Assembly: GCA_956465555.1 (NCBI GenBank) | Contig: OY101126.1 | Span: 972,501-1,036,500, forward strand | DNA: 64,000 nucleotides | Reading direction: 5' to 3' | Origin: Nitzschia sp. pyKryTriq1 | Taxonomy: Eukaryota > Bacillariophyta > Bacillariophyceae > Bacillariales > Bacillariaceae | Shown: positions 1-64,000 of the stretch, piece by piece | Numbering within the stretch: position 1 is the stretch's first letter | How the letters are laid out: every line of letters begins with the position of its first letter | Notes under the pieces: generated by a model | The model's input: only the letters and a program-made list of their open reading frames with translations | Database searches by the model: none | Told to the model about the DNA's origin: nothing | Program-made: the position numbers and the translations under genes

Positions 1-366
1 CAAAACGCGTGTGGACGATCGATGGATGGAAGCAAAAGAGCTTTCGCGCGCGTGTGTGGATGACGAAAACAACGCACGGCGGACGCGACGGAGAGGCCGA
101 GGGGTGCTTTTGAAACGGGTTATGAGCCATATTGTGGCAAGGAGGGAGGAGGGGAGAACCCTAAAGTACCGTGTAGTGGTACTCAAACCGTGCCCCTCCC
201 CCAAATAAACAACTTTGTAATAAGCTACAGTACAGTATGTACTCACTCCTGTACCTGAATCATCTACTCAAGACAAGACATGGTCTCCAGAGAAGCTAGA
301 GATACCTGGTACTGTAGCGCTAAATTTTAGGTAGTGACAAGACAAAATCACTACTCGTACAGTAGA
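1..366. other. Intergenic, nothing recognised
   Basis: No convincing coding frame or RNA gene. The stretch presumably contains the 3' UTR of the helicase gene that ends at 367 on the minus strand. Confidence 0.5.
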
Positions 367-2559
367 CTAAGGAACAAAATTGTCGATTTCCATGTCCATT
401 GGCCGAATCTCTCCCTGTTGTTCAGCAGCAAGCAAGTCTTTCAGGCTGACCACACATTGCTGATAGAGACGAATGGAATTCTTGACCAACGATGTCTTGA
501 CTTTGTACGGTGCAACCCTTTCGGGATGGTCAATCAGCCGGCGAAGCTTTTGAAATTGCCCTGATTGACCGGACCCCTTCAGCAAAGAAATGGCTTCCCC
601 CTGCTTCCCCGCTCGCGCGGTTCGACCACATCGATGCACGTACGTTTTGGCAAAACCCGGAACATCGTAATTGATGACAGCGCCCACAAATCCGATATCC
701 ATCCCACGCGACATGCCATCGGAACAAATGACGACACTGACGGGATCCTCGGGATCGTTGCACCGTTTCATAAACGCCGACCGTTGGTGCTGATTCATCG
801 ACGACGAGAATTCTATGGGTGGCTCTCCATAATTCGTCTCAGAAGCCTTCCATAGGAGTTGAAGAAGTCGGGCCAAACGGTGTGTCGAATCCAAACTTGA
901 AGTAAATACCACAATGATACTTTTGTTCGTAGCTTCATCGTCAGCAGATTTCGAAGCATGTTGCTGCTGCTCCTGGAGACGCTCCAATAAGAGTGACAAG
1001 AGCACTAGCGGTTTCTGACCTGCTGTGCACTCTACAGTGTATTCTTGCAGCTGCTCAGGCATGCTATAGAGCGCCGATGATGCCTGGCGGCCACTCTCGG
1101 TCAAGTGGTGGGCATTAAAGTGTTTCGGGTTGACCAATTTCAAGGCCGCCAACTTTTGTGGATCTTTGGTCAATGTTGCAGAGTAGAGTAACTTCCGTAG
1201 TTGAACTGGCCGACACAATGAGTTTTTACTGCCACTCCCCGCGATGCCCGTAGTCAACGCACCATCGGATAGCCGCCATGTAATAGGATCTGCCACCAAC
1301 TCCGAGGCGCTCTGGCTAGCGACACTGTCTTGCATGGTGATATTTCGAGCCGCGGCTTGCGAATTGTCAAAGACTCTGGCAATCCAGCCATGATAAGACT
1401 GACTCAAAAGTCGATCGGCTTCATCAATGACCAAAAATCGCAAGTGCTGCAAAGTAAAACCCGGAGTATTGTCGCAGTGATCAACCAGTCGTCCAGGAGT
1501 GCATACGAGCACATCGACCGCCGAGATACCACCCTGAGGAATGGGAGGCGGAGCTCCATCCAACTCTAGCTGCTCGCGAAAAGCATCGAGGGCCAAGTGC
1601 AAGTTTCCTGGATTCAATGCGTGTCGCAAATGCGCCAAATTTCGCGTCGAGTCTCGTTTGTCACCACTTTTTCCATCCTCATGATCACCAAACAACAATT
1701 GCTCCTGCTCCATGCGAAAATCGGACTGACCACCGATCGCCAGTCCAATTTTCAGATCCGAACCTTTCGCATACCGTTCAAATACTTGATATACCTGCTT
1801 GGCCAAATCACGACTTGGTAAGACTACGAGTGCTCGTAACCGTCGGATATTTCGTGTCGCAAGCGCGTTCAAAACGGGCAAGACAAAGGCCAACGTCTTC
1901 CCACTCCCAGTCGGAGCGGCGACACAAACATCACGGGCCCGCATCATTTGAGAATATTGTTCAGCAATGATCACATCGGGAATGACTAGCGCCTGAATAG
2001 GAAAAAAGTGCCGATGCCCTTCTTCTAGTAAATTCGACACCAAAAAGGGTGCTAGACCCCATCTTTGAGCGGCTTCTTCGATCGGCAATTTCGACATGTG
2101 CAGGGCTCGTTGAATTTCGTCGGTCGGATCCCACGCCGCTTTCGTCTTTTCGCCGTCGTCGTCATCTTCGTGGTCTCGCTCATCGTCCTGTCCGTTTTCA
2201 ATGACTGCATCATCGTCATCATTTATATCTAAATCATCAAAGGCCTCTTCATTCAGTTTGGTTCGTACTTTGCGATCGGCAGAGGGCGCGGCTTGGGCCT
2301 CGGGAGCAATCACGCGTAACGTTGTCATGGTTTGAGGTTGGTTCGGAGTAACAGGCGTGGCAGGTCCATCGGCGTGTTGTTTATGTTGGGGGGTAGTTCT
2401 CTCATCATCCAGGCTATTATCATCGTCCTCGTGCTTGGTTTTTTTCGTCTTTTTCTTTTTCTTATCGCTCCCTCCGCCGGCGCCAGCACTAGAGGAGGAT
2501 CTCTTCTTGGCCAGTTTCCGGTCCTCTTCTCGAGGATCATAGCGACCTACTTGAAACAT
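367..2559 (-). CDS. DEAD-box ATP-dependent RNA helicase, DDX51/Dbp6-like
   Basis: Single-exon gene of 730 aa. Members of the DDX51/Dbp6 group act in the nucleolus in 60S ribosomal subunit assembly. The first 140 residues are a basic then highly acidic low-complexity tail, usual for nucleolar helicases. The helicase core follows: motif I APTGSGKT near 215-222, TPGR near 354-357, the Walker B box VIDEADRL with DEAD at 379-382, SATLTKDP as motif III, and a C-terminal RecA lobe with VVFTSS, a GMDIG segment and HRCGRTARAGKQG (motif VI). The sequence around the DEAD box and the SATLTKDPQKLAAL stretch favour the DDX51/Dbp6 subgroup over other DEAD proteins. The start ATG at 2559 is the first in the frame and is followed by a charged leader. 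It is divergent from the gene at 3239. Family assignment is firm; the subgroup is an inference from motif texture. Confidence 0.9.
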   Translation of the reverse strand: MFQVGRYDPREEDRKLAKKRSSSSAGAGGGSDKKKKKTKKTKHEDDDNSLDDERTTPQHKQHADGPATPVTPNQPQTMTTLRVIAPEAQAAPSADRKVRTKLNEEAFDDLDINDDDDAVIENGQDDERDHEDDDDGEKTKAAWDPTDEIQRALHMSKLPIEEAAQRWGLAPFLVSNLLEEGHRHFFPIQALVIPDVIIAEQYSQMMRARDVCVAAPTGSGKTLAFVLPVLNALATRNIRRLRALVVLPSRDLAKQVYQVFERYAKGSDLKIGLAIGGQSDFRMEQEQLLFGDHEDGKSGDKRDSTRNLAHLRHALNPGNLHLALDAFREQLELDGAPPPIPQGGISAVDVLVCTPGRLVDHCDNTPGFTLQHLRFLVIDEADRLLSQSYHGWIARVFDNSQAAARNITMQDSVASQSASELVADPITWRLSDGALTTGIAGSGSKNSLCRPVQLRKLLYSATLTKDPQKLAALKLVNPKHFNAHHLTESGRQASSALYSMPEQLQEYTVECTAGQKPLVLLSLLLERLQEQQQHASKSADDEATNKSIIVVFTSSLDSTHRLARLLQLLWKASETNYGEPPIEFSSSMNQHQRSAFMKRCNDPEDPVSVVICSDGMSRGMDIGFVGAVINYDVPGFAKTYVHRCGRTARAGKQGEAISLLKGSGQSGQFQKLRRLIDHPERVAPYKVKTSLVKNSIRLYQQCVVSLKDLLAAEQQGEIRPMDMEIDNFVP

Positions 2560-3238
2560 GATGGTCCGCCGTATATGCTATGCGCAAATCGATAAATGGT
2601 GTTGACAGTAGTACTCGTATGCAATACCTTTACGATTGCTGCACTGGTACTGTAGTCGTTGCAGCTCGGATCTGGATTTCGTTTTTCGATCCATCATCGT
2701 GGAACGAAAAGATCGGGTGGCGGGAAGAACGGTCAAACCTGACGATGTCCAGACGTCTAGTCGATCGAATGAATCATACTTCTCAACAGAAACCGCAACG
2801 GCTCAAAATCGACCCTGCGGGACTGCGCGCGTGCATCATCATTATCCTCAGCTTCGTATAGATAACAAATGATGGGACCAAATTTCGCCGCGCCAGCCGG
2901 TGCCACACCGAGAAAAGTCTTCAAAACCAAAGAGGCGAGAGTTTCCCATCTCTTTCTTTTCTCTCAACAGCCAGCGGCGCATCACTTTCGTTCTGCCAAG
3001 CTTGTACGTAGTCTACCAAACGAACTTACTCGTACTACAACTAGACGACATCCGGTTACAACAACTGTATTTTTGTTGATTCTTGTTGTTGGAAAGACAG
3101 AAGTGGGTTTCTTTGTCTATCATTCATATAAGTGAGAGACAACAATAGGCGTAAAAGGCTAGTCGATTTCCGTTGAAATCACTACCATTGAATTTCTTGA
3201 TTCCTGACACGCCGCATCAGCAACCCAGATAGAACACC
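2560..3238. promoter_or_regulatory. Divergent intergenic region between helicase and STIMATE-like genes
   Basis: A 679-bp gap between two divergently transcribed genes, so it must hold both promoters. I see no clear TATA box or known diatom element. The short frames inside it have no family features. Confidence 0.45.
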
Positions 3239-4191
3239 ATGGCCGACGACGATCAACAGCAGCAGCAGCAGTACGTGTACGACGACGATGCCGCGGTTGT
3301 CTATGGTGACGACGCATTGGTGCTAGAAGCTGAGAAGGTCTGCAAGGTATATGATAAAGAGGACTTTTTCACAGTATTTGTTCAGATGCTACTCGCTCTC
3401 TTTGCCCTTCTCTCCTTGTGGTTTAAGCGACAAAGTGAAAAGCCGCGTCGCAAGTTTCGCACCTGGTTTTTGGACGTATCGAAGCAAGGTCTGGGAGCAT
3501 GCTACGCTCATGTTTGTAATATGGTATGTTTTGAGTTGGCGTGCTTGCTTCCAAACAGAAGCCTACTTCCGGGTGAACAATACGTATGAAAACTCATTCT
3601 TATTGATGATTCGTCTCCCTCGGCACTTTGTAGGTTATTGCGGCAATCATTATTACAAACATTCGAGGAGATGGTAGCTTGAATGATCAGTGCGCTTGGT
3701 ATGGTATGTGTTACTTGGTAGATACCACCTTGGGTTTGGTCCTTGCCGTATGGGGATTGAGATTGATTGATCATTTCGCGCACAAGCACGATTGGGTTTC
3801 CCTGAAGCATTCGGGCGTCTACGAGGGTGTCGATGGCATTTTACACTGGACCTATCAAGTCCTGGCGTGGCTGCTCAATCTTACCGTGGGAAAAGTCATT
3901 ATATACTACTTCATGGTTTGGACCTCCCAACCTTTGGCCTGGGTGGGCGGCATTCTCTTTTCTCCCTTCCAGAGCAGCATTCGATTAGAACTCTTGTTCG
4001 TTATGATTTTCTTCCCCGGCTTTTTGAATGTCATTTACTTTTGGATTGCCGATTCCTATCTGCAAGCTGGCTCGGAACATTCGGGTGCACACGAAGTCGA
4101 TCCAGAAGAGGCCGAGATGGCGGAGCAGCGAAAGGAAGCCTTACTTTCGGACGAGGACGAAGCGCATCAGCCAACCGGGACAATAGTTTAA
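3239..4191 (+). CDS. STIMATE/TMEM110 family multi-pass membrane protein
   Basis: Two exons, 3239-3523 and 3634-4191, separated by a 110-bp phase-0 intron (GTATGT...TTGTAG), giving 280 aa. The ATG sits in ACCATGG. The protein has a Q-rich and acidic N-terminus, a first membrane helix near residues 40-60, then the block CAWYGMCYLVDTTLGLVLAV, which is the signature of the STIMATE (TMEM110, Pfam PF12400) family, followed by two or three more hydrophobic helices and an acidic cytosolic tail. Animal STIMATE is an ER protein that regulates STIM-Orai calcium entry at ER-plasma membrane junctions; fungal relatives are vacuolar membrane proteins. A role in calcium or organelle contact biology here is only inferred. 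The reading frame is continuous across the junction NM|VIAAIIITNIRGDG, which supports the intron. Confidence 0.83.
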
Positions 4192-5052
4192 CCAGCCTAC
4201 TGTAGAATATAGTGTCATATTGGTAACTGTTTGCTTGCAACTGGATGATGGATATGAACGGCATTTCTCGTCAGGCAATCACTGGTAGTGTTTCCTACAA
4301 CTACGAATCTTCTAAAGGTAGACTACCGGTAGTCTACGGCTTCTTCCTATGCCGATCCTTGGGGGCATGTATTACCGTAGCAGTAGACCAATCGTTCTGA
4401 AACCAGTGTAGGTTTACTTCTTGTTCACTACTGGTCTGACTATCATAGCAAGGCTCTGTAATGTTATTCGTCGCTCCATAGACTAGTACCGGTATAGACG
4501 GAACTCTCTTCTCGGTAGTAGCTACAGTAGCGAGACGACGAAATACTATTTTTATTACAAGCGAGAAGAAGAAGAAGAATGATGGAACCACATACCGGTA
4601 GAATTTTCGATACGACCGACTAAAAAAGCTTGCAAAATGTGAGCGACGTTAAATTGAAACCAAGCATGGGCAGGCGCTTGGTCCAATAAGTAGAAGTAAC
4701 ATTTTGAAGTCTCAACGGACAAAATATATTCGTATTCGTATATAATGATGTCCTTCATTGGACGCTTTGGCCGATGCGCCAGGCTTTGCCTCTCGTTGTT
4801 TGGAATGATCGTCTCCCGCCCTTTTTGTTTTCCTCCCTCTTCTTGTTGTCTTGTTGCACGACGAGAATAGCAGAGCCTGACCGACCCAGAAGGCGAAAAG
4901 CACAGAGGAGATACAAGTACATCAACTTCACCTCATCCTTTTCAGCCTTCGGTACCAGGTACTCGTCCCTTCATACAGTATACAAAAACCACGCGCCACA
5001 TTATAATTCTTCTGCTGTTCAGGCTTCCATAAAACACAAATCAAACAACACA
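4192..5052. other. Intergenic with CCGGTA-type palindromes
   Basis: An 861-bp gap. It carries several TACCGGTA-like words (near 4326, 4488, 4593) and no credible coding frame. The distal part must contain the promoter of the gene starting at 5053. Confidence 0.45.
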
Positions 5053-5828
5053 ATGGCGTCTTTCATGTCCACTTATACATCAATGCTCGCCGCATCCATG
5101 TGCGGTGGTTCGTCGCGACGACTAATTGCTGGCTGGTGGTACGAACTTTAGATGTCGAAAGGTGTCTGTCTCTCTCCACTGGAGAATTTCCTTGTTGACG
5201 TTTCTGATGCTTTGTTGTTGTTGTTCTTGTCCCTTGGATTTTTGAATGCTTCGTACTCCCCTCTAGGTATTCCATCCTTGGCATGACGGGAATTTTGGCC
5301 CTCATGTCCTGTGCTGTAATGGGAACGAGGTCATTTTCAGAGGGATTCACGAGCGTGTGGTCTGCCTTTATGTTGCTAGCGTTGAGCATTGGAGGCACCA
5401 TGATCATGCGAAAGTTCCACAATAGCATGGCTGTTGGCTTCTTCATGGGAGGAGTCGTCGCCATGTCACAAATGTTCTTTTTCTTGGCGATGATGTAAGT
5501 AAAGTGTTATCACAGAACGACACTTCTTGGCTCCCTCGTTTACTACTTCTACACTTCTACAGCATGCTCATATTTTTCTTTCATTCGTATCTCTTCGTTT
5601 CTTTCTTTCTCTACTAGCTATTTGGGATACCGAAAGGACAATAAGATTGATGGACTTCCCTCGGGCCAGGAATTGTTCATGAGTGTGATTTGCTTTTCGC
5701 AGTTTCTCTTGCTAGGAACATTTGCTGCGATTCTTGCGGCGCACCGATCGGAGATTATCGAGAAGGATGGCGAAAACACTGAGACTGATGGGACGTATGA
5801 GACTCCGTATACGGCTTCGACGAATTAG
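5053..5828 (+). CDS. Four-helix integral membrane protein, unknown function
   Basis: Three exons, 5053-5138, 5267-5494 and 5618-5828, with introns of 128 bp (GTACGA...CTCTAG) and 123 bp (GTAAGT...TACTAG), both phase 2; together 174 aa. The joined frame reads without a break across ...AGW|WYSILGMTG... and ...FFFLAMI|YLGYRKDNK. The protein is short, glycine- and methionine-rich, and has four hydrophobic segments (about residues 30-45, 55-72, 80-100 and 125-145), then an acidic threonine-rich tail. The layout (small, about four helices, MTGILALMSC and GFFMGGVVAM motifs) loosely resembles TMEM14-type inner-membrane proteins but I cannot claim homology. The ATG at 5053 is in a CACAATGG context. 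Confidence 0.72.
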
Positions 5829-6236
5829 TAGTACTCTAGAAACAGCAGCAACGACCCTGCTGGTTGCCTTTCCACTAGTAACGACTGTAATGCTGATGAT
5901 GATTGATGATTCTCGATGCCTCAAGTCACTGATTGTACTATACAATATTGTGTACTGTAACGGTGTTTGATCAGTATAGCTGTGGTGATGAGACCGTAAA
6001 AACATCTTTTGCTGTCTACTACTCGGACAAAATATTCTGGGGAACTAGGCTACTAGTGATTGCATTGCGAATGTACAGTACTGGTACTGGTACTGTACAA
6101 TGTAGTTGCAGTGATCGAACCAGGTGAATGCTTTTGTGGCTGTGGTCCTCGAAAGATTTACTAGGTAGACGACCATAGTAGAAGATGACTGCTGTGCTCA
6201 CTATAGCTATACAGTATCTCGCTCACTTTAGCTATA
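5829..6236. other. Intergenic, nothing recognised
   Basis: AT-rich sequence downstream of the four-helix membrane protein gene; no supported feature apart from scattered GTAC-type words near 6073-6100. Confidence 0.4.
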
Positions 6237-6365
6237 CACTATCTCTACTCTCTCAAACTAGCTAGCTCTAGCTAGTAGTGGTAAGTTCTACCTCTCTCTC
6301 TACTCTCTAGTAGAGAGTATATACTACTACTACTAGTAGTAGTATCTCTCTCTCTCTAGTATTGC
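6237..6365. repeat. CT/AG and CTA low-complexity tract with hairpins
   Basis: A simple-sequence block of CTCT, CTAG and TAC units. It contains an inverted repeat with 8-bp arms, TACTCTCT-AGT-AGAGAGTA (6301-6319), and next to it a TACTAC/GTAGTA near-palindrome (6321-6345). Both could extrude as hairpins. Confidence 0.75.
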
Positions 6366-6490
6366 GGGAGAGACAGGCAGACTCCCGTAGCTGGAGCACC
6401 CATGGTATATCCAAGGTCAGATTTACGGTCATCCAAGTTCTAATTTTACTTAACTAAAATATTGACTCAAGACACGAAAAGACATAATAG

Positions 6491-6517
6491 GATGACGTCC
6501 GTCATTCAGACGTCATC
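6491..6517. promoter_or_regulatory. Inverted repeat of CRE-like TGACGTC half sites
   Basis: GATGACGTC at 6491-6499 is repeated as GACGTCATC at 6509-6517, a perfect 9-bp inverted repeat with a 9-bp spacer. TGACGT is the core recognised by many bZIP factors and is known as a CO2/cAMP-responsive element in diatom carbonic anhydrase promoters. No gene start lies close by, so a regulatory role is a guess. Confidence 0.35.
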
Positions 6518-6670
6518 ATTACCGTCCGTCATCCGCACCCCCCGTAACAACCAAAATTGACTCACTTGACCCACACACTCCATCGATTTGTGCCTTGGAA
6601 AATGGCTCTTACCCCCCCCCAAATGCACCGAAACTTTGAGTTTTTCGATCATCAAGCGGCCAACTTTTTT

Positions 6671-7153
6671 CTATTTCCTCATCTCCCACTCTTCATAGAC
6701 GGTGATGACACTCCCATTCTCCTTGTCACATGTATCCATGCTTGCAGTTTCGTCCTTGGGATCAGCGATTGCAATCAAGTTGTCTTGGATCATTAGATCC
6801 GAGCAGATCGACTTGACTGCAATCGCAGTCACAATTAACTTCGAGGTCGTGTTGCCAACAAGACCGAAGAAACGGTTCTCGCCATCATCCACCTTGATGG
6901 TGGTGGTGGTAGCATTCCTTTGCTCGACAATTATATTTCTCTTGCTGGCAACGTTGACAAAGTCGCCATACTCCGACGCCAAAACTTCGTAGTGTTTACG
7001 AAGCTCGGGGTGAAAGGCAATGTACACGCCATGATCACCCCTGAAAATGGAATCCACCTGCTTGTCCGACCCCATCAACCGTTCAAGGCTGCCTTGAATG
7101 GGAGGGGAACCGTCGTAACGCTCGAAGCAGAGGTACTTGAGGTTCTTCGGTGC
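6671..7153 (-). pseudogene. Possible gene fragment, unknown protein
   Basis: An open frame of about 160 codons on the minus strand. It is open from 7153 but its first ATG is only at 7075; an AG right after an in-frame TAG at 7154-7156 could be a splice acceptor. The translation has normal protein texture, for example FERYDGSPPIQGSLERLMG and FHPELRKHYEVLASEYGDF, and ends EEWEMRK. I do not recognise the family and found no matching upstream exon between 7160 and 7600. It may be the last exon of a gene whose 5' part I cannot find, or a decayed copy. Confidence 0.35.
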
Positions 7154-8046
7154 CTAATCGCCATCTGCGATATGATCCTGAATAAAATACAATTAAATTG
7201 GACGGTCTGGTGCATGTGTTTACATAACACATCTGGAATATTTGGCGAACATTGAGAAATGAGTTGTTTTCATTGGGGCAGCTTGTATGCTTGAGGTGCG
7301 CGAGTGTTGTTGATAAAAATCAATTAAGGAGGGTCATTTTTGGCGTTCTGTGCGTTCCGTTTGGGTGACAGACGGACAGAATAACTTGGAAGAGCGATTT
7401 TTGAACTTGGATTAGCGTGAAAATGCGCGGTTGCGCGTGGTAAAGGCAAAAACTTGGATAAGCGTATGAAGCGTAGCTGGATGGCGCGCGCCTGCCCTCC
7501 TCTGTTTCTCCGTAGCGCTGGACGGTCATGTCTGCAGTGCTCAAATTCCGAAAATCAACCAATCAAACAGCCGTTAGAGTGTCTCGGCTGCAGCTTCTCG
7601 AAAATTATAGCGTCGTATCACGAGTGATTTCATAATGATGTACCGGTAGATTGTACTCGTACAGTACAAGTACCTGGTAGTACCGGTATGTCATCGTACC
7701 TGGTACTTACAGTACTGGTACCGGTAGCGTCACTGCTGACTTGCTTGCGCCACGTTCTTCTTTTCACGATGCTGCATGCCGTACCGGTACGAGTACCAGG
7801 TAGTCCGTAGTCGAAGTCACAAGCTCACACTCCATGGACCCTGCCTCTCTTCAACATCAAATAATCGTTTCTTCGTCATTGAAGTAGTCTAGACTCCTCC
7901 TCCTCTACTCCTACGATACTCTGTTGTAGCCGTTGACCTCAAAGCAGTCGATCATTGCAGTAAATCCGCCCAGTTCGACATGGTAGAGATGAAGACGTAT
8001 TGAATATCATAGAAAAGAATTATTGTACTCGAACGAACAAAAACGA
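7154..8046. other. Intergenic with dense GTAC/CCGG palindromes
   Basis: No supported gene. Between about 7637 and 7802 there is a cluster of TACCGGTA, GGTACC, AGTACT and GTACGAGTAC words. The promoter of the gene at 8047 must lie in its distal part. Confidence 0.45.
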
Positions 8047-10089
8047 ATGAAGGCGGCCATGCTATCGTCGCCCCCTCTTGGCCATGGCGGCTCATCCACG
8101 GGCTCTGCTGCCGTCGAAACGGCAATCGATGCCTATGCGACTCGAGTATTACAGGCGTCGACTCCGCCCGAGACTTTCTTTGATACGAGCTTGGGTCACT
8201 ACGTCGCCTCGGTGTTGAGATGCACGGAGATTCAAAGTCTCAGAGATCTCGATGTGACATCATTGGCGGAGTTTGAATCTCTACTCGAATTGTTGGAAGA
8301 TCAGTGCAATATGGAATGCGATGCTGCGACCACCGCACTCAAGAGCATCGCTGAAGCTGTAGCAACAGGCGTAGTTCCTCAGGACGGTTCTAGCAATGCA
8401 GCGCGAACAAACAATGGAGGTTTGTATTCCATATCGGGCAACGACGCCTCGTTGGACTCCTTTCAATCGATGAAAGCCAGTTTGCCCATGGTACAGACGC
8501 GCATGTATGAGCAGCTCTCGATTGATCCTTACACACCAACCGCAGCGGGTGGACCTTCCCCACTGAAACCAGATAACTTGATTCCTGTCGATCTGTTGGG
8601 GTTTCTCGATGATCCTTCACCTCAGCAACTGCAGCAGCAGGGCATGTTTCAGCAGTACCAGGGACAGCCAATGGGCTCTATTCCATCTGTGGGCTTTTCT
8701 CCGGCTCCTGTGACTCCCCAACCTCAGTCACAGGAAGAGCAGAAGACTGCGAGCGATGAGGCATTTCCTCCTCTGGGGGCAACCTCCAACGGAATCGGCG
8801 GCAAAGCTTCTTCATCGAAGAAAGGGCGAGTGAAGAACAAAGGCTCCAACAAGAACAGCAAGTCCGACAAGGAATTAGCTGCCGCCTTGTTCCGTCCTAG
8901 TCGTCCGCGACAGAACAGCATAGAAACGGAAGAAGCGTCGCCGCCTCTCTCGTCCATGCCACAGCCAGCGCCCGGATCGAGCAGCACCTCGCAAGGCCCC
9001 CAGCAACTCAACAACCAGTACTATCAACAGCAAGTAGATTCCTGTGTAGAGATTCTACTCAGCATGAACAGTGAGGTCGGCGAGGGTGCGGCTGCAGAGG
9101 CAGCAATTATGGCTAATGCCGACTTCAATGTCGCACAGTACATTGTCGACAAGGCCTTGTCGGCTCCTCCAGTTTGTCGGCACATGCTTCATGACGGCTG
9201 CTATCGAAGCGATTGTCAATTTAGCCATGACGTCGATGGCCATACATGTCTGTTCTGGTTACGAGGACGATGCACCAAGCCAATTTCCATCTGCAAGTTC
9301 CTGCACGGCTTTCATCCCAAGCTCATGGAAGGAATGCCCGCCAATATGGCGTCTGCCTCCAATATTGGTTCCAGCGATATGATGAGTGCATCTGCTCCAA
9401 CACCATATCCCTACCACTATTCTCAACCTGGGTTTGGAGGATTTGCGTTGCCACCATCCGGAGTGGGGAGTAGCCAACATCACATGATGTCATCGTGGCA
9501 GCAGCATCAGCCTCCCCCGTCATTGGCGGATTCGTCGGCTTCGAACTCTTACTCGTCGTCTCTGGGTTCTACTTCCAACGGGGGATCATCGTTTTCCTTC
9601 GCGAACATTGCCTCACGTGGATACGATAAGCATCACTATGCTGCGCCACAACCTCTGACGGGTTTGGAATCATGTACTGGTGCCTCCAACAACAATATTC
9701 CTTCTGTTCGTATCCCGCAGGATTTGTGGAACGCGCACGAGAATCGTGATGCCTCAGTCTTTCATATTGCCGATCCCTTGGAACGGTATCGACAAGCTTC
9801 GGCGGCTTCTGGTAACCGGAGGGACGACGTGATCGATTTGCACTTTCAGTCCATCAAGACCTTTGGTGTCGTGCTGGAACACGTCCTTCCTGCAAAGCTG
9901 CAGTCGGCAACGTCAGAAGGGATTTGGATCGTCACGGGGACTGGTCATCATGTGGGTTCCAAGACCCATCAAAAGGGCGGAGGTGCCCTGGAACGAGCTG
10001 TCGCTCAATGGTTGCAAGAACAAGGATATACCTTTTTCCGGGGCAAGGATCGAAACGGTTTGGGTGGGGCCTTGCTCGTAAAGCCGTGA
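8047..10089 (+). CDS. CCCH zinc-finger protein with C-terminal Smr domain
   Basis: Single-exon gene of 680 aa. The start used is the ATG at 8047. Residues 1-325 are Q/S/P-rich and include an acidic FPPLG motif (SDEAFPPLGA) and a basic KKGRVKNKGSNKNSKSDKE stretch. A CUE/UBA-like helical segment follows at about 329-370. Two CCCH-type zinc fingers lie near 376-421 (CRHMLHDGC...CQFSH and CLFWLRGRC...CKFLHG). The last 90 residues are an Smr domain with DLHFQS near 594 and TGTGHH, ending GLGGALLVKP. Smr domains bind or cut nucleic acid, and this arrangement is seen in eukaryotic RNA-associated proteins, so a cytoplasmic RNA-binding or RNA quality-control role is likely. The substrate is unknown. 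The domain calls are firm. Confidence 0.88.
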   Translation: MKAAMLSSPPLGHGGSSTGSAAVETAIDAYATRVLQASTPPETFFDTSLGHYVASVLRCTEIQSLRDLDVTSLAEFESLLELLEDQCNMECDAATTALKSIAEAVATGVVPQDGSSNAARTNNGGLYSISGNDASLDSFQSMKASLPMVQTRMYEQLSIDPYTPTAAGGPSPLKPDNLIPVDLLGFLDDPSPQQLQQQGMFQQYQGQPMGSIPSVGFSPAPVTPQPQSQEEQKTASDEAFPPLGATSNGIGGKASSSKKGRVKNKGSNKNSKSDKELAAALFRPSRPRQNSIETEEASPPLSSMPQPAPGSSSTSQGPQQLNNQYYQQQVDSCVEILLSMNSEVGEGAAAEAAIMANADFNVAQYIVDKALSAPPVCRHMLHDGCYRSDCQFSHDVDGHTCLFWLRGRCTKPISICKFLHGFHPKLMEGMPANMASASNIGSSDMMSASAPTPYPYHYSQPGFGGFALPPSGVGSSQHHMMSSWQQHQPPPSLADSSASNSYSSSLGSTSNGGSSFSFANIASRGYDKHHYAAPQPLTGLESCTGASNNNIPSVRIPQDLWNAHENRDASVFHIADPLERYRQASAASGNRRDDVIDLHFQSIKTFGVVLEHVLPAKLQSATSEGIWIVTGTGHHVGSKTHQKGGGALERAVAQWLQEQGYTFFRGKDRNGLGGALLVKP

Positions 10090-10274
10090 TGTAGTCGCAT
10101 AGATGATGTACCGTAACCAGTGTTCTACTAGGACTATTAGTTTTGTGAACGAAAGCAGCGTCCGCGCTTTCCAAAAGGTCTACAGTCGTGCAATATAAGA
10201 ACTCCATTACATTTTCACATGAAGAATTATCAGTTACAAAGTTTCGAATAGTATGAGAAAGAAGGGCAACAAGC

Positions 10275-13200
10275 TTAACTGTAATCGGAATCATACGATT
10301 CTTCTTCGTCGGTGCCCGAGTCATAAGAAGGCTCTTCACTTGTCCAGCTAGAATCCGACATGAAGTTCTTGTGCTGGAGCTGTGATCGCGCTCCCACGCT
10401 TTTAGAAAACGATTGCGATTTGCCAATAGTGGGCGGTGCCTCCTTTCGAGATGGAGCACGGAGCACCGAGTCACTCTGTGCGCTTTGACTCTTGGTGATG
10501 GGAGGAGGGGCCACGTCATGCCCCTCCTTTTTGGCGTCCCGCATCCGTGCAATATAGCTCTTTACGGCATCCCAATCGTTGTTGGCAATGAACTTGTCCA
10601 AGTCACTCTGGTTCCAGGTGGAATGGGCTTTCGCGTAGTCACCCAAAGTGTTGGTGGCTCGCATACCCTCCGAAAGGGCGGCGGCAAGATCCCAGTCCTC
10701 TCGCTCAATCGCATCATCCAGGGCACGACGTCTGGCTTGTTCAAAATTGTCTTTGCGATTCGAGAATTCAGCATCATTCTCGCTGAGCGCAGATACGGAA
10801 TCGGTACCATAAGTATTGACTTCGTCATCACCGTAATAGCTACCCTCGTCCAGCTCATCGGTTGTCGAGCCCCGGCTACGCACGACTCGGCCCGGTTTAT
10901 CAAATGTTTCTGCTGCCACTCGAGAATTAGTCAATTCCTCGACCTTGAGCTCCCGTTCGCGGGGAACAGCACCACTGCGGGGCGGGGTGGATGAAATATC
11001 GAATGTATCTCCACGATGGCTGCTAATACTTGTCGTTGTGGACATAGTTTCGCTGATTGGTTCAATGCGCGATTTTCCAATGCGAGTGTTTCGGATTCGT
11101 TCCGTCTTGTCGGTAATGTTCGACGATCGCGTGGCAGCACTCGACTTGCTCATGAAAGTTGTTGTGCGTCCAGTCAAGCGAGAGGGAGACGGTTTCGGGA
11201 TGGCGCCAACTTCAACCATCGGCTCGTCGAACGGTCGGGCCTCGACCTTTTCACGGAGTTGTGCCACAAGAACATTCTCTCGGCCTGCATATTCCTCCAT
11301 CAATTGGTCGACGGAGGAGCTTTCGGGAGGAGACAAGCTGTTCAAGAGACGTTGGATCTCTTTCCTCTTGTCAGCGAGAGCCGGGTCAACGTTGCCTTGT
11401 TCATGCATTCCTTGGTCGGCCTCCACGTCAAAGCTTGTGCCGAGTAGCCCTCGCTCACCCTTGCTGATGCGTGCCTGGCTCTCTTCGGTCATTTCCGCCT
11501 CAACAACCATTGGAGGAGCGCGTCCCTCCCCATTGGTGGTGTCATCCCCACCCTCTTGCGACTTCGTGGTGTCGTTCTTTCCGAGGGGTGCCGCCTCCTC
11601 CTGCTGGGCCTTCTCCAATTCCAATTGCTTGAGCTCTTCCGGCATGATCCAAGTAGTCTCCCTCGTCTTGCGGTGGTAGAAGTACGTTCTACCACTATTC
11701 TTGTCCACAACTGGCTTCCACAAGGGCTTTTGCTTTTGCGTCTGCTTCTTCTTCTTTTTAGGTGTGGAAGGTTCGGCAACGGGTGTGTTCTCACTTGGCA
11801 CTGGCTTGGGCTTTGATTCGAATGCTTCTGGAGGAGGATTGTAGGTGGACTCACGAGTAATGCGGTTGTACCAGTAGGTCCTTCCGGTGTTAGGATCCAC
11901 TGTTGACTTCCAGAGTGGCTTATCCTTCTTCGCCTTTTTCTTCTTGACATCCTTTGGTCCATCGGCAGCAGCAGCAGCAGCAGCCGTTGAAGCGAGAGCA
12001 GACGGCGCAGCGGCAACAGCCGGAGGATCACTGGGGCTGATGTCCTTATTCTTCTTGGCAAATGGCTTGCTGATCTTCTTAGCCAAGCCACCAAAGGAAA
12101 GGGTTCGCCTGGATACCTTCTCGGTCTTGATATTTTCGGGTATCTCGTCAAACGACTTGCTCCTCTCCCTTTGCACATTTTCCCTGGATCCAGGAACAGG
12201 GGTTCTGTTGTCCTCGGTCTCGTCATCTGGTCCAACGTCATCGAGAAGATCTTCAAAGGATTTTTCTGTTTGAGGCTGCGATTCTTCCAACACGGGTTCT
12301 TCCTCTTTCTTTTCTTCTTCATACATACCGCCCAAAGGATCCAAAGCACTAAGAATATTGCCCAGAGCGCTCAAGATATCGTCAGCAGCACCAGGGCCTG
12401 GCTCAGCGGGAGCTTGAGCAGATTCTTCGTATGGGCCGGCAGCAAGGGCTGGTGGAGCGGACCGAGCATGCTCCAGCGGGCTGGGCTCTAGTTGAGTTTC
12501 CCGTCCAGGCAGTGGCTCTTTAGGATTTTCCTCCATTTCCGGGATGAAGATGGCTTGCTCTTCCTCGGCATACTCTTCTTCCATCGGCTCTTCTTGGGGC
12601 TGCTCGTCTTCCTCATGATACTGATCATCCTCGTACTGCTCCTGCTGCAGCTGTGCCGGGGGGTCTTGCTTCTTCTTGCGTCCAGAGAAGAGGCGTCGGA
12701 CAAGACCACGCTTGCTGTCCTGTGTCTTTCCAGATTCCATGCCTTCCAATGTTTTGGGGGCAGCTTCTTCGTTGGACTTGAACCAGCTCTTCCTCTTAGG
12801 AGAGTTAGGTGGGCTACTTAGAAGGGAGGAGTCCAAGACGACTTCAAAGTTCTCATGGTCATGAGATGGGGCTTCCTCGATGGAAGGAATGTCGTTGGAG
12901 CGGTGGCCACCACCGTAAGATGAGTCTTGGGCATACGAATTCATGACACTTCTCGAGTACGCAGTACTCGGACCATCAGTGGTCGATGGTAGGGACGGGT
13001 AGGTTGATTCTTCCTCGTCGTATGAGGGAACCGTTCCCCACTGGTTCGCGGTAGTAGTACCGTCGGCGTTGACTGAGCCGCCCGTATCCCCGCGCCTGGG
13101 GATCTGACAAATATCATCAATAAATCCAAACATGGAAGTCGCGCATGGTTTCACATTGGTTTTCTCCTTCTCCGCTGGTGTCGATGGAGCAGTGGAGGCA

Positions 13201-13613
13201 GCGATGGACGGGCTGGCAATCGAACTGTACATCATGGGCGGTGGAGAGGAAGCCGCACTGCTAGTATAAGGCTCAGGGCTCGAGACTGGATACGACTCCG
13301 AAAAGAGAGCGGGCGGCATGGCGGATTCCTTAAACTCAACCTTTCGGATCTGTGTTGCAGGATAGGGTGACACTGCCTTGGGCCCTGTCGGCGCATAAAA
13401 GCGGGACGGATCATACTCGGAAGCTACCACAGCAACATCGTATTTTTCATCCGGAGTCACAGGAGGCGTGCGCTCGTATTGGTTCGGTTTACGAAGCTTT
13501 GAAAAGACTCCCTTCTTCTTCATAGGCTTCGAATAGGATGAGTTCCTCTGGCCCGAGAGCAGCGAGGCGGTTTCGTCCTTTTTCGACTTTCGCCACGCGG
13601 AAACCATCGTCAT
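10275..13613 (-). CDS. Large acidic protein with two WW domains
   Basis: Single-exon gene of 1112 aa. The N-terminal half is disordered, proline- and serine-rich, then strongly acidic (residues 320-370 rich in E and Q). Two WW domains lie near 562-597 (PLWKSTVDPNTGRTYWYNR) and 626-662 (PLWKPVVDKNSGRTYFYHR); both have the first Trp and the aromatic pair but the second Trp position reads Y in the first copy (STYNPPP) and W in the second (TTWIMPE). The C-terminal 150 residues hold two short helical units, AIEREDWDLAAALSEG and FIANNDWDAVKSYIAR, a repeat style I associate with diatom proteins. WW domains bind proline-rich ligands; the partner is unknown and no enzyme domain is visible. A scaffold or cytoskeleton/signalling adaptor is a reasonable guess. 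Confidence 0.85.
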   Translation of the reverse strand: MTMVSAWRKSKKDETASLLSGQRNSSYSKPMKKKGVFSKLRKPNQYERTPPVTPDEKYDVAVVASEYDPSRFYAPTGPKAVSPYPATQIRKVEFKESAMPPALFSESYPVSSPEPYTSSAASSPPPMMYSSIASPSIAASTAPSTPAEKEKTNVKPCATSMFGFIDDICQIPRRGDTGGSVNADGTTTANQWGTVPSYDEEESTYPSLPSTTDGPSTAYSRSVMNSYAQDSSYGGGHRSNDIPSIEEAPSHDHENFEVVLDSSLLSSPPNSPKRKSWFKSNEEAAPKTLEGMESGKTQDSKRGLVRRLFSGRKKKQDPPAQLQQEQYEDDQYHEEDEQPQEEPMEEEYAEEEQAIFIPEMEENPKEPLPGRETQLEPSPLEHARSAPPALAAGPYEESAQAPAEPGPGAADDILSALGNILSALDPLGGMYEEEKKEEEPVLEESQPQTEKSFEDLLDDVGPDDETEDNRTPVPGSRENVQRERSKSFDEIPENIKTEKVSRRTLSFGGLAKKISKPFAKKNKDISPSDPPAVAAAPSALASTAAAAAAADGPKDVKKKKAKKDKPLWKSTVDPNTGRTYWYNRITRESTYNPPPEAFESKPKPVPSENTPVAEPSTPKKKKKQTQKQKPLWKPVVDKNSGRTYFYHRKTRETTWIMPEELKQLELEKAQQEEAAPLGKNDTTKSQEGGDDTTNGEGRAPPMVVEAEMTEESQARISKGERGLLGTSFDVEADQGMHEQGNVDPALADKRKEIQRLLNSLSPPESSSVDQLMEEYAGRENVLVAQLREKVEARPFDEPMVEVGAIPKPSPSRLTGRTTTFMSKSSAATRSSNITDKTERIRNTRIGKSRIEPISETMSTTTSISSHRGDTFDISSTPPRSGAVPRERELKVEELTNSRVAAETFDKPGRVVRSRGSTTDELDEGSYYGDDEVNTYGTDSVSALSENDAEFSNRKDNFEQARRRALDDAIEREDWDLAAALSEGMRATNTLGDYAKAHSTWNQSDLDKFIANNDWDAVKSYIARMRDAKKEGHDVAPPPITKSQSAQSDSVLRAPSRKEAPPTIGKSQSFSKSVGARSQLQHKNFMSDSSWTSEEPSYDSGTDEEESYDSDYS

Positions 13614-14501
13614 ATATTCCAGCTACAAACTAGACTATCCAATAACGTAACGTCCACGGCAAGCAACACGTCCGAATGGAAAGTGCTTTGTTCCAACAAT
13701 GAAAGATTTACAGTAGCAACCAGTCCGAAGTATACTGGTAGCAAGACAGTCCTCGACGAACAAGTCTTTGCTGAGTGCTGATTGTGGTGGCTGGAAACTG
13801 TACAAGTACAGTAGCAGCTCCTCACAGATTCCGGATACTCTGGCGTTTTTCGTGTGGCCTCCTTCCCGCAAACTTTTCGATTGCTGGCAGTCCAATCTCC
13901 CGCCGAAATTGAGCGTTTCCACTCACAAAAACCATGTGCAAATTCGTCATTTCGCGCGTTTCAAGACTTACGCCTCCTGGACATCCCATAAAAAAATTAT
14001 ATACTTAGCCCAATGAACTATATACATATCTGAATGTTAGATATTGTATAATGCCCGACGGCTCGCCGATGGTATTTAAGGGCCTGTACCAATGAGTTGC
14101 GGTTCACAGCGCACCTTTGCACATGCGACGGCCAACCCACCGATAATTGGATTTTAGGCAAGCCAGCCGGGCTTCACGGCCACCGGGCCGTTCACAATTT
14201 CGGCCACGCCGGACGACTACTCTGTTCTTACAACATCGCATCTCTTTCAGTCGATGTCACCAAGACACCAACGTCGAGCTCCCAACTTTCAAAATGAAAT
14301 CGGCTCCGATAACGGGGGACAACGGAAGGATTTCGGTATCATACCGTGGGTTGGGATGAAGACGACTGACTGACTCACTCACTCGGTAAAATGAAAAAGA
14401 TATTGAAAATGCACCGAACATGTAGCTTATGTAGATTAACAATACACAGAATGTCAGTAGTTTCCCCTGTCGTAGCTCAATATTACAATAGTATATGCTC
14501 T
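13614..14501. other. Intergenic, nothing recognised
   Basis: An 888-bp gap between the start of the WW gene and the end of the diacylglycerol kinase gene. Short frames on both strands lack family features. Confidence 0.45.
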
Positions 14502-17500
14502 TCAAAACATTATTCCAGGCGATGGACCCCCGGGGCCGAGATTTCCTGTGCTTGCCATGGCTCGTTTTAATGAGAATGCACTGCCTCGATGGCTTTGTTC
14601 CCGCCGTTGTCGAGTCTTGCTCTCAATTCTCCGACTGAATTCCTTCATGAGTGCCGCGTGAACTCTGTCATCAATTAGTTTCCTGCCCTCGGCCCAGTCT
14701 AAGAGATTCGCCACTTCCGTCTCTACGCCGTGGCTATCGTCCGCCGATCGATGCAGCATGATAGCAGCATCCTTCTTGCGCTTCACTCGTAGTGTACAGA
14801 CATTCTGACGCCATGGCTCTCCATCTATCTGTACCGATACTTTGCGCTTGATGATGATAGTTGCCTCGCGGCATTGACACAATTTCTGTGCATGGCTCAA
14901 ACCGACACGAATCTGGCCCAAATGAAAGGCCCCCCGAATCGAAACAATGTCCAAAAAGCCATCTTGACAGCTACTCGGGCGTTCACACGCAGTGACTTTG
15001 GTGTACTTTTCTTCCTCGGAAAGGGCCAGCGAAGCAGCCAAGTCCTCCACACTATCGACGCGCTCAAATGGCAGGTTGGCAGCAGCGGAGTCGGTCTGCT
15101 TTTCTTTCATTTCCTTGATCATACTACAAAGAAGGACAAATAATAAACTTGTGAGAACAACGAGAACTTGCTGCTCGTAGTAATCTCTGTATGGTTGAGC
15201 ATCCTTATCACTTACTCGAGACTTCGTGAACGCTTGAGCGGTCCTCCGTTCCAACTATTATGGCGGCTTCCAAATGGCGAGTTAGCTTCAGATTCTCCTT
15301 TAGTACCCAAGGACCACAATGGCACTCCACCCGCGTAAGAATCAATGTTGAGCAAAATAATGCCCTGCGAATCCTCGGGGAGAGGAACTTCCACACCGTC
15401 GGCGATGAGAGTAATTTCGTGTGGTAGGTTCACCGATGTCGCCTTGAGAATATCTTCGGCTCCAAACACGCCATACCACGCTTTGTTGACCACTCGCGAA
15501 AAGAAGAGTTGCGGACGACTTTCTCGGAGCTGTTGGATGCGAGAGCAAGATGCAAAAGCCGTGAGATTTGTCGCAATCGAAGGAGCGCATACGAAAGGTG
15601 CCGAACCGTACAGTTTTCAAAAGTAACTTACGAGGTGGACTTGCAGAGCCGCCTGGGCGTCAGCACCCACTCCAAGATAGTTGAAGAATGACTTGACCTC
15701 TTTAACTTTCCCTTTTTTGTTTTCGATCGTCATTTCCCATTGATCCAGCCATGAACTATAGGATTCGGCCACTTGCTCCAGAATGGCCGTCAGAGGTTCG
15801 TTGTTGTATCCACCGCCCCAACCGTGAATTCTCGCCAGATCATTTCCTGTTCCCAGAGGTAGAATCGCAATCGGTGGTACACGCTGAATTTTCATCTTTT
15901 CCATGGTACTAACAATCCAGCTTACAGTCCCGTCTCCGCCGCAAACCAAAATGCGAAGGCGGCTAAAGCTAGTTGTGAACGATTCCAAGATTTCTTCAGG
16001 GCCGCCATTGACCAGGTCCCATACTTGAATTGGATTTAGCAAGCCTCGAAGCTGGGTAATCAACAACTCGCCTTGTTGTGGTCCAGACCGAGAGTTGACA
16101 AATACTAGAAGGGGCTTCCACCGAGATGAATCCGGTAGGAAATCGTCCCCGACAATGTAACCATTCCGGTCCGGAACTGGAACTTCCACCGACATTTTCT
16201 TGATATGTTCCTGTGTCGAAGCCGTCTCGAAGTAGTATGAGATCGATTCGGCCCGCTCGATCTCCAAATCATCCATCGGATCGTCGCTGCTCTTCTTTGA
16301 AAGGTCCGAGTCATCTGTTTCTGGGAGGGCACGGCTTTCTCCGATGGACCCAGGCCGTAGACATCTGGCTGGCGACTGTGCAGAGGCGGGGTTTCCCGTC
16401 ACTCCATTCGGCTGCCCCGGCTTGTTCCGAAGAAGTGGTTTCCGATAGTTCTCTAAGGCATCTTTAAGCTTGGGAATACTCAACGGCTGCTGGTGATTTG
16501 ACCGCGACGAGAGAGCGAGTTTTGAGACACGACCATCTCCCAGATCGATATTCTCGTCACGTAAATCGAATCGTGGCGTTTCGTATACTGAATCTGGATG
16601 GGTCGGTGTGTGCAAATTTGGTGTTGGTGGAGGTGTATGCATGTTTGCATTGATGCCGGAAGCAACTGTGTCATCAAGTTCCGAACCTAAAGTCTCCTTC
16701 TTCTCCTCTCCTTCTCTTGTTGACAAAGTGGCATCTATCAAACTGATGTTCGGCATCGGATCGGTGGAGTAGTTTGATTCTCCAACATCTGGAGATTTTG
16801 GAATGTTCGTGGGTCGATTGGATTTTAAAATGGTGTCGCGCTTGCTTCTCAACTTGTTCTTCGAGGTGCGAGGAGAGAGCAGCTGCCCCCCATCGGAACC
16901 ACTATTAGCGCTAGCCTGGCTGTTGAAACTAAGCCGACGAACGAATGCCCCTTCCCCACCCTCCGATTCGTCATCATCAGCCGCCCCCAACACGGCCTCT
17001 GATTGACGGCGGCGCCGATTCCGAAGCCACCATTCGATCCAGTTGATCAACGAATACCCAGCTCCAACATAATCGTACCGCAGAAAGCTCATCATGAGGT
17101 GCAAGAAATGCCTCAAATAGTTGAGTAATCGTTGACCCGGATTTTCGTCCTCCAATCCCTCATCTGTATGCTCCGCATTTGCTGCCGAAGATATCGAAGT
17201 CGCCCTCTTCGATTCTATTTCCGACTTGGGGGCATTCTTGGGTTTCTCTACGCGTTTACATTGAGGGGGGAGGACCAGCTGGCAGTATCTCGTTTGTAGA
17301 ATAGCCGGCCATCGTTTAGCAAACTTTTCTTCTTCTGTCTCTTCCTCCTCCTCCTCCTCATAGTCTTCATCCTCTTGACGACCGCCGGCAAAGTCACTGA
17401 TCGGTTTTCGTTTTCCGTTCATTCCAACAATACTAGAGGTCGATCGGCTTCGCTCCAAAGTAGGTCGTTTTCTAGGAGATGTTGCTCCTCCAGTGGATTG

Positions 17501-17917
17501 ACCGAGCTTCTCTCTGTAAAAGACGGATAAATTCCTCCGAATCCTTTCGAACGAAAATGTCCGCTTCTCAATGCTCAAGAGGGATGAACGATTACGTCTC
17601 TTTCCTTGAGGCCGCTTGTCCATACGCCATTTTCGAGAGGGCGATAGGATCCAAAAGGCCACTAAATACAAGATGAAAGCAAGCCCCAGATTGTTCATGT
17701 GTCTTCCAAAGGCTGTGGGGTCCTCGCGCCAGTCTACCAGAAACGGAAAGGCAGTGTCCATGAAATATCGTATTCGAAGGATGATGCCTGACACATCGTT
17801 TTTGATGTCGGTGTAAATGGCTGTCGCTGCGGTCTCCACGATCTCATTGACTGCTTCGATCAACTCTTCATCCTCTTGCAAGGCCTCCGCCGACGTTTCC
17901 ACGTCCACATAGCTCAT
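14502..17917 (-). CDS. Diacylglycerol kinase (DGK) with N-terminal membrane anchor
   Basis: Three exons on the minus strand, 15632-17917, 15216-15529 and 14502-15123; introns of 102 bp (GTAAGT...CAACAG, phase 0) and 92 bp (GTAAGT...TTGTAG, phase 2); 1073 aa in total. The enzyme converts diacylglycerol to phosphatidic acid with ATP. A hydrophobic helix at about 76-92 should anchor it in a membrane. Residues 95-595 are long, charged and mostly disordered. The catalytic domain starts near 601 (KPLLVFVNSRSG) with the nucleotide-binding GGDGT at 660-664 and LGTGNDLAR near 688. The accessory domain begins with FFNYLGVGADAQ and continues through exon 2 (FFSRVVNKAWYG, ILLNIDSYAGGVPLW). Exon 3 completes it, with GLSHAQKLCQ and PWRQ. 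No C1 domains are visible, which sets it apart from most animal DGKs. Confidence 0.88.
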
Positions 17918-18727
17918 GCTGGTGGAAGACTACGACGCAACAGCTAGAGTAGTCAAGTTGTGCACAAAAGCTCCACGTCGCGAAACGTGCTCGTCGTGGA
18001 ACACAAAAAGCTTGAGCTTTCGTTTTCTTGTTTTAGACAAAACCCAACCAACCCATCCAAACGAAGTGAATGATATATTTGCGGAATCTAAAATGTTGTG
18101 TTGTCCAAAAGAAAGCGTTCCAACCTTCTTCGAAGCAAGTAGAGATACATTCGAATTCCTTAGTTCAAGTTCTATGGCCATGGTCTATCTCCCTCTTCGT
18201 CGCTTGCGTTGCTGTACCACGCACCGCTTTTGCGCGCAACAAAAAGTGGATCGATGATGACACGGCAGAATTCCTAGCGAATTCTTTCCCCGCAGTACCT
18301 TTTCTATTACGATGTCAAGTGGATCGGACAGAATGGAAGTCCCGTTTGAAATCGACTGAAATGACCCCAGAGGGGCGACCCGGATGAAAATTCGACTCCA
18401 TTGACTACTAAATGACTGATGAGAGACCCCTGATGAGACAACATACTGTCCATAAGCTAACCTGCTCCAGCCAGTCTGTAGTAGTTGTCCGGTTTGCCCT
18501 GATATACTGACTACTGTAGTCACTCTCCTCGAGGGTAACTTTCCTCTACTCTCTCTCTAGCTAGAGTCGAAGCTCTGTCACTGTTCTATCGTAGTGGTCT
18601 AGCTAGAATGGAGCCCCACGGCTCAAGGTTACGAATAGATACTAGTAATTCGACTCTACTAGAAGACCAATATTTAGTACCTTCTACTAAAGTAGCTCTC
18701 CGAGTACAAATGCTACGGAGACGTCGT
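17918..18727. other. Intergenic with CTCT/CTAG tracts
   Basis: The promoter of the diacylglycerol kinase gene must be at the left end. Near 18520-18570 there is a CTCTC/CTAG tract similar to that at 6237-6365. No gene supported. Confidence 0.45.
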
Positions 18728-20692
18728 TCAAAAGGGATCTGATGCCTCCAAATGCATAGGCTCGTCATTGGGATGGGATGATTCATTGGTTGGATCAAGT
18801 CGTAACGACAGCTTGTGAGAGTGCAGACACATGCGTTGCGTGGAAGTTCCTAATGGGGAGGACGATACTGCATCGTCGTTCTTGTCGGTCGTGTTGCTGA
18901 GCGATGGCGGGTTTCGTCGGTCCGTGGTCAATGTGTGGCGATTGTAGGTGGCATCTCCCAAAATACCATACCCACCTCCAACTAACAAAGCCATATGAAG
19001 TCGCAATTGATGTCGGCGCCCGGTTAGTGGTAGCAGCTGAACTTTGGTAGTGACGGGTGAACCACCGTAGCTACTGCTGTTATTGCAATCAAGGATGGTG
19101 CACTTGGTCAAACACGGCTTATAATCCAAGTCAGGAGATCCTACAAAATGTTTCATGTGTGGATACTTCTCAAGTAGTTCTGGGTCGGGAGGAACTTTCA
19201 TGGAAAAATCATAGGGATCCGAGCCTTGACCCAACGGGCAACAAATATAAACCACCGACAGTTTTGTATCATTTGAAAAGGGGGAGGAGTCCTCCATTGT
19301 CTCTCCAAAGATGATGGGAAATGTGTTCGGTAGATTATCGTTCTCGTCTTCATCCTCCTCGTCCTTTTGTAATTCTCGTCGTAGAATATTGTTGTGTAGT
19401 TCTGCAGCTTGTTGGAATACCGACTTCCATTTCAGATTGGTCCGACATAATTGTTTCCAGTCTAATTCCTGCAGCAATGTACGCGTTTCTGTCCAAGCCG
19501 TGGTAGAAGGGGTACTGTTTTCATCGTCGCTGTTCTTGTGACTAATTTCTTCTTGTCGGATGGCGTCCTCCACTGGTTTCCATATTTCTTGCCACTGTTC
19601 CGGCGTCAATACTTCAGGCCGCCCTCTTTTTTTCTTTTTCGTGCTGTTGTTATGGTTGTTGTTCTTAGCCAGCATGCTCGCTTTGTACTTTTGAAAAATG
19701 GCATGAGCCGGCTGAAAGCCTAGAAATGTTTTTTGATCTTCTTTTCGTTGGGATCTGGGTCGTCGCGACTTTTTGTACGTATCCTCAAGACGTTGCAGGG
19801 TAGATTGAATTTGAGCTGGTGAAAAGCAGGGCATGGATGGTGATTCTTCGTGCTGTGACAGCATAGCTTTTAGATGGTTCGATCCCTCGACCAGTGCTAA
19901 ATATTCTTTGGTGACTTGTCGTTGTTCCCATTGTCGAATGGCATGGGCAGCGGCTGCTTGGGTGCGGGCGACACATAACAATCCACTGGTGGCATAATCC
20001 AATTGATGGCACGGTCGCAGAGCATTGTCGGAGATGGAATTGTGTTGATGAAGTTTCGTGACGGCGTTTAATAACAATTCATCGTCATTTGTATTCGAAT
20101 TTTGGGCTTCGCTCAACAAGGAGGGAGGAGGATACCAGTAGGTGAGTAATTTATGAACCGTGGCCGGATAGGGTCCATCCATGCGCAAATCGGGTGGTTT
20201 GTTGAGTACCACGTAGTGACTGGATTCGAAAACAATGCAGCTTTCTTTTGGATACTGTGAGATCAAATGCTTCAAATCACATTGTGTAGGAGATCCCCAA
20301 CAAGGGTTATCCTCTTGGAGAGGAGTACTCGTCGGCGCTGAACAGGTAGATGAAGATTTCTCGACGGACATGCTAGTAGAGGCAAACGTTGGCAGAGGAA
20401 ATGCAGCAAATAATGTGCGGCGTGCTTGCCGATTTCTCGTCAAAACAGTGTCAACGATCCTTCTGGTGAACTTTTCTAGTGGTTGCATGTCCCTTTTCCA
20501 TGACAGGAAGATATGAAGCGCAGTCGTCCCCGCCTCTCCCGTGATGGATACAACAACAAGATGAAAGAGACGGCGAAAAAGAATCATCATCGTGCGGTGC
20601 GAGGCGGTATGAAAGCAGCTCTTTATCGCGCCAAAAATCGCTCGTGATTCGTTCAAGAATGAAACTATTCCTCCAGTCTGAAGATTTTGCAT
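18728..20692 (-). CDS. RluA-family pseudouridine synthase, RPUSD1-like
   Basis: Single-exon gene, 654 aa from the first ATG. RluA-type enzymes isomerise uridine to pseudouridine in RNA. The catalytic core is recognisable: VVLNKPPDLRMDGPYPATVH near 161-180, the active-site motif HQLDYATSGLLCVA with the catalytic Asp at about 232, VTKEYLALVEG, and the C-terminal RNA-binding motif PLTGRRHQLRLH. The HQLDYATSG form and RQVTKEYLAL match animal RPUSD1 more than bacterial RluA-D. A large insertion (about 280-490) with KKKKRGRPE and acidic runs splits the domain. The true start is uncertain: a Met at 69 (position 20488) begins an Arg-rich, acid-poor stretch (KFTRRIVDTVLTRNRQARR) that could be a mitochondrial presequence. 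Target RNA unknown. Confidence 0.84.
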   Translation of the reverse strand: MQNLQTGGIVSFLNESRAIFGAIKSCFHTASHRTMMILFRRLFHLVVVSITGEAGTTALHIFLSWKRDMQPLEKFTRRIVDTVLTRNRQARRTLFAAFPLPTFASTSMSVEKSSSTCSAPTSTPLQEDNPCWGSPTQCDLKHLISQYPKESCIVFESSHYVVLNKPPDLRMDGPYPATVHKLLTYWYPPPSLLSEAQNSNTNDDELLLNAVTKLHQHNSISDNALRPCHQLDYATSGLLCVARTQAAAAHAIRQWEQRQVTKEYLALVEGSNHLKAMLSQHEESPSMPCFSPAQIQSTLQRLEDTYKKSRRPRSQRKEDQKTFLGFQPAHAIFQKYKASMLAKNNNHNNSTKKKKRGRPEVLTPEQWQEIWKPVEDAIRQEEISHKNSDDENSTPSTTAWTETRTLLQELDWKQLCRTNLKWKSVFQQAAELHNNILRRELQKDEEDEDENDNLPNTFPIIFGETMEDSSPFSNDTKLSVVYICCPLGQGSDPYDFSMKVPPDPELLEKYPHMKHFVGSPDLDYKPCLTKCTILDCNNSSSYGGSPVTTKVQLLPLTGRRHQLRLHMALLVGGGYGILGDATYNRHTLTTDRRNPPSLSNTTDKNDDAVSSSPLGTSTQRMCLHSHKLSLRLDPTNESSHPNDEPMHLEASDPF

Positions 20693-20950
20693 ACCGGTAG
20701 GACCCTACAGTAGGTGCTTCGAAAGGAAGGAGGCTCAAAGTAAACGCAAACCATTGAGGCTGCACAGTTCTTCTTCCATCATATGGTATGTCTATATAAT
20801 TCATTTCTAGTATATTCGTAGTTCTCTCGTCCAACCACCACCACGACAGAGGGAACAACCGATAGAATAACATAGTAGTAGTGCGGTGCCGAACAGGGGC
20901 ACGTGATGCTTGATATGACACATGTTGATGTATCCATAGGTCAGGTTCAT

Positions 20951-22933
20951 CTAAACCAAGAAAGAGATAAGAGTAGCTCCTACCAGAAGGACCGACCAGA
21001 AAGTATTGCCAAGAAGAAAGAAAGCCGCATCCTCGGTTTCAGGCTCATCATCGCCAGAGCCGCCTCCTCCTCCTCCTTCCACATTCGGGACCAGACCATG
21101 ACTTCCACAAAAAGCGACGCTATCCGAAGGATCTCCAATCGCATCTGGTTCCACAACAATGGCAAAACCCATTCCCATGTTCAAATGGGAGGTCAAATGG
21201 CAGTGGAACAGCCAGACACCAGGATTGTTAGCGACCATACGCATCGCGGTCCATCCCAAGGGCCAAAGAGTGGCAGTATCACGAAGCAGGGGATTTTCCA
21301 AATTGTAGTTGGCCGGGTCTGTCGCTGGATCAAACGTTCCTTCTCCTCGGCCCACCACAAAAAAGGAATGCCCGTGAACATGCCAGGGATGGAATTCGGC
21401 AACTCCATTCAAGGCACGGGCATTTTGAAGGACAATTTCCAAGACATCGCCTTCGGACAATCGAATGACGGCGATACCTTGCTGTCCCAGATTGGGACCA
21501 GGACCTCCTGGGTCGCCCACTAGTTCTGTGTAGTTCCACATCATGGGTGGCATCTTGGGGATATCCAAGGTATCATCTCCCAAATCAGTCGGCCAACCAT
21601 TCTCACGGGCCAGACGGACGGCTTTTCCAATCAAAGGTTCCGGACCGGCAACGTCCGAAATGTTATTCACGGCCCAACGAATTTGAGTCGCATTTCCAGC
21701 TTCGTCAATCCGAAGATTCTGAGTGCCCACCATTACCCACCGTTGAATATCCACTTCCGCTGCCGTGAGGGCTACAGCTTCAGGATAGTCCGAAGGGTCC
21801 TTGGTAAGCAACGAGTCTTCCACGACCTTGGCTTCTTCCGAGTCGTCCCATACGGGATGTTCGGGGCTTCCTCCTGTGGGTACAGCCAGGTCCCCACTCT
21901 CTTGATAGTGGAGAATGGCACGCGCCGTCAAACCCTCAATATTGCGTTCACGCACCGTAGTTTCAATCCAATAGTTTCCAGGTACTTGATCCATAGTGAC
22001 TAGAACACTGACCCTTTGTCCTGGAGCTACATCGTAGTTCGAAACGGTAACGGGAGGATCCACCAAAGTTCCCTCGACTTCCACAATCGTCATTTCGTGC
22101 CCCTCAATGGCCACATTCTGCATGACCAGCTGGCCCGAGTTGATGATTCGGAATCGGTAGGTACTGTTCCCTTCCACCTCGATACTCGGGATCCATGCCA
22201 AAGTGTCATTGCAGGTGTCCAAGCAGAGCGTGACGTCGCTTCCGTCCGCGACACACGACGCGGCGAGACCCTTGCCGTTGATCAAGAGAGAGTCGGGATT
22301 ACCAATCCAAGTGAATGGAAAATTGTCTAAACCAGCACGCTGCTGTTCTCCCGTTTCGGAATAAAAATCTTGGAGGAAGAGCATGCGATCTTCCTCGTAT
22401 TCCAAATCCATAGAAGGGGTCTTGGGGTGCACAATCACGGGTCCGGTGAGTCCATCTGCCACATCCATGCCGGCATGAGCGTGCCAGTAGTGGGTTCCGG
22501 CGGGGTAGGCCTCAAAGCGGTACTCTTGGGTTTGATGAGGACCCAACGGGCACTGAGTGATGTGGGCGGGACCGTCGGCCCACGGAGTTCCGAGTTGATG
22601 GATACCGTGGAAGTGAATAGACGCACCCAAAGTCGGATGTTCATTCGTCACACGGATCACCAAGGTGTCGCCTTCCGTGGCTTCGATCAAGGGACCTGGC
22701 ATGCTGGGAGCTGTCAAATCATCGCCAGCCTCGTCCACCAGGTGCGCCAAAAAGAGCCAGCGGCGTAGTTGTTGGAGGTTTTGACAATCGGGCGACCAGA
22801 CATTGCCGAGAACCGATTTCAAATTCATATTGTACACAATCTCTTCGGCAGTAGTGGCAACATGTTGCTGAGCCACAACAGCCGCAACAAGGGCCAGAGC
22901 ACTCCAGTGCTTGAAGACTTGAGAAAAGACCAT
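20951..22933 (-). CDS. Secreted or membrane-anchored multicopper oxidase
   Basis: Single-exon gene of 660 aa. All four copper-binding motifs of the laccase/ascorbate-oxidase/ferroxidase superfamily are present: HFHGIHQ near 105, HYWHAHAG near 149, HPWHVHGH near 513 and HCHLTSHLNMGM near 574, the last including the Cys that ligates type 1 copper and a Met at the axial position. The enzyme therefore should oxidise a substrate (phenol, ascorbate or Fe(II)) and reduce oxygen to water. An N-terminal signal peptide (residues 1-22, ending near ALVAAVVAQQ) and a hydrophobic C-terminus after a Gly/acidic linker suggest export and anchoring, by a helix or GPI. In diatoms such oxidases are candidates for the high-affinity iron uptake system, but no iron permease gene lies nearby, so the substrate is open. 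Confidence 0.88.
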   Translation of the reverse strand: MVFSQVFKHWSALALVAAVVAQQHVATTAEEIVYNMNLKSVLGNVWSPDCQNLQQLRRWLFLAHLVDEAGDDLTAPSMPGPLIEATEGDTLVIRVTNEHPTLGASIHFHGIHQLGTPWADGPAHITQCPLGPHQTQEYRFEAYPAGTHYWHAHAGMDVADGLTGPVIVHPKTPSMDLEYEEDRMLFLQDFYSETGEQQRAGLDNFPFTWIGNPDSLLINGKGLAASCVADGSDVTLCLDTCNDTLAWIPSIEVEGNSTYRFRIINSGQLVMQNVAIEGHEMTIVEVEGTLVDPPVTVSNYDVAPGQRVSVLVTMDQVPGNYWIETTVRERNIEGLTARAILHYQESGDLAVPTGGSPEHPVWDDSEEAKVVEDSLLTKDPSDYPEAVALTAAEVDIQRWVMVGTQNLRIDEAGNATQIRWAVNNISDVAGPEPLIGKAVRLARENGWPTDLGDDTLDIPKMPPMMWNYTELVGDPGGPGPNLGQQGIAVIRLSEGDVLEIVLQNARALNGVAEFHPWHVHGHSFFVVGRGEGTFDPATDPANYNLENPLLRDTATLWPLGWTAMRMVANNPGVWLFHCHLTSHLNMGMGFAIVVEPDAIGDPSDSVAFCGSHGLVPNVEGGGGGGSGDDEPETEDAAFFLLGNTFWSVLLVGATLISFLV

Positions 22934-23500
22934 GATCCTGCTCCAAAAAGTATGTGTATGTGTAGTAGATTATCGTTTCCTTCGGTATGTCTCGAGTGGC
23001 ATGTTCACTACAAGTACCGGTACCGGTGTTATATTTTGGATCCACTGGCGGAACGCGATGAACCACGCTTTGCTAGCTTGGATCCGGATTTTCGAAGTGG
23101 ATTCCTTCCTTGGGGTTATGCCTTCCACGGTATCACATCCCTCTGCAAATGCACGACAATTATCTATTTGATTTTGGATGGGTTTCGAGATACCATAACG
23201 TGATGATAGAATTGGTGAAAAACCGCACACAGCCAAATCAAATCTACAGTATCTGTTCAAACAAAAAATAAAGGGTTGTTAGCTAACAAAAAACACGAAC
23301 ACCGGTACCGTACGTACTGGTAAGTACGTCGACTACTTGTACGTACAGTACGTGTATGGCGGACGTCGGTCCTACCTGCCTTCTGCCGACTACTGCGGAT
23401 GCCTTCGTCGAGGTGCGCTCAGCTCAGGGCTCAGCTGTCGTGTCTCTCTTCCACGTGTAATGTATCAGTGTCGACCCACACGACCACCTCCATTCAGTTG
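22934..23500. other. Intergenic with CCGGTA palindromes
   Basis: Holds the promoter of the multicopper oxidase gene at its left end and GTACCGGTACCGG-type words near 23020 and 23301-23345. No supported gene. Confidence 0.45.
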
Positions 23501-24082
23501 TCAAAACAGGGGTAAATAAGACCCCTGTGTCAAAAGGACAGACCAGCATACTGTACGTCGAATGGTGCCGAGTTGTTCACCATGGTGCTCAATGTGTATC
23601 TTGGTGGTTTGCGTCCATAGTTGGGGCTGGGAATGAGCCACTCCCAAGAGATGGACGTATAAACCGTAGTACCCTTCCATGGTAGCGTGGATGATCCTCG
23701 GTAAAAGGCCAATGTCACAATATCGTTCGGCGGACTCGACTGTCCATCCGGAACGAAAGAGAGTATTTTGGAGGCGACCCCTCATGCTCTCCAATACTGA
23801 GTCTCGTCGGCTCTTAATCAGGTTGCACGTGGTGGTGAGGTCTTCAAGTGTCTTGACTTTCCCGAGAGCGTTTCTGCTGGAGGACTGCCATTGCAAGTCC
23901 GGTCTTGAGGTGCCGTGCTGGGCTGCGCTAACTGCTGCAAATTCACCGAAGTTGTCTGTTTCGTTTGCGTAGTAGAATTGTAGCGTAGGGTCTTGCAATT
24001 CGTTGTCTTTTTGGATTTCTGAGCTTGTCTCTTGCGGTCTCTTTTTTGGAGTTGTGTTTGTAGATGATGTTGCGCTTCTTGT
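23501..24082 (-). CDS. Unknown protein, 3' part of a gene or decayed gene
   Basis: The frame is open from 24082 to the stop at 23501 but has no early ATG; the first is an internal Met at about 23788. The translation has natural composition (YYANETDNFGEFAAVSAAQ, GWTVESAERYCDIGLLPRII, EGYYGLYVHLLGVAH). Just upstream a different minus-strand frame is also protein-like (FHYLDWEAIRRLLVDGRPG, 24100-24190), so the two may belong to one gene joined by an intron I could not place, or one broken by a frameshift. Family not recognised. Confidence 0.45.
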   Translation of the reverse strand, partial: TRSATSSTNTTPKKRPQETSSEIQKDNELQDPTLQFYYANETDNFGEFAAVSAAQHGTSRPDLQWQSSSRNALGKVKTLEDLTTTCNLIKSRRDSVLESMRGRLQNTLFRSGWTVESAERYCDIGLLPRIIHATMEGYYGLYVHLLGVAHSQPQLWTQTTKIHIEHHGEQLGTIRRTVCWSVLLTQGSYLPLF

Positions 24083-24494
24083 TCATAAAAGATCTTGTCA
24101 TACCGGGTCTGCCGTCAACGAGAAGGCGCCGAATAGCTTCCCAATCAAGGTAGTGAAACAATATAGTCGACCCCTGCGAGTTCTTTGACTTCCTGGACTC
24201 CTCTCTGTGAGTGGTAACCTGTCGATTGGTGTAAGCGCTGAGTATTCCGTACTCATCATAATAATTAATAATACTCATCATAATAATTAATAATAATATT
24301 ATGACATGAGTCTTTCGATTCTGGCACTCCACTTCAGCTTTCTTGTGATCATTGTATTATCAACCCCTAGTTAGTAAGACACCCAAAGACTAACTGAATA
24401 TGCTGGAATAACGATGCGGTAATGTAGTAGCGAAACAAGAAGGAGCTATTCGCTGATCTGCAAAAAAGTTTACGCCGACGACGACTCCTCAGTC
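24083..24494. other. Short intergenic region with a 22-bp tandem duplication
   Basis: May include the 5' part of the incomplete minus-strand gene and the promoter of the glycosyltransferase. The only clear structure is the tandem duplication listed separately. Confidence 0.4.
24250..24293. repeat. Perfect 22-bp tandem duplication
   Basis: The AT-rich unit that begins TACTCATCATAATAATT occurs twice back to back, at 24250-24271 and 24272-24293, with no mismatch, so it is a recent slippage or repair product. Confidence 0.85.
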
Positions 24495-25589
24495 ATGAAG
24501 ACGACGACGAACCGTCGATGGACCCAGCAGCAAGCGCTGATCGTTGCCGTCGCTGTATTCGTCATATTTTGGATGACCTGGAACAATATTCAAGCGACAA
24601 CTCAAATACATAATCAAATATCATTGAGCGAGCCTCGCTTGGTGGTCCAGACTACGAGTACTCGTCGCACTACTCCCCCCAAACCTTCCAAGACCAAGGC
24701 AGCAGCAGCAGCAGCAGCGACTACAGGTACTACCAAGATTCTAGGCTTTGCCGATTACAACTACAGAGAATATGCGCTCCGTTGGTATCATCGACTGGCA
24801 AACTTAGGATATACAGAGCAAGTAATCGTAGCTGTGGATCAAAAGGCGGCCGATTTCTTTTCTCAAAATGCATCCTCAACATCATCATCATCATCCGTGC
24901 ATTGGGAAGCATTGCCGTATCCTCCCTGTGTAAGCTCCAAGCACGATGCTCGAGGCTATCGGCGTCAAATATTTGGGCGACGATGGACGTATATTTATGA
25001 GCAACTTCAACAGGGCTATCATGTATTAATGACGGATGTCGACAATGTCTTTTCAAGATATTTGCCCATGGCGGAATTGCAAGACAATACTCAGGTCGAC
25101 GTCTTTCATGCGTATTCGACATCCTATCCAACCAACGTCTTTGAAGATATGGGATTGACTGTCTGTGGTGGCATGTCGTGGTTACGATCGACCCCCAGCG
25201 TCATTCGCTTCGTCGGCTCTCTTGTCAATCGATGTAAATGCATGGACCTCGTTGGAGCCAAAAAATCAGCAGTAGTAGACGACCGCATATGTCGTGAGTG
25301 CTCCTGTGACGATCAAGTCGCCTTGAATGAACTATTGTGGAAGGGCAAACACAAGGTCGTATGGGATCGAAATATATCCAAACCAAAATCTCTCAAGGAT
25401 TTTCAGTGGGAGCCTCTGACAGGAATTTCGAGCAAGACGCATCATCGAGTTGCCATTTGGGACCGCAATGTCGCGTACCGAGCCACCATGCCTGATACCT
25501 GTCCACCCAACAATTGGGTCGCCATGCCGCTCTATGTGGATCGGAGTGAAGTGGTACAGGCGTGGGATGCACTTTGTGCGAAAGGATAA
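24495..25589 (+). CDS. Type II membrane glycosyltransferase, nucleotide-diphospho-sugar transferase fold
   Basis: Single-exon gene of 364 aa. A short cytosolic N-terminus is followed by one hydrophobic signal-anchor helix (residues 12-28), an Ala/Thr-rich stem and a lumenal catalytic domain, the usual plan of Golgi glycosyltransferases. The motif MTDVDNVFSRYLPM carries a DxD-type metal/nucleotide-sugar site (Asp 181 and 183), and CGGMSWLRST fits the PF03407 nucleotide-diphospho-sugar transferase family (the RRA/RGXT-like group that adds arabinose or xylose to cell-wall polymers in plants). A Cys-rich loop (CKCMDLV...CRECSCDD) is an unusual insertion and may form disulfides or bind metal. The donor sugar and acceptor cannot be read from the sequence. 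Confidence 0.8.
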   Translation: MKTTTNRRWTQQQALIVAVAVFVIFWMTWNNIQATTQIHNQISLSEPRLVVQTTSTRRTTPPKPSKTKAAAAAAATTGTTKILGFADYNYREYALRWYHRLANLGYTEQVIVAVDQKAADFFSQNASSTSSSSSVHWEALPYPPCVSSKHDARGYRRQIFGRRWTYIYEQLQQGYHVLMTDVDNVFSRYLPMAELQDNTQVDVFHAYSTSYPTNVFEDMGLTVCGGMSWLRSTPSVIRFVGSLVNRCKCMDLVGAKKSAVVDDRICRECSCDDQVALNELLWKGKHKVVWDRNISKPKSLKDFQWEPLTGISSKTHHRVAIWDRNVAYRATMPDTCPPNNWVAMPLYVDRSEVVQAWDALCAKG

Positions 25590-25723
25590 TAGGCGACGAC
25601 GTGTCTGTTCTATAAATATCGCATGTTGTTTTGCGAAGGGATATCGTTAGCGGGCATGCCACGCCGCCACCATGGGAGTCTGTAGCACAGATTGATTCAC
25701 AAGGAGGTTTCGTTTTCATCCAT

Positions 25724-27808
25724 TCAGAAAAAGCTGAAAGAGAAACCGTCAGCATTCTCTCCGAGCAGCTTCTGTCGTTTGGACGAAGCAGGTCCCGATC
25801 CATTCTCATCAGAGGAGCAGGTATCATCGTCCAGGTACATAAAGACGGCCAGAATATAGCGCACTCCCTTGGTAACGACATTTCCTCCATGCAACATCTG
25901 GTTTCCACGAAATGTTACCAGCGATCCCGTTGCACTTGGCGCTATTGTTTTATCCACATTGTAAAAGTAGGTTCCACCCCCTTCAAAGTTGTCGTTCAAT
26001 GCAAGGACCATACTATGGGTCGACTCGTCGTAGTGAAGTGGTAAGAAGCGACTCTTGGCAGCTGCCGAATACCGTACCAAAAACGCGTCGTGCACATAGA
26101 AACGACGAGATGTTTGGAATTGTTCTCGAAGCAACGCTTGAACACGAGTATTCATCCATTGTTGAAACCAATCGAGTACCTTCGGTACTTGGTGAATCGG
26201 TACGTCATTCGTAGGGACTGCATAGTGTCTGCTAGTGGTCCACCCCCCTTTGGATCCAAATTCTTCTGCCCACTCAATCAACTGCTCACAGGTTTCTGGT
26301 GCGACCATCTTGGGAGCGATAAAAAGACGTCGGGGGGCGACTGTTTCGTATTCCATGCGATCCGGGTAGTGGGTCTTCGGTGACTCGTCCGAGGGGAGCG
26401 GATCCCAGTAGCCGTACGCTTGTTGTTTGTCGAGCTGTAATGAAATACCAGAATGTGTGACCGAGTAACAGTCATTGCCAGCTCTCCAATGGCGCTGTGC
26501 TTTGACGAATTCGTGCCGCGTCAATTCTACAGCGCCAATGGCATGCCACACGTCAGCTTTCTCTCGTACCCGGCCAGAAGGGAACGCATCATGGCACAGC
26601 TGATACAATTCCTTGGCCTCGTCATACTTTTCGTCCTGTAGAAACAAGCAGTGTGCCAGTCGCTGGAAATGTTCAACATTGCCTGATTGAAGGGACGATG
26701 AGCTAAACGCCTGCTGGGGATCACGACTGTACTCGCAACGTAAGCACTGGCACTGACTGGACGGAGGACGCGTAAAAACAGTGAATTCTCCCCCCTCGAG
26801 CTTGATTGAATTGTATAGGGACACCAAAGAACACTGAAGTCTGGTGGATGATGCCAATAATTCCAGCGCGGCAGAGGGGACACATGACTGTGACAATAAG
26901 AGCGTTTCAGTCGACGTCGTCTTCACGGATGGATTCTCCAACAATACTCCGACCTTACGGGAGGGCAGTGATGCCACATAATCCAGGAAGAACTGAGACG
27001 CCTGTAGACGATTATCGGTATATTTTGGAATCCATGTCTTCTCCGATGCACCTCGAACAGCTTGCTGGTAGTCATTTTCTGGCATCTGCAGCAAGATATC
27101 CTTGGCAAATTCCGTCAAGGGATGGGGGAGAGTCACCATGTGCAATCTAGAAAATATCCTCAGATACAATGTAGAACACACTTCCCAGGAAACTCGCTCT
27201 TGAATAAGTGGCCATCCTTCTACCAGCAATGAAGTATCTAGTTCCTCTTCTGCCGATGATGATGGTGGCGGTGATGATGATGATGATTCGTCGAGATTTC
27301 GCCAGTCCTCCTCTTGGCCAACACCGAGAATCGTTTCGAAAGCAGTCAACATGGCAAGAGATTCCATGGACTCTTCGCGATATAGTTTCCCCATGAATCT
27401 TTTCAATTCGTGATTCTGTAATAACATCTGTTGCAGAGCTGACTTTTTGATTTGCGCCAGAACGGGACACGGTCGATATCCAGGGAGAGTCTCCATGTAC
27501 CGAACATCATCGCTGTCTGCTCCCTTCCAAAACGGAATGGCGAGATGGGGTTCCCAGGTTTTCACAACTGTGCCTTTTGAGACAACTGGAGGTTTCTGAG
27601 AAGACATGGTAGTGGTCCTCAAATCACAAGTGAACGGCACTTCATGATTGAGAAAAGTGGTGTCGTCGTTTTTATCAAATGAAGAGAAAGGCAAAAGATC
27701 GAATGCCATATGCCATCCATCCATCCGATCCATCAAAGTGGGGAACATAGGTACGTAAATATATTCGTTGGCTATGTAGATTATGTATTCATTTGATCTT
27801 ACCTTCAT
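25724..27808 (-). CDS. Fusion protein: degenerate SET/SMYD-like region, TPR-like helices and prolyl 4-hydroxylase domain
   Basis: Up to 694 aa. The C-terminal part (about 490-670) is a 2-oxoglutarate/Fe(II) dioxygenase of the prolyl 4-hydroxylase type: HYDE supplies His592 and Asp594, LHGG gives His640, and Arg650 in GVRYILAVFMYL should bind 2-oxoglutarate. Upstream, residues 376-445 look like TPR helices (YDEAKELYQLCHDAFP). Before that, SQSCVPSA (306-313), SIKLEGGEFTVF (334-345) and CQCLRC (353-358) sit in the order and spacing of the NHSCxPN, GEE and CxCxxC elements of SMYD-type SET proteins, in altered form. The start is unclear: the ATG at 27808 is followed at once by GTAAGA, a splice-donor-like word; the in-frame ATG at 27607 (ACCATGT) is a better simple start, and an upstream exon spliced to 27595 is also possible. 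Confidence 0.8.
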   Translation of the reverse strand: MKVRSNEYIIYIANEYIYVPMFPTLMDRMDGWHMAFDLLPFSSFDKNDDTTFLNHEVPFTCDLRTTTMSSQKPPVVSKGTVVKTWEPHLAIPFWKGADSDDVRYMETLPGYRPCPVLAQIKKSALQQMLLQNHELKRFMGKLYREESMESLAMLTAFETILGVGQEEDWRNLDESSSSSPPPSSSAEEELDTSLLVEGWPLIQERVSWEVCSTLYLRIFSRLHMVTLPHPLTEFAKDILLQMPENDYQQAVRGASEKTWIPKYTDNRLQASQFFLDYVASLPSRKVGVLLENPSVKTTSTETLLLSQSCVPSAALELLASSTRLQCSLVSLYNSIKLEGGEFTVFTRPPSSQCQCLRCEYSRDPQQAFSSSSLQSGNVEHFQRLAHCLFLQDEKYDEAKELYQLCHDAFPSGRVREKADVWHAIGAVELTRHEFVKAQRHWRAGNDCYSVTHSGISLQLDKQQAYGYWDPLPSDESPKTHYPDRMEYETVAPRRLFIAPKMVAPETCEQLIEWAEEFGSKGGWTTSRHYAVPTNDVPIHQVPKVLDWFQQWMNTRVQALLREQFQTSRRFYVHDAFLVRYSAAAKSRFLPLHYDESTHSMVLALNDNFEGGGTYFYNVDKTIAPSATGSLVTFRGNQMLHGGNVVTKGVRYILAVFMYLDDDTCSSDENGSGPASSKRQKLLGENADGFSFSFF

Positions 27809-28083
27809 ACATTCCTACGGTTCTCATCAGAATCTGAAAAAGAGCAGTTGTAGGCCCAATCTCGTGACACCTTTTCAACGGTGTTCTCCGTAGAAATTGC
27901 ACATGCGAGTTTCTTAGCTGCCAGACTTTGGTATCTTTTTCGGTCGGATCCATCCGCATCATCCCGATCGATCCCAAAAGAGCAAACCGACAACGACACC
28001 TACCGTAGCTTGTTGGTACGTACCTCATAGTTTCCATACCATCGACACTCTGTCTTTTTTTTCAGTCCCACCCTACGGTCACC

Positions 28084-28638
28084 ATGCCTTCATGTAAGTT
28101 CCAAGCTTCGTCTGTAATCATAGAAGAAGACGCTGTCCTGTTCTTCTTTGGAGCTCTTTTCCTTCGTGGTGGTCTGTGATCCCATATGCGTTGGAGGATT
28201 GTCGTCGTCGGTGGGATGTAGGTGGCAGATCTCAAGAATCTTTTCAAAGGTGGCTGATGATTTCTCATTGTTTTCCTTCTTTCTCCTTCATATACAGCCA
28301 CCATCTCACGTGACGAATGCCTCCACTTGAATGACATCTTGGGAGTCAAGACCCTGTCGGCTTGCCACAATGTCAAACACGCCATTAAAGCGGACGACTC
28401 CTTCACCACCCAAAATAAAATCTCGACCGAGGATGAAGGAAGGCACCGCAGCTCTTGGCTTATGCCCCGCATGGCTCGTCGAATGACAAAGCAGAGCCCC
28501 CACCACGTGGCCAACTGGAGACAAGATGTCACTGTCGATGATGCGGATTGTGCTCGTCTTCGTGCGCTCTTGACGGAAAAGATGGGATCTCCTGCCGATG
28601 CCGAGGAACATTTGCCAGCTGCCTGCAAGCGTTTCTAA
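28084..28638 (+). CDS. Small spliced gene, 116 aa, unknown function
   Basis: The first coding exon is only 10 bases (28084-28093, ATG CCT TCA T in a CACCATGC context), followed by a GTAAGT donor; the second exon is 28298-28638 after ATATACAG. The 204-bp intron is phase 1, and the joined frame is 351 bases including the stop. The product starts MPSSTISRDECLHLNDILG, is hydrophilic, basic in the middle (MARRMTK) and ends with a helical stretch ADCARLRALLTEKMG and PAACKRF. No membrane segment or signal. Overlapping frames on the opposite strand are longer but lack protein-like texture. The family is not recognised. Confidence 0.55.
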
Positions 28639-29177
28639 CGAGCAAGGGTGATTCACTGACTGCACTCATCGTCGCTTGAACAACGATCATGGTCGCTAAT
28701 TGATGATTAATTCGTCCCCTCTCATCATGGGCAATCAGCGGGCACAATCGTTCGACGAAAATGAAAAATCAATAATTTTTTAATGATAGTTCTAGCAGTG
28801 ATTTGGATTCAGAATCTTTGGATTTTTGGCGTGGTCACAGATGATGATGATTCGTCTGGACAGTTTCTTTTCAGAGGTAGTCGTACCAAGAAGCAAGCCG
28901 TCGTTGGTCGTCCGAGCTGGCCGGCCCTCTTTTTTTCTCACCAGGCGCAGCATCACTTGCTTGCTTAGTAGTCATCATCTTGCCAGGAGCTGCACACTAC
29001 AGTACTCTGCTCGCACCAAGGCCGATATTGTTTGACTGAGTGCCGCCGTATTTACTGTTTCTCAAAGGAAGCTGATCATCTCGCGCAGAGACGCATGCAC
29101 TTACACGACCAGATACCGGTACATACACACACACACAAATAGTTCAACGCAGTATTAGACCATGGCATGTATTTACT
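28639..29177. other. Intergenic, nothing recognised
   Basis: Region between convergent genes. It contains a short CA repeat near 29126-29138 and one ACCGGTAC word; no gene supported. Confidence 0.45.
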
Positions 29178-30268
29178 TTATCGTTTCGCTTGATAATATC
29201 GTTCCAAATGTTGGTGATGCGCCCGCACTTTGTCTCCGACCTTTCTAAGTTTGTCATTGAGAATTGCCTCCAACACCATCTCCATGATCGGAAAGGCCAA
29301 GGCGATGAAAATTGCCAGAAAGAGTTCCAATCCCAAGACAATCGCGTAGTTCCAAAACTTGCCCCGAAACCACAAGGCGCAGAGGGAGGAAAATAGAAAG
29401 GTCGCTGCCAACACTGGTGTCGACTTGGGAAAGCCCGATAAGCTGTTCAAAGTGAACATTCCAATCGTTAAGGATTCGCCTACCCAAAAGACAAACCAGC
29501 CTTCGGAATTGTAGGATTGGTACATGAGAATCAAGCCAGTACCAATGATAAAGGGACTAGTAACTTCCATCATGGAAGATGCAGGAGCGGACTGAATTTT
29601 GTAAGCAATGAACGCCAGAAAAGCCATGGCTGGCAAGAGAGTCCATATGTATCGAGCCACCAATAAGGAAACAAACGCCATCATGGCTGTAAAAGGTTTA
29701 AAAAAGAGAAAAGTGAAGCATTCCGATGAGACCCCAAAGATGGTTCACTCAGTCCACCAGACTGGGCGGCAGACTAGATTCACGTTTTCCACACAAAAAG
29801 TAGTTCCTACGTACCCGTTTTCACTCCCATCTGCAATACCGATGTCAAGGCCATGCTAGCAATTTCGTGAACAATCCCTTGAGATGTTGTTGGCTGATCT
29901 TCTCCTGACGCACCACCACCCTCTTTTTCTCCATCTGCCGCATGTTGTTCATCATCATCGTCCAGATCCAGCCCCAAAATATCGTATTGTTGCCGCAGCT
30001 TGGCGTTGGTCAAGACTTTTTGGGCTCGATTCAACACACGAAAGGTCTCAGCATCTCCTCCATTTCTGTCCGGGTGGTGCTTGAGACTGAGTTTTCGGTA
30101 ATTCTTCTTGATCACATCTTCGTCTACAACAGCACCCGACGTAGTATTATCCACCTTGGAAATGCCCAAATAAATGTAATAACCATCGGGAGCAAGCAGT
30201 TGCATCATGGCGTCGGAGGGAGGGGGCGTCGAATCATCGTCATCATCATTTTTGTTTTTTGAGGGCAT
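29178..30268 (-). CDS. J-domain (DnaJ/HSP40) multi-pass membrane protein
   Basis: Two exons, 29815-30268 and 29178-29686, with a 128-bp phase-1 intron (GTACGT...TTTACAG); 320 aa. The junction ...GVKTG|AMMAFVSLLVA... keeps the frame. The N-terminus (25-105) is a J domain: YYIYLGIS, then KKNYRKLSLKHHPDRNGGDAETF with the HPD tripeptide at 65-67 and LRQQYDILG. HPD is what stimulates Hsp70 ATPase. After an acidic Gly-rich linker come four or five hydrophobic helices (AFVSLLVARYIWTLLPAMAF, FIIGTGLILMYQ, PVLAATFLFSSLCALWF, NYAIVLGLELFLAIFIALAF) and a charged C-terminus. It probably recruits Hsp70 to the ER or another endomembrane. Treating these as one gene rather than two rests on the splice sites and the lack of a stop or start between them. 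Confidence 0.82.
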
Positions 30269-30838
30269 GATTGGTGGTTCTTCTTTCTAAAACCTTTCTG
30301 ATTCCACGGTGGATATTAATTGGAATAGCACACGGGCTCTCTTCTCGGTCTCTGGTATTTGTATATTATATACAGTAAGAACAACGATGCTTGAGCCACA
30401 AGTTTGGGACACTTCCAGAAATTGACAAGCACTAGACTACTGCGCCATGGTGGTGTCTTGTGTCTTTTATGTGTTATTTTTTGAACCGTCTCAGAGCGAA
30501 TCATCGTCGAGCGCAATGGTCACGGCTCGCGCAAGTAGAATGCGCCTGTCCGTCTCCGGTACGCCTGTCCGTCGCAGTCCTCCACAATGCGAGCCGGCGT
30601 TCCGCGTGGCAAATAAACGCACCGTTAACCGCTTCTCGACCGACCGCGTGCGTGATAAAGGTTCGAAGTTCGAATATCCATCTTGGTACAGTACTTGTAT
30701 CCTCGACAATGGTGATGACATGATAATATGTTGCAGTACTCGTAGGCTCGCATCGTGCATGTCACTTCGTTTGATGAACGTGCAAGTAGATAATACGTCC
30801 ACTAGACTACTCTTACGCATGGAATAAAGAACATCGCC
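30269..30838. promoter_or_regulatory. Divergent intergenic region
   Basis: Lies between the J-domain gene (-) and the membrane protein gene (+). A GC-richer segment (about 30520-30660) with repeated CGCCTGTCCGTC words (30544 and 30564) stands out from the AT-rich flanks and could be promoter sequence. Confidence 0.35.
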
Positions 30839-32576
30839 ATGAAAACTCATTTTCATTATTTCAGATCATCACCAAGGCAGTCGTCCTCGTCTTCACTGCT
30901 AGTAGCATTGCTAGTAGCATGCGCCTGCTCCTTTGACCCAGTGCAAGCATCGTCATCGAGCGGGATGATGAGGATTCCCGCCGCCCGGAGACAACCCCCT
31001 AGTAGAAATTCGCATCCCTTCCTGTCAGCGACGATTCTGTCATTGCGGGGAGGAGGAAAGTCGGCCAACATGGCGGATGCGACAACCACCATTGCCTCCA
31101 CCAAGACCAAGAAATCCAAATCGAAAAAGAACAAGAGGAAAAAGGTGGTGGTACAAGAGCAGCAGCAGGAGGAGGAGAATGACGATTTCCCCGAGGATGA
31201 TATGGCAGATGTCGCGGAATCGTCTTCTTCGTCTTCAACTAGCAGTAGCAAACAGGCGATTGACAAGGCTATGAAGGAAAAGGATGCTGCAGAGGCGCTA
31301 GGGGATGCGATTCGGTGAGTGCGCTCGCGCAAAAGTCGTTAGAACTACAGTGTTGGAGGCGTGTGTGTTACAATGCAGTACTGACATTTTTTTGGAATGT
31401 TTGCATCTGTGCATGACCATTGTGACTTTCTGCAGGGATCGAGCGGATGTGCTGAGAGAAGAAGATCCGGTGCTGCAATCCATCGACTGGTCCGTGGGAT
31501 CGTTGGGACAAGCCCTGGGTGCGTCCGATCGCATCCGACGAGAAGGTGGTGGCGTCCAGGCTTCCCAATCCTCTGTCATTGCCAATTACTTTTTGAAATC
31601 CCATGGCGGGGCCCACGGATTGCAATGCTTGTGCAGTGCCCTGGCGACCCTTTCCGGACTTGGAGCTATTGCATTGAACGCGAGTAGCAAGAAGGATACT
31701 ACTCTTGGGTTGACATACACCATGGTGCAGCGAACTTTTCTCTTTGCCATGCTCAAACATGTTTCGGGAATGTTGGCGGCTGCCTCCATTGCTGCCAAGG
31801 CAATTCCAAAGATCGGATTGAGTCAGGCCCGTCAGTGGATGGAAAAGTTGGTCCTAGACCCAGTGTCTCAATATGTCTTTTTCAATGCTTTGATGCTGTT
31901 GTGGTTACCGAAGAAGCAACGAGTAGTTCAAGGCGCGTGTTGGTGGTGGAGCAGAGGCGGAAAATGGCTCATCCCCCTGATGTTGGGTCCCATCTTGATC
32001 CGAGAAGTCATTAGCAATATGCTAGTCATTTCCGATGTACTTGTCTTGTGGAGCGTGGGAGGGAAGGACGAAACATCTGCCTTGTCTTCTGATGGTATTG
32101 AAACCATCTTGAAGGTATCAACATCAATCATCAATGCCGCCATGAGCTTGCTGGTAACTCCCGATGTGTGGAGGAGTGCAGATCCGGCAAAACGACAAGC
32201 AATCTTGAGCAAACTGGTCAGTCGGGTCTCTTTGGTTTTGGAGGTTGCCATTGGATTCCTGTTGTCGTCAGATGCTGTCATTGGTCTCTTTGGCGCAGCC
32301 TTTTTAAGTGGTGCCAAACGACCAACTTTTCTGGAATCCTTGACCCGTTTGATTTGCGTTCGGCTCTACATTCATTTCTTATGGGTCCGAAGATCCAAAA
32401 TCAAGAAACTGGCGCTCCAAATGCGGGGCGGGGCACCCAAGCTGCCTTTTTATGTATTGGATGTTTTGTACGAGCCTGGAAAGGCATTGGGAATTGCAAA
32501 AGAAAAGAAACCAAAGGAGATCGACGAAATGTCACGATGGGAGCGTTTGGCGATCGCCTTGGGCTTGTCAGAGTAG
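30839..32576 (+). CDS. Polytopic membrane protein with LRGGG leader, unknown function
   Basis: Two exons, 30839-31314 and 31436-32576, with a 121-bp phase-2 intron (GTGAGT...CTGCAG); 538 aa. Frame continuity at ...EALGDAI|RDRADVLREE supports the join. The N-terminus has a likely signal peptide (about 18-37, SSLLVALLVACACSFDP), followed by SATILSLRGGG, a leader motif common in secreted or organelle-directed proteins of diatoms. Residues 80-150 are Lys-rich, then Ser/acidic low complexity. The rest has five to seven hydrophobic segments (LCSALATLSGLGAIAL, FAMLKHVSGMLAAASIAAKA, WLIPLMLGPILIREVISNML, VLEVAIGFLLSSDAVIGLFGAAF) and ends with a soluble tail. No known family recognised; a chloroplast or endomembrane location is possible. 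Confidence 0.75.
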
Positions 32577-32738
32577 AGATAAGGGATAATGTAGTGCGTA
32601 GAAACGACTGAGGACTACAAATGCCACCGGTACTGGCTGGTCTAATACTACTTTCTTACACAACAGTTGGCCGAAGGATTGGTCTCTACTTTGCCCTTCT
32701 TACCTTCGGATACCGCCTACGAAAAGTAGGTTGGGAAT

Positions 32739-33980
32739 TCACGAGTACTCGTAGAACTCTGGGCCACCAGATACTGCCCCCTGAATCCGTCGGAAACCCT
32801 CTTCTCTAATGGGAACGTGGATGATGCCAGTATGACTTGCCTGTAAGCTAAGATCGTGCCAATACTCCTGGATTTGGGGTTCGACTCCGCCAGTGATGGC
32901 CAGCAAGGCGGCACGAGTCCACATGCCATTGCGTTCTTGACGCCAATATTTGGCCCGAGGGTCGTCGTCGATTTTGACATCTAGCTCACCCCTCCGAGGC
33001 AGTGGGTGCAAAATGGCGCAATTCTCCTTCAGTAATGACAAATGATCTTCTTTGAGACTAAACTCCTCGTATGATTGTTGCGACTTTGTCCCATCGCCGT
33101 CATCGTGTTCGTCTTGGACGCGGGTCATGTACACGGCATCGGCGATTGGCAAGTGAGGAAGGAACTCTTCCGAGACAGTGTAGCTCACGCTACGGTCATT
33201 TAAGTAGTTCAAGACATCATCTCGCATACGAAAACCAGGTGGGGCACTGAAGATGATTTTGACGCCATGGAATAACGCCAATAGTTTGGAAAGACTCCGA
33301 ACGGTTCGTCCTCGATTCAAATCGCCAGCAAACAATATCGTTTTCCCTTCCACTCCACCAGATTTTTCGAAAGACCGACGAAGAGTATAAATATCCAGGA
33401 GCGCCTGTGTAGGATGCTGATCTTTCCCCGAGCCAGCATTCAAAACAGGGACGGGGCGGTCACTGCAATTCAGTACCCAGGCGGCACGCTCGGCGTGGGA
33501 TTCTTCCTTGTGGCGCAAAATGATAAAATCAAAGTAGGAACTAAACGTCCGGATCGTGTCGGAGAAGCTCTCGCCTTTGATCTCAGAACTAGTACTGGTA
33601 TCTCGAACATCGGTACATTTCATCCCCACAATATCGCAGGCGGTTTTGAAGCTCAAATACGTCCGAGTCGAAGCTTCGGCGAAGTATAGCATGGCTCGCT
33701 TGTGACGCAAACGGTTGGCCAGAAAGGTGGCTCCATTCTTGGTCTTGGAAATGCTTCGGATGATGTTCGTCAACACATATACACGATCCAATGTCCGTCG
33801 ATCGAATTGCTCTGCGTTCAAAGTGTGAAAGACGTTCGCCACATCGCCTTGGAACAACTTGTTTTTCTCGTTGAGAGAAAGAGCGCCGAATTCCTCCCAG
33901 GAGTATTTTTTGCAGTCTTTGAGCGTCAACGTTGAAATTTGGGCGGTCAAATCTTGAGCAGAGTAGAATCGATTTTCCAT
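32739..33980 (-). CDS. Aspartate carbamoyltransferase, stand-alone catalytic chain
   Basis: Single-exon gene of 413 aa. ATCase joins carbamoyl phosphate to aspartate to give carbamoyl-aspartate, the second step of pyrimidine synthesis. The signatures are complete: STRTYLSF at 104-111 (carbamoyl-phosphate site), IKGESFSDT with the mobile-loop Lys, HPTQALLD at 189-196, LNRGRTVRS, TRVQ (the Arg-x-Gln that binds aspartate) and HPLPRRGEL. DPRAKYWRQ near the C-terminus is also typical. It has an N-terminal extension of about 65 residues compared with bacterial PyrB but no clear targeting signal. It lies directly downstream of a second ATCase gene (34460-36043) on the same strand, 479 bp apart. Either this or its neighbour may be the housekeeping enzyme. 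Confidence 0.9.
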   Translation of the reverse strand: MENRFYSAQDLTAQISTLTLKDCKKYSWEEFGALSLNEKNKLFQGDVANVFHTLNAEQFDRRTLDRVYVLTNIIRSISKTKNGATFLANRLRHKRAMLYFAEASTRTYLSFKTACDIVGMKCTDVRDTSTSSEIKGESFSDTIRTFSSYFDFIILRHKEESHAERAAWVLNCSDRPVPVLNAGSGKDQHPTQALLDIYTLRRSFEKSGGVEGKTILFAGDLNRGRTVRSLSKLLALFHGVKIIFSAPPGFRMRDDVLNYLNDRSVSYTVSEEFLPHLPIADAVYMTRVQDEHDDGDGTKSQQSYEEFSLKEDHLSLLKENCAILHPLPRRGELDVKIDDDPRAKYWRQERNGMWTRAALLAITGGVEPQIQEYWHDLSLQASHTGIIHVPIREEGFRRIQGAVSGGPEFYEYS

Positions 33981-34459
33981 GCTTCTTTTTGGGATGGCGA
34001 TGGATAGCTTTGTCAGCCTTTTTCACTTGCGATGTTTCAGTGTTTGGATGGTGATATGGAAGGGGATAATGAAAGATTGACGATTGGCGATCGCTGGTTA
34101 AAAAAGCGAAGAGGAGAAAAGATCGCGTTCTTCGCCAGGCGAATAAATAACATAAACCCGAATAACGACCAGACGATCGTATTGGTCGATCCTTTCAGTT
34201 TCGATGGATACCGGTACGTTGCTGCGAAGTCGTTCATCATAGAGACAATGCCGATCTCGAATGCCGATCTACAGCACCCAGCTTCTACAGAAGGAATGAC
34301 AATGAAGTAATTTATAGGGTAGTATGCAAGCGAGAAGGCCCAAGATTTGTAGGATAGTGATATGTGATATCGGTGGATGGTGTTGCCTGGTTGTTTGGCA
34401 GGGGTGCTCGCTCAACACTTTCTCGGCACGTTTTGGGCCTGCGCGTGCTGGGTGTCCAT
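33981..34459. other. Spacer between the two ATCase genes
   Basis: Contains the 3' UTR of the PyrBI fusion gene and the promoter of the stand-alone ATCase gene. One ATACCGGTACG word at 34208. No other feature. Confidence 0.45.
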
Positions 34460-36043
34460 TTACAAGTCCCAGATTTCAGTGTATTCGTGGCGCTTTCCAC
34501 AGTAAAGGCAAGTGAAGGTTTCGCCGAGAGTTCGAAAGAAATGGGGCGGAACGCTCTGGTGGGCGGCTCGTGAAGTAATACAATCCGCATTTTTGCAGGA
34601 GATTTCATTGAAGTTGTAGATCCTTGGTGGCATGTCAAGCCTGTACTTGTGCTGGACGGAAGCTGATTTAATAACATTCACGGTGCAACCAGGCGAGACA
34701 GCGGCCAACTTTTTGATTTCCTCGGAGGTCATTTCCATAATGTCTGGGAGAGACATGATGCCCTTGAAGTTTTCACCGTCATTGCAATGAAACACGCCGT
34801 GCGAGCCTCGTACATTGAGTTTGAGGATGCGTCGAATTTTGGAAATACGATCCCAGATCTCTTCGAGGCTTTTACCCTTGGCAATGTGGTCGATGACGGT
34901 TCCGTCGTCCACCGGTTTGATGCCGACCTTGAAGCGATCTTCAACGTGTGTCTTGCGTGTGATGGGGATATCCTTGACGAACTTGTCATTTTTCTCTGCA
35001 GGAGGCAATCCGAGCCCTTTAAAGTCATGGCCGAGTTTTCCTGCCACGAGAGAAAGTTCAATGATACGAGTAAAGAACCCGTTGATTGCTTGTCCATCCC
35101 ACCCGTTCAGCTCAGTGTCATCGAGAAAGGTGGGGATGACTGGAGTTTCTCTGTGGCGTGGCAAGGGATGGTAGAATCTGGTGCCAGCCGGCAGCTCTTG
35201 CATCCACTTTTGTTGAAAGGTCACAGCCTTGCGCAACTCTTGCTCGCGGTCGCGAATCTCGTCACCCATCCGTTCTAGCTGCAAGCGAGTGAAGTACCAG
35301 CAGGTCGAGACTTTACCGGACTTCAAATATGCGTCAATGGAGGGATACTCACGGATTTCAAAGCCATTATCAAGCATTTGACTCTTGTAGGATTCCGGCA
35401 ACATCAATTCGGTTGGGGCCACCAAATCAACCACGACCTTGCGGAAAATCTTGAGTCCATCGGCCTTTGAGTGAACAGTACGACCGTGAAGCAAGTCTCC
35501 AATGAGAGCAACGTGGATATACGAATCATCCCACTTTTGTTGCTCTAGAAAGGTGAATTCGTCCAAGAATTCTTGCGTTGGATGCTCATGCCGACCGTCC
35601 CCAGCATTTATGAACACTGGCTTTTCTCGTCCGATCCGTTCGGCATAGGGCGCAAGCTGCTCCTCTAGTGCTAGGCAGACACCTTCCATCTGAGTGCGCA
35701 TGATGAAGATGGAACGCTTTCCGTACCCGACGAGCATTTTGATCGTGTCGATCAGAGACTCCTTTTTGACAAAAGAAGAAGTGGCAGCATCGAAAATGTT
35801 CAGTGTCACACCGTGGAAATTGGCGGCCGAGCGAAAGGATTCTTTCGTGCGCGTCGATGCTTCGAGGAACATGAGATAGACATTGAGTTCGGGATCTTCA
35901 ATGCGAAAGGGCGTCACATCTCCGCCAGGTGTTTCCCAGGCGGCCTTCAGATCGCGTGTCTTTTCGTACAGATAACGCTGCTCGTCCACGCTCAAATCTC
36001 CTGCTGCTGCAAGAGTGCGACCTTTAAACACATTCGAAGTCAT
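34460..36043 (-). CDS. Aspartate carbamoyltransferase, fused catalytic (PyrB) and regulatory (PyrI) chains
   Basis: Single-exon gene of 527 aa from the ATG at 36043. Residues 1-345 are the catalytic chain: STRTKESF at 63-70, VKKESL near 92-97, RTQ near 116-118, HEHPTQEFLDE at 152-162, LLHGRTVHS, TRLQ near 252 and HPLPRH at 292-297. Residues 372-527 match the bacterial/archaeal regulatory chain PyrI: DDGTVIDHIAKGK (the nucleotide-effector domain start), ILKLNVRGSHG, LAAVSPGCTVNVIKSASVQHKYRLDMP, and the zinc-binding pairs C483/C488 (CKNADC) and C512/C515 (CLYC). PyrI is the part that lets nucleotides control the enzyme in bacteria. Fused PyrBI occurs in a few bacteria and is not the usual eukaryotic form, which is CAD or a plant-type single chain. 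No plastid leader is obvious. Confidence 0.9.
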   Translation of the reverse strand: MTSNVFKGRTLAAAGDLSVDEQRYLYEKTRDLKAAWETPGGDVTPFRIEDPELNVYLMFLEASTRTKESFRSAANFHGVTLNIFDAATSSFVKKESLIDTIKMLVGYGKRSIFIMRTQMEGVCLALEEQLAPYAERIGREKPVFINAGDGRHEHPTQEFLDEFTFLEQQKWDDSYIHVALIGDLLHGRTVHSKADGLKIFRKVVVDLVAPTELMLPESYKSQMLDNGFEIREYPSIDAYLKSGKVSTCWYFTRLQLERMGDEIRDREQELRKAVTFQQKWMQELPAGTRFYHPLPRHRETPVIPTFLDDTELNGWDGQAINGFFTRIIELSLVAGKLGHDFKGLGLPPAEKNDKFVKDIPITRKTHVEDRFKVGIKPVDDGTVIDHIAKGKSLEEIWDRISKIRRILKLNVRGSHGVFHCNDGENFKGIMSLPDIMEMTSEEIKKLAAVSPGCTVNVIKSASVQHKYRLDMPPRIYNFNEISCKNADCITSRAAHQSVPPHFFRTLGETFTCLYCGKRHEYTEIWDL

Positions 36044-37246
36044 GATGGATAGTTGCAACTGTTCCTATCCCTTTGGGGGCTAGAGAGACTACAAGTCGAT
36101 TGTATGGTGGGGACTGTGTCGACGACGAGAACACCACCGGGATGCATGGGCGGAGCGAGATAGAGGATCTTTTTACCGGTCGTTTCACGCCTTTCTAGCT
36201 TTCTTGGATTTTTATTTTGTGGATGCGCGCGCATTGCTTTTGTGGCTTTTTTCGGATGGACGGATAGACAGCGAACTGGTGCGGGCGACGGAACGACGTC
36301 CGAAAAAATTGGATGATCGAGTGATGAGGATATACCGGTACGAGGAGTAACAAAGTAGAGAAGGACAAGACTGCTGAAGCCATTCTACGCTGCTGCTTTT
36401 GTAGTATTTTATGGCAGTAGCGGAAGGATGTTCGTGTAGTCGGATGTTGTTCGTAATCCAATGCGTGTTGCTCTTCTAAATGCAACAGCGCGGTATCACG
36501 AGTCATGTCCCGCACTCCTACTATCACTTGCAATCCCCTAGTAGTACTACTACTACTAGTAGGCACACCATGTCGACGAGCTACTTAATGCGATTTGTTC
36601 AAGTGAGGCGATCACAACAATTGCCTGATGTCAAGGAAGCATGTTCTTCTGGCGGTCTACTGTACGGTATGTATCACAACGACAGATTGATGTTTGTTCG
36701 ACCAGATTGAAGATCATGTCGTCAAAGAAAACTACTGTGGACCATTATTTTAGCCACCATCCGGCCATCATTTGCGGTTGAAGAATGTTGCGGAAAATTC
36801 CTTGACCGTGACACACCGTGCTTTGCACATGAAGGTCGACCAAAACTTCGTCGTTCAGGTTTTGCGAACCCTTATTATAGGTTCTCCAAAGACTGAATTA
36901 CTTAGGCAATCAAAAATCCGGGGTCGAACAACACTCTAAATAGCACGGCACTTTGGATCGAGGAATGCAACATCTGCGCGCATGCCTGCACATCATCTGA
37001 CGAAATTTGCAGCCGGCGGCAAGTATTACCAGTTTATGGCACAGTACTTTCATAAAATGACCGGATGACTTCCTGATTTCTCCTGATATGGTGGTAATGT
37101 CCAGAATAAATACGTTGCTGGATGTCACTGATGCCAAGAAAATTTGAAAACCGTTCTCTTCTGTCTCATCGCGAAAATCTGTCTCCAAACTGATGCCCCC
37201 CACTCTATTATAATATTGTATGTTCTGATACAAAGTCATTGAAATC
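36044..37246. other. Divergent intergenic region of 1.2 kb
   Basis: Separates the PyrBI gene (-) from the trypsin gene (+). It contains a CTAGTAGTACTACTACTACTAG near-palindrome around 36538-36560, a TATACCGGTACGAG word near 36331, and a TATTATAATATT box at about 37206-37217, some 30 bases before the trypsin ATG, which could be a TATA-like element. Short frames here have no family features. Confidence 0.45.
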
Positions 37247-38766
37247 ATGCTGCTTTCTTCAATCCTATTAGTATTTGGGTCGATGGTCTCGGTAGTGGAA
37301 TCATCGGAAGCTGTCGTAGCAACAGCGGATGATGGCCGTTCTATTGATCGAAATCTTCGAGGACGTTGGCCTTGGCATAAGAAAGACGACACAGATGTAA
37401 GTCAACGTCCCTAAAACACACCAGTTGCCTGTTTGGTCTCACATTCGTTCTCCTTTTCGACTCACATGCTCTTAGGTTCACGACGGGCCACAGACTCGGA
37501 TTATCGGGGGAACCGAAGTTGACCCTTCCGATAATGAATATCCCTATTTCTCCTTGATGTGGGGTCGAGGCATCTGTGGAGGTGCTTTAATCACACCAAG
37601 TATTGTAATAACCGCGGCGCACGTAAGTCGATGAGTGTTGTTACTGCATGAAACTTGCCTGAGTGCTTTATCCAACCTGGAATCTTCCTTTTCTATTTCG
37701 TTGCTAGTGTGAAGAGGCATCTTCGGTTATAACGGTTGGAATTCAGTCGAGAGAAGAAAATTTGATTGGGGGATATGACACCATGGTTATTGATAACAAG
37801 GTTGTTCACCCACTCGTCGGTACCAATGGATACTCGTACGATATCATGGTCATGAAGTTGAGATCTCCGTCAGATCAGCAATATGTTAAGCTAAATTCGG
37901 ACCCAAACCTTCCGAACTTCGATCAAAAAATGTGGGTTGTCGGTTTTGGGGATACTATAGCATCATCTCAAACACTGATTCCTGATGTCCTCAACGAAGT
38001 GGATGTGAAGTACATCACTAACAGTGCTTGTGATATGGCCTTCGGTGAGAACTTGATCCAGGACGACATGCTTTGTGCTGCAGATGATGGCAAGGATGGC
38101 TGGTAAGTGATAAAACAGAGAACGAATGGGGGAGCTCCCCCTGTTTCAAGTCCCATCGTAATATATTGCTAATCTTGGATCTCTCTCCTCTCGGATAGTT
38201 CTGGAGACTCAGGAGGCCCTCTCGTTATGAAAGCGGGTGTCAGCCCTGAAGATGATATTCTGTTTGGACTGGTGGCATGGTAAGTCACGAAGTCAAAAAT
38301 CAGCTTGTGCAATTATCCTCGAAACAAGGCTCTCTCCTGACACACAATTTTAACAAACCACAGGGGAAGAGGGTGTGCCGACGCAAGATTTCCAGGTGTC
38401 TATTCTCGGGTAAGTTTCTTCTATGACTGGATTGTTGAGCAGGTGTGCGAGCTTTCTCCAGACGATGCGCCGGAATATATGGGCTGCCAGAGAACATCAG
38501 CACCAAGTCCCTCCCCATCAGTCAAGCCTCCGCCTACCCGGAGGCCGACTTTGGGCTCAGCAGCAAATGATGTTCGTTTTGTTGGCTGGAACGTTGCGCC
38601 TGGAAGTGTTCTGGAGCATTGCGAAGGAGATTGTGATAGTGACAATGATTGCGCGCTGGGTTTGGTTTGCTTCCAGCGTTCGCACGGAGAGGATGTACCA
38701 GGGTGTGTTTTCGATGGAACCCATGAAGCGGAGAACAAAGCTAGTGATATATGCGTCTACCCATGA
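37247..38766 (+). CDS. Secreted trypsin-like serine protease with C-terminal cysteine module
   Basis: Five exons: 37247-37396, 37476-37622, 37708-38102, 38199-38279, 38364-38766; four introns of 79-96 bp with GTAAGT donors; 391 aa. Exon 1 encodes a signal peptide (MLLSSILLVFGSMVSVVESS) and a short propeptide. Cleavage after R58 would free IIGG, the S1 activation end. The catalytic triad is complete: His99 in ITAAHC (split by an intron), Asp144 in YDIMVMKL, Ser235 in CSGDSGGP. Asp229 occupies the specificity-pocket position of trypsin, so cleavage after Lys/Arg is expected. VAWGRGCADARFPGVYSRV closes the fold. A Pro/Ser linker leads to a module with CEGDCDSDNDC and LVCFQR...VPGC (about 340-390), which I associate with diatom extracellular proteins. 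An extracellular or lysosomal protease is likely. Confidence 0.9.
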
Positions 38767-39196
38767 GAAAAGCGTTCGATTGATCAGTTCGACCAAGACC
38801 AGGAAGAGCTGGCGAGCTGGCTTCGAGGAATAAGCCGGTCTGATCCTTCCGGTACAATACAGTACCAGGTACTCTGATTGCCAGTACACTGGAACACTTC
38901 AGCTTCTGGAGTCAAAATGCACAACAAAATAGAAGTACTTGCTCACTTCATGAGGATGGAGATCAAGTGCTCCGTGCATGGAAGTCAAAAACGAGGATGG
39001 AAGATCCTTTCTCCGGCAATGGCTCCAATGGACATACCGACGCATCCACCATTAGCTCTATTGTAGAGCAACGAATGAATCGTCAAGATTGCAAAGATGT
39101 TGGAGAAAAGCCATCAACGTGGAATCAGGCAGAAATGTTGTCAACTGTTTTGCTATGACACTGATGTTTCATTCAAATAATGAATGTGTTATTAAA
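38767..39196. other. Intergenic between convergent genes
   Basis: Both flanking genes end here, so it is mainly 3' UTR sequence. Nothing else recognised. Confidence 0.5.
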
Positions 39197-40795
39197 TTAA
39201 CATTCGTAACTACTTTGCGACGTAGAGCAGGCTGCTGCTCGCCTCCTCCGGCTGTTGCCATTCGAAGTTGGGGGATAGTATACGACACCCATTTCTTTGA
39301 CATTGGTTTCGGGTAGTTTGCTAGAGGTCGAGGCGGTCCACAGGCTAATGACAAAGAGAGCGAGTCCGATCGATGGCAACGAATAAATTCGAGACAGGAC
39401 GTAGGCAGACAAGAATCCTCCCAGCCGAGAAAAAACGTTGGCCATTCCATGTCCTGTGGTTCTCATTTCCGTGGCTAAAATTTCCGTCGTCGAGACCCAA
39501 GTCGCACATTTACCACCAAACATACAAGTGTGCGCCAAAAATGTCAAGACCAGCAGCAGATTAGGATTGGTGGTGGGATCGTAATCTTCGAAAAGTGCAA
39601 TGATCAAACACAAGAGGCCACCCAAAGCGTAGGCGAGGCATTGTGTGGAGGATCGTCCAAAGCCGTCAATTAGGAAGACGACAAGGAACAAACTGAGAAA
39701 TTGAGAGGCGGCATTGAAAATACCCTGGTAGTTCTGCTGTCGGCTGTCGTTGGAAAAGACCGACACCGCCAGTGCAATTGTTCCGTGGTCTAGAAAAGAC
39801 ATCCCGAAATAGGTAGACCAAAGTACCGACGTCAATTTGATCCATCCGCTAGAGAATAAACTGAACAAGGCATTGTTTGCTTCGTGTGGCTCGTGGGAGT
39901 AAAGGATGGTACTTGCAGGGAACAGACTGTCTGGATCTTTTCCGTTGGCTTTGGCGGCCACACGAAGAATGGCGAGGGCTTCCTCTTGTCGGTTTTGAGA
40001 AAGAAGCCAACGGGGTGATTCGGGCACCACAGTGAGCCCAAGGATAGTTGCCAGAATACTAGGGATGGAACACACCACAACTATTTGTCGCCACGCTTCC
40101 ACATGTTGATGCTGTAGAGCCAAGTGTGCAAAAAGAGCACCGACGATGCAGAATACTTGGAGACATACCAGGTTGGTGCCTCGTTGGGACGGAGGCAGGA
40201 ACTCAGAAAATGTACAGAAGGGCACGGTCAAGCCTCCAATGCCAAACCCGACCAGAAGTCGTGTAACGAGCAACCAGCCATACGAGGACACAAACGCCGT
40301 TCCAACCCCAAAGGTGGCGATCGTTGCAGCTGCCCCATTAAATACGGCCCGTCGGCCCAAAATATCGCCTAGCACTCCCCACACTAATGCTCCCACCACT
40401 CCGGCAGGGAAGACGACCATGTTCATCGTGGCCGAATAATTTTCAGCATCCTCGAGATTAACTTTGTGGGGTTCCACGAAAATATTGGAGAGAAAGGAAA
40501 GTATCACCGCTTCCATAGAGTCCGCCGCCAACAACATTCCAGCAGCCAGGGCTATCCGGTATTGAAAAATTCCCATACCGAGACTCTGAACCGCTTCATC
40601 AATATTCAGAAGACGCTCATCTCGTCGGTGTCCTCGTTTTCGTCGTCTGGGCCGACCATTCCATGACGCCTCTTCGTCGTCACTCCAACCAGTGCTGGGC
40701 TGGCGCAGAAGGTCTTCGTGCTCATCTTCTTCTTCCCCCGTTGAGATCGACCCGTAGTTTCTTGAATACGCTGCCAGATCGTAGAGATAAAACAT
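39197..40795 (-). CDS. Major facilitator superfamily transporter, SV2/SVOP or sugar-porter-like
   Basis: Single-exon gene of 532 aa. After a 60-70-residue acidic/basic cytosolic N-terminus there are about twelve hydrophobic helices. The MFS loop 2-3 motif appears as GVLGDILGRRAVF, the helix-5 region as RLLVGFGIGGLTVP, and a sugar-porter-like PESPRWLL lies after helix 6, followed by a central cytosolic loop (SQNRQEEALAILRVAAKANG). LNIDEAVQSLGMGIFQYRI at the start of the domain is typical of the SV2/SVOP and organic-ion/phosphate transporter branch. Acidic residues in the first helix region (AADSMEAVILSF) also match that branch. The transported substrate cannot be told. It converges with the trypsin gene on its left and is divergent from the amino-acid permease gene on its right. 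Confidence 0.86.
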   Translation of the reverse strand: MFYLYDLAAYSRNYGSISTGEEEDEHEDLLRQPSTGWSDDEEASWNGRPRRRKRGHRRDERLLNIDEAVQSLGMGIFQYRIALAAGMLLAADSMEAVILSFLSNIFVEPHKVNLEDAENYSATMNMVVFPAGVVGALVWGVLGDILGRRAVFNGAAATIATFGVGTAFVSSYGWLLVTRLLVGFGIGGLTVPFCTFSEFLPPSQRGTNLVCLQVFCIVGALFAHLALQHQHVEAWRQIVVVCSIPSILATILGLTVVPESPRWLLSQNRQEEALAILRVAAKANGKDPDSLFPASTILYSHEPHEANNALFSLFSSGWIKLTSVLWSTYFGMSFLDHGTIALAVSVFSNDSRQQNYQGIFNAASQFLSLFLVVFLIDGFGRSSTQCLAYALGGLLCLIIALFEDYDPTTNPNLLLVLTFLAHTCMFGGKCATWVSTTEILATEMRTTGHGMANVFSRLGGFLSAYVLSRIYSLPSIGLALFVISLWTASTSSKLPETNVKEMGVVYYPPTSNGNSRRRRAAACSTSQSSYEC

Positions 40796-41463
40796 GGTTG
40801 CTTTTCTGTCCTCTAGATGGGTGGAGTTTTTTGTTTCGTTGTGAGAGGTGAGTCAAGCAATCAGAAGCACAAAATTGAAAGAAACAGCTGGAACAATTGC
40901 AATTGTGCTGTGATCGGAGTAAAAAAACTAAAAACGAGCAAACGCGAGGAAACGGGAACATGTCGACGTGGGTTCAGTTGGTGGTTCCCAGCGAACTACC
41001 GGTACTGTACCGTTAGGTACCATGTACGTACTCAACCGGTACTACGCAGTACTCGGGGGGAGAGAGAGTAACTTTATCTGCAAGCAGCTACGGTACGTAT
41101 GTAGCAGCGCGCGCGAGATGGTGATGCAAAGTTCAATATTATTGCCCCACGACACGATCAAGACACTATTTATTATTATTCCCATGTCTCAACGGCTCGA
41201 AACGAGTGATACTCCGTCCAACCAGTCTGGTCTCACACCCTCACATTATTATTTTTGCCGCCGAGACTGCACCAGCACCACATCATGCCCGAACATGGTG
41301 AAATTGCACGCCATCGATCTCGGCGCACCATTTTCATTTCTCCCGCGCTGCGTCTCTCGGTTCCTTCTTTGCGCCGACAACCGACCGAATTGCCATTTTC
41401 GAAAAACGACAAGACAACATCAAAAACAACAACAGTACAAGTACTGTCATCGATCACAATACG
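40796..41463. promoter_or_regulatory. Divergent intergenic region between two transporters
   Basis: A 668-bp shared upstream region of the MFS gene (-) and amino-acid permease gene (+). GTACCGGT/GGTACC words lie near 40998-41055. No coding frame supported. Confidence 0.45.
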
Positions 41464-43710
41464 ATGACTGAAAACAAAAACACGAAACAGCAGCTGTACC
41501 AACAGCTTGACAAGAGTTCATGGCTTTGGACTCCGCCAGGCGCCGCTCGAAAGAGATTCGGTACGTAAAACGTAATAATCCGTCGACTGATTTTGTTCGC
41601 TCCGAGATTAGTATGGATGCCCGAACATCGAACAAGGCTAATAATGCGTACATAATTCCTTTTTCCTTTGTCAGATTCGCACGATTTCGCGGGTTATGGT
41701 TCCTATGATGTTCGACACACTCCGTCCAAGTCGGAGATTATTCAAATTCACGAGATTTTTGAGACCGAAGAGAAGGGGCGCCATTTGCTGAAAGAATTGG
41801 AAGCCACGGCAATTTCAGGAAATGACATTCTCAGTTCCACATTTTATGTGTCAGGTTTGGTGACCCTTTCGGCGGGAAAATTGGCCCCTCTTTGTCTGGC
41901 ACTGGTCGGCGTCGTTTTGTACTTGTTCCGCGGAATTTATCATGAAACAGTGATGGCCTTGCCTTGCAATGGAGGTACCTACAACATTTTGCTCAACTGC
42001 ACTTCGAAGCAAGTCGCTTCCATGGCGGCAGTATTTACAATTATTGCATACATCACTACGGGCGTGGTGTCGGCACTGGAAGCAATCGCCTATCTGCAAA
42101 CTGTGCTGCCTGAGGATGCGATCAACACGCAAGCGGCCACGATTCTCTTGCTCGGCTTCTTTTGCGTCTTGACCAATCTTGGCATGCAAGAATCTGCCTT
42201 TGTGGCCAAGGCGGTATTTGTGATGCACGTTAGCACTTTGACGCTGCTGACTTTCATTGGAATCATTTTCATGTGTTTCAACCCGGACAAAATTTTGCAA
42301 AATTGGTCGTCGCCGTATCCAGCAGTGGACGCCGCTGGCGAGATGATTCCTGGCACCTTTTGGACCGCGATTTTCTACGGATTTTCGTCTGCTATGTTGG
42401 GTGTCTCGGGCTTTGAAACAAGTGCACAGTTTGTTGAAGAACAAGCCCCGGGTGTATTCCCCAAGACGCTTCGAAACATGTGGGCTGGTGTAATGTTATT
42501 CAACCCTCTCTTGTCGTTGATTTCCTTTTCCGCTTTGGATGTGGTCGAGATTATGGAGCACAAGGACACAGTTCTAGCTAGAACTGCTCATGTCGTGGGA
42601 CACTGGATTCAAACAGAACTACACTTTCCCGAGCATTTCATTCTTGGACCGATTTTTTCATTCATTGTGTCAATCGACGCTTTCATTGTACTTGCCGCGG
42701 CCCTGTTGACTGGATATGTCGGAATCAACGGTCTGATTCGAAGAATGAGCATGGACCGTTGCTTGCCTCAATTCTTTCTCACCAAGAATCCTTACACAGG
42801 TACCGACTCCTTCATTCTCGTTGGTTTCTTTCTTCTCTGTGTTTCCCAAGTTGTCATCCTCGACAGCGATGTCGAGGCTCTCGGAGGCGTCTACTGCTAC
42901 GCCTTTTTATCCGTGATGACAATATTTGCCTTTGGCAACATCCTTCTCAAAATCAAGCGCCCTGTTCTACCGCGTGAGATCACCACGTCTTGGTTGCATT
43001 CTGTGGTCGGCCTTCTTGCGGTCGTGATTGCCTTGTTGGGCAACGTGTTGGGAAAGCCAGAACTCTTGACGTACTTCTTTGTCTATTTTCTCATCGTGGG
43101 GGTCCTAGTCCTGATCATGTTCCAGCGGGTCCGTATCATGCGACTTATCTACAAGCTCCTGAAACCAAATAAAAAGAGTGCGAGCATGAGCGACACTGAT
43201 TCAGACAGTGACGACGACGAAAACAAGCCACTTGTCGTTCGGACTGCCGGAGGTGTCGACACAGAAAATCAGGCACAAACGATACCTGTTCCCCCGCCTC
43301 CGTCCATCGAAGGAAAACAGTCATGTATTGCCGCTCTGTCGACCGCAGTGAAGAGCGTCCAGGATGTCCCCTTTGTATTTTTTTGCAAGCACGATGACTT
43401 GCACTTGCTGAACAAGTGCATGCTGTACATTCAAAATAATGAACAAACCAACAAAATCATTGTGGTGCACTGTTCCAATGACACAAACGAAGACGCTTTG
43501 ACAGAACATGTCAAGTTGCTCGATTTGCTGTATCCAAAAGTGAAGATTTCATTATTGATTATCAACAGCCAATTCAATGCGGCAACAGTCGAGTGGGTAA
43601 GCCAGGCGCTTGGCGTTCCAGTCAACGCCATGTTTCTCAGTTGCCCCGATGAAAACTTCGCCATGAAAGTGAGCCAACTCCGAGGGATGCGAATCATCAC
43701 GTCCAACTAA
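41464..43710 (+). CDS. APC-superfamily amino-acid permease with C-terminal soluble domain
   Basis: Two exons, 41464-41560 and 41675-43710, with a 114-bp phase-1 intron (GTACGT...TTGTCAG); 710 aa. Exon 1 begins MTENKNTKQQLYQQLDKSSW; the frame joins as ...ARKRF|DSHDFAGYG. Residues 60-520 hold about twelve membrane helices with the APC helix-1 features SGNDILSSTFYVSGLVTLSAG and the conserved ALPCNGGTYNILLN segment (helix 2/loop). SSAMLGVSGFETSAQFVEEQ in the middle is typical of amino-acid/polyamine permeases. After an acidic linker (DTDSDSDDDENKPL) comes a cytosolic domain of about 140 residues (FVFFCKHDDLHLLNKCMLYI, KIIVVHCSNDTNEDALTEH) that resembles the universal-stress-like tails of some APC and cation-chloride transporters. 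The cargo is probably an amino acid. The gene converges with DNA ligase I, 68 bp away. Confidence 0.86.
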
Positions 43711-43778
43711 TAATCCCTTCCCACCACAAACTACATATGTGCCAGTAATTCGTACTTTAGACATTTTTCTAGATTTTA

Positions 43779-46562
43779 TTATGGTTTGGATCCTCCTCGC
43801 TTGGAGTTGCTTGCTTGTTTAGACTGCTGAGCAAAGAGTTGGGCGATCTGAAAGCTTGTCGTTGCCTGCTCTGGCTTCTTGTCTGGTCGTCGCCTCTTGA
43901 ATCGCGGAAAGCGAAGCGCGACACCACGACCTTCTGGATCGTCCACGAGTCCGGCCCCCGCGGTGTGCTGTCGAGAAAGCGACATGTCCGCAAATGAAAC
44001 TTCAAACACTTCCATGGGCTTGAACCAAATCGGGGGAGATTCGTTGGTCACCACATAGGCTGACGACGGTCGGTTTTCAAAGCAGTTGACTCGAGATTCT
44101 CCAGCCTCCGTGATTGCCATTCCATCCCTCTGCTCGTCCTCCTCATCGCTTACATCGGATTCGCCGTCCTCATCTTCCTCCTCAGCAGCGTCCGGTTCAA
44201 TGTTGCCGTCTTTGCCCTCATCCACCGCTCCGTCCACTCCAACATCAGATGGATATGCAGTCCCATGAAAGTAAAACTCGCGCATACCCTCGTACATAGC
44301 ATCTGTGAACGTCATGCATCGACTGATGGATCGGTAGACGTCGTCTTCTTCGTCGTACACGGCCAGTAGTATCGGGGAAAGAAACGATTTTTGGGCCTTT
44401 CTGCCGCTACCATACCACGCTCCAATTGGAACCACATCAATGGTATCCGCATAGCCAGATACGTAGTCTCGTTTCACTTTTAGCCAGCTATTACTTCGTG
44501 TGCCAGCCTCATACGGACTCGAGATTTTCTGGGACAGCTTACCACCTTGTTCGGAGGCTTCATTGTTTGAGGTGCTTGTGCCAAGCATTTTTAACATCAG
44601 ACCTTCGGCACCCTTCCTTACAGCCTCTTCTAGAAAGGCGCAGATTCGACTCTCATCAAACTTTGAAAGTGGCTGCGACGTGACAAAGGCAAAGTCATTC
44701 GTTTCCTGAAAGTATTCTTCGAGTTTAGCCTGTCGTTGGTGAAGTGGCTGGTTGATGTATGATACACCATTGAGGTACATCAAATCGAACGCAAACACCT
44801 TGACTCGGACACCTTGTCCATCGTGGTTCTTCTTTCGTCGCGACAAGTCTTGAAAGGGCAGTAGGCGCATATCCTCTCCCTCTCCTTCAACGCCTACGAT
44901 CTCGGCGTCCAAGATAAATGACAGAGGTCGATTATTGTCACCATCGCATCTCGCTTCTAGGATTGCCTTGGCAGCATCGGGGTACTGCGTGGTTGTCTCG
45001 AGCATGTGTCTCGAAAAGAGTTTCATTGTTGTTCCGTCGGAATGTGCCTGGCATCGTACTCCATCATACTTCCACTCCATGGTCATGCAGTTGTTGAGTA
45101 GCCCATTATAGCCCACCATGACCTTGGCGACTTGTTCCAGAGAATGAGTGGGATGAGCCAGCATGGGAGCGATCGGTGTCAAAAGTTGGATGCTGCAATC
45201 CTTCTGCACTTGTTCCACGCCTCCCTTGAGAAGGGCAGTGATGATAGCATTTAGATTGGGACACACATCGTGCGTCTTCTGAACAATTTCCACTGCCCTT
45301 TTGGTTTCGTCCTCGCGGACGGCAAATGCCATGGCTAGAGCTGCGAGGACTGTCTTGACATTGGCTCCGACTCTCATATTTCCAATCAACAGTCGGACCA
45401 AAAATCGAATTTCGATCTTGCTGTTACACGCTCGCAGAAGCTGCAGTAAGATATGTTGCTTGGCTTCTCGACCATCCGTGGCCACAATTTTCTCAAAACT
45501 CTCGTACACTTGTAATATCGTCAGTGATTTTGCTGATGCAGTAGCAGCAGCAGTAAAAAAGGTTTTCTTCTGAAACAACGACGCGGCGGCATCTCCCATA
45601 TCCCCGTATTGACGGTACCCCTTGGAAAGCTGCATCCGCGAGGCACCCAAAATGGTCTGCAAGGCCTTCGAAAGCGCCGATCCGCCAATTTCCATGGGCG
45701 CCTGTTGATTTCCACCCCGGAATCCCAACACCAACAAAAGAGCACATGCCAATGTATTTGCTGTAGAAGCAGATGCAGATGCAGACGCAGATGCTGATGA
45801 TGATTCAACCTGCTCTGCTGGTTCAGTGATAATAATATGTGTTATGAATTTCTTGAGTATATCGAGCTTGACAAGGCGTTTCGTAGTATCCGTCAATTGC
45901 TGTAAAGTTTCAGCTAAGTATTCGAAAGAAATTTCAGTCGTACTCGTCTTGAACGCACTATTTCCCTTGAGTCGAGGTGGTGTCGGGATCGATGTGTTCC
46001 CCATGGCTGCTGACTCGGACGGTAAATGCTTTAGGGTCATGGTATCATCCGATGATGATTCGTCGATATCGATAATTTCGGGTTCACGTCCCTGAAGCGT
46101 ATACTCAGTCCTGGTAGTAGTACTCGTAGTACCCAACATGGAAGCTTCCTTTTTGGGTGGCGTCGACGATCGATGATGATGGTGATTCGATGATGCTGCA
46201 CCAAAGAAAACGTCCAGACGGGCCTGCTTTCTGCCACTGACCTTGCTGGGACTGGACGATTTCTTGTCGGATGGGGGTCGTTTCTTGGTAGCTATGAAGG
46301 GAGACGCGAGTTCTTTCGTGATGCTTGTATCGGGAGTTGTTGTGCTCGTCGTCGGCCCACTGGCAGTATTTGGATCATCGACACACAGAACATAATCTTC
46401 ATCGTTTCCAGCATCTTGTTGTTGCTGTTGTTGTTGATGAAAGAAGATTTCGACGGCACGCTCCAGGCTTCCATTGGCAGCCTCCAACAATTCACTGGCT
46501 CGTTCCGCTGTGATGCCGCTGCAAATGGACCGGAGCGTGGATACTTTCTCGTCGGCGTCCAT
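43779..46562 (-). CDS. LIG1: ATP-dependent DNA ligase I
   Basis: Single-exon gene of 927 aa. LIG1 joins Okazaki fragments and seals repair nicks in the nucleus. The nucleotidyl-transferase motif EWKYDGVR has the AMP-accepting Lys at 498; later motifs include FILDAEIVG, VFAFDLMYLNG, EGLMLKM and WLKVKRDY, and the end has GVALRFPRFKRRR...PEQATTS, the OB-fold signature of LIG1. The N-terminus starts with a UBA-like helical segment (about 11-42, ITAERASELLEAANGSLERAVEIFF), then poly-Gln, then QARLDVFF at 113-120, a perfect PCNA-interacting (PIP) box, as expected for a replication ligase. The DNA-binding domain lies between about 210 and 470. A long acidic insertion (DAAEEEDEDGESDVSDEEDEQ) interrupts the C-terminal domain. 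The UBA-like segment and the insertion are departures from animal LIG1. Confidence 0.93.
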   Translation of the reverse strand: MDADEKVSTLRSICSGITAERASELLEAANGSLERAVEIFFHQQQQQQQDAGNDEDYVLCVDDPNTASGPTTSTTTPDTSITKELASPFIATKKRPPSDKKSSSPSKVSGRKQARLDVFFGAASSNHHHHRSSTPPKKEASMLGTTSTTTRTEYTLQGREPEIIDIDESSSDDTMTLKHLPSESAAMGNTSIPTPPRLKGNSAFKTSTTEISFEYLAETLQQLTDTTKRLVKLDILKKFITHIIITEPAEQVESSSASASASASASTANTLACALLLVLGFRGGNQQAPMEIGGSALSKALQTILGASRMQLSKGYRQYGDMGDAAASLFQKKTFFTAAATASAKSLTILQVYESFEKIVATDGREAKQHILLQLLRACNSKIEIRFLVRLLIGNMRVGANVKTVLAALAMAFAVREDETKRAVEIVQKTHDVCPNLNAIITALLKGGVEQVQKDCSIQLLTPIAPMLAHPTHSLEQVAKVMVGYNGLLNNCMTMEWKYDGVRCQAHSDGTTMKLFSRHMLETTTQYPDAAKAILEARCDGDNNRPLSFILDAEIVGVEGEGEDMRLLPFQDLSRRKKNHDGQGVRVKVFAFDLMYLNGVSYINQPLHQRQAKLEEYFQETNDFAFVTSQPLSKFDESRICAFLEEAVRKGAEGLMLKMLGTSTSNNEASEQGGKLSQKISSPYEAGTRSNSWLKVKRDYVSGYADTIDVVPIGAWYGSGRKAQKSFLSPILLAVYDEEDDVYRSISRCMTFTDAMYEGMREFYFHGTAYPSDVGVDGAVDEGKDGNIEPDAAEEEDEDGESDVSDEEDEQRDGMAITEAGESRVNCFENRPSSAYVVTNESPPIWFKPMEVFEVSFADMSLSRQHTAGAGLVDDPEGRGVALRFPRFKRRRPDKKPEQATTSFQIAQLFAQQSKQASNSKRGGSKP

Positions 46563-47356
46563 TCCGAAAAAGTCTACCGGTAGAACGCAGTATTACTTCT
46601 ACACGAGGCACCAAATTTGAATCATCATCGAATGTTCATCATCGTGGAACCAACCAACTACACGTACGTACAGTAAGAACAATAAGAACGGACGGCGCCC
46701 AGCTCCTTTGCGTCGATTATGACAGCCGTCATCGTTCCAAACTGTTTGTTTCAAGATCGAGAATACCGGTACCGGTAGATGATCGCGTAGAGTGAGTCAT
46801 CGTCGGTCATTCGTCATCATCATCATCTTTCTCTCTTTTCGCGATCTTCTTCGTTGCTCTGCATTATTTCCCGCGCAAATTATGGGGAGCAGACGAGAGC
46901 GAAGATCTCTCGCGTGATGCGTGGTGTGTCTGCTCCTTTGCGGGGGAAATAATGAGGTCGGGGGAGTCGAATGGCAACGGATCATGCTCTGCACCACTAC
47001 AGGTACTCATACCGGTATATGTAGTAGAGACGACTCACTCCTCACAATACGTAGACATTCGACCGGGTACATACGGTAGAAGTACTGTACAACTCTACCG
47101 CGCGATACCGCGCAATACTGTACGTACCAGAGGTATGCTTCTCGTGCTGAGTAAATACACTGGTGGTAACACTTTTGAGCACTTTGAACTTATTTTGTAC
47201 AGTACCGGTACTGTACGCGCTTTCAAAATTTCGTTCCACCAATCGCACATCGCACCGCTATAAAAAGTTGAAACGCATTGATGATGATGATTGTTTGATA
47301 AGATCAAAGACACTTGACCTGGCAAAGTCAGCCCCCTTTGAACCTTCGGCGATCCT
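46563..47356. promoter_or_regulatory. Divergent intergenic region
   Basis: Shared upstream region of the DNA ligase (-) and VWA-alpha-kinase (+) genes, 794 bp. It carries ATC repeats near 46816, TACCGGTACCGGTA near 46765, and further GTAC-type words at 47000-47215. No coding frame supported. Confidence 0.45.
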
Positions 47357-49513
47357 ATGACACGAGTCGTAGAGCATCTTTTCTCTGCTGTGCCCCTCCT
47401 CTTGAGAGACAACAACAAAAACATGATGAGAGGAGATGATATCGGCCCTCGCAAGCGGCCTCGTTTGTCTTGTGGTGCTACTACCAGGACACCCCAAAAC
47501 GTTACATTTGCGCTGGAACTAGAGACGGTGTTTATTATACCAGCAAATGATGAAGTCGATTTCAATGACGGCGAAGATACAGAGAATGGCAACGCTGCCA
47601 TCTCCAACGACGATGGAACAGATACTCGACGCACCTGCGACGTGACGGTTCTATCCTCTCAGCACGGAAGGGCACGGCGTGAACTTCGAGAAATCACCCG
47701 CTTTGACCTTCAAGCGGCAGTCAAGTACGGCGTCAAGAAGCGGGCACACAATTGTCGCAGGACTGGGCAGCCTCGGTGGCAGTATACGTTCGGAAACATC
47801 GTATACATCACGGACGAATCCAGCAAGAAAGAAATCACATCTTTTCGTGAGCCGATTCACATTCAGCCAGCTACCATCACCAACAAAATGTTGGATAATC
47901 ATCGCGAAGACCGTCAAACCTTGCGGGAGGAACCTCTGATTTGTGTCACACATTCTATCGTGGTCATTGATCAAAGTGGATCCATGAAAACTTCGGATGT
48001 CACGGGATTTCGGAACCGATCTCAAGCTGCCTACGGAATACTCGCTTTGGAATACATTGCAGAGCAACTGCACCAACGTGGAGACGGCAAAAGTCTAGAC
48101 GCTGTTTCTGTCATTGAAATGAACGACGAGGCAACAGTGGTCTACGACCGCGAGCCATTGGACTGGATACTGTTCAACAAAGTACTTGATCGGCAAAAGA
48201 CGGCAGTGCCAAGATCCCACGGCAACTACAACAGTGCACTCCAGGCTGCAAAGCAGCTTATTTACAACGAGATTCTTAGCTTTGAGGACGCTGATCCTGG
48301 CGAAAGGCCTTCATATGCAATCATCTTCCTTTCAGATGGACGCCCTAGCGATGGTAAGCCCCACGAAAACGACCTGCGCAATCACATCCTCGCGGACATT
48401 GCCGGAAACCTCGGCTCCAAATTGTCCCTTCATACGATAGGCCTCGGCAACTCCAATGAAGACTTCTCAACGCTACGACAAATGTCCTCCTGGCTTAACG
48501 GCTTGTTTGATAGCAAAGCGACATTTGCGCAATCTCGTCTTAGCACCGCTCAGCTCGGTGCCGCCTTTTCATCTATTTCTACGAGCATGACGGCTACGAG
48601 AACAGAAGCCTTGTCGTCGGCGCCACGAGTGAAGAAAGTTGTACAGTTGCGAAGCAAATCGGTCCCTCAGGCTCAAAGAAAGTTTCAGGTATACGACCGT
48701 TCTGTCTCTCGCTGGCGCTATGACCACGAGGAGGATTCCTGGCCGTGGACCGGTCTACCTTTCAAGAACAATACGGCAAGTGGTTTTGATATGGAGATCG
48801 AACCATTTGGGATGGGCGCCGAACGCCTAGCCTACATGTTCCATGAAATAGACGCAAGCCACAAGCGCCTGGGGAAGCCAATGGTTGCCAAGGAGAGCAT
48901 AGCTATCGATGATGAAGAACGCAAGGTTGATTTCCACGAAAACTTTTGTCGAGTACAGTACAAGGCGAGTTTGCTCGCAAAGGAGTTCAACAAAGTTGTT
49001 GCTAGAGCGCCGAGTCTAAGCCCTGTCGATTCATCGATGCGTGTCCCTCTTGTGGAGTTCCTTAAATGCAATGTATATGAATACACAGCCGACGATGGAA
49101 TGAAATGCGGGCTATTGGTGGAGGACTTCTTGAAGGGAAAGTTTACCAAGTTCAACAGCAACAATGGGTACGTACGAAATAACAAGGGAGAGCGAAAAAT
49201 CGAACTTATTGGTGGTGAGGTCTACATGGCAGATTTTCTGCAGGCCTTTTCACATTGGACCCATTCGTCAACATCCGCAACATTTCTGGTCTGCGACCTA
49301 CAGGGCGTGCTTAACTTGGAGGGTCGACGTCCCAAGTTTATGCTCACCGACCCCTGTATCTGCTCCAAGCGTAAGCACGGTGAACGGAAGTTCGGACGTT
49401 CCGATATGGGGCCCAAGGGCTTTCATGTGTTTCGAAAGAATCACGTGTGCAATGAAGTCTGCAAAGGTCTTGGGCTTCCTGCTTTTGGCTCGAGGTACAG
49501 CACAAGTTCATAG
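47357..49513 (+). CDS. Von Willebrand A domain - alpha-kinase protein (VwkA-like)
   Basis: Single-exon gene of 718 aa. Residues 199-400 form a VWA domain with the metal-ion (MIDAS) motif DQSGSM at 205-210, a Thr/Asn segment and FLSDGRPSDG. Residues 455-715 match the atypical alpha-kinase fold: GMGAERLAYMFHEI (Gly-rich region), MVAKES with the ATP-binding Lys, VCDLQGV, LTDPCICS, and the zinc-coordinating end HVCNEVCKGLGLPAF. Alpha-kinases phosphorylate Ser/Thr in helical or linear targets; VwkA of Dictyostelium has the same VWA-then-kinase order and acts on myosin II and the contractile vacuole. The N-terminus (1-190) is hydrophilic with a basic cluster (PRKRPRLS), a possible nuclear signal. 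Substrate unknown. Confidence 0.88.
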   Translation: MTRVVEHLFSAVPLLLRDNNKNMMRGDDIGPRKRPRLSCGATTRTPQNVTFALELETVFIIPANDEVDFNDGEDTENGNAAISNDDGTDTRRTCDVTVLSSQHGRARRELREITRFDLQAAVKYGVKKRAHNCRRTGQPRWQYTFGNIVYITDESSKKEITSFREPIHIQPATITNKMLDNHREDRQTLREEPLICVTHSIVVIDQSGSMKTSDVTGFRNRSQAAYGILALEYIAEQLHQRGDGKSLDAVSVIEMNDEATVVYDREPLDWILFNKVLDRQKTAVPRSHGNYNSALQAAKQLIYNEILSFEDADPGERPSYAIIFLSDGRPSDGKPHENDLRNHILADIAGNLGSKLSLHTIGLGNSNEDFSTLRQMSSWLNGLFDSKATFAQSRLSTAQLGAAFSSISTSMTATRTEALSSAPRVKKVVQLRSKSVPQAQRKFQVYDRSVSRWRYDHEEDSWPWTGLPFKNNTASGFDMEIEPFGMGAERLAYMFHEIDASHKRLGKPMVAKESIAIDDEERKVDFHENFCRVQYKASLLAKEFNKVVARAPSLSPVDSSMRVPLVEFLKCNVYEYTADDGMKCGLLVEDFLKGKFTKFNSNNGYVRNNKGERKIELIGGEVYMADFLQAFSHWTHSSTSATFLVCDLQGVLNLEGRRPKFMLTDPCICSKRKHGERKFGRSDMGPKGFHVFRKNHVCNEVCKGLGLPAFGSRYSTSS

Positions 49514-49741
49514 TAAAAGAGAACGACGCCTGTACGTTTGACAAGATACTACCGGTAGAGATAGACCACTCAAAACCACTCATATTTCAATTCGACTGAA
49601 CAAAAAAGAAGATCGAAGATAGGGCTCTATTCTGCGACAGGCCACAGTCAATCATTAAATAAAGTCAAAGACAAACTACTAAGATTGTGTTGCTCAATAT
49701 TGCTAGCTTCTCTCCTCCGAAAGCTCGTTCGTAGTAATCCT

Positions 49742-52700
49742 TCACTGTTTCATATCAGGCGTCTTCCCTTCCTCTTCGAGAAGTTTTTTGATTGCCAAAT
49801 CAAGCGCGGCTGTTCCACTTTGGTGCAAGGATATCATCCTATCAAGCCGTCGATTTCGTCGGAAACCATTGGGGTGCCGATTTGAGATATTCTCAACCTG
49901 TTCCCGGAGGCCCGACTCGAGAGGATACCATACGTTGAGAGAGTCCTGCACTTTTGGTTTCTGGCTAGCAAGCAGCTTGTCGTAAATTGCTTTCCAACCT
50001 GGATCGCAGAGAACCCACTTGAGATTGAGCGGAAACGTGTATCCAACGTCAAGCTGGCGACTTAAGAAATGTTGTAGTTCCATAACGCCCATGTACTTCC
50101 AGGGCACAACGCTATCCGGGATATTCTCAGATATGACAAGGAATTCTTCATCTAGTTCTTGCGGAAAGTAGAAATTGAAGCACTCGGCACCGTGTCTCAC
50201 TGCCCCACTCCCTGCGGCTTTCAGCCGTTCCACAGCGTGCTCCATAATCGAGTAGGACTTCGGATCTAGCATCCAAACGTCCACAAGACATTGAAAGAAG
50301 CTGTTAGTTGATTTGGTATCAAGTCTCTGTCAACGATAAAGTGAGGTGCGACCGGCGACCACTCACCTCCGAAACCAAAACGTGGGAACTCTGGATGGAA
50401 TCCGTTCATAGTAGCCGCTTTCAAAACTTCCAACCAACGGCTCGTCCAATTCTTCTCTGAAGGTGGGCTATCAAGAATACCCTGTATTTCATCGACGCAC
50501 CACTTCAATGTATTTATCTGATCCGGCGGAAGAGGTTTCTGGAAAGGAACGGCCCTCGTTCCAACAAGTAAACAGTCGAAATCCGAAACCACGGGCTTCA
50601 CATATTCATCTTCCTCATATGCCATCAGCAGCTCAAACGGATTCATGGGATCCCCCGCATCAGAATTCTGATACAAAACTGCCCGAGGATTCCCTTCTTT
50701 TGCCTTGGCTTGAAGGGCACCAATGTTCATATCCTGAAACGCGGGCTGTGAGGGACGTCCTGTATCGTAGATGGAGTCGGGCTCCCGGGTGATATCTTGC
50801 CTGACAATATAAGCTTCCCAAAACAAGCGCAACGGAATTTCAATGCCAAACACATCCGGCGAGTAGTCATCAACGTAGGTGATGGACGGATCACCTAAGT
50901 CCAAGAGTAGCATTTCGTTCGCAACCTTTCGTGTATCGCCATCGATATCCTTCTCTGCGAGTTTCGTTTTTGCTTCTTCCACTGCCTTCACCATCTCCTC
51001 TGCGACTGCTTCAAGATTTTCAGCTGCGGTATCCCGATCGCCTCTCGCGTTCCGGGAGAAAAACAGACGAACTGTCGCATGCTTGGATAGCTTTTTCACC
51101 ATACTTTTGTGAGTATTTTCGCTAATCTGCAAGAAAGGTACAAATGCCGACAGTTTCCCACGCTTGGCAGACTTTCCCTTGATATCAAGGCCTTTCCCAA
51201 CTGCTTCACCGGTCATCATTTTCTTAATGGCTTCATAGCTAGTTGGCCTCCAAACTGTGAATACAGACGATTTGTGAAAGAATTTGGACAATATCGAAAT
51301 GTTCTTCGTTTCCAGGCCTTTCTCCTCGATCTCATCGGCTCCTGCTTGCGAAATTTCAGTGAAAAATTTGAGAATTTGGTATCGCGGGTCTACCTTTCGA
51401 AAAGTGCTCATCCACTCAACGCTGGCTGCGCGTAAAATCTCCCTACCCCACGACCCTTCGGCAACTAGTACAAGGGTTCTTCGCTCTTGAGCCAGTTTTT
51501 GTTTCTCGGCCGACTTTAAAAGCACTTTCTCCTCAAATGCCTTGACTTTACTGTGCCATAGTATTTCGGATGGAGTACGAGTAAGATCCCAATCGTCCGG
51601 AATAGAAACGACCACCTCCGCCTCATCATCTACTTCCACCCAAAACCTGCGCAGGCTTGGTTTCACGAACCGAAAGAAATATCTTTCGTCCGAAAAATCG
51701 TGATCCCGTGTCACATGCTCCAGGAGGTTGAATGTTCGTGCTAGCGCTCTACCCACCTCCACAGCTTCCTCACGAGACTTGCAGACTTTGATAAGGTAAT
51801 CTACGGCATCACTGCCTATAAATGTATCCTTGTACACTCGCATGTGGAATCTATGGTCTTTGACTTCGATGTTTGCTTCCAGATCCTTGGCTATGTTGCG
51901 AAGCGTCGCCGTATCCATATCCAGCTGAATCAGACTCAAACCTCCCGTGATTTCGTTGTCCTTGTTGAATCTATAAAATAGACCTTCATCTTTCAACTCG
52001 TGATCTTTTGTAACATGGTCGTAAAGATTGTATTCGTTATGCAATCGACGTCCAATGAGGAGTGCATCTTGTCGGTTCGCACAAAATTGTTCAAGAAAAT
52101 CCACGGCTTCGCTCCCCAGAAATGTGTCCTTGTATGACTTCAAGTGGTACCTATGCGTCGACACCTGGACGCCTTGACGCAAGGCTCTAGCAATGTCCGG
52201 CAATGATCTTTTCGCACTCTTCACAGCCCGTTCCACATCATCCAAGGACGCATCACAGAATCGAAAGAACAAGTACTCATCTTTGAGCTCGTGGTCTCCA
52301 GTAACATGCCGAAATGTTCCGAAGAGCTTTACAATCTTGCGCCCTAATTTGACAGCTTGCCTTCGAGAGTCAGTATACGCAGACAAAAAGTCGACGGCCT
52401 CGGTGGCAATGAAAGTGTCTGGATAAAGTCGAGCGTGATAACGATGTGTTCCAACTTTGATGCTTCTTCGGAGTTTCTCCGCAATATCCTTGAGCTGCTC
52501 CGTCGTCATGGGAGAGGATGGTACCTGGCCAGGGTACCTCCTATCATACTCATCTGTAAATCGAAAAAAGAGATAATCGTCCGAGAATTCATGGTTGCCC
52601 CCCGCCACATGTTCAAACCAATGGAACTCTTGCGCCATTTGTCGACCCAACTGCACTGCTTCTCGTCGGGTGTTTGCCAAACTTGAATGAACAATGAAAT

Positions 52701-53628
52701 CCACAGCTTGGCTCGCTATGAAGGTATCCGCATAGGATTTACCCCGCCATTTGTGATCCCTTATCCGAACTCCGTACTCCAAAGCCATTGCGGCGTTCAA
52801 GAGAGAGTTCTGACCGTTCGACGAACTCAGGGCTTGTGCAGCCGTGAGCGTTGAAGAAGGCTGTCGCCGTTGAGACTTGTTAGTGAATCGATAAAATAGA
52901 TAGTCGTCTTCAAATGGTTTTTCCTGCGCCGAGTGCTCGAATAGATTAAGCTCCTTGAACAAAATTCGACCCAATCGTACGGCTTCACGTCGTGTTACCA
53001 CAAAACCACTTTTCACGAGGAAATCTACCACCTCGCTACCAACAAAAGTTTCTTTGTAGATTTTCAAACGATATCGTCGATTTAACACCACGACCCCCTT
53101 TTCCAAAGCAGCGGCAATTTCTACCAGTGTCATCGTTTTGGCTTGGTCGGGAGTAATTGGAGCTGTCCGTTCTTCCGTCGGTACATAACGGAAATACAGG
53201 TATGCATCTTGGAACAAGTGATCGCTAGTAACATGCTCGAATAGCCGATATTCGCGTTGCAATGCTTGACCTATTTTCACGGCATAACTCCTTGAACAAC
53301 GTTCAAGTTCCACCAACACATCGACTGCTTGACTCCCAATGAAACAGTTATGGTAGGCTGTCAAATGATACCGATGCGTTTCGGCCTTGACACGTTCTTC
53401 AAATTTGTTCAGAATATATTCCAGATTTGGAATTACAACCTCTTGTGTCGTTGACGATGGCGTTGCAAGGTCGAGGCTGTGAAACTCCCCCATGAACGCC
53501 ACATCGTCGTTCGATGAACCTTCCACAATCCCGACGCTCGACTGGGAGGCATCCAAGTCTGATTTCTCTCGGGAGCCCATGCCGCTATGGTTTGAGCCAC
53601 GCGCCAGCTGTTGCAATAGGCGCTTCAT
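49742..53628 (-). CDS. Six-DEP-domain protein fused to an edema-factor/CyaA/ExoY-like domain
   Basis: Two exons, 50367-53628 and 49742-50265, with a 101-bp phase-1 intron (GTGAGT...GATGCTAG); 1261 aa. Without splicing the first exon runs to a stop inside the intron. The join reads RFGFG|DPKSYSIMEHAV. Six tandem DEP domains occupy about 80-148, 179-248, 287-358, 389-458, 486-555 and 586-655, each with THRYH/DTFIGSEAVDFL/...FFRF. From about 730 the sequence follows the edema factor/CyaA/ExoY nucleotidyl cyclase family: VFTVWRPT with VGKGLDIKGKS (to 820) against FRP...TKGLNVHGKSS, then KLSAFVPF, KPVVSDFD (Asp1016, Asp1018) against KPLTADYD, and GAVRHGAECFN (1109-1118) against VVNHGTEQDN. DEP domains usually mediate membrane or GPCR/RGS contacts. 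This is an intact host gene, not a toxin; whether the C-terminal domain is an active cyclase cannot be read from the sequence. Confidence 0.82.
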
Positions 53629-53675
53629 GGTGCTCCCACGGATTTGTTCGGTCCGCTTGTGAAGAACTGACTTCT

Positions 53676-53696
53676 GAATGAATGAATGAATGAATG
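53676..53696. repeat. GAAT tetranucleotide microsatellite
   Basis: Five perfect GAAT units. Confidence 0.8.
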
Positions 53697-53863
53697 GACA
53701 AGCTTACATGCGATCTTTCGAGAATATCAAGAAGGCACTACAGGTTCTCGACCTTGGTTCTCAATACCACTAGCTAGTAGGAGTGGTCTGCCGTCGAATC
53801 ATCGCATTTGTTGCGGTTTGCGGTTCGGTAAAACAAAATGTTGGAAAATAGCTGAATTTGTGA

Positions 53864-53888
53864 ACAGACAGACAGACAGACAGACAGG
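53864..53888. repeat. ACAG tetranucleotide microsatellite
   Basis: Six perfect ACAG units. Confidence 0.8.
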
Positions 53889-54379
53889 CCGAACAACCCC
53901 GGGTAATAATTCCCCCTTTTCCAGACGTGCACCTCAAACCATCGGTGATAAGTAGTCCGAGTAGTCAAACTTTGGGCGCGCCAAAAGGACGCCAAATGAT
54001 TGGCCCAATGCACTTTGTTCGGAAGCACGTCTGGTTGGGCCTTGCGAACTTCGCGTCTTCATATTTCCCTCCTTCTCGTTGTTGTTCGGTTTCGCATGCT
54101 AGCATGCACCACCGACCGCGCACCCCGAATGATGTTCTCCTCTCCTCTTGCTTCTTGACATGATCGAGTGATGATGATTGCATGATTGATTATTCCCGCG
54201 CCGACGTAAGCGAACTCCACCAACCAAAGAGAAGAGAAGTTCTGAAGTCACAAGTCACCCTGTCATCATCCAACGACCTCACAAACAAAATTTGAATCAT
54301 GCAGCCGAGAAGAAGAGTAGACATAGCACAATCATCAGCTCAATCAACAATACTACTTTTATGACACTCATACTCAACC

Positions 54380-55105
54380 ATGGTCCTCAACTTATCTATT
54401 CACAACGCCTGCCGCCACCGGCCGCCTCAGCAACTCCTTTCTGCTAGCCTGGACGGACCCGCCGATGAAGAAAAAGCAACAACACCATCGGAACAGTCAC
54501 AGGTGCGGCCGCTTCCATTGGTCCCGGTCCAGTCGCGCTTGATCAATCGCCTCATTCAAGGCTTTACGATACAGCTGTCCGTCACAGCACCGCCACAGAA
54601 ACGAATACAAGTACACCTCAACAAGAAGGATGGATGGATGGTTCCGACGTCGACGACGACAACGGATGCTGCTCCCAAAATCTCCAAGAATATGCCGCCA
54701 ACCAGAACAGGGTTATCGGAACGCACTTTCGCGAACACGAGAATGCTAAGAAACAACAACACCAGCAACAAGAAGCATGTCCACTTTTCGGCAATTCACA
54801 TTCGAGAGCACGCCATCACTGTAGGAGACCACGATTGGTGCGAAGGCAGTCTACCGATACAGCTGGATTGGCAGCACACAGCGACTCGTTCGATTTCTCT
54901 AGATGATTTCGAGTGGCAACGAGAGCGACAAGGACGAACACCGCGAGGCCAACTGCCCAAACTCGACTTTGCTCAACGGAAGAGATTGCTGCGGCGGGTT
55001 TCAGGCATCACAGAAGAAGACTTGTTGCTACTGGAAAGGCAGCACATTGACTCGAAGTATGTGGCTCTTCACTGTTCCAAAACTGTCACAATGTACCAAC
55101 GCTAG
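54380..55105 (+). CDS. IREH/GD/LDW family protein, copy 1, unknown function
   Basis: Single-exon gene of 241 aa with ATG in a CAACCATGG context. The first 130 residues are low complexity and basic. Residues 131-215 carry the shared block: KHVHFSAIHIREHAITVGDH, then LPIQLDWQH near 159-166, a DDFEWQRERQ helix, RGQLPKLDFAQRKRLLRRVSG near 189-210 and a DLLLLER tail. The same order of motifs is found in the genes at 56661-57314 and 61322-61945. I recall similar blocks (VREYxxxLGDxP...LxW) in diatom proteins without known function. There is no signal peptide, membrane helix or catalytic motif that I recognise. The charged, Trp/His-bearing motif suggests a small folded binding domain. Confidence 0.72.
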   Translation: MVLNLSIHNACRHRPPQQLLSASLDGPADEEKATTPSEQSQVRPLPLVPVQSRLINRLIQGFTIQLSVTAPPQKRIQVHLNKKDGWMVPTSTTTTDAAPKISKNMPPTRTGLSERTFANTRMLRNNNTSNKKHVHFSAIHIREHAITVGDHDWCEGSLPIQLDWQHTATRSISLDDFEWQRERQGRTPRGQLPKLDFAQRKRLLRRVSGITEEDLLLLERQHIDSKYVALHCSKTVTMYQR

Positions 55106-56660
55106 ATGGATAGGGAAGGGCGGCTGTTCTTGAACGCTGCAAAAGTTGGACTGCGATTAGTACCTGGTGACCTATCAGTATCGGTAGGTGGGTATCGACG
55201 GTCTTGATGTGTTCAGTGTGATTGATGTGCTGGTTGCCGCCATTCTATCGTGACATTCTTGTTTCGGGGATAAAAAAATCCTATGGTATCCTAGTTGGTT
55301 CCAATATGTTGTACTGCGAGCATTATCAGACTAAAATCATAGAGTCAGTGGTAGTACCAGTGCGTACGGTACTAGTAGCTAGCTTGCACGCGTCACCCTC
55401 CCTTGAAGCTGTTTGTTCTACTTCCAAAGCCCATAGCAAGCAGTGCTGATTGTAGCTCAACTTACCCCGGTCGATAATTGTATGATACTACCGCCACTAC
55501 TATCTACATACTACCGGTACAGTATCTCTCGTCATCCTCCCTAAAGCAGGGAAAAAGTGCACCGTCCATTTTACCGACTACTCGTAGGAAAGCAAGCAGG
55601 AGCGTACTAAATTGGCCGGCACGTAGAATAGTACTAGAACCAGTAAGTAAGTAAGTAGGTAGAGAGCTCGCAAAGCAAAATCAATGCTAGACAGGTAGGA
55701 GGGCGATGGGGCTGGTCAGAAGGTGACGAAACTACTCTACTCTAGTAGTAGAGTATAGAGTAGTAGAAAGTATGGCTAGTACAAGTAGCATGTCTCGATA
55801 GAAGGAGAATCAATCATCTCGTCAATGCTCGGGGTGTCCCGGTTCACTTCGCACTTCGCACGCGGAACCCGTCACATCATCCTCTCGTCCCACACAAATT
55901 TCGCACGACAGGAAAAGAAGACATTTGGCCGGTTGATGTCATGCCTGCATTCTGCATGCATCGCCACCCGCGGACGACCTTCCCGACCAAAAAATAATCT
56001 TTCCGACGTCACACGTCACACTGGTGCGTGATACCGGTAAGTGGTGATAACGTCACAAAATAATTTCGCACGATCGATACCCGATACCCCTGCTGCGGTA
56101 CCGTGTACCAGGTACCGCCGCCGGACGACCTTTCCGATCCAAATAATTTTGCCCAGGATCGTGACAACTTTTGCAACCACAACAGGCCAAAGTGGGACAT
56201 ACTATTGATATTTAGGTTTATATGATAAACGGAGACGATTAAATTCAAACATCGATACTTAGAGGAGCCATTGAACGTTCGTCGAAAGTTTTTTGGTTGG
56301 TCTTCATGTGGGTTGGCTGGACTGACGTTTCAACAGCTTCGGGTCGGCATATACCACGGAAAGTCGGACTTTGGAACGACACCCAATTATAAGTCAACGC
56401 ATGACCTTGCGCGCAAAAGCCAACAATTTTAGTGTGCTTAGGCCAACGTCGGTGGCTGCCAACCACGGCGAGCCTCGACGAAAAAGTGGCGCCTCCCACG
56501 ATTTGCTGACCTCCCATTACAATTCTTCTTCCGCTAAAATCCTTGAGCCATACCATCATAAAACAATTGCTTCATGCAAATCATCATCCATCACCACCAC
56601 CAAATATCAAAACTTCCTTTGAATGTGCTGATAATTGCATGCTCAAGATAGCTTTCCACA
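55106..56660. other. Intergenic region of 1.55 kb
   Basis: No supported gene. It has CTACTCTAGTAGTAG palindromes near 55735-55765, TACCGGTA-type words at 55512 and 56033, GACGTCACACGTCAC near 55998, and an imperfect direct repeat listed separately. The gap may include promoter sequence for the second family member. Confidence 0.45.
55972..56154. repeat. Imperfect 32-bp direct repeat pair
   Basis: The segment GGACGACCTTCCCGACC... at 55972-56004 recurs as GGACGACCTTTCCGATC... at 56123-56154, each followed by an AAATAAT stretch. Both copies lie beside GTACC-type palindromes. Possibly remains of a short mobile repeat. Confidence 0.5.
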
Positions 56661-57314
56661 ATGAGCTCAATATTTGAAAGCATGTATAAACCCTACTTCG
56701 TGTGGGAACGGGAACAGGTAGAATCGAAGACTCCATCAGATCACGAGGACTGGGGTGAGGAAACTCCCGCACTTTTGCTGTCTGATTCAGAAGACGATAC
56801 TTCTATCCCTGAACGCCAACCGCGGCGAAAGCTTCCTTTGCACAAGCAGAAGGATGAAACCATTGGCGGAAGACATGTCAGGTTTCTCACCGCTCGGATC
56901 CGCGAGCATTCGGTTGTCCTGGGCGATCTCGCCTGCTGCAGCTGTATGCCGCTCAGTCTGGACTGGAACCACGGAAAAGAGAAAGTATACGATATCAATG
57001 ACTACGAGACAATGAGACAAAGATCCGGGCGGGTGGAACGAGGAAAGCTCCCCAAGCTAGATTTCGCCGAAAGACGAAGGATACTGGAGGAGGCGGAGTG
57101 GGCATCACAGAATGAAATAGATGAACCTCCGATGGATCCAGATTTTGATCCACCATCATTTGATGACATGGACCAATTCGATACGACAGTCGAAATGCCT
57201 GAGGACTCCGATGCCTCCTGCAATCCCTTCGCTCTCTTCCACGACCGCTGGAGCATGTTTGGAGATGAAGCATGTGGCTATCCCACCATGACTGTGCAAG
57301 TACTGGATGACTGA
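56661..57314 (+). CDS. IREH/GD/LDW family protein, copy 2, unknown function
   Basis: Single-exon gene of 217 aa. The shared block lies at 70-146: RHVRFLTARIREHSVVLGDL, MPLSLDWNH near 96-104, NDYETMRQRSGRVERG and KLPKLDFAERRRILEEAEW. Outside the block the N-terminus is acidic (LLLSDSEDDTS) and the C-terminus is Asp/Pro-rich with little resemblance to the other copies, so only the middle is conserved. Two cysteines (ACCSC) replace residues between the GD and LDW motifs. Same strand as copy 1, 1.55 kb downstream. No known domain. Confidence 0.72.
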   Translation: MSSIFESMYKPYFVWEREQVESKTPSDHEDWGEETPALLLSDSEDDTSIPERQPRRKLPLHKQKDETIGGRHVRFLTARIREHSVVLGDLACCSCMPLSLDWNHGKEKVYDINDYETMRQRSGRVERGKLPKLDFAERRRILEEAEWASQNEIDEPPMDPDFDPPSFDDMDQFDTTVEMPEDSDASCNPFALFHDRWSMFGDEACGYPTMTVQVLDD

Positions 57315-58473
57315 GTCAACGTTTGAACGTTGCAAGCTATATTATTGCTTTGCTAGCTCTGCTCACTACCTATCCTGATTTAAGTCAACGTCGGATTAGC
57401 CACTATTCTATCTTCAACTGTATTCTAGATCTTTACGCTTTCCTTAGAAGTAACAGCTCACTACTGTCTGTCCTGTACCTTTAGTGCATATATATCATCT
57501 CTAACAAGGATATCATGCAAGCGGTTTCTTCGGCCCATGGGTGCTACTGCTGAAGGAAGCAGAGGTAAACCACCGGGATTCTACTCGGAGTAGTTCAATA
57601 CTCTACCCGTAGGCAGAAGGAAGGAAAGGAGGAGCAACTGCTGTCCTGCTTCCCCGTTTCCCTACAGCTGTTCCTCATGTTATCTCACGGAGGAACTGTT
57701 CTCATTTGATCCCAGAGGTTCTCTGCAGCTCGAGAAGCAAACCCGAAATCATCCAGAACTTTAGTTTCGTGGGACCCAAAGTACTGTAGCAAAAGAAACT
57801 TCTTGACCTCTACTACTAGCAGCAGTACTACTACTAGCACAAAACGCCCGTGACAATCCGCTGACAGGGACACTGAAGTTGCTTTTGAGACTGCTTGGCG
57901 ATATTGCTCGACAAAAAAAACATCAGATTTGGAGGAAGAAGATCTGCAATTTCTCGCCAGCTCTCTACTTTATGGAGCGTAGAGATAGTGGAATGGTTCG
58001 TTGGGTCTTGTATCGTGTCCCGCGGACGCCGCCAAAGTTTCTCGAGGTTCGGATTTGGATCTTTGACTCCTTGGACCCACCACCGTGCCAATGCATCCTC
58101 GCCCGACGCGCTTGCTGGCGCGTTGATGTTCGCCCTTGTACAACTACTTGTTGGCAGCAAAGAGGAGCCGGCTCTACCGGTAGAGAGAGCGCGCCCGCTG
58201 TACTGTACCCCCACCTGTACCGTACCGGTACGTGTACTGTACCGGTACAGTAGCTCCCCCCATCCACCACCGCCGCGCACCAAAAAGCACCAAATAATGC
58301 TGGCTTCATTTGCATGACGCATTTTTGTGCTACCGGTAGAACAAGGACGAAGCCCTCTACCGGTACGACAACTCCCTTTTACTCGTTCATTCAGTACTCA
58401 GAAAGGCATCGACAAGGGCGTGAACCTAGTAGTGCTGCCTTCGTCCATTGAACCCCAGTTTTGAGCAACAAGA
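57315..58473. other. Intergenic region of 1.16 kb with GTAC palindrome cluster
   Basis: No supported gene. Overlapping frames around 57834-58322 on both strands come from GC-rich, palindrome-bearing sequence. CCGGTA/GTACCGGTAC words cluster at 58171-58255 and again at 58332-58365. Confidence 0.45.
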
Positions 58474-59739
58474 ATGAGTGTACTCTTTCGGGCCTGGAAG
58501 CCCTCGCCGCAGGGCAAGGACCCTGAAATCCAACGGCTCGAAAAGGAAGCGGAAGAGACGCGGCAAAAAATCGCAGCCCTTCGTGAGCAGGGCCGTCAAC
58601 GACGTGCTCACCGCCTGCAATCCCTGGATGCTCTAGAAACACGGCGGATGACACTTCAAGAGATTCTCAAACGTATGGACAAGGAGCTGGCGGATAAGGA
58701 TGTGGACGACTACGCCGATGTTCTAGCTGAAGCGTTTGGGGAACGCAAGATTTTTGCGCATCGAGCGATCGGCCTGGAAGCCTTGTTGTGTCAGTTCATG
58801 CATCAAATGCTCGCCAAGCAGCACCAACTCAAGATTATGAAAAGGAGCGGCAAGGATCTGCAAAAGCTTTATCAGAGCAACAAGAACCAGAATCGGGAGG
58901 AATTTCATTCATTCGAAGCCCTTGCCGTGCACTTGGAAACGATGCGGCTGTCGTTAGAAGCCCAATACGATGATATCTTTGCAGCTCAGCACTCCCTGTT
59001 GGCGCGGTTGCATCACGTAGAAGCGGGGGGAACTATGACCAACTACAAGATTGTCAAACCGGCTCCGGTTGCGAAGCCAAAGAAGCAACCAAAACTCAGC
59101 GTGTCGAAAAAGCACTTTGTATCCCCGAAGAACTTAGTAACGTCCTCAAATGACACGGTTGAGTCGGATGAAGACGATACCATGATGCAAGATATTTTGA
59201 CAGTTAAAGAAGAAGAAGAATCTTGGGCTCCTCCTTCGAAGCAACTACAGGACATTAACCTGAACGCCGACGCCTCCAAGTCCTCCGGGTTGGGTTCACC
59301 CGGGGAACGTCGATCTAGCGGTCGAAAGTCCTCTTCTGATACGGTTAGTAAGTCGGCGCGGGATCGCCGCAGGGAAATTGAACAGAAAAGACTGGCTTCT
59401 GGCCGAGGTAGAATCGGGATCAGTAGTAACGTCTTTGAGGAAACCGACAAGGACAAGGCGCGAGAGAAACTGCGAGAATTGGAGGCCAAACGCGCCAGTC
59501 TCAATGATTCGGAACTGAGGGAGCGCTCATCGAGAAGATCATCGCGTCCGACCAGTCGATCCCCATCTGATGCCAGCAGCAAAACGAAAAGCCGGTCTCC
59601 TACGTCCAAGAAAGAATCGAGCGACCATTCTTTGAGCCCCCCTCGTGAAGATACGAATTTGACACCCAGTGAAATGCGCCGGGAAAAGCGCAAGAATGAA
59701 CGTGCATCGGCACGAGCATCCACTACTACGAACTCCTAG
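58474..59739 (+). CDS. Coiled-coil and Ser/Arg-rich protein, unknown function
   Basis: Single-exon gene of 421 aa. Residues 15-190 are strongly helical with heptad-like Leu/Ile spacing and E/K/R richness (IQRLEKEAEETRQKIAALRE, LEALLCQFMHQMLAKQHQLK), so a long coiled coil is expected. From about 200 the protein is disordered and basic, with KPAPVAKPKKQPKLS, an acidic patch (ESDEDDTMMQD), a second short helical stretch (KAREKLRELEAKRASL) and an SR-like tail (RSSRRSSRPTSRSPS). The SR-like tail resembles splicing or cytoskeletal linkers but no defining domain is present. It lies within the IREH/GD/LDW cluster but shares none of that block. Confidence 0.75.
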   Translation: MSVLFRAWKPSPQGKDPEIQRLEKEAEETRQKIAALREQGRQRRAHRLQSLDALETRRMTLQEILKRMDKELADKDVDDYADVLAEAFGERKIFAHRAIGLEALLCQFMHQMLAKQHQLKIMKRSGKDLQKLYQSNKNQNREEFHSFEALAVHLETMRLSLEAQYDDIFAAQHSLLARLHHVEAGGTMTNYKIVKPAPVAKPKKQPKLSVSKKHFVSPKNLVTSSNDTVESDEDDTMMQDILTVKEEEESWAPPSKQLQDINLNADASKSSGLGSPGERRSSGRKSSSDTVSKSARDRRREIEQKRLASGRGRIGISSNVFEETDKDKAREKLRELEAKRASLNDSELRERSSRRSSRPTSRSPSDASSKTKSRSPTSKKESSDHSLSPPREDTNLTPSEMRREKRKNERASARASTTTNS

Positions 59740-60438
59740 ATGTGGCCAAATGAACAATGAGTTAGCTCTTTTCGCCGAGCCGCGTCACTATTTGAGAAGT
59801 GCGGGCATCTGGTTCTTGTGCATGCTTTCAGTCCACAGTTTCTGTCGGTACGCCACTACTAGGAGTAGAGTACTTCGTACATCGAAGTTGTATCGAGTTC
59901 TTCGTCCAAATATGTCTCGTACGATCGTTTATCTACTAGGAGTAGTTTTATTATGTTTGCCTTCATCGTGCCTTCAGTTCATGCCGTCCACAACCACTTT
60001 CCCTTAGAACCATCAATTAGTGTAACTGCGAAATAATTCATAATGATGTAGAAGATCAGAAATATTTATCAAGAAGGTTGTTCCTATATTCTAGGATATT
60101 TACTAGTACAATACTATGGTTTCTTATGAGTCGCTTTACCGGCAGTCTCCAACTAACTTGCTGGGGTGCGGTCCCAATTTTTTGTTACGAGTGTAAAAGA
60201 AGGAGGGTCCGTACCGGTACATGAGATGCGAGGCCCCCCACCAGTCCATGGTACAAGTAGACAAGTATACTGTAGTAGTAGACTATCCCCATCGATCTTT
60301 TATCCAGCTACCGGTACCGTACCGGTTCCGTACCGGTACAGTCCTGGTACGGTACAGTACAAGTACAGGTACCAGGTACGGTAGCGAACGACGACGCTCG
60401 ATAAAAAATCATCCCGAAGCGGTGAAAAGGATATTCGC
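59740..60438. other. Intergenic, with the densest GTAC/CCGG palindrome cluster
   Basis: No supported gene. At 60303-60380 TACCGGTA, GGTACC and CAGTAC words follow one another almost without gaps. Confidence 0.5.
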
Positions 60439-60867
60439 TATGGGTTCGCTCAAGTTGTTGTCTAGTTCGCTGTTCCGCCATGAGACCGCTTTCCTCGAAG
60501 TTCTACTATTCCACACTAAACTACAGTGTGCAAGTACCGACGTGGCCGAGCAGAGCAAAATATATTATGATTGGTGGATTGACCATTTCCGTATTCGCCC
60601 GAAATACAGGTGGGCGTCGTTGAAATCCTACTGGGGCTATCCAGGGCAGATCCAGGGGCTCTATCGAAGAGGGATGTCTGCCCTTGTTATCGTTTATTCA
60701 GATCTGTTTATTCAGAAATCATCACCGACGGGCCCAAGGCACATCCTCGAGTTTCTGAGAAGTTGCGCAAAATGCTCCGACCTTCTTTCGAGGGGGAAAC
60801 TAGTAGGAGTACAAGAAGTACAGTGTACCTTCTACAGTACTGGTAGCGATGGCGGGGATATTCGTGC
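60439..60867 (+). pseudogene. Possible coding remnant interrupted by a hAT-type element
   Basis: A plus-strand frame open from an ATG at 60439 up to the transposon at 60868, with uneven texture (YYDWWIDHFRIRPKYRW, GYPGQIQGLYRRGM). I recognise no family and see no matching continuation after the element. It could equally be noise in non-coding DNA. Confidence 0.2.
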
Positions 60868-61178
60868 TAGTGTTCTGGAAAATATGGATTCCATATTTCG
60901 GCCATTATTTCCGAAAATATGGAAGGAAATATGGAAAAAATATGGAAATATTAACGCGTGTTCTACCGTGTTAAATATTTAACACGTTAGGAATCCGTAG
61001 TAAATATTTACTAGTAAACCGACGTGGTAAATATGTAACACAGTAGAAACACGTGATAAATATTTAACACGGTAGAAACACGCTATAAAATTTAAGTACC
61101 AGACCAAGTAGGATGCTACGTAGTTCCATATTTTTTCCATATTCGGGCCTCGTGACTTCCATATTTTCCAGAACACTA
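60868..61178. mobile_element. Non-autonomous hAT-type DNA transposon (MITE), 311 bp
   Basis: The ends are a perfect 21-bp terminal inverted repeat starting TAGTGTTCTGG (60868-60888) and ending CCAGAACACTA (61158-61178). It is flanked by a perfect 8-bp direct repeat, ATTCGTGC, at 60860-60867 and 61179-61186. A TIR beginning TAGNG and an 8-bp target duplication are hallmarks of the hAT superfamily. No transposase frame is present, so it depends on a full-length relative elsewhere. Inside are subterminal ATATGGA/TCCATAT repeats and a run of imperfect units of about 29 bp containing TAAATATTTAACACG. The intact ends and target duplication point to recent insertion. Confidence 0.85.
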
Positions 61179-61321
61179 ATTCGTGCTGACTGCAACAACA
61201 AACTATCAAGCCCATAATTTTTTACGGTTCCCTTCAGAGATACAAGCCTTCGATATTCTGTTGATATACGGGCAGTCCCTACCATTCAATCTAGACTACC
61301 CCTACCCTTTTGATTACTAAT

Positions 61322-61945
61322 ATGGATCATTCAGAGGATGTTGTGATGTTATCTGTAGAGAACGATGTCAGTATGCCCCCTCGTCACGATGAATCCATGC
61401 CTGCGGTCGATCCTGTTAGCGAGAGTGACGATTCCTCCTACAGTACATCCCCTCAACTTTCGTTAAAGAAGCTCGGGCCATCTAGAAAGAAGAGTGTCAG
61501 TTGGGACCGCATTCATACAAGGGAATTTGCGCTTGTGGTTGGAGACCACCCGCTGTGTCAGGATGGTCTTCCGGTCTCGCTCGATTGGCAGCACGTAGAC
61601 CTTAGCGAACCGGCCCCCACGATTGCCGGCCAAGAAGCACCAGTCAGTGAACGCAAACAGTCGTACACCTTCCCCAAGCGACTAAGCTACCAAGAGCGGC
61701 GACAAAGACTTTACCAGGTATCAGGATTAACGGATGATCAAGTAAAGAACGACGAGATTGATCTCGTTGTTCGGACTTTGCAAGAGTCGTGGGAATGCGT
61801 TGATGTCGGACTCTCCCCTCCCTTTGATCCAACTCCTCTCTCCGAAGGCGATGTCAACATGATGGCAGTGTGGGATGATGTTATTTATCAAGATGCTATC
61901 GATATTGATCTAGGCGATATAACTGACTTCGAGTGGACAGATTAA
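61322..61945 (+). CDS. IREH/GD/LDW family protein, copy 3, unknown function
   Basis: Single-exon gene of 207 aa from the ATG at 61322. The shared block is at 56-140: KKSVSWDRIHTREFALVVGD, LPVSLDWQH near 83-91, then a looser middle, and FPKRLSYQERRQRLYQVSG near 117-134 followed by LTDDQV. Compared with copies 1 and 2 the KLPKLDF part is changed to TFPKRLSYQ and the DD/NDYE helix is weak, so it is the most divergent copy. The N- and C-termini are acidic. It begins 144 bp after the hAT-type element, which may lie in its promoter. Confidence 0.72.
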   Translation: MDHSEDVVMLSVENDVSMPPRHDESMPAVDPVSESDDSSYSTSPQLSLKKLGPSRKKSVSWDRIHTREFALVVGDHPLCQDGLPVSLDWQHVDLSEPAPTIAGQEAPVSERKQSYTFPKRLSYQERRQRLYQVSGLTDDQVKNDEIDLVVRTLQESWECVDVGLSPPFDPTPLSEGDVNMMAVWDDVIYQDAIDIDLGDITDFEWTD

Positions 61946-63055
61946 AACAACAACAACAACAACAACAAGCGTGCGGCAGGAGGGTCGTACCACCATGGGT
62001 GAAAAGAGGCAGAGAACAGGGCGGTTGGCATGTGGCGTTTGTGCGACATGGACTACCGGTACAGTACGAGTACCTGTACCAGGTACCGTACCAGGTACCG
62101 TGCTGTCCTGCACGAGTAGCGGATCGCGACCAGAATACACGCGAGCCGATCTGCGTAAGAGCCCACGTAGGTTTTGTACTACGAGTATGCCTATGCCATG
62201 GAACACGCGGATCAGTCTGTCCTCTTTCCGTCGCTCGTCCTGTCAACATCAACCATCACGCACGGGTTGGTTCCGTGCGTCGGTCATCGACCATCGAAGA
62301 AGCTGAGTGGTACCGGTACTCATACTCGACAGTACGATACTCTACAGCGTAATCTAGAGTAGAGTATGGAAACGAAAAGGTATCTCCTCGCAGCAAGCTA
62401 CCGTCTACTAGCAAGTAATCAAAAGTGCGCCCCAAAAAACGAAGCCTCGCAGCCATGTGCCACGATGCATATCAGTAAAATGAATCAGCCTGGCTGACAT
62501 CAAGTTTCAATACTACTAAGTTGTCGTCTGAGCTGGGAGCTGACTAGAGATACAATAGTATGGTTCCTTAGATCTGAGGCAAAAAGGAGGATAATCTTGG
62601 ATCTTGACTGATCCTACGAATATGCTTCTTGCTTGAGCATTCCGAATTCGGGGATGCCGGGCCGTGCCGCTTGGTTAATCCACGCAAAGAATGAAGGTAC
62701 CTCCATCATTTCAGAACAGAGAATTTCGTTTCGTATGCTATAGTACCGCTGGTTAATGATAAAATGTTTATTTTTAGATGACGACTCAATTTCAGCTCAG
62801 CATTGTTCGTACACGAATACATTGACAAAGGATATAATAGCAGATTGGGTACCGCGTTGGTCAACAACTTTCCTTCACGGGGTAGTCAGATAGAGGAACG
62901 CAATGCTCCATATCATTGCGGTGTTACAACATCTTGAACTGATAGAGTAATGATGCAGTATATATCTATGCCTATGAATTGACCTGTCTCAGTCATATCA
63001 CATACTCCTATATCCTACAGGTATTTGTACTCCCATTCGTGTAGTAGAAGTACCA
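61946..63055. other. Intergenic region of 1.1 kb
   Basis: Starts with an AAC microsatellite (61945-61968) that is in the 3' UTR of copy 3, then a GTACC palindrome cluster at 62051-62103. The rest (62400-63055) is plain AT-rich sequence with no tRNA, snRNA or coding frame that I can support. Confidence 0.45.
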
Positions 63056-63930
63056 TTACAAGGATCCCTCGATCAAACTCCATAGACGGTTTGCCGTTTC
63101 CACTGGATCATGGTCTCGAGGGTCAATTGAAAACAGCTTAAGACCTTGTCGATCCGGGATGGCCTGTACAAGAACAAGAAGAGATTTTCATAAGTCCACG
63201 GCGTGAGGGTTCCTTTGCGAAGTGGCCCAATAATACTACTGGTAGTCCCACATGTCATTCGTTTACTTACCACCGAGCCTGACAGAATATCATCCTGCAA
63301 AAAGTCCCACTTGATACCAGTAGTCGATGCGTACAGAGAAATCGAGTGTTTCAAACGAGGGACTTCCCTCTTGCGCTCCTCCTCTACACCATCGATGCAT
63401 TCAATCTCCTCCGAAGCCTCTTGTTGGTGCAAGGCAATCTGTTGCTGTAGCTCAACTTGACGTTGATCAATCTCGTCGATATCCTGGAGCAATTTATCTC
63501 GGTTTTGCTCCAAGCGGCTAAGGTTCATGGAAAGCTGCGCCAAGATGGAAGATTCTTGCTGACAAGCGGCCTGGGCTTGCTGGATCTGAGTGTCCAAATC
63601 GACTTGGATCTGCTCCGATTGCTTCATCATCGCCTCCATCGGCTCGTCATCGTCCGCACCAATCTGTTTCAAAGACACCAAGAAAGAATCAGTTCCAGTA
63701 GCTTCCGATTGGTACTGGTTTCGAAGATTCTTGAGTTTCTGTTTGAGGGCCTGCATGCGGTCTTCGTTGGAAAGTTCTTTGTTGTTGTTGTTGTCACTGC
63801 CATCGACTACTACGACGTGATTGGCAGGAGTTTCGATAAAAACAGTGTCTCCCTTGCGTTTGTGACTTTTGGTGGCCATCGCTCCATCAGTCGGCGAGTC
63901 GGGTAGGTTAATAGTAGAGGTCAACGTCAT
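63056..63930 (-). CDS. Kinetochore protein Spc24-like (Ndc80 complex)
   Basis: Two exons, 63271-63930 and 63056-63163, with a 107-bp phase-0 intron (GTAAGT...TTGTACAG); 255 aa. Reading through the intron gives a longer but wrong tail; splicing gives ILSGSV|AIPDRQGLKLFSIDP and ends ETANRLWSLIEGSL, which matches the end of the Spc24 globular domain. The N-terminal 50 residues are disordered. Residues 55-195 form a long Gln/Glu-rich coiled coil (QAQAACQQESSILAQLSMNL), followed by VPRLKHSISLYASTTGIKWDF, the entry to the RWD-type head typical of Spc24. In other eukaryotes Spc24 pairs with Spc25 to anchor the Ndc80 complex to the inner kinetochore. Homology is by motif and layout, since this family is poorly conserved. 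Confidence 0.78.
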
Positions 63931-64000
63931 GGTAAATTTTAAATTGAGTGTTTCTATGTTGAGTACGAGAACGTAATAGACAAGAAAACTTTGCCTGTAA

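Follow-up and report, generated by a model that had tools for sequence, protein, structure and literature searches.

A spliced diatom gene that joins six DEP domains to a predicted class II nucleotidyl cyclase domain

Class II nucleotidyl cyclases, which include oedema factor (EF), CyaA and ExoY, are described in the accessible parts of two papers as host-activated bacterial toxins (PMC10553838, PMC5150216). Algal proteins with a partial structural match to oedema factor have also been reported, together with the suggestion that they belong to toxin systems (Barrio-Hernandez et al. 2023, PMC10584675). The available parts of that paper deal with them in a handful of sentences and a single figure panel, with no mention of DEP, PDE or cNMP-binding fusions or of residues. 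Within the open-licence literature, it was the only paper found for oedema factor, algae and adenylyl cyclase together, PF03497 or one of its names turned up in three papers, and among the papers listed none concerned, judged by title and start of the abstract, DEP or PDE fusions of an EF-like domain. The terms 'algae' and 'eukaryotic homolog' are absent from the accessible portion of the review PMC9223806, and adenylate cyclase has been reported in diatoms with class II unnamed in the corresponding part of PMC3727952. The algal cluster in the available text of PMC10584675 is probably the same protein family as the diatom cyclase analysed here. The first-pass annotation of this locus knew of no description of its architecture; on the part of PMC10584675 available, the general likeness of algal proteins to oedema factor was already in print.

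The gene lies in a stretch of 64,000 nucleotides (hereafter the window) from Nitzschia sp. pyKryTriq1, on a 1.65-Mb contig (G000:C12) of a 40.65-Mb genome. Its features are listed below in window coordinates. The six DEP domains were found with Pfam and with a profile built from the protein's own DEP domains, and their boundaries were set by us.

49742..53628 (-), whole gene, six DEP domains and class II cyclase, 1261 aa when spliced; splice choice by family profile
50367..53628 (-), exon 1, residues 1-1087 plus one base
53185..53427 (-), DEP 1, residues 68-148
52879..53106 (-), DEP 2, residues 175-250
52555..52785 (-), DEP 3, residues 282-358
52258..52491 (-), DEP 4, residues 380-457
51964..52206 (-), DEP 5, residues 475-555
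51664..51906 (-), DEP 6, residues 575-655
49838..51414 (-), predicted class II nucleotidyl cyclase domain, residues about 739-1230, intron inside; from profiles, and from the fold of homologues
51169..51252 (-), putative phosphate-binding stretch WRP...GKGLDIKGKS (R794, K812, K817, K819), roles assigned from the corresponding EF/ExoY residues; all four kept in 310/310 complete cores
50575..50586 (-), putative metal-binding SDFD (D1016, D1018), corresponding to EF D491/D493; kept in 310/310 cores
50266..50366 (-), intron, 101 bp, GTGAGT...GCTAG, GT-AG; from profile score and homologue consensus at the junction
50174..50194 (-), switch-B-like HGAECFN (H1112, E1115, N1118), the His corresponding to EF H577 and Vn-ExoY H753; kept in 310/310 cores
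49742..50265 (-), exon 2, switch-B-like region and C-terminus

The open frame starts at the ATG at 53628, and removal of the intron yields the 1261-aa protein, which has no hydrophobic signal-like segment at its N-terminus. Among 50 frame-keeping splice candidates, scored with a family profile made without the window protein, the 101-bp intron ranks highest (642.1 bits vs 631.4 for the runner-up), and the spliced junction reads GFGDPKSY, which is the homologue consensus. Pfam PF00610 matches the protein over six stretches with 312 bits (cut-off 32.7), and the best PDB sequence match is the tandem DEP of DEPTOR (E 1.9e-18). The intron and the six tandem DEP domains proposed by the first-pass annotation are thereby borne out, as are its five ordered cyclase sites: WRP (793-795), GKGL..KGKS (811-820), SAFVPF (827-832), KPVVSDFD (1011-1018) and HGAECFN (1112-1118), which span 326 residues (about 330 in that annotation). 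Its statement that the last two sites need splicing is half right: HGAECFN (50194-50174) is in exon 2, but KPVVSDFD (SDFD at 50586-50575) lies inside exon 1, so only HGAECFN depends on the splice. P0038, a six-DEP relative with 72% identity across 349 residues in the cyclase region, has an ORF that ends soon after SDFD, without HGAECFN, and may share this intron. DEP domains are also found in DEPTOR, P-Rex1/2, Epac2 and LYCHOS; to our knowledge, none of these contains a class II cyclase domain.

Several neighbouring genes were also recorded. An ORF with an alpha-kinase domain and a VWA-like stretch (below the Pfam cut-off) at 47357-49513 (+) lies tail to tail with the DEP-cyclase gene. A single ORF at 43779-46562 (-) combines a UBA-like domain with an ATP-dependent DNA ligase. 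Two carbamoyltransferase genes stand side by side at 34460-36058 (-) and 32739-33980 (-); in one of them a single ORF combines OTCace_N (aspartate/ornithine carbamoyltransferase) with a PyrI regulatory-chain domain and so resembles a fused aspartate carbamoyltransferase.

We then compared the C-terminal half with the EF/CyaA/ExoY family, for which the first-pass annotation had proposed a PF03497 profile search and a structural comparison with the EF core. The profile search fell short: locally, PF03497.21 gave 14.3 bits (E 0.041) against a cut-off of 25, and an hmmscan of seven relatives stayed below the cut-off throughout. A whole-genome search with PF03497.21 returned no match; 14 control genomes were equally without match, so this result is uninformative. 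A precomputed PF03497.23 label, by contrast, is attached to 120/120 relatives listed in the first homologue search, the window's own ORF included. The single-sequence PDB match of the window protein to EF (E 0.025) is weak evidence for a toxin link. Profiles of the algal family reach further: with profile A2, made from six algal cores, all eight PDB matches up to E 1 are chains of EF (best E 1.2e-5) or CyaA (E 0.43), and profile A1, made from 64 longer rows, finds EF at E 0.0013 and then unrelated rows from E 0.25. Structural models of homologues stood in for the spliced window protein: the predicted fold of two homologues (58-60% identical to the window protein) matches the EF/CyaA/ExoY catalytic core, with 13-18% identity to the bacterial toxins in the structural alignments. 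Foldseek TM-scores of these models are low (target-normalised 0.19-0.42), perhaps because the predicted lobes are set differently. NCBIfam gave no match to the cyclase part of six proteins, and in an hmmscan up to E 1 neither exon ORF had a row for PF00211 (class III cyclase). The A2 result, the fold of the homologues and at least 531 homologues at E 0.001 place the resemblance beyond chance, as first proposed. Together with the kept active-site residues, the fold modelled on homologues confirms the relation of the C-terminal half to EF/CyaA/ExoY.

EF, CyaA, ExoY and MARTX ExoY share with the diatom protein or its homologues the fold, the Arg/Lys/Lys triphosphate set, the Asp-x-Asp and the switch-B His. 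In lining up the lysines we took EF K346 and K353 as the reference positions, and E1115 and N1118 follow the His, as the corresponding Glu and Asn do in EF. R794, K812, K817, K819, D1016, D1018 and H1112 were matched by order and spacing, without residue-level alignment, to toxin positions given in the available parts of PMC10553838 and PMC9223806. The stretch from K819 to D1016 is longer in the diatom protein (197 residues) than in Vn-ExoY (130, from published numbering). K817 takes the position of EF His351 and is Lys in 310/310 cores, as in ExoYs. According to the accessible text of PMC10553838, changing this Lys in ExoY lowered activity 12- to 14-fold, and changing the first Lys or the His lowered it by four orders of magnitude.

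All nine catalytic-type residues are identical in 310/310 complete cores. This set leaves out 11 of 321 sequences: the window gene's own copy in unspliced form, the three tandem proteins, and seven whose cores are incomplete or split. P0002, P0003 and P0004 are proteins with two tandem class II cyclase domains. In an earlier set of 209 domain rows, which comprised 204 of 205 proteins (three split in two), the window gene and its paralogue, the nine residues are kept in all but four rows; three of these are truncated, and the fourth is the second of the two domains in a tandem protein. The nine also fall among the 41 of 422 columns that are at least 98.5% identical in this earlier set.

The family is large in algae. 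Three homologue searches, all with a length limit on candidates and the first two with a limit on their number as well, gave at least 531 (E 0.001), 137 and 753 matches, of which 120 were listed each time. The named relatives among the matches listed are diatoms and dinoflagellates (Effrenium, Symbiodinium and Alexandrium), and the nearest named homologues are diatoms, e.g. Seminavis, Nitzschia and Cylindrotheca. Two scans of a prokaryote species collection found no relative, with algal-derived patterns that distant bacterial toxins would escape; scans of viral contigs with A1 and A2 found none, nor did a viral structure library give a match at E <= 0.001. The order DEP-cyclase, for which the first-pass annotation had suggested a survey, does recur: the profile of the window protein's own six DEP domains finds DEP in 32 of 321 sequences, with six copies in ten other proteins and seven in five, and the named ones are from Seminavis (seven DEP) and Nitzschia (five). 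Precomputed labels among the 120 matches listed per search include DEP in 28 (first search, own ORF included), PDEase_I in 23 and cNMP-binding in 19 (second search), and cNMP-binding in 37 (third search). An hmmscan of seven proteins confirmed the labels for DEP (2/2), PDE (2/2), cNMP-binding (2/2) and ion channel (1/2), the ion-channel label of P0198 not being reproduced at E 0.001; for LRR, macro and PH the evidence consists of precomputed labels.

In a careful tree of 58 rows drawn from the 310, 17 DEP rows and two rows without detected DEP form one clade (100/99), five PDE rows form another (100/100), and a side of 12 rows with the named dinoflagellates is set apart (99/99). A quick tree of 109 rows likewise places every DEP row whose core is complete (27/27) in one clade (98), again together with the two rows in which DEP was not detected. 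Neither tree includes five other sequences with DEP, one of them the LRR-labelled P0203. Within a large algal family, the DEP-cyclase architecture thus makes up one branch. The quick tree groups P0153, labelled Alexandrium, with centric diatoms, and this sequence may be a contaminant.

Three protein queries, the first one heuristic, found only two class II cyclase loci in the genome. The second, a paralogue at L005:3060-5339 (-) on the same contig about 0.96 Mb away, is a 759-aa ORF without DEP and with a low-complexity tail; it is 43% identical to the window gene and groups with other diatoms in the tree. The genome also gives 102 matches to class III cyclase (PF00211), 58 to PDE and 52 to cNMP-binding domains, exon pieces included. 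Class III cyclases are separate genes here, and their fold differs from that of class II; diatom class III adenylate/guanylate cyclases share with class II the presumed class of product, and PDE fusions occur in both. Some PF00211 matches form equal-score pairs on contigs C1 and C3, and several lie about 1-2 kb from PDE matches. A PDE-bearing frame at G000:C15:240051-241553 is 43% identical to the PDE part (residues 852-1333) of P0111, a class II cyclase-PDE protein from Cyclostephanos, and contig C15 has no class II cyclase match; cyclase and PDE are thus apparently split in the window genome and fused in Cyclostephanos. According to the available part of PMC8027222, Seminavis has class III cyclases fused to PDE; in the cyclase/PDE proteins of the present family, the class II domain therefore seems to take the place of the class III domain.

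We consider it likely that the product of the gene is an intracellular class II nucleotidyl cyclase, which forms a cyclic nucleotide second messenger under the control of its N-terminal six-DEP array. The active site is kept in two algal groups and the family is fused to PDE and cNMP-sensing domains, which makes cyclic-nucleotide synthesis the best reading. The role of the array is inferred by analogy, with the generally known functions of DEP proteins as the model: it could recruit the enzyme to the membrane or to a receptor/G-protein complex or, alternatively, hold it inactive while no partner is bound. The switch regions may become ordered with the help of a eukaryotic cofactor, the part that calmodulin or actin plays for the toxins. 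By extension from the bacterial enzymes, as treated in the available parts of PMC10553838, R794, K812, K817 and K819 would hold the triphosphate or line the pocket, D1016 and D1018 would hold two metal ions, H1112 would bind the catalytic metal and stack on the base, and the product would be a 3',5'-cNMP plus pyrophosphate.

The first-pass annotation had left the choice between an enzyme and a binding-only descendant, and residue conservation favours the former. A pseudo-cyclase, whose former active site would still sense NTPs or cyclic nucleotides but no longer catalyse, could lose metal ligands that are dispensable for binding, and these are among the nine residues kept in 310/310 complete cores. 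Loss is possible within the family, as two of the nine residues are replaced in the second domain of P0004 (D at 794, P at 819), in a row that may be misaligned; we regard such a pseudo-cyclase as improbable for the window gene. The fold was first described in bacteria and only two loci were found in the genome, as might be expected of a recently acquired bacterial gene or of a contaminant fused by assembly error. The intron, the 1.65-Mb host contig, the ten other six-DEP proteins and the two prokaryote scans without a relative (algal patterns, which would miss distant toxins) make this explanation very improbable.

An algal toxin or defence protein, as raised in the accessible text of PMC10584675 for algal oedema-factor-like proteins, would fit the structural likeness of the homologue models to toxins. 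Bacterial nucleotidyl cyclase toxins are secreted or injected and have parts for this; the diatom gene has an intron and a DEP array instead, and its product lacks a hydrophobic N-terminus. Moreover, relatives carry DEP, PDE, cNMP-binding and channel domains, which are signalling modules, and the single clade of the 17 DEP rows in the careful tree fits a kept cellular role. We therefore rate a toxin or defence function as less probable even than a pseudo-cyclase.

In brief, an intracellular DEP-controlled cyclase remains the preferred reading, and the many diatom and dinoflagellate relatives suggest that the toxin-type core, best known from bacterial proteins that overload cells with cyclic nucleotides, is an ordinary signalling enzyme in these algae. 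A bolder proposal, which we hold only tentatively and think rather unlikely, is that class II cyclases form a native and diverse family of second-messenger enzymes in diatoms and dinoflagellates, linked there to DEP, PDE, cNMP-binding and channel modules, and that the bacterial toxins are captured offshoots; this would explain why the toxins need eukaryotic partners such as calmodulin or actin. If true, a large eukaryotic branch that has kept its active site intact and is joined to signalling partners would add a cyclase class to the second-messenger biology of eukaryotes. It would also open the question of where the toxins came from to testing, and would suggest that cyclic-nucleotide signalling in diatoms and dinoflagellates goes beyond class III enzymes.
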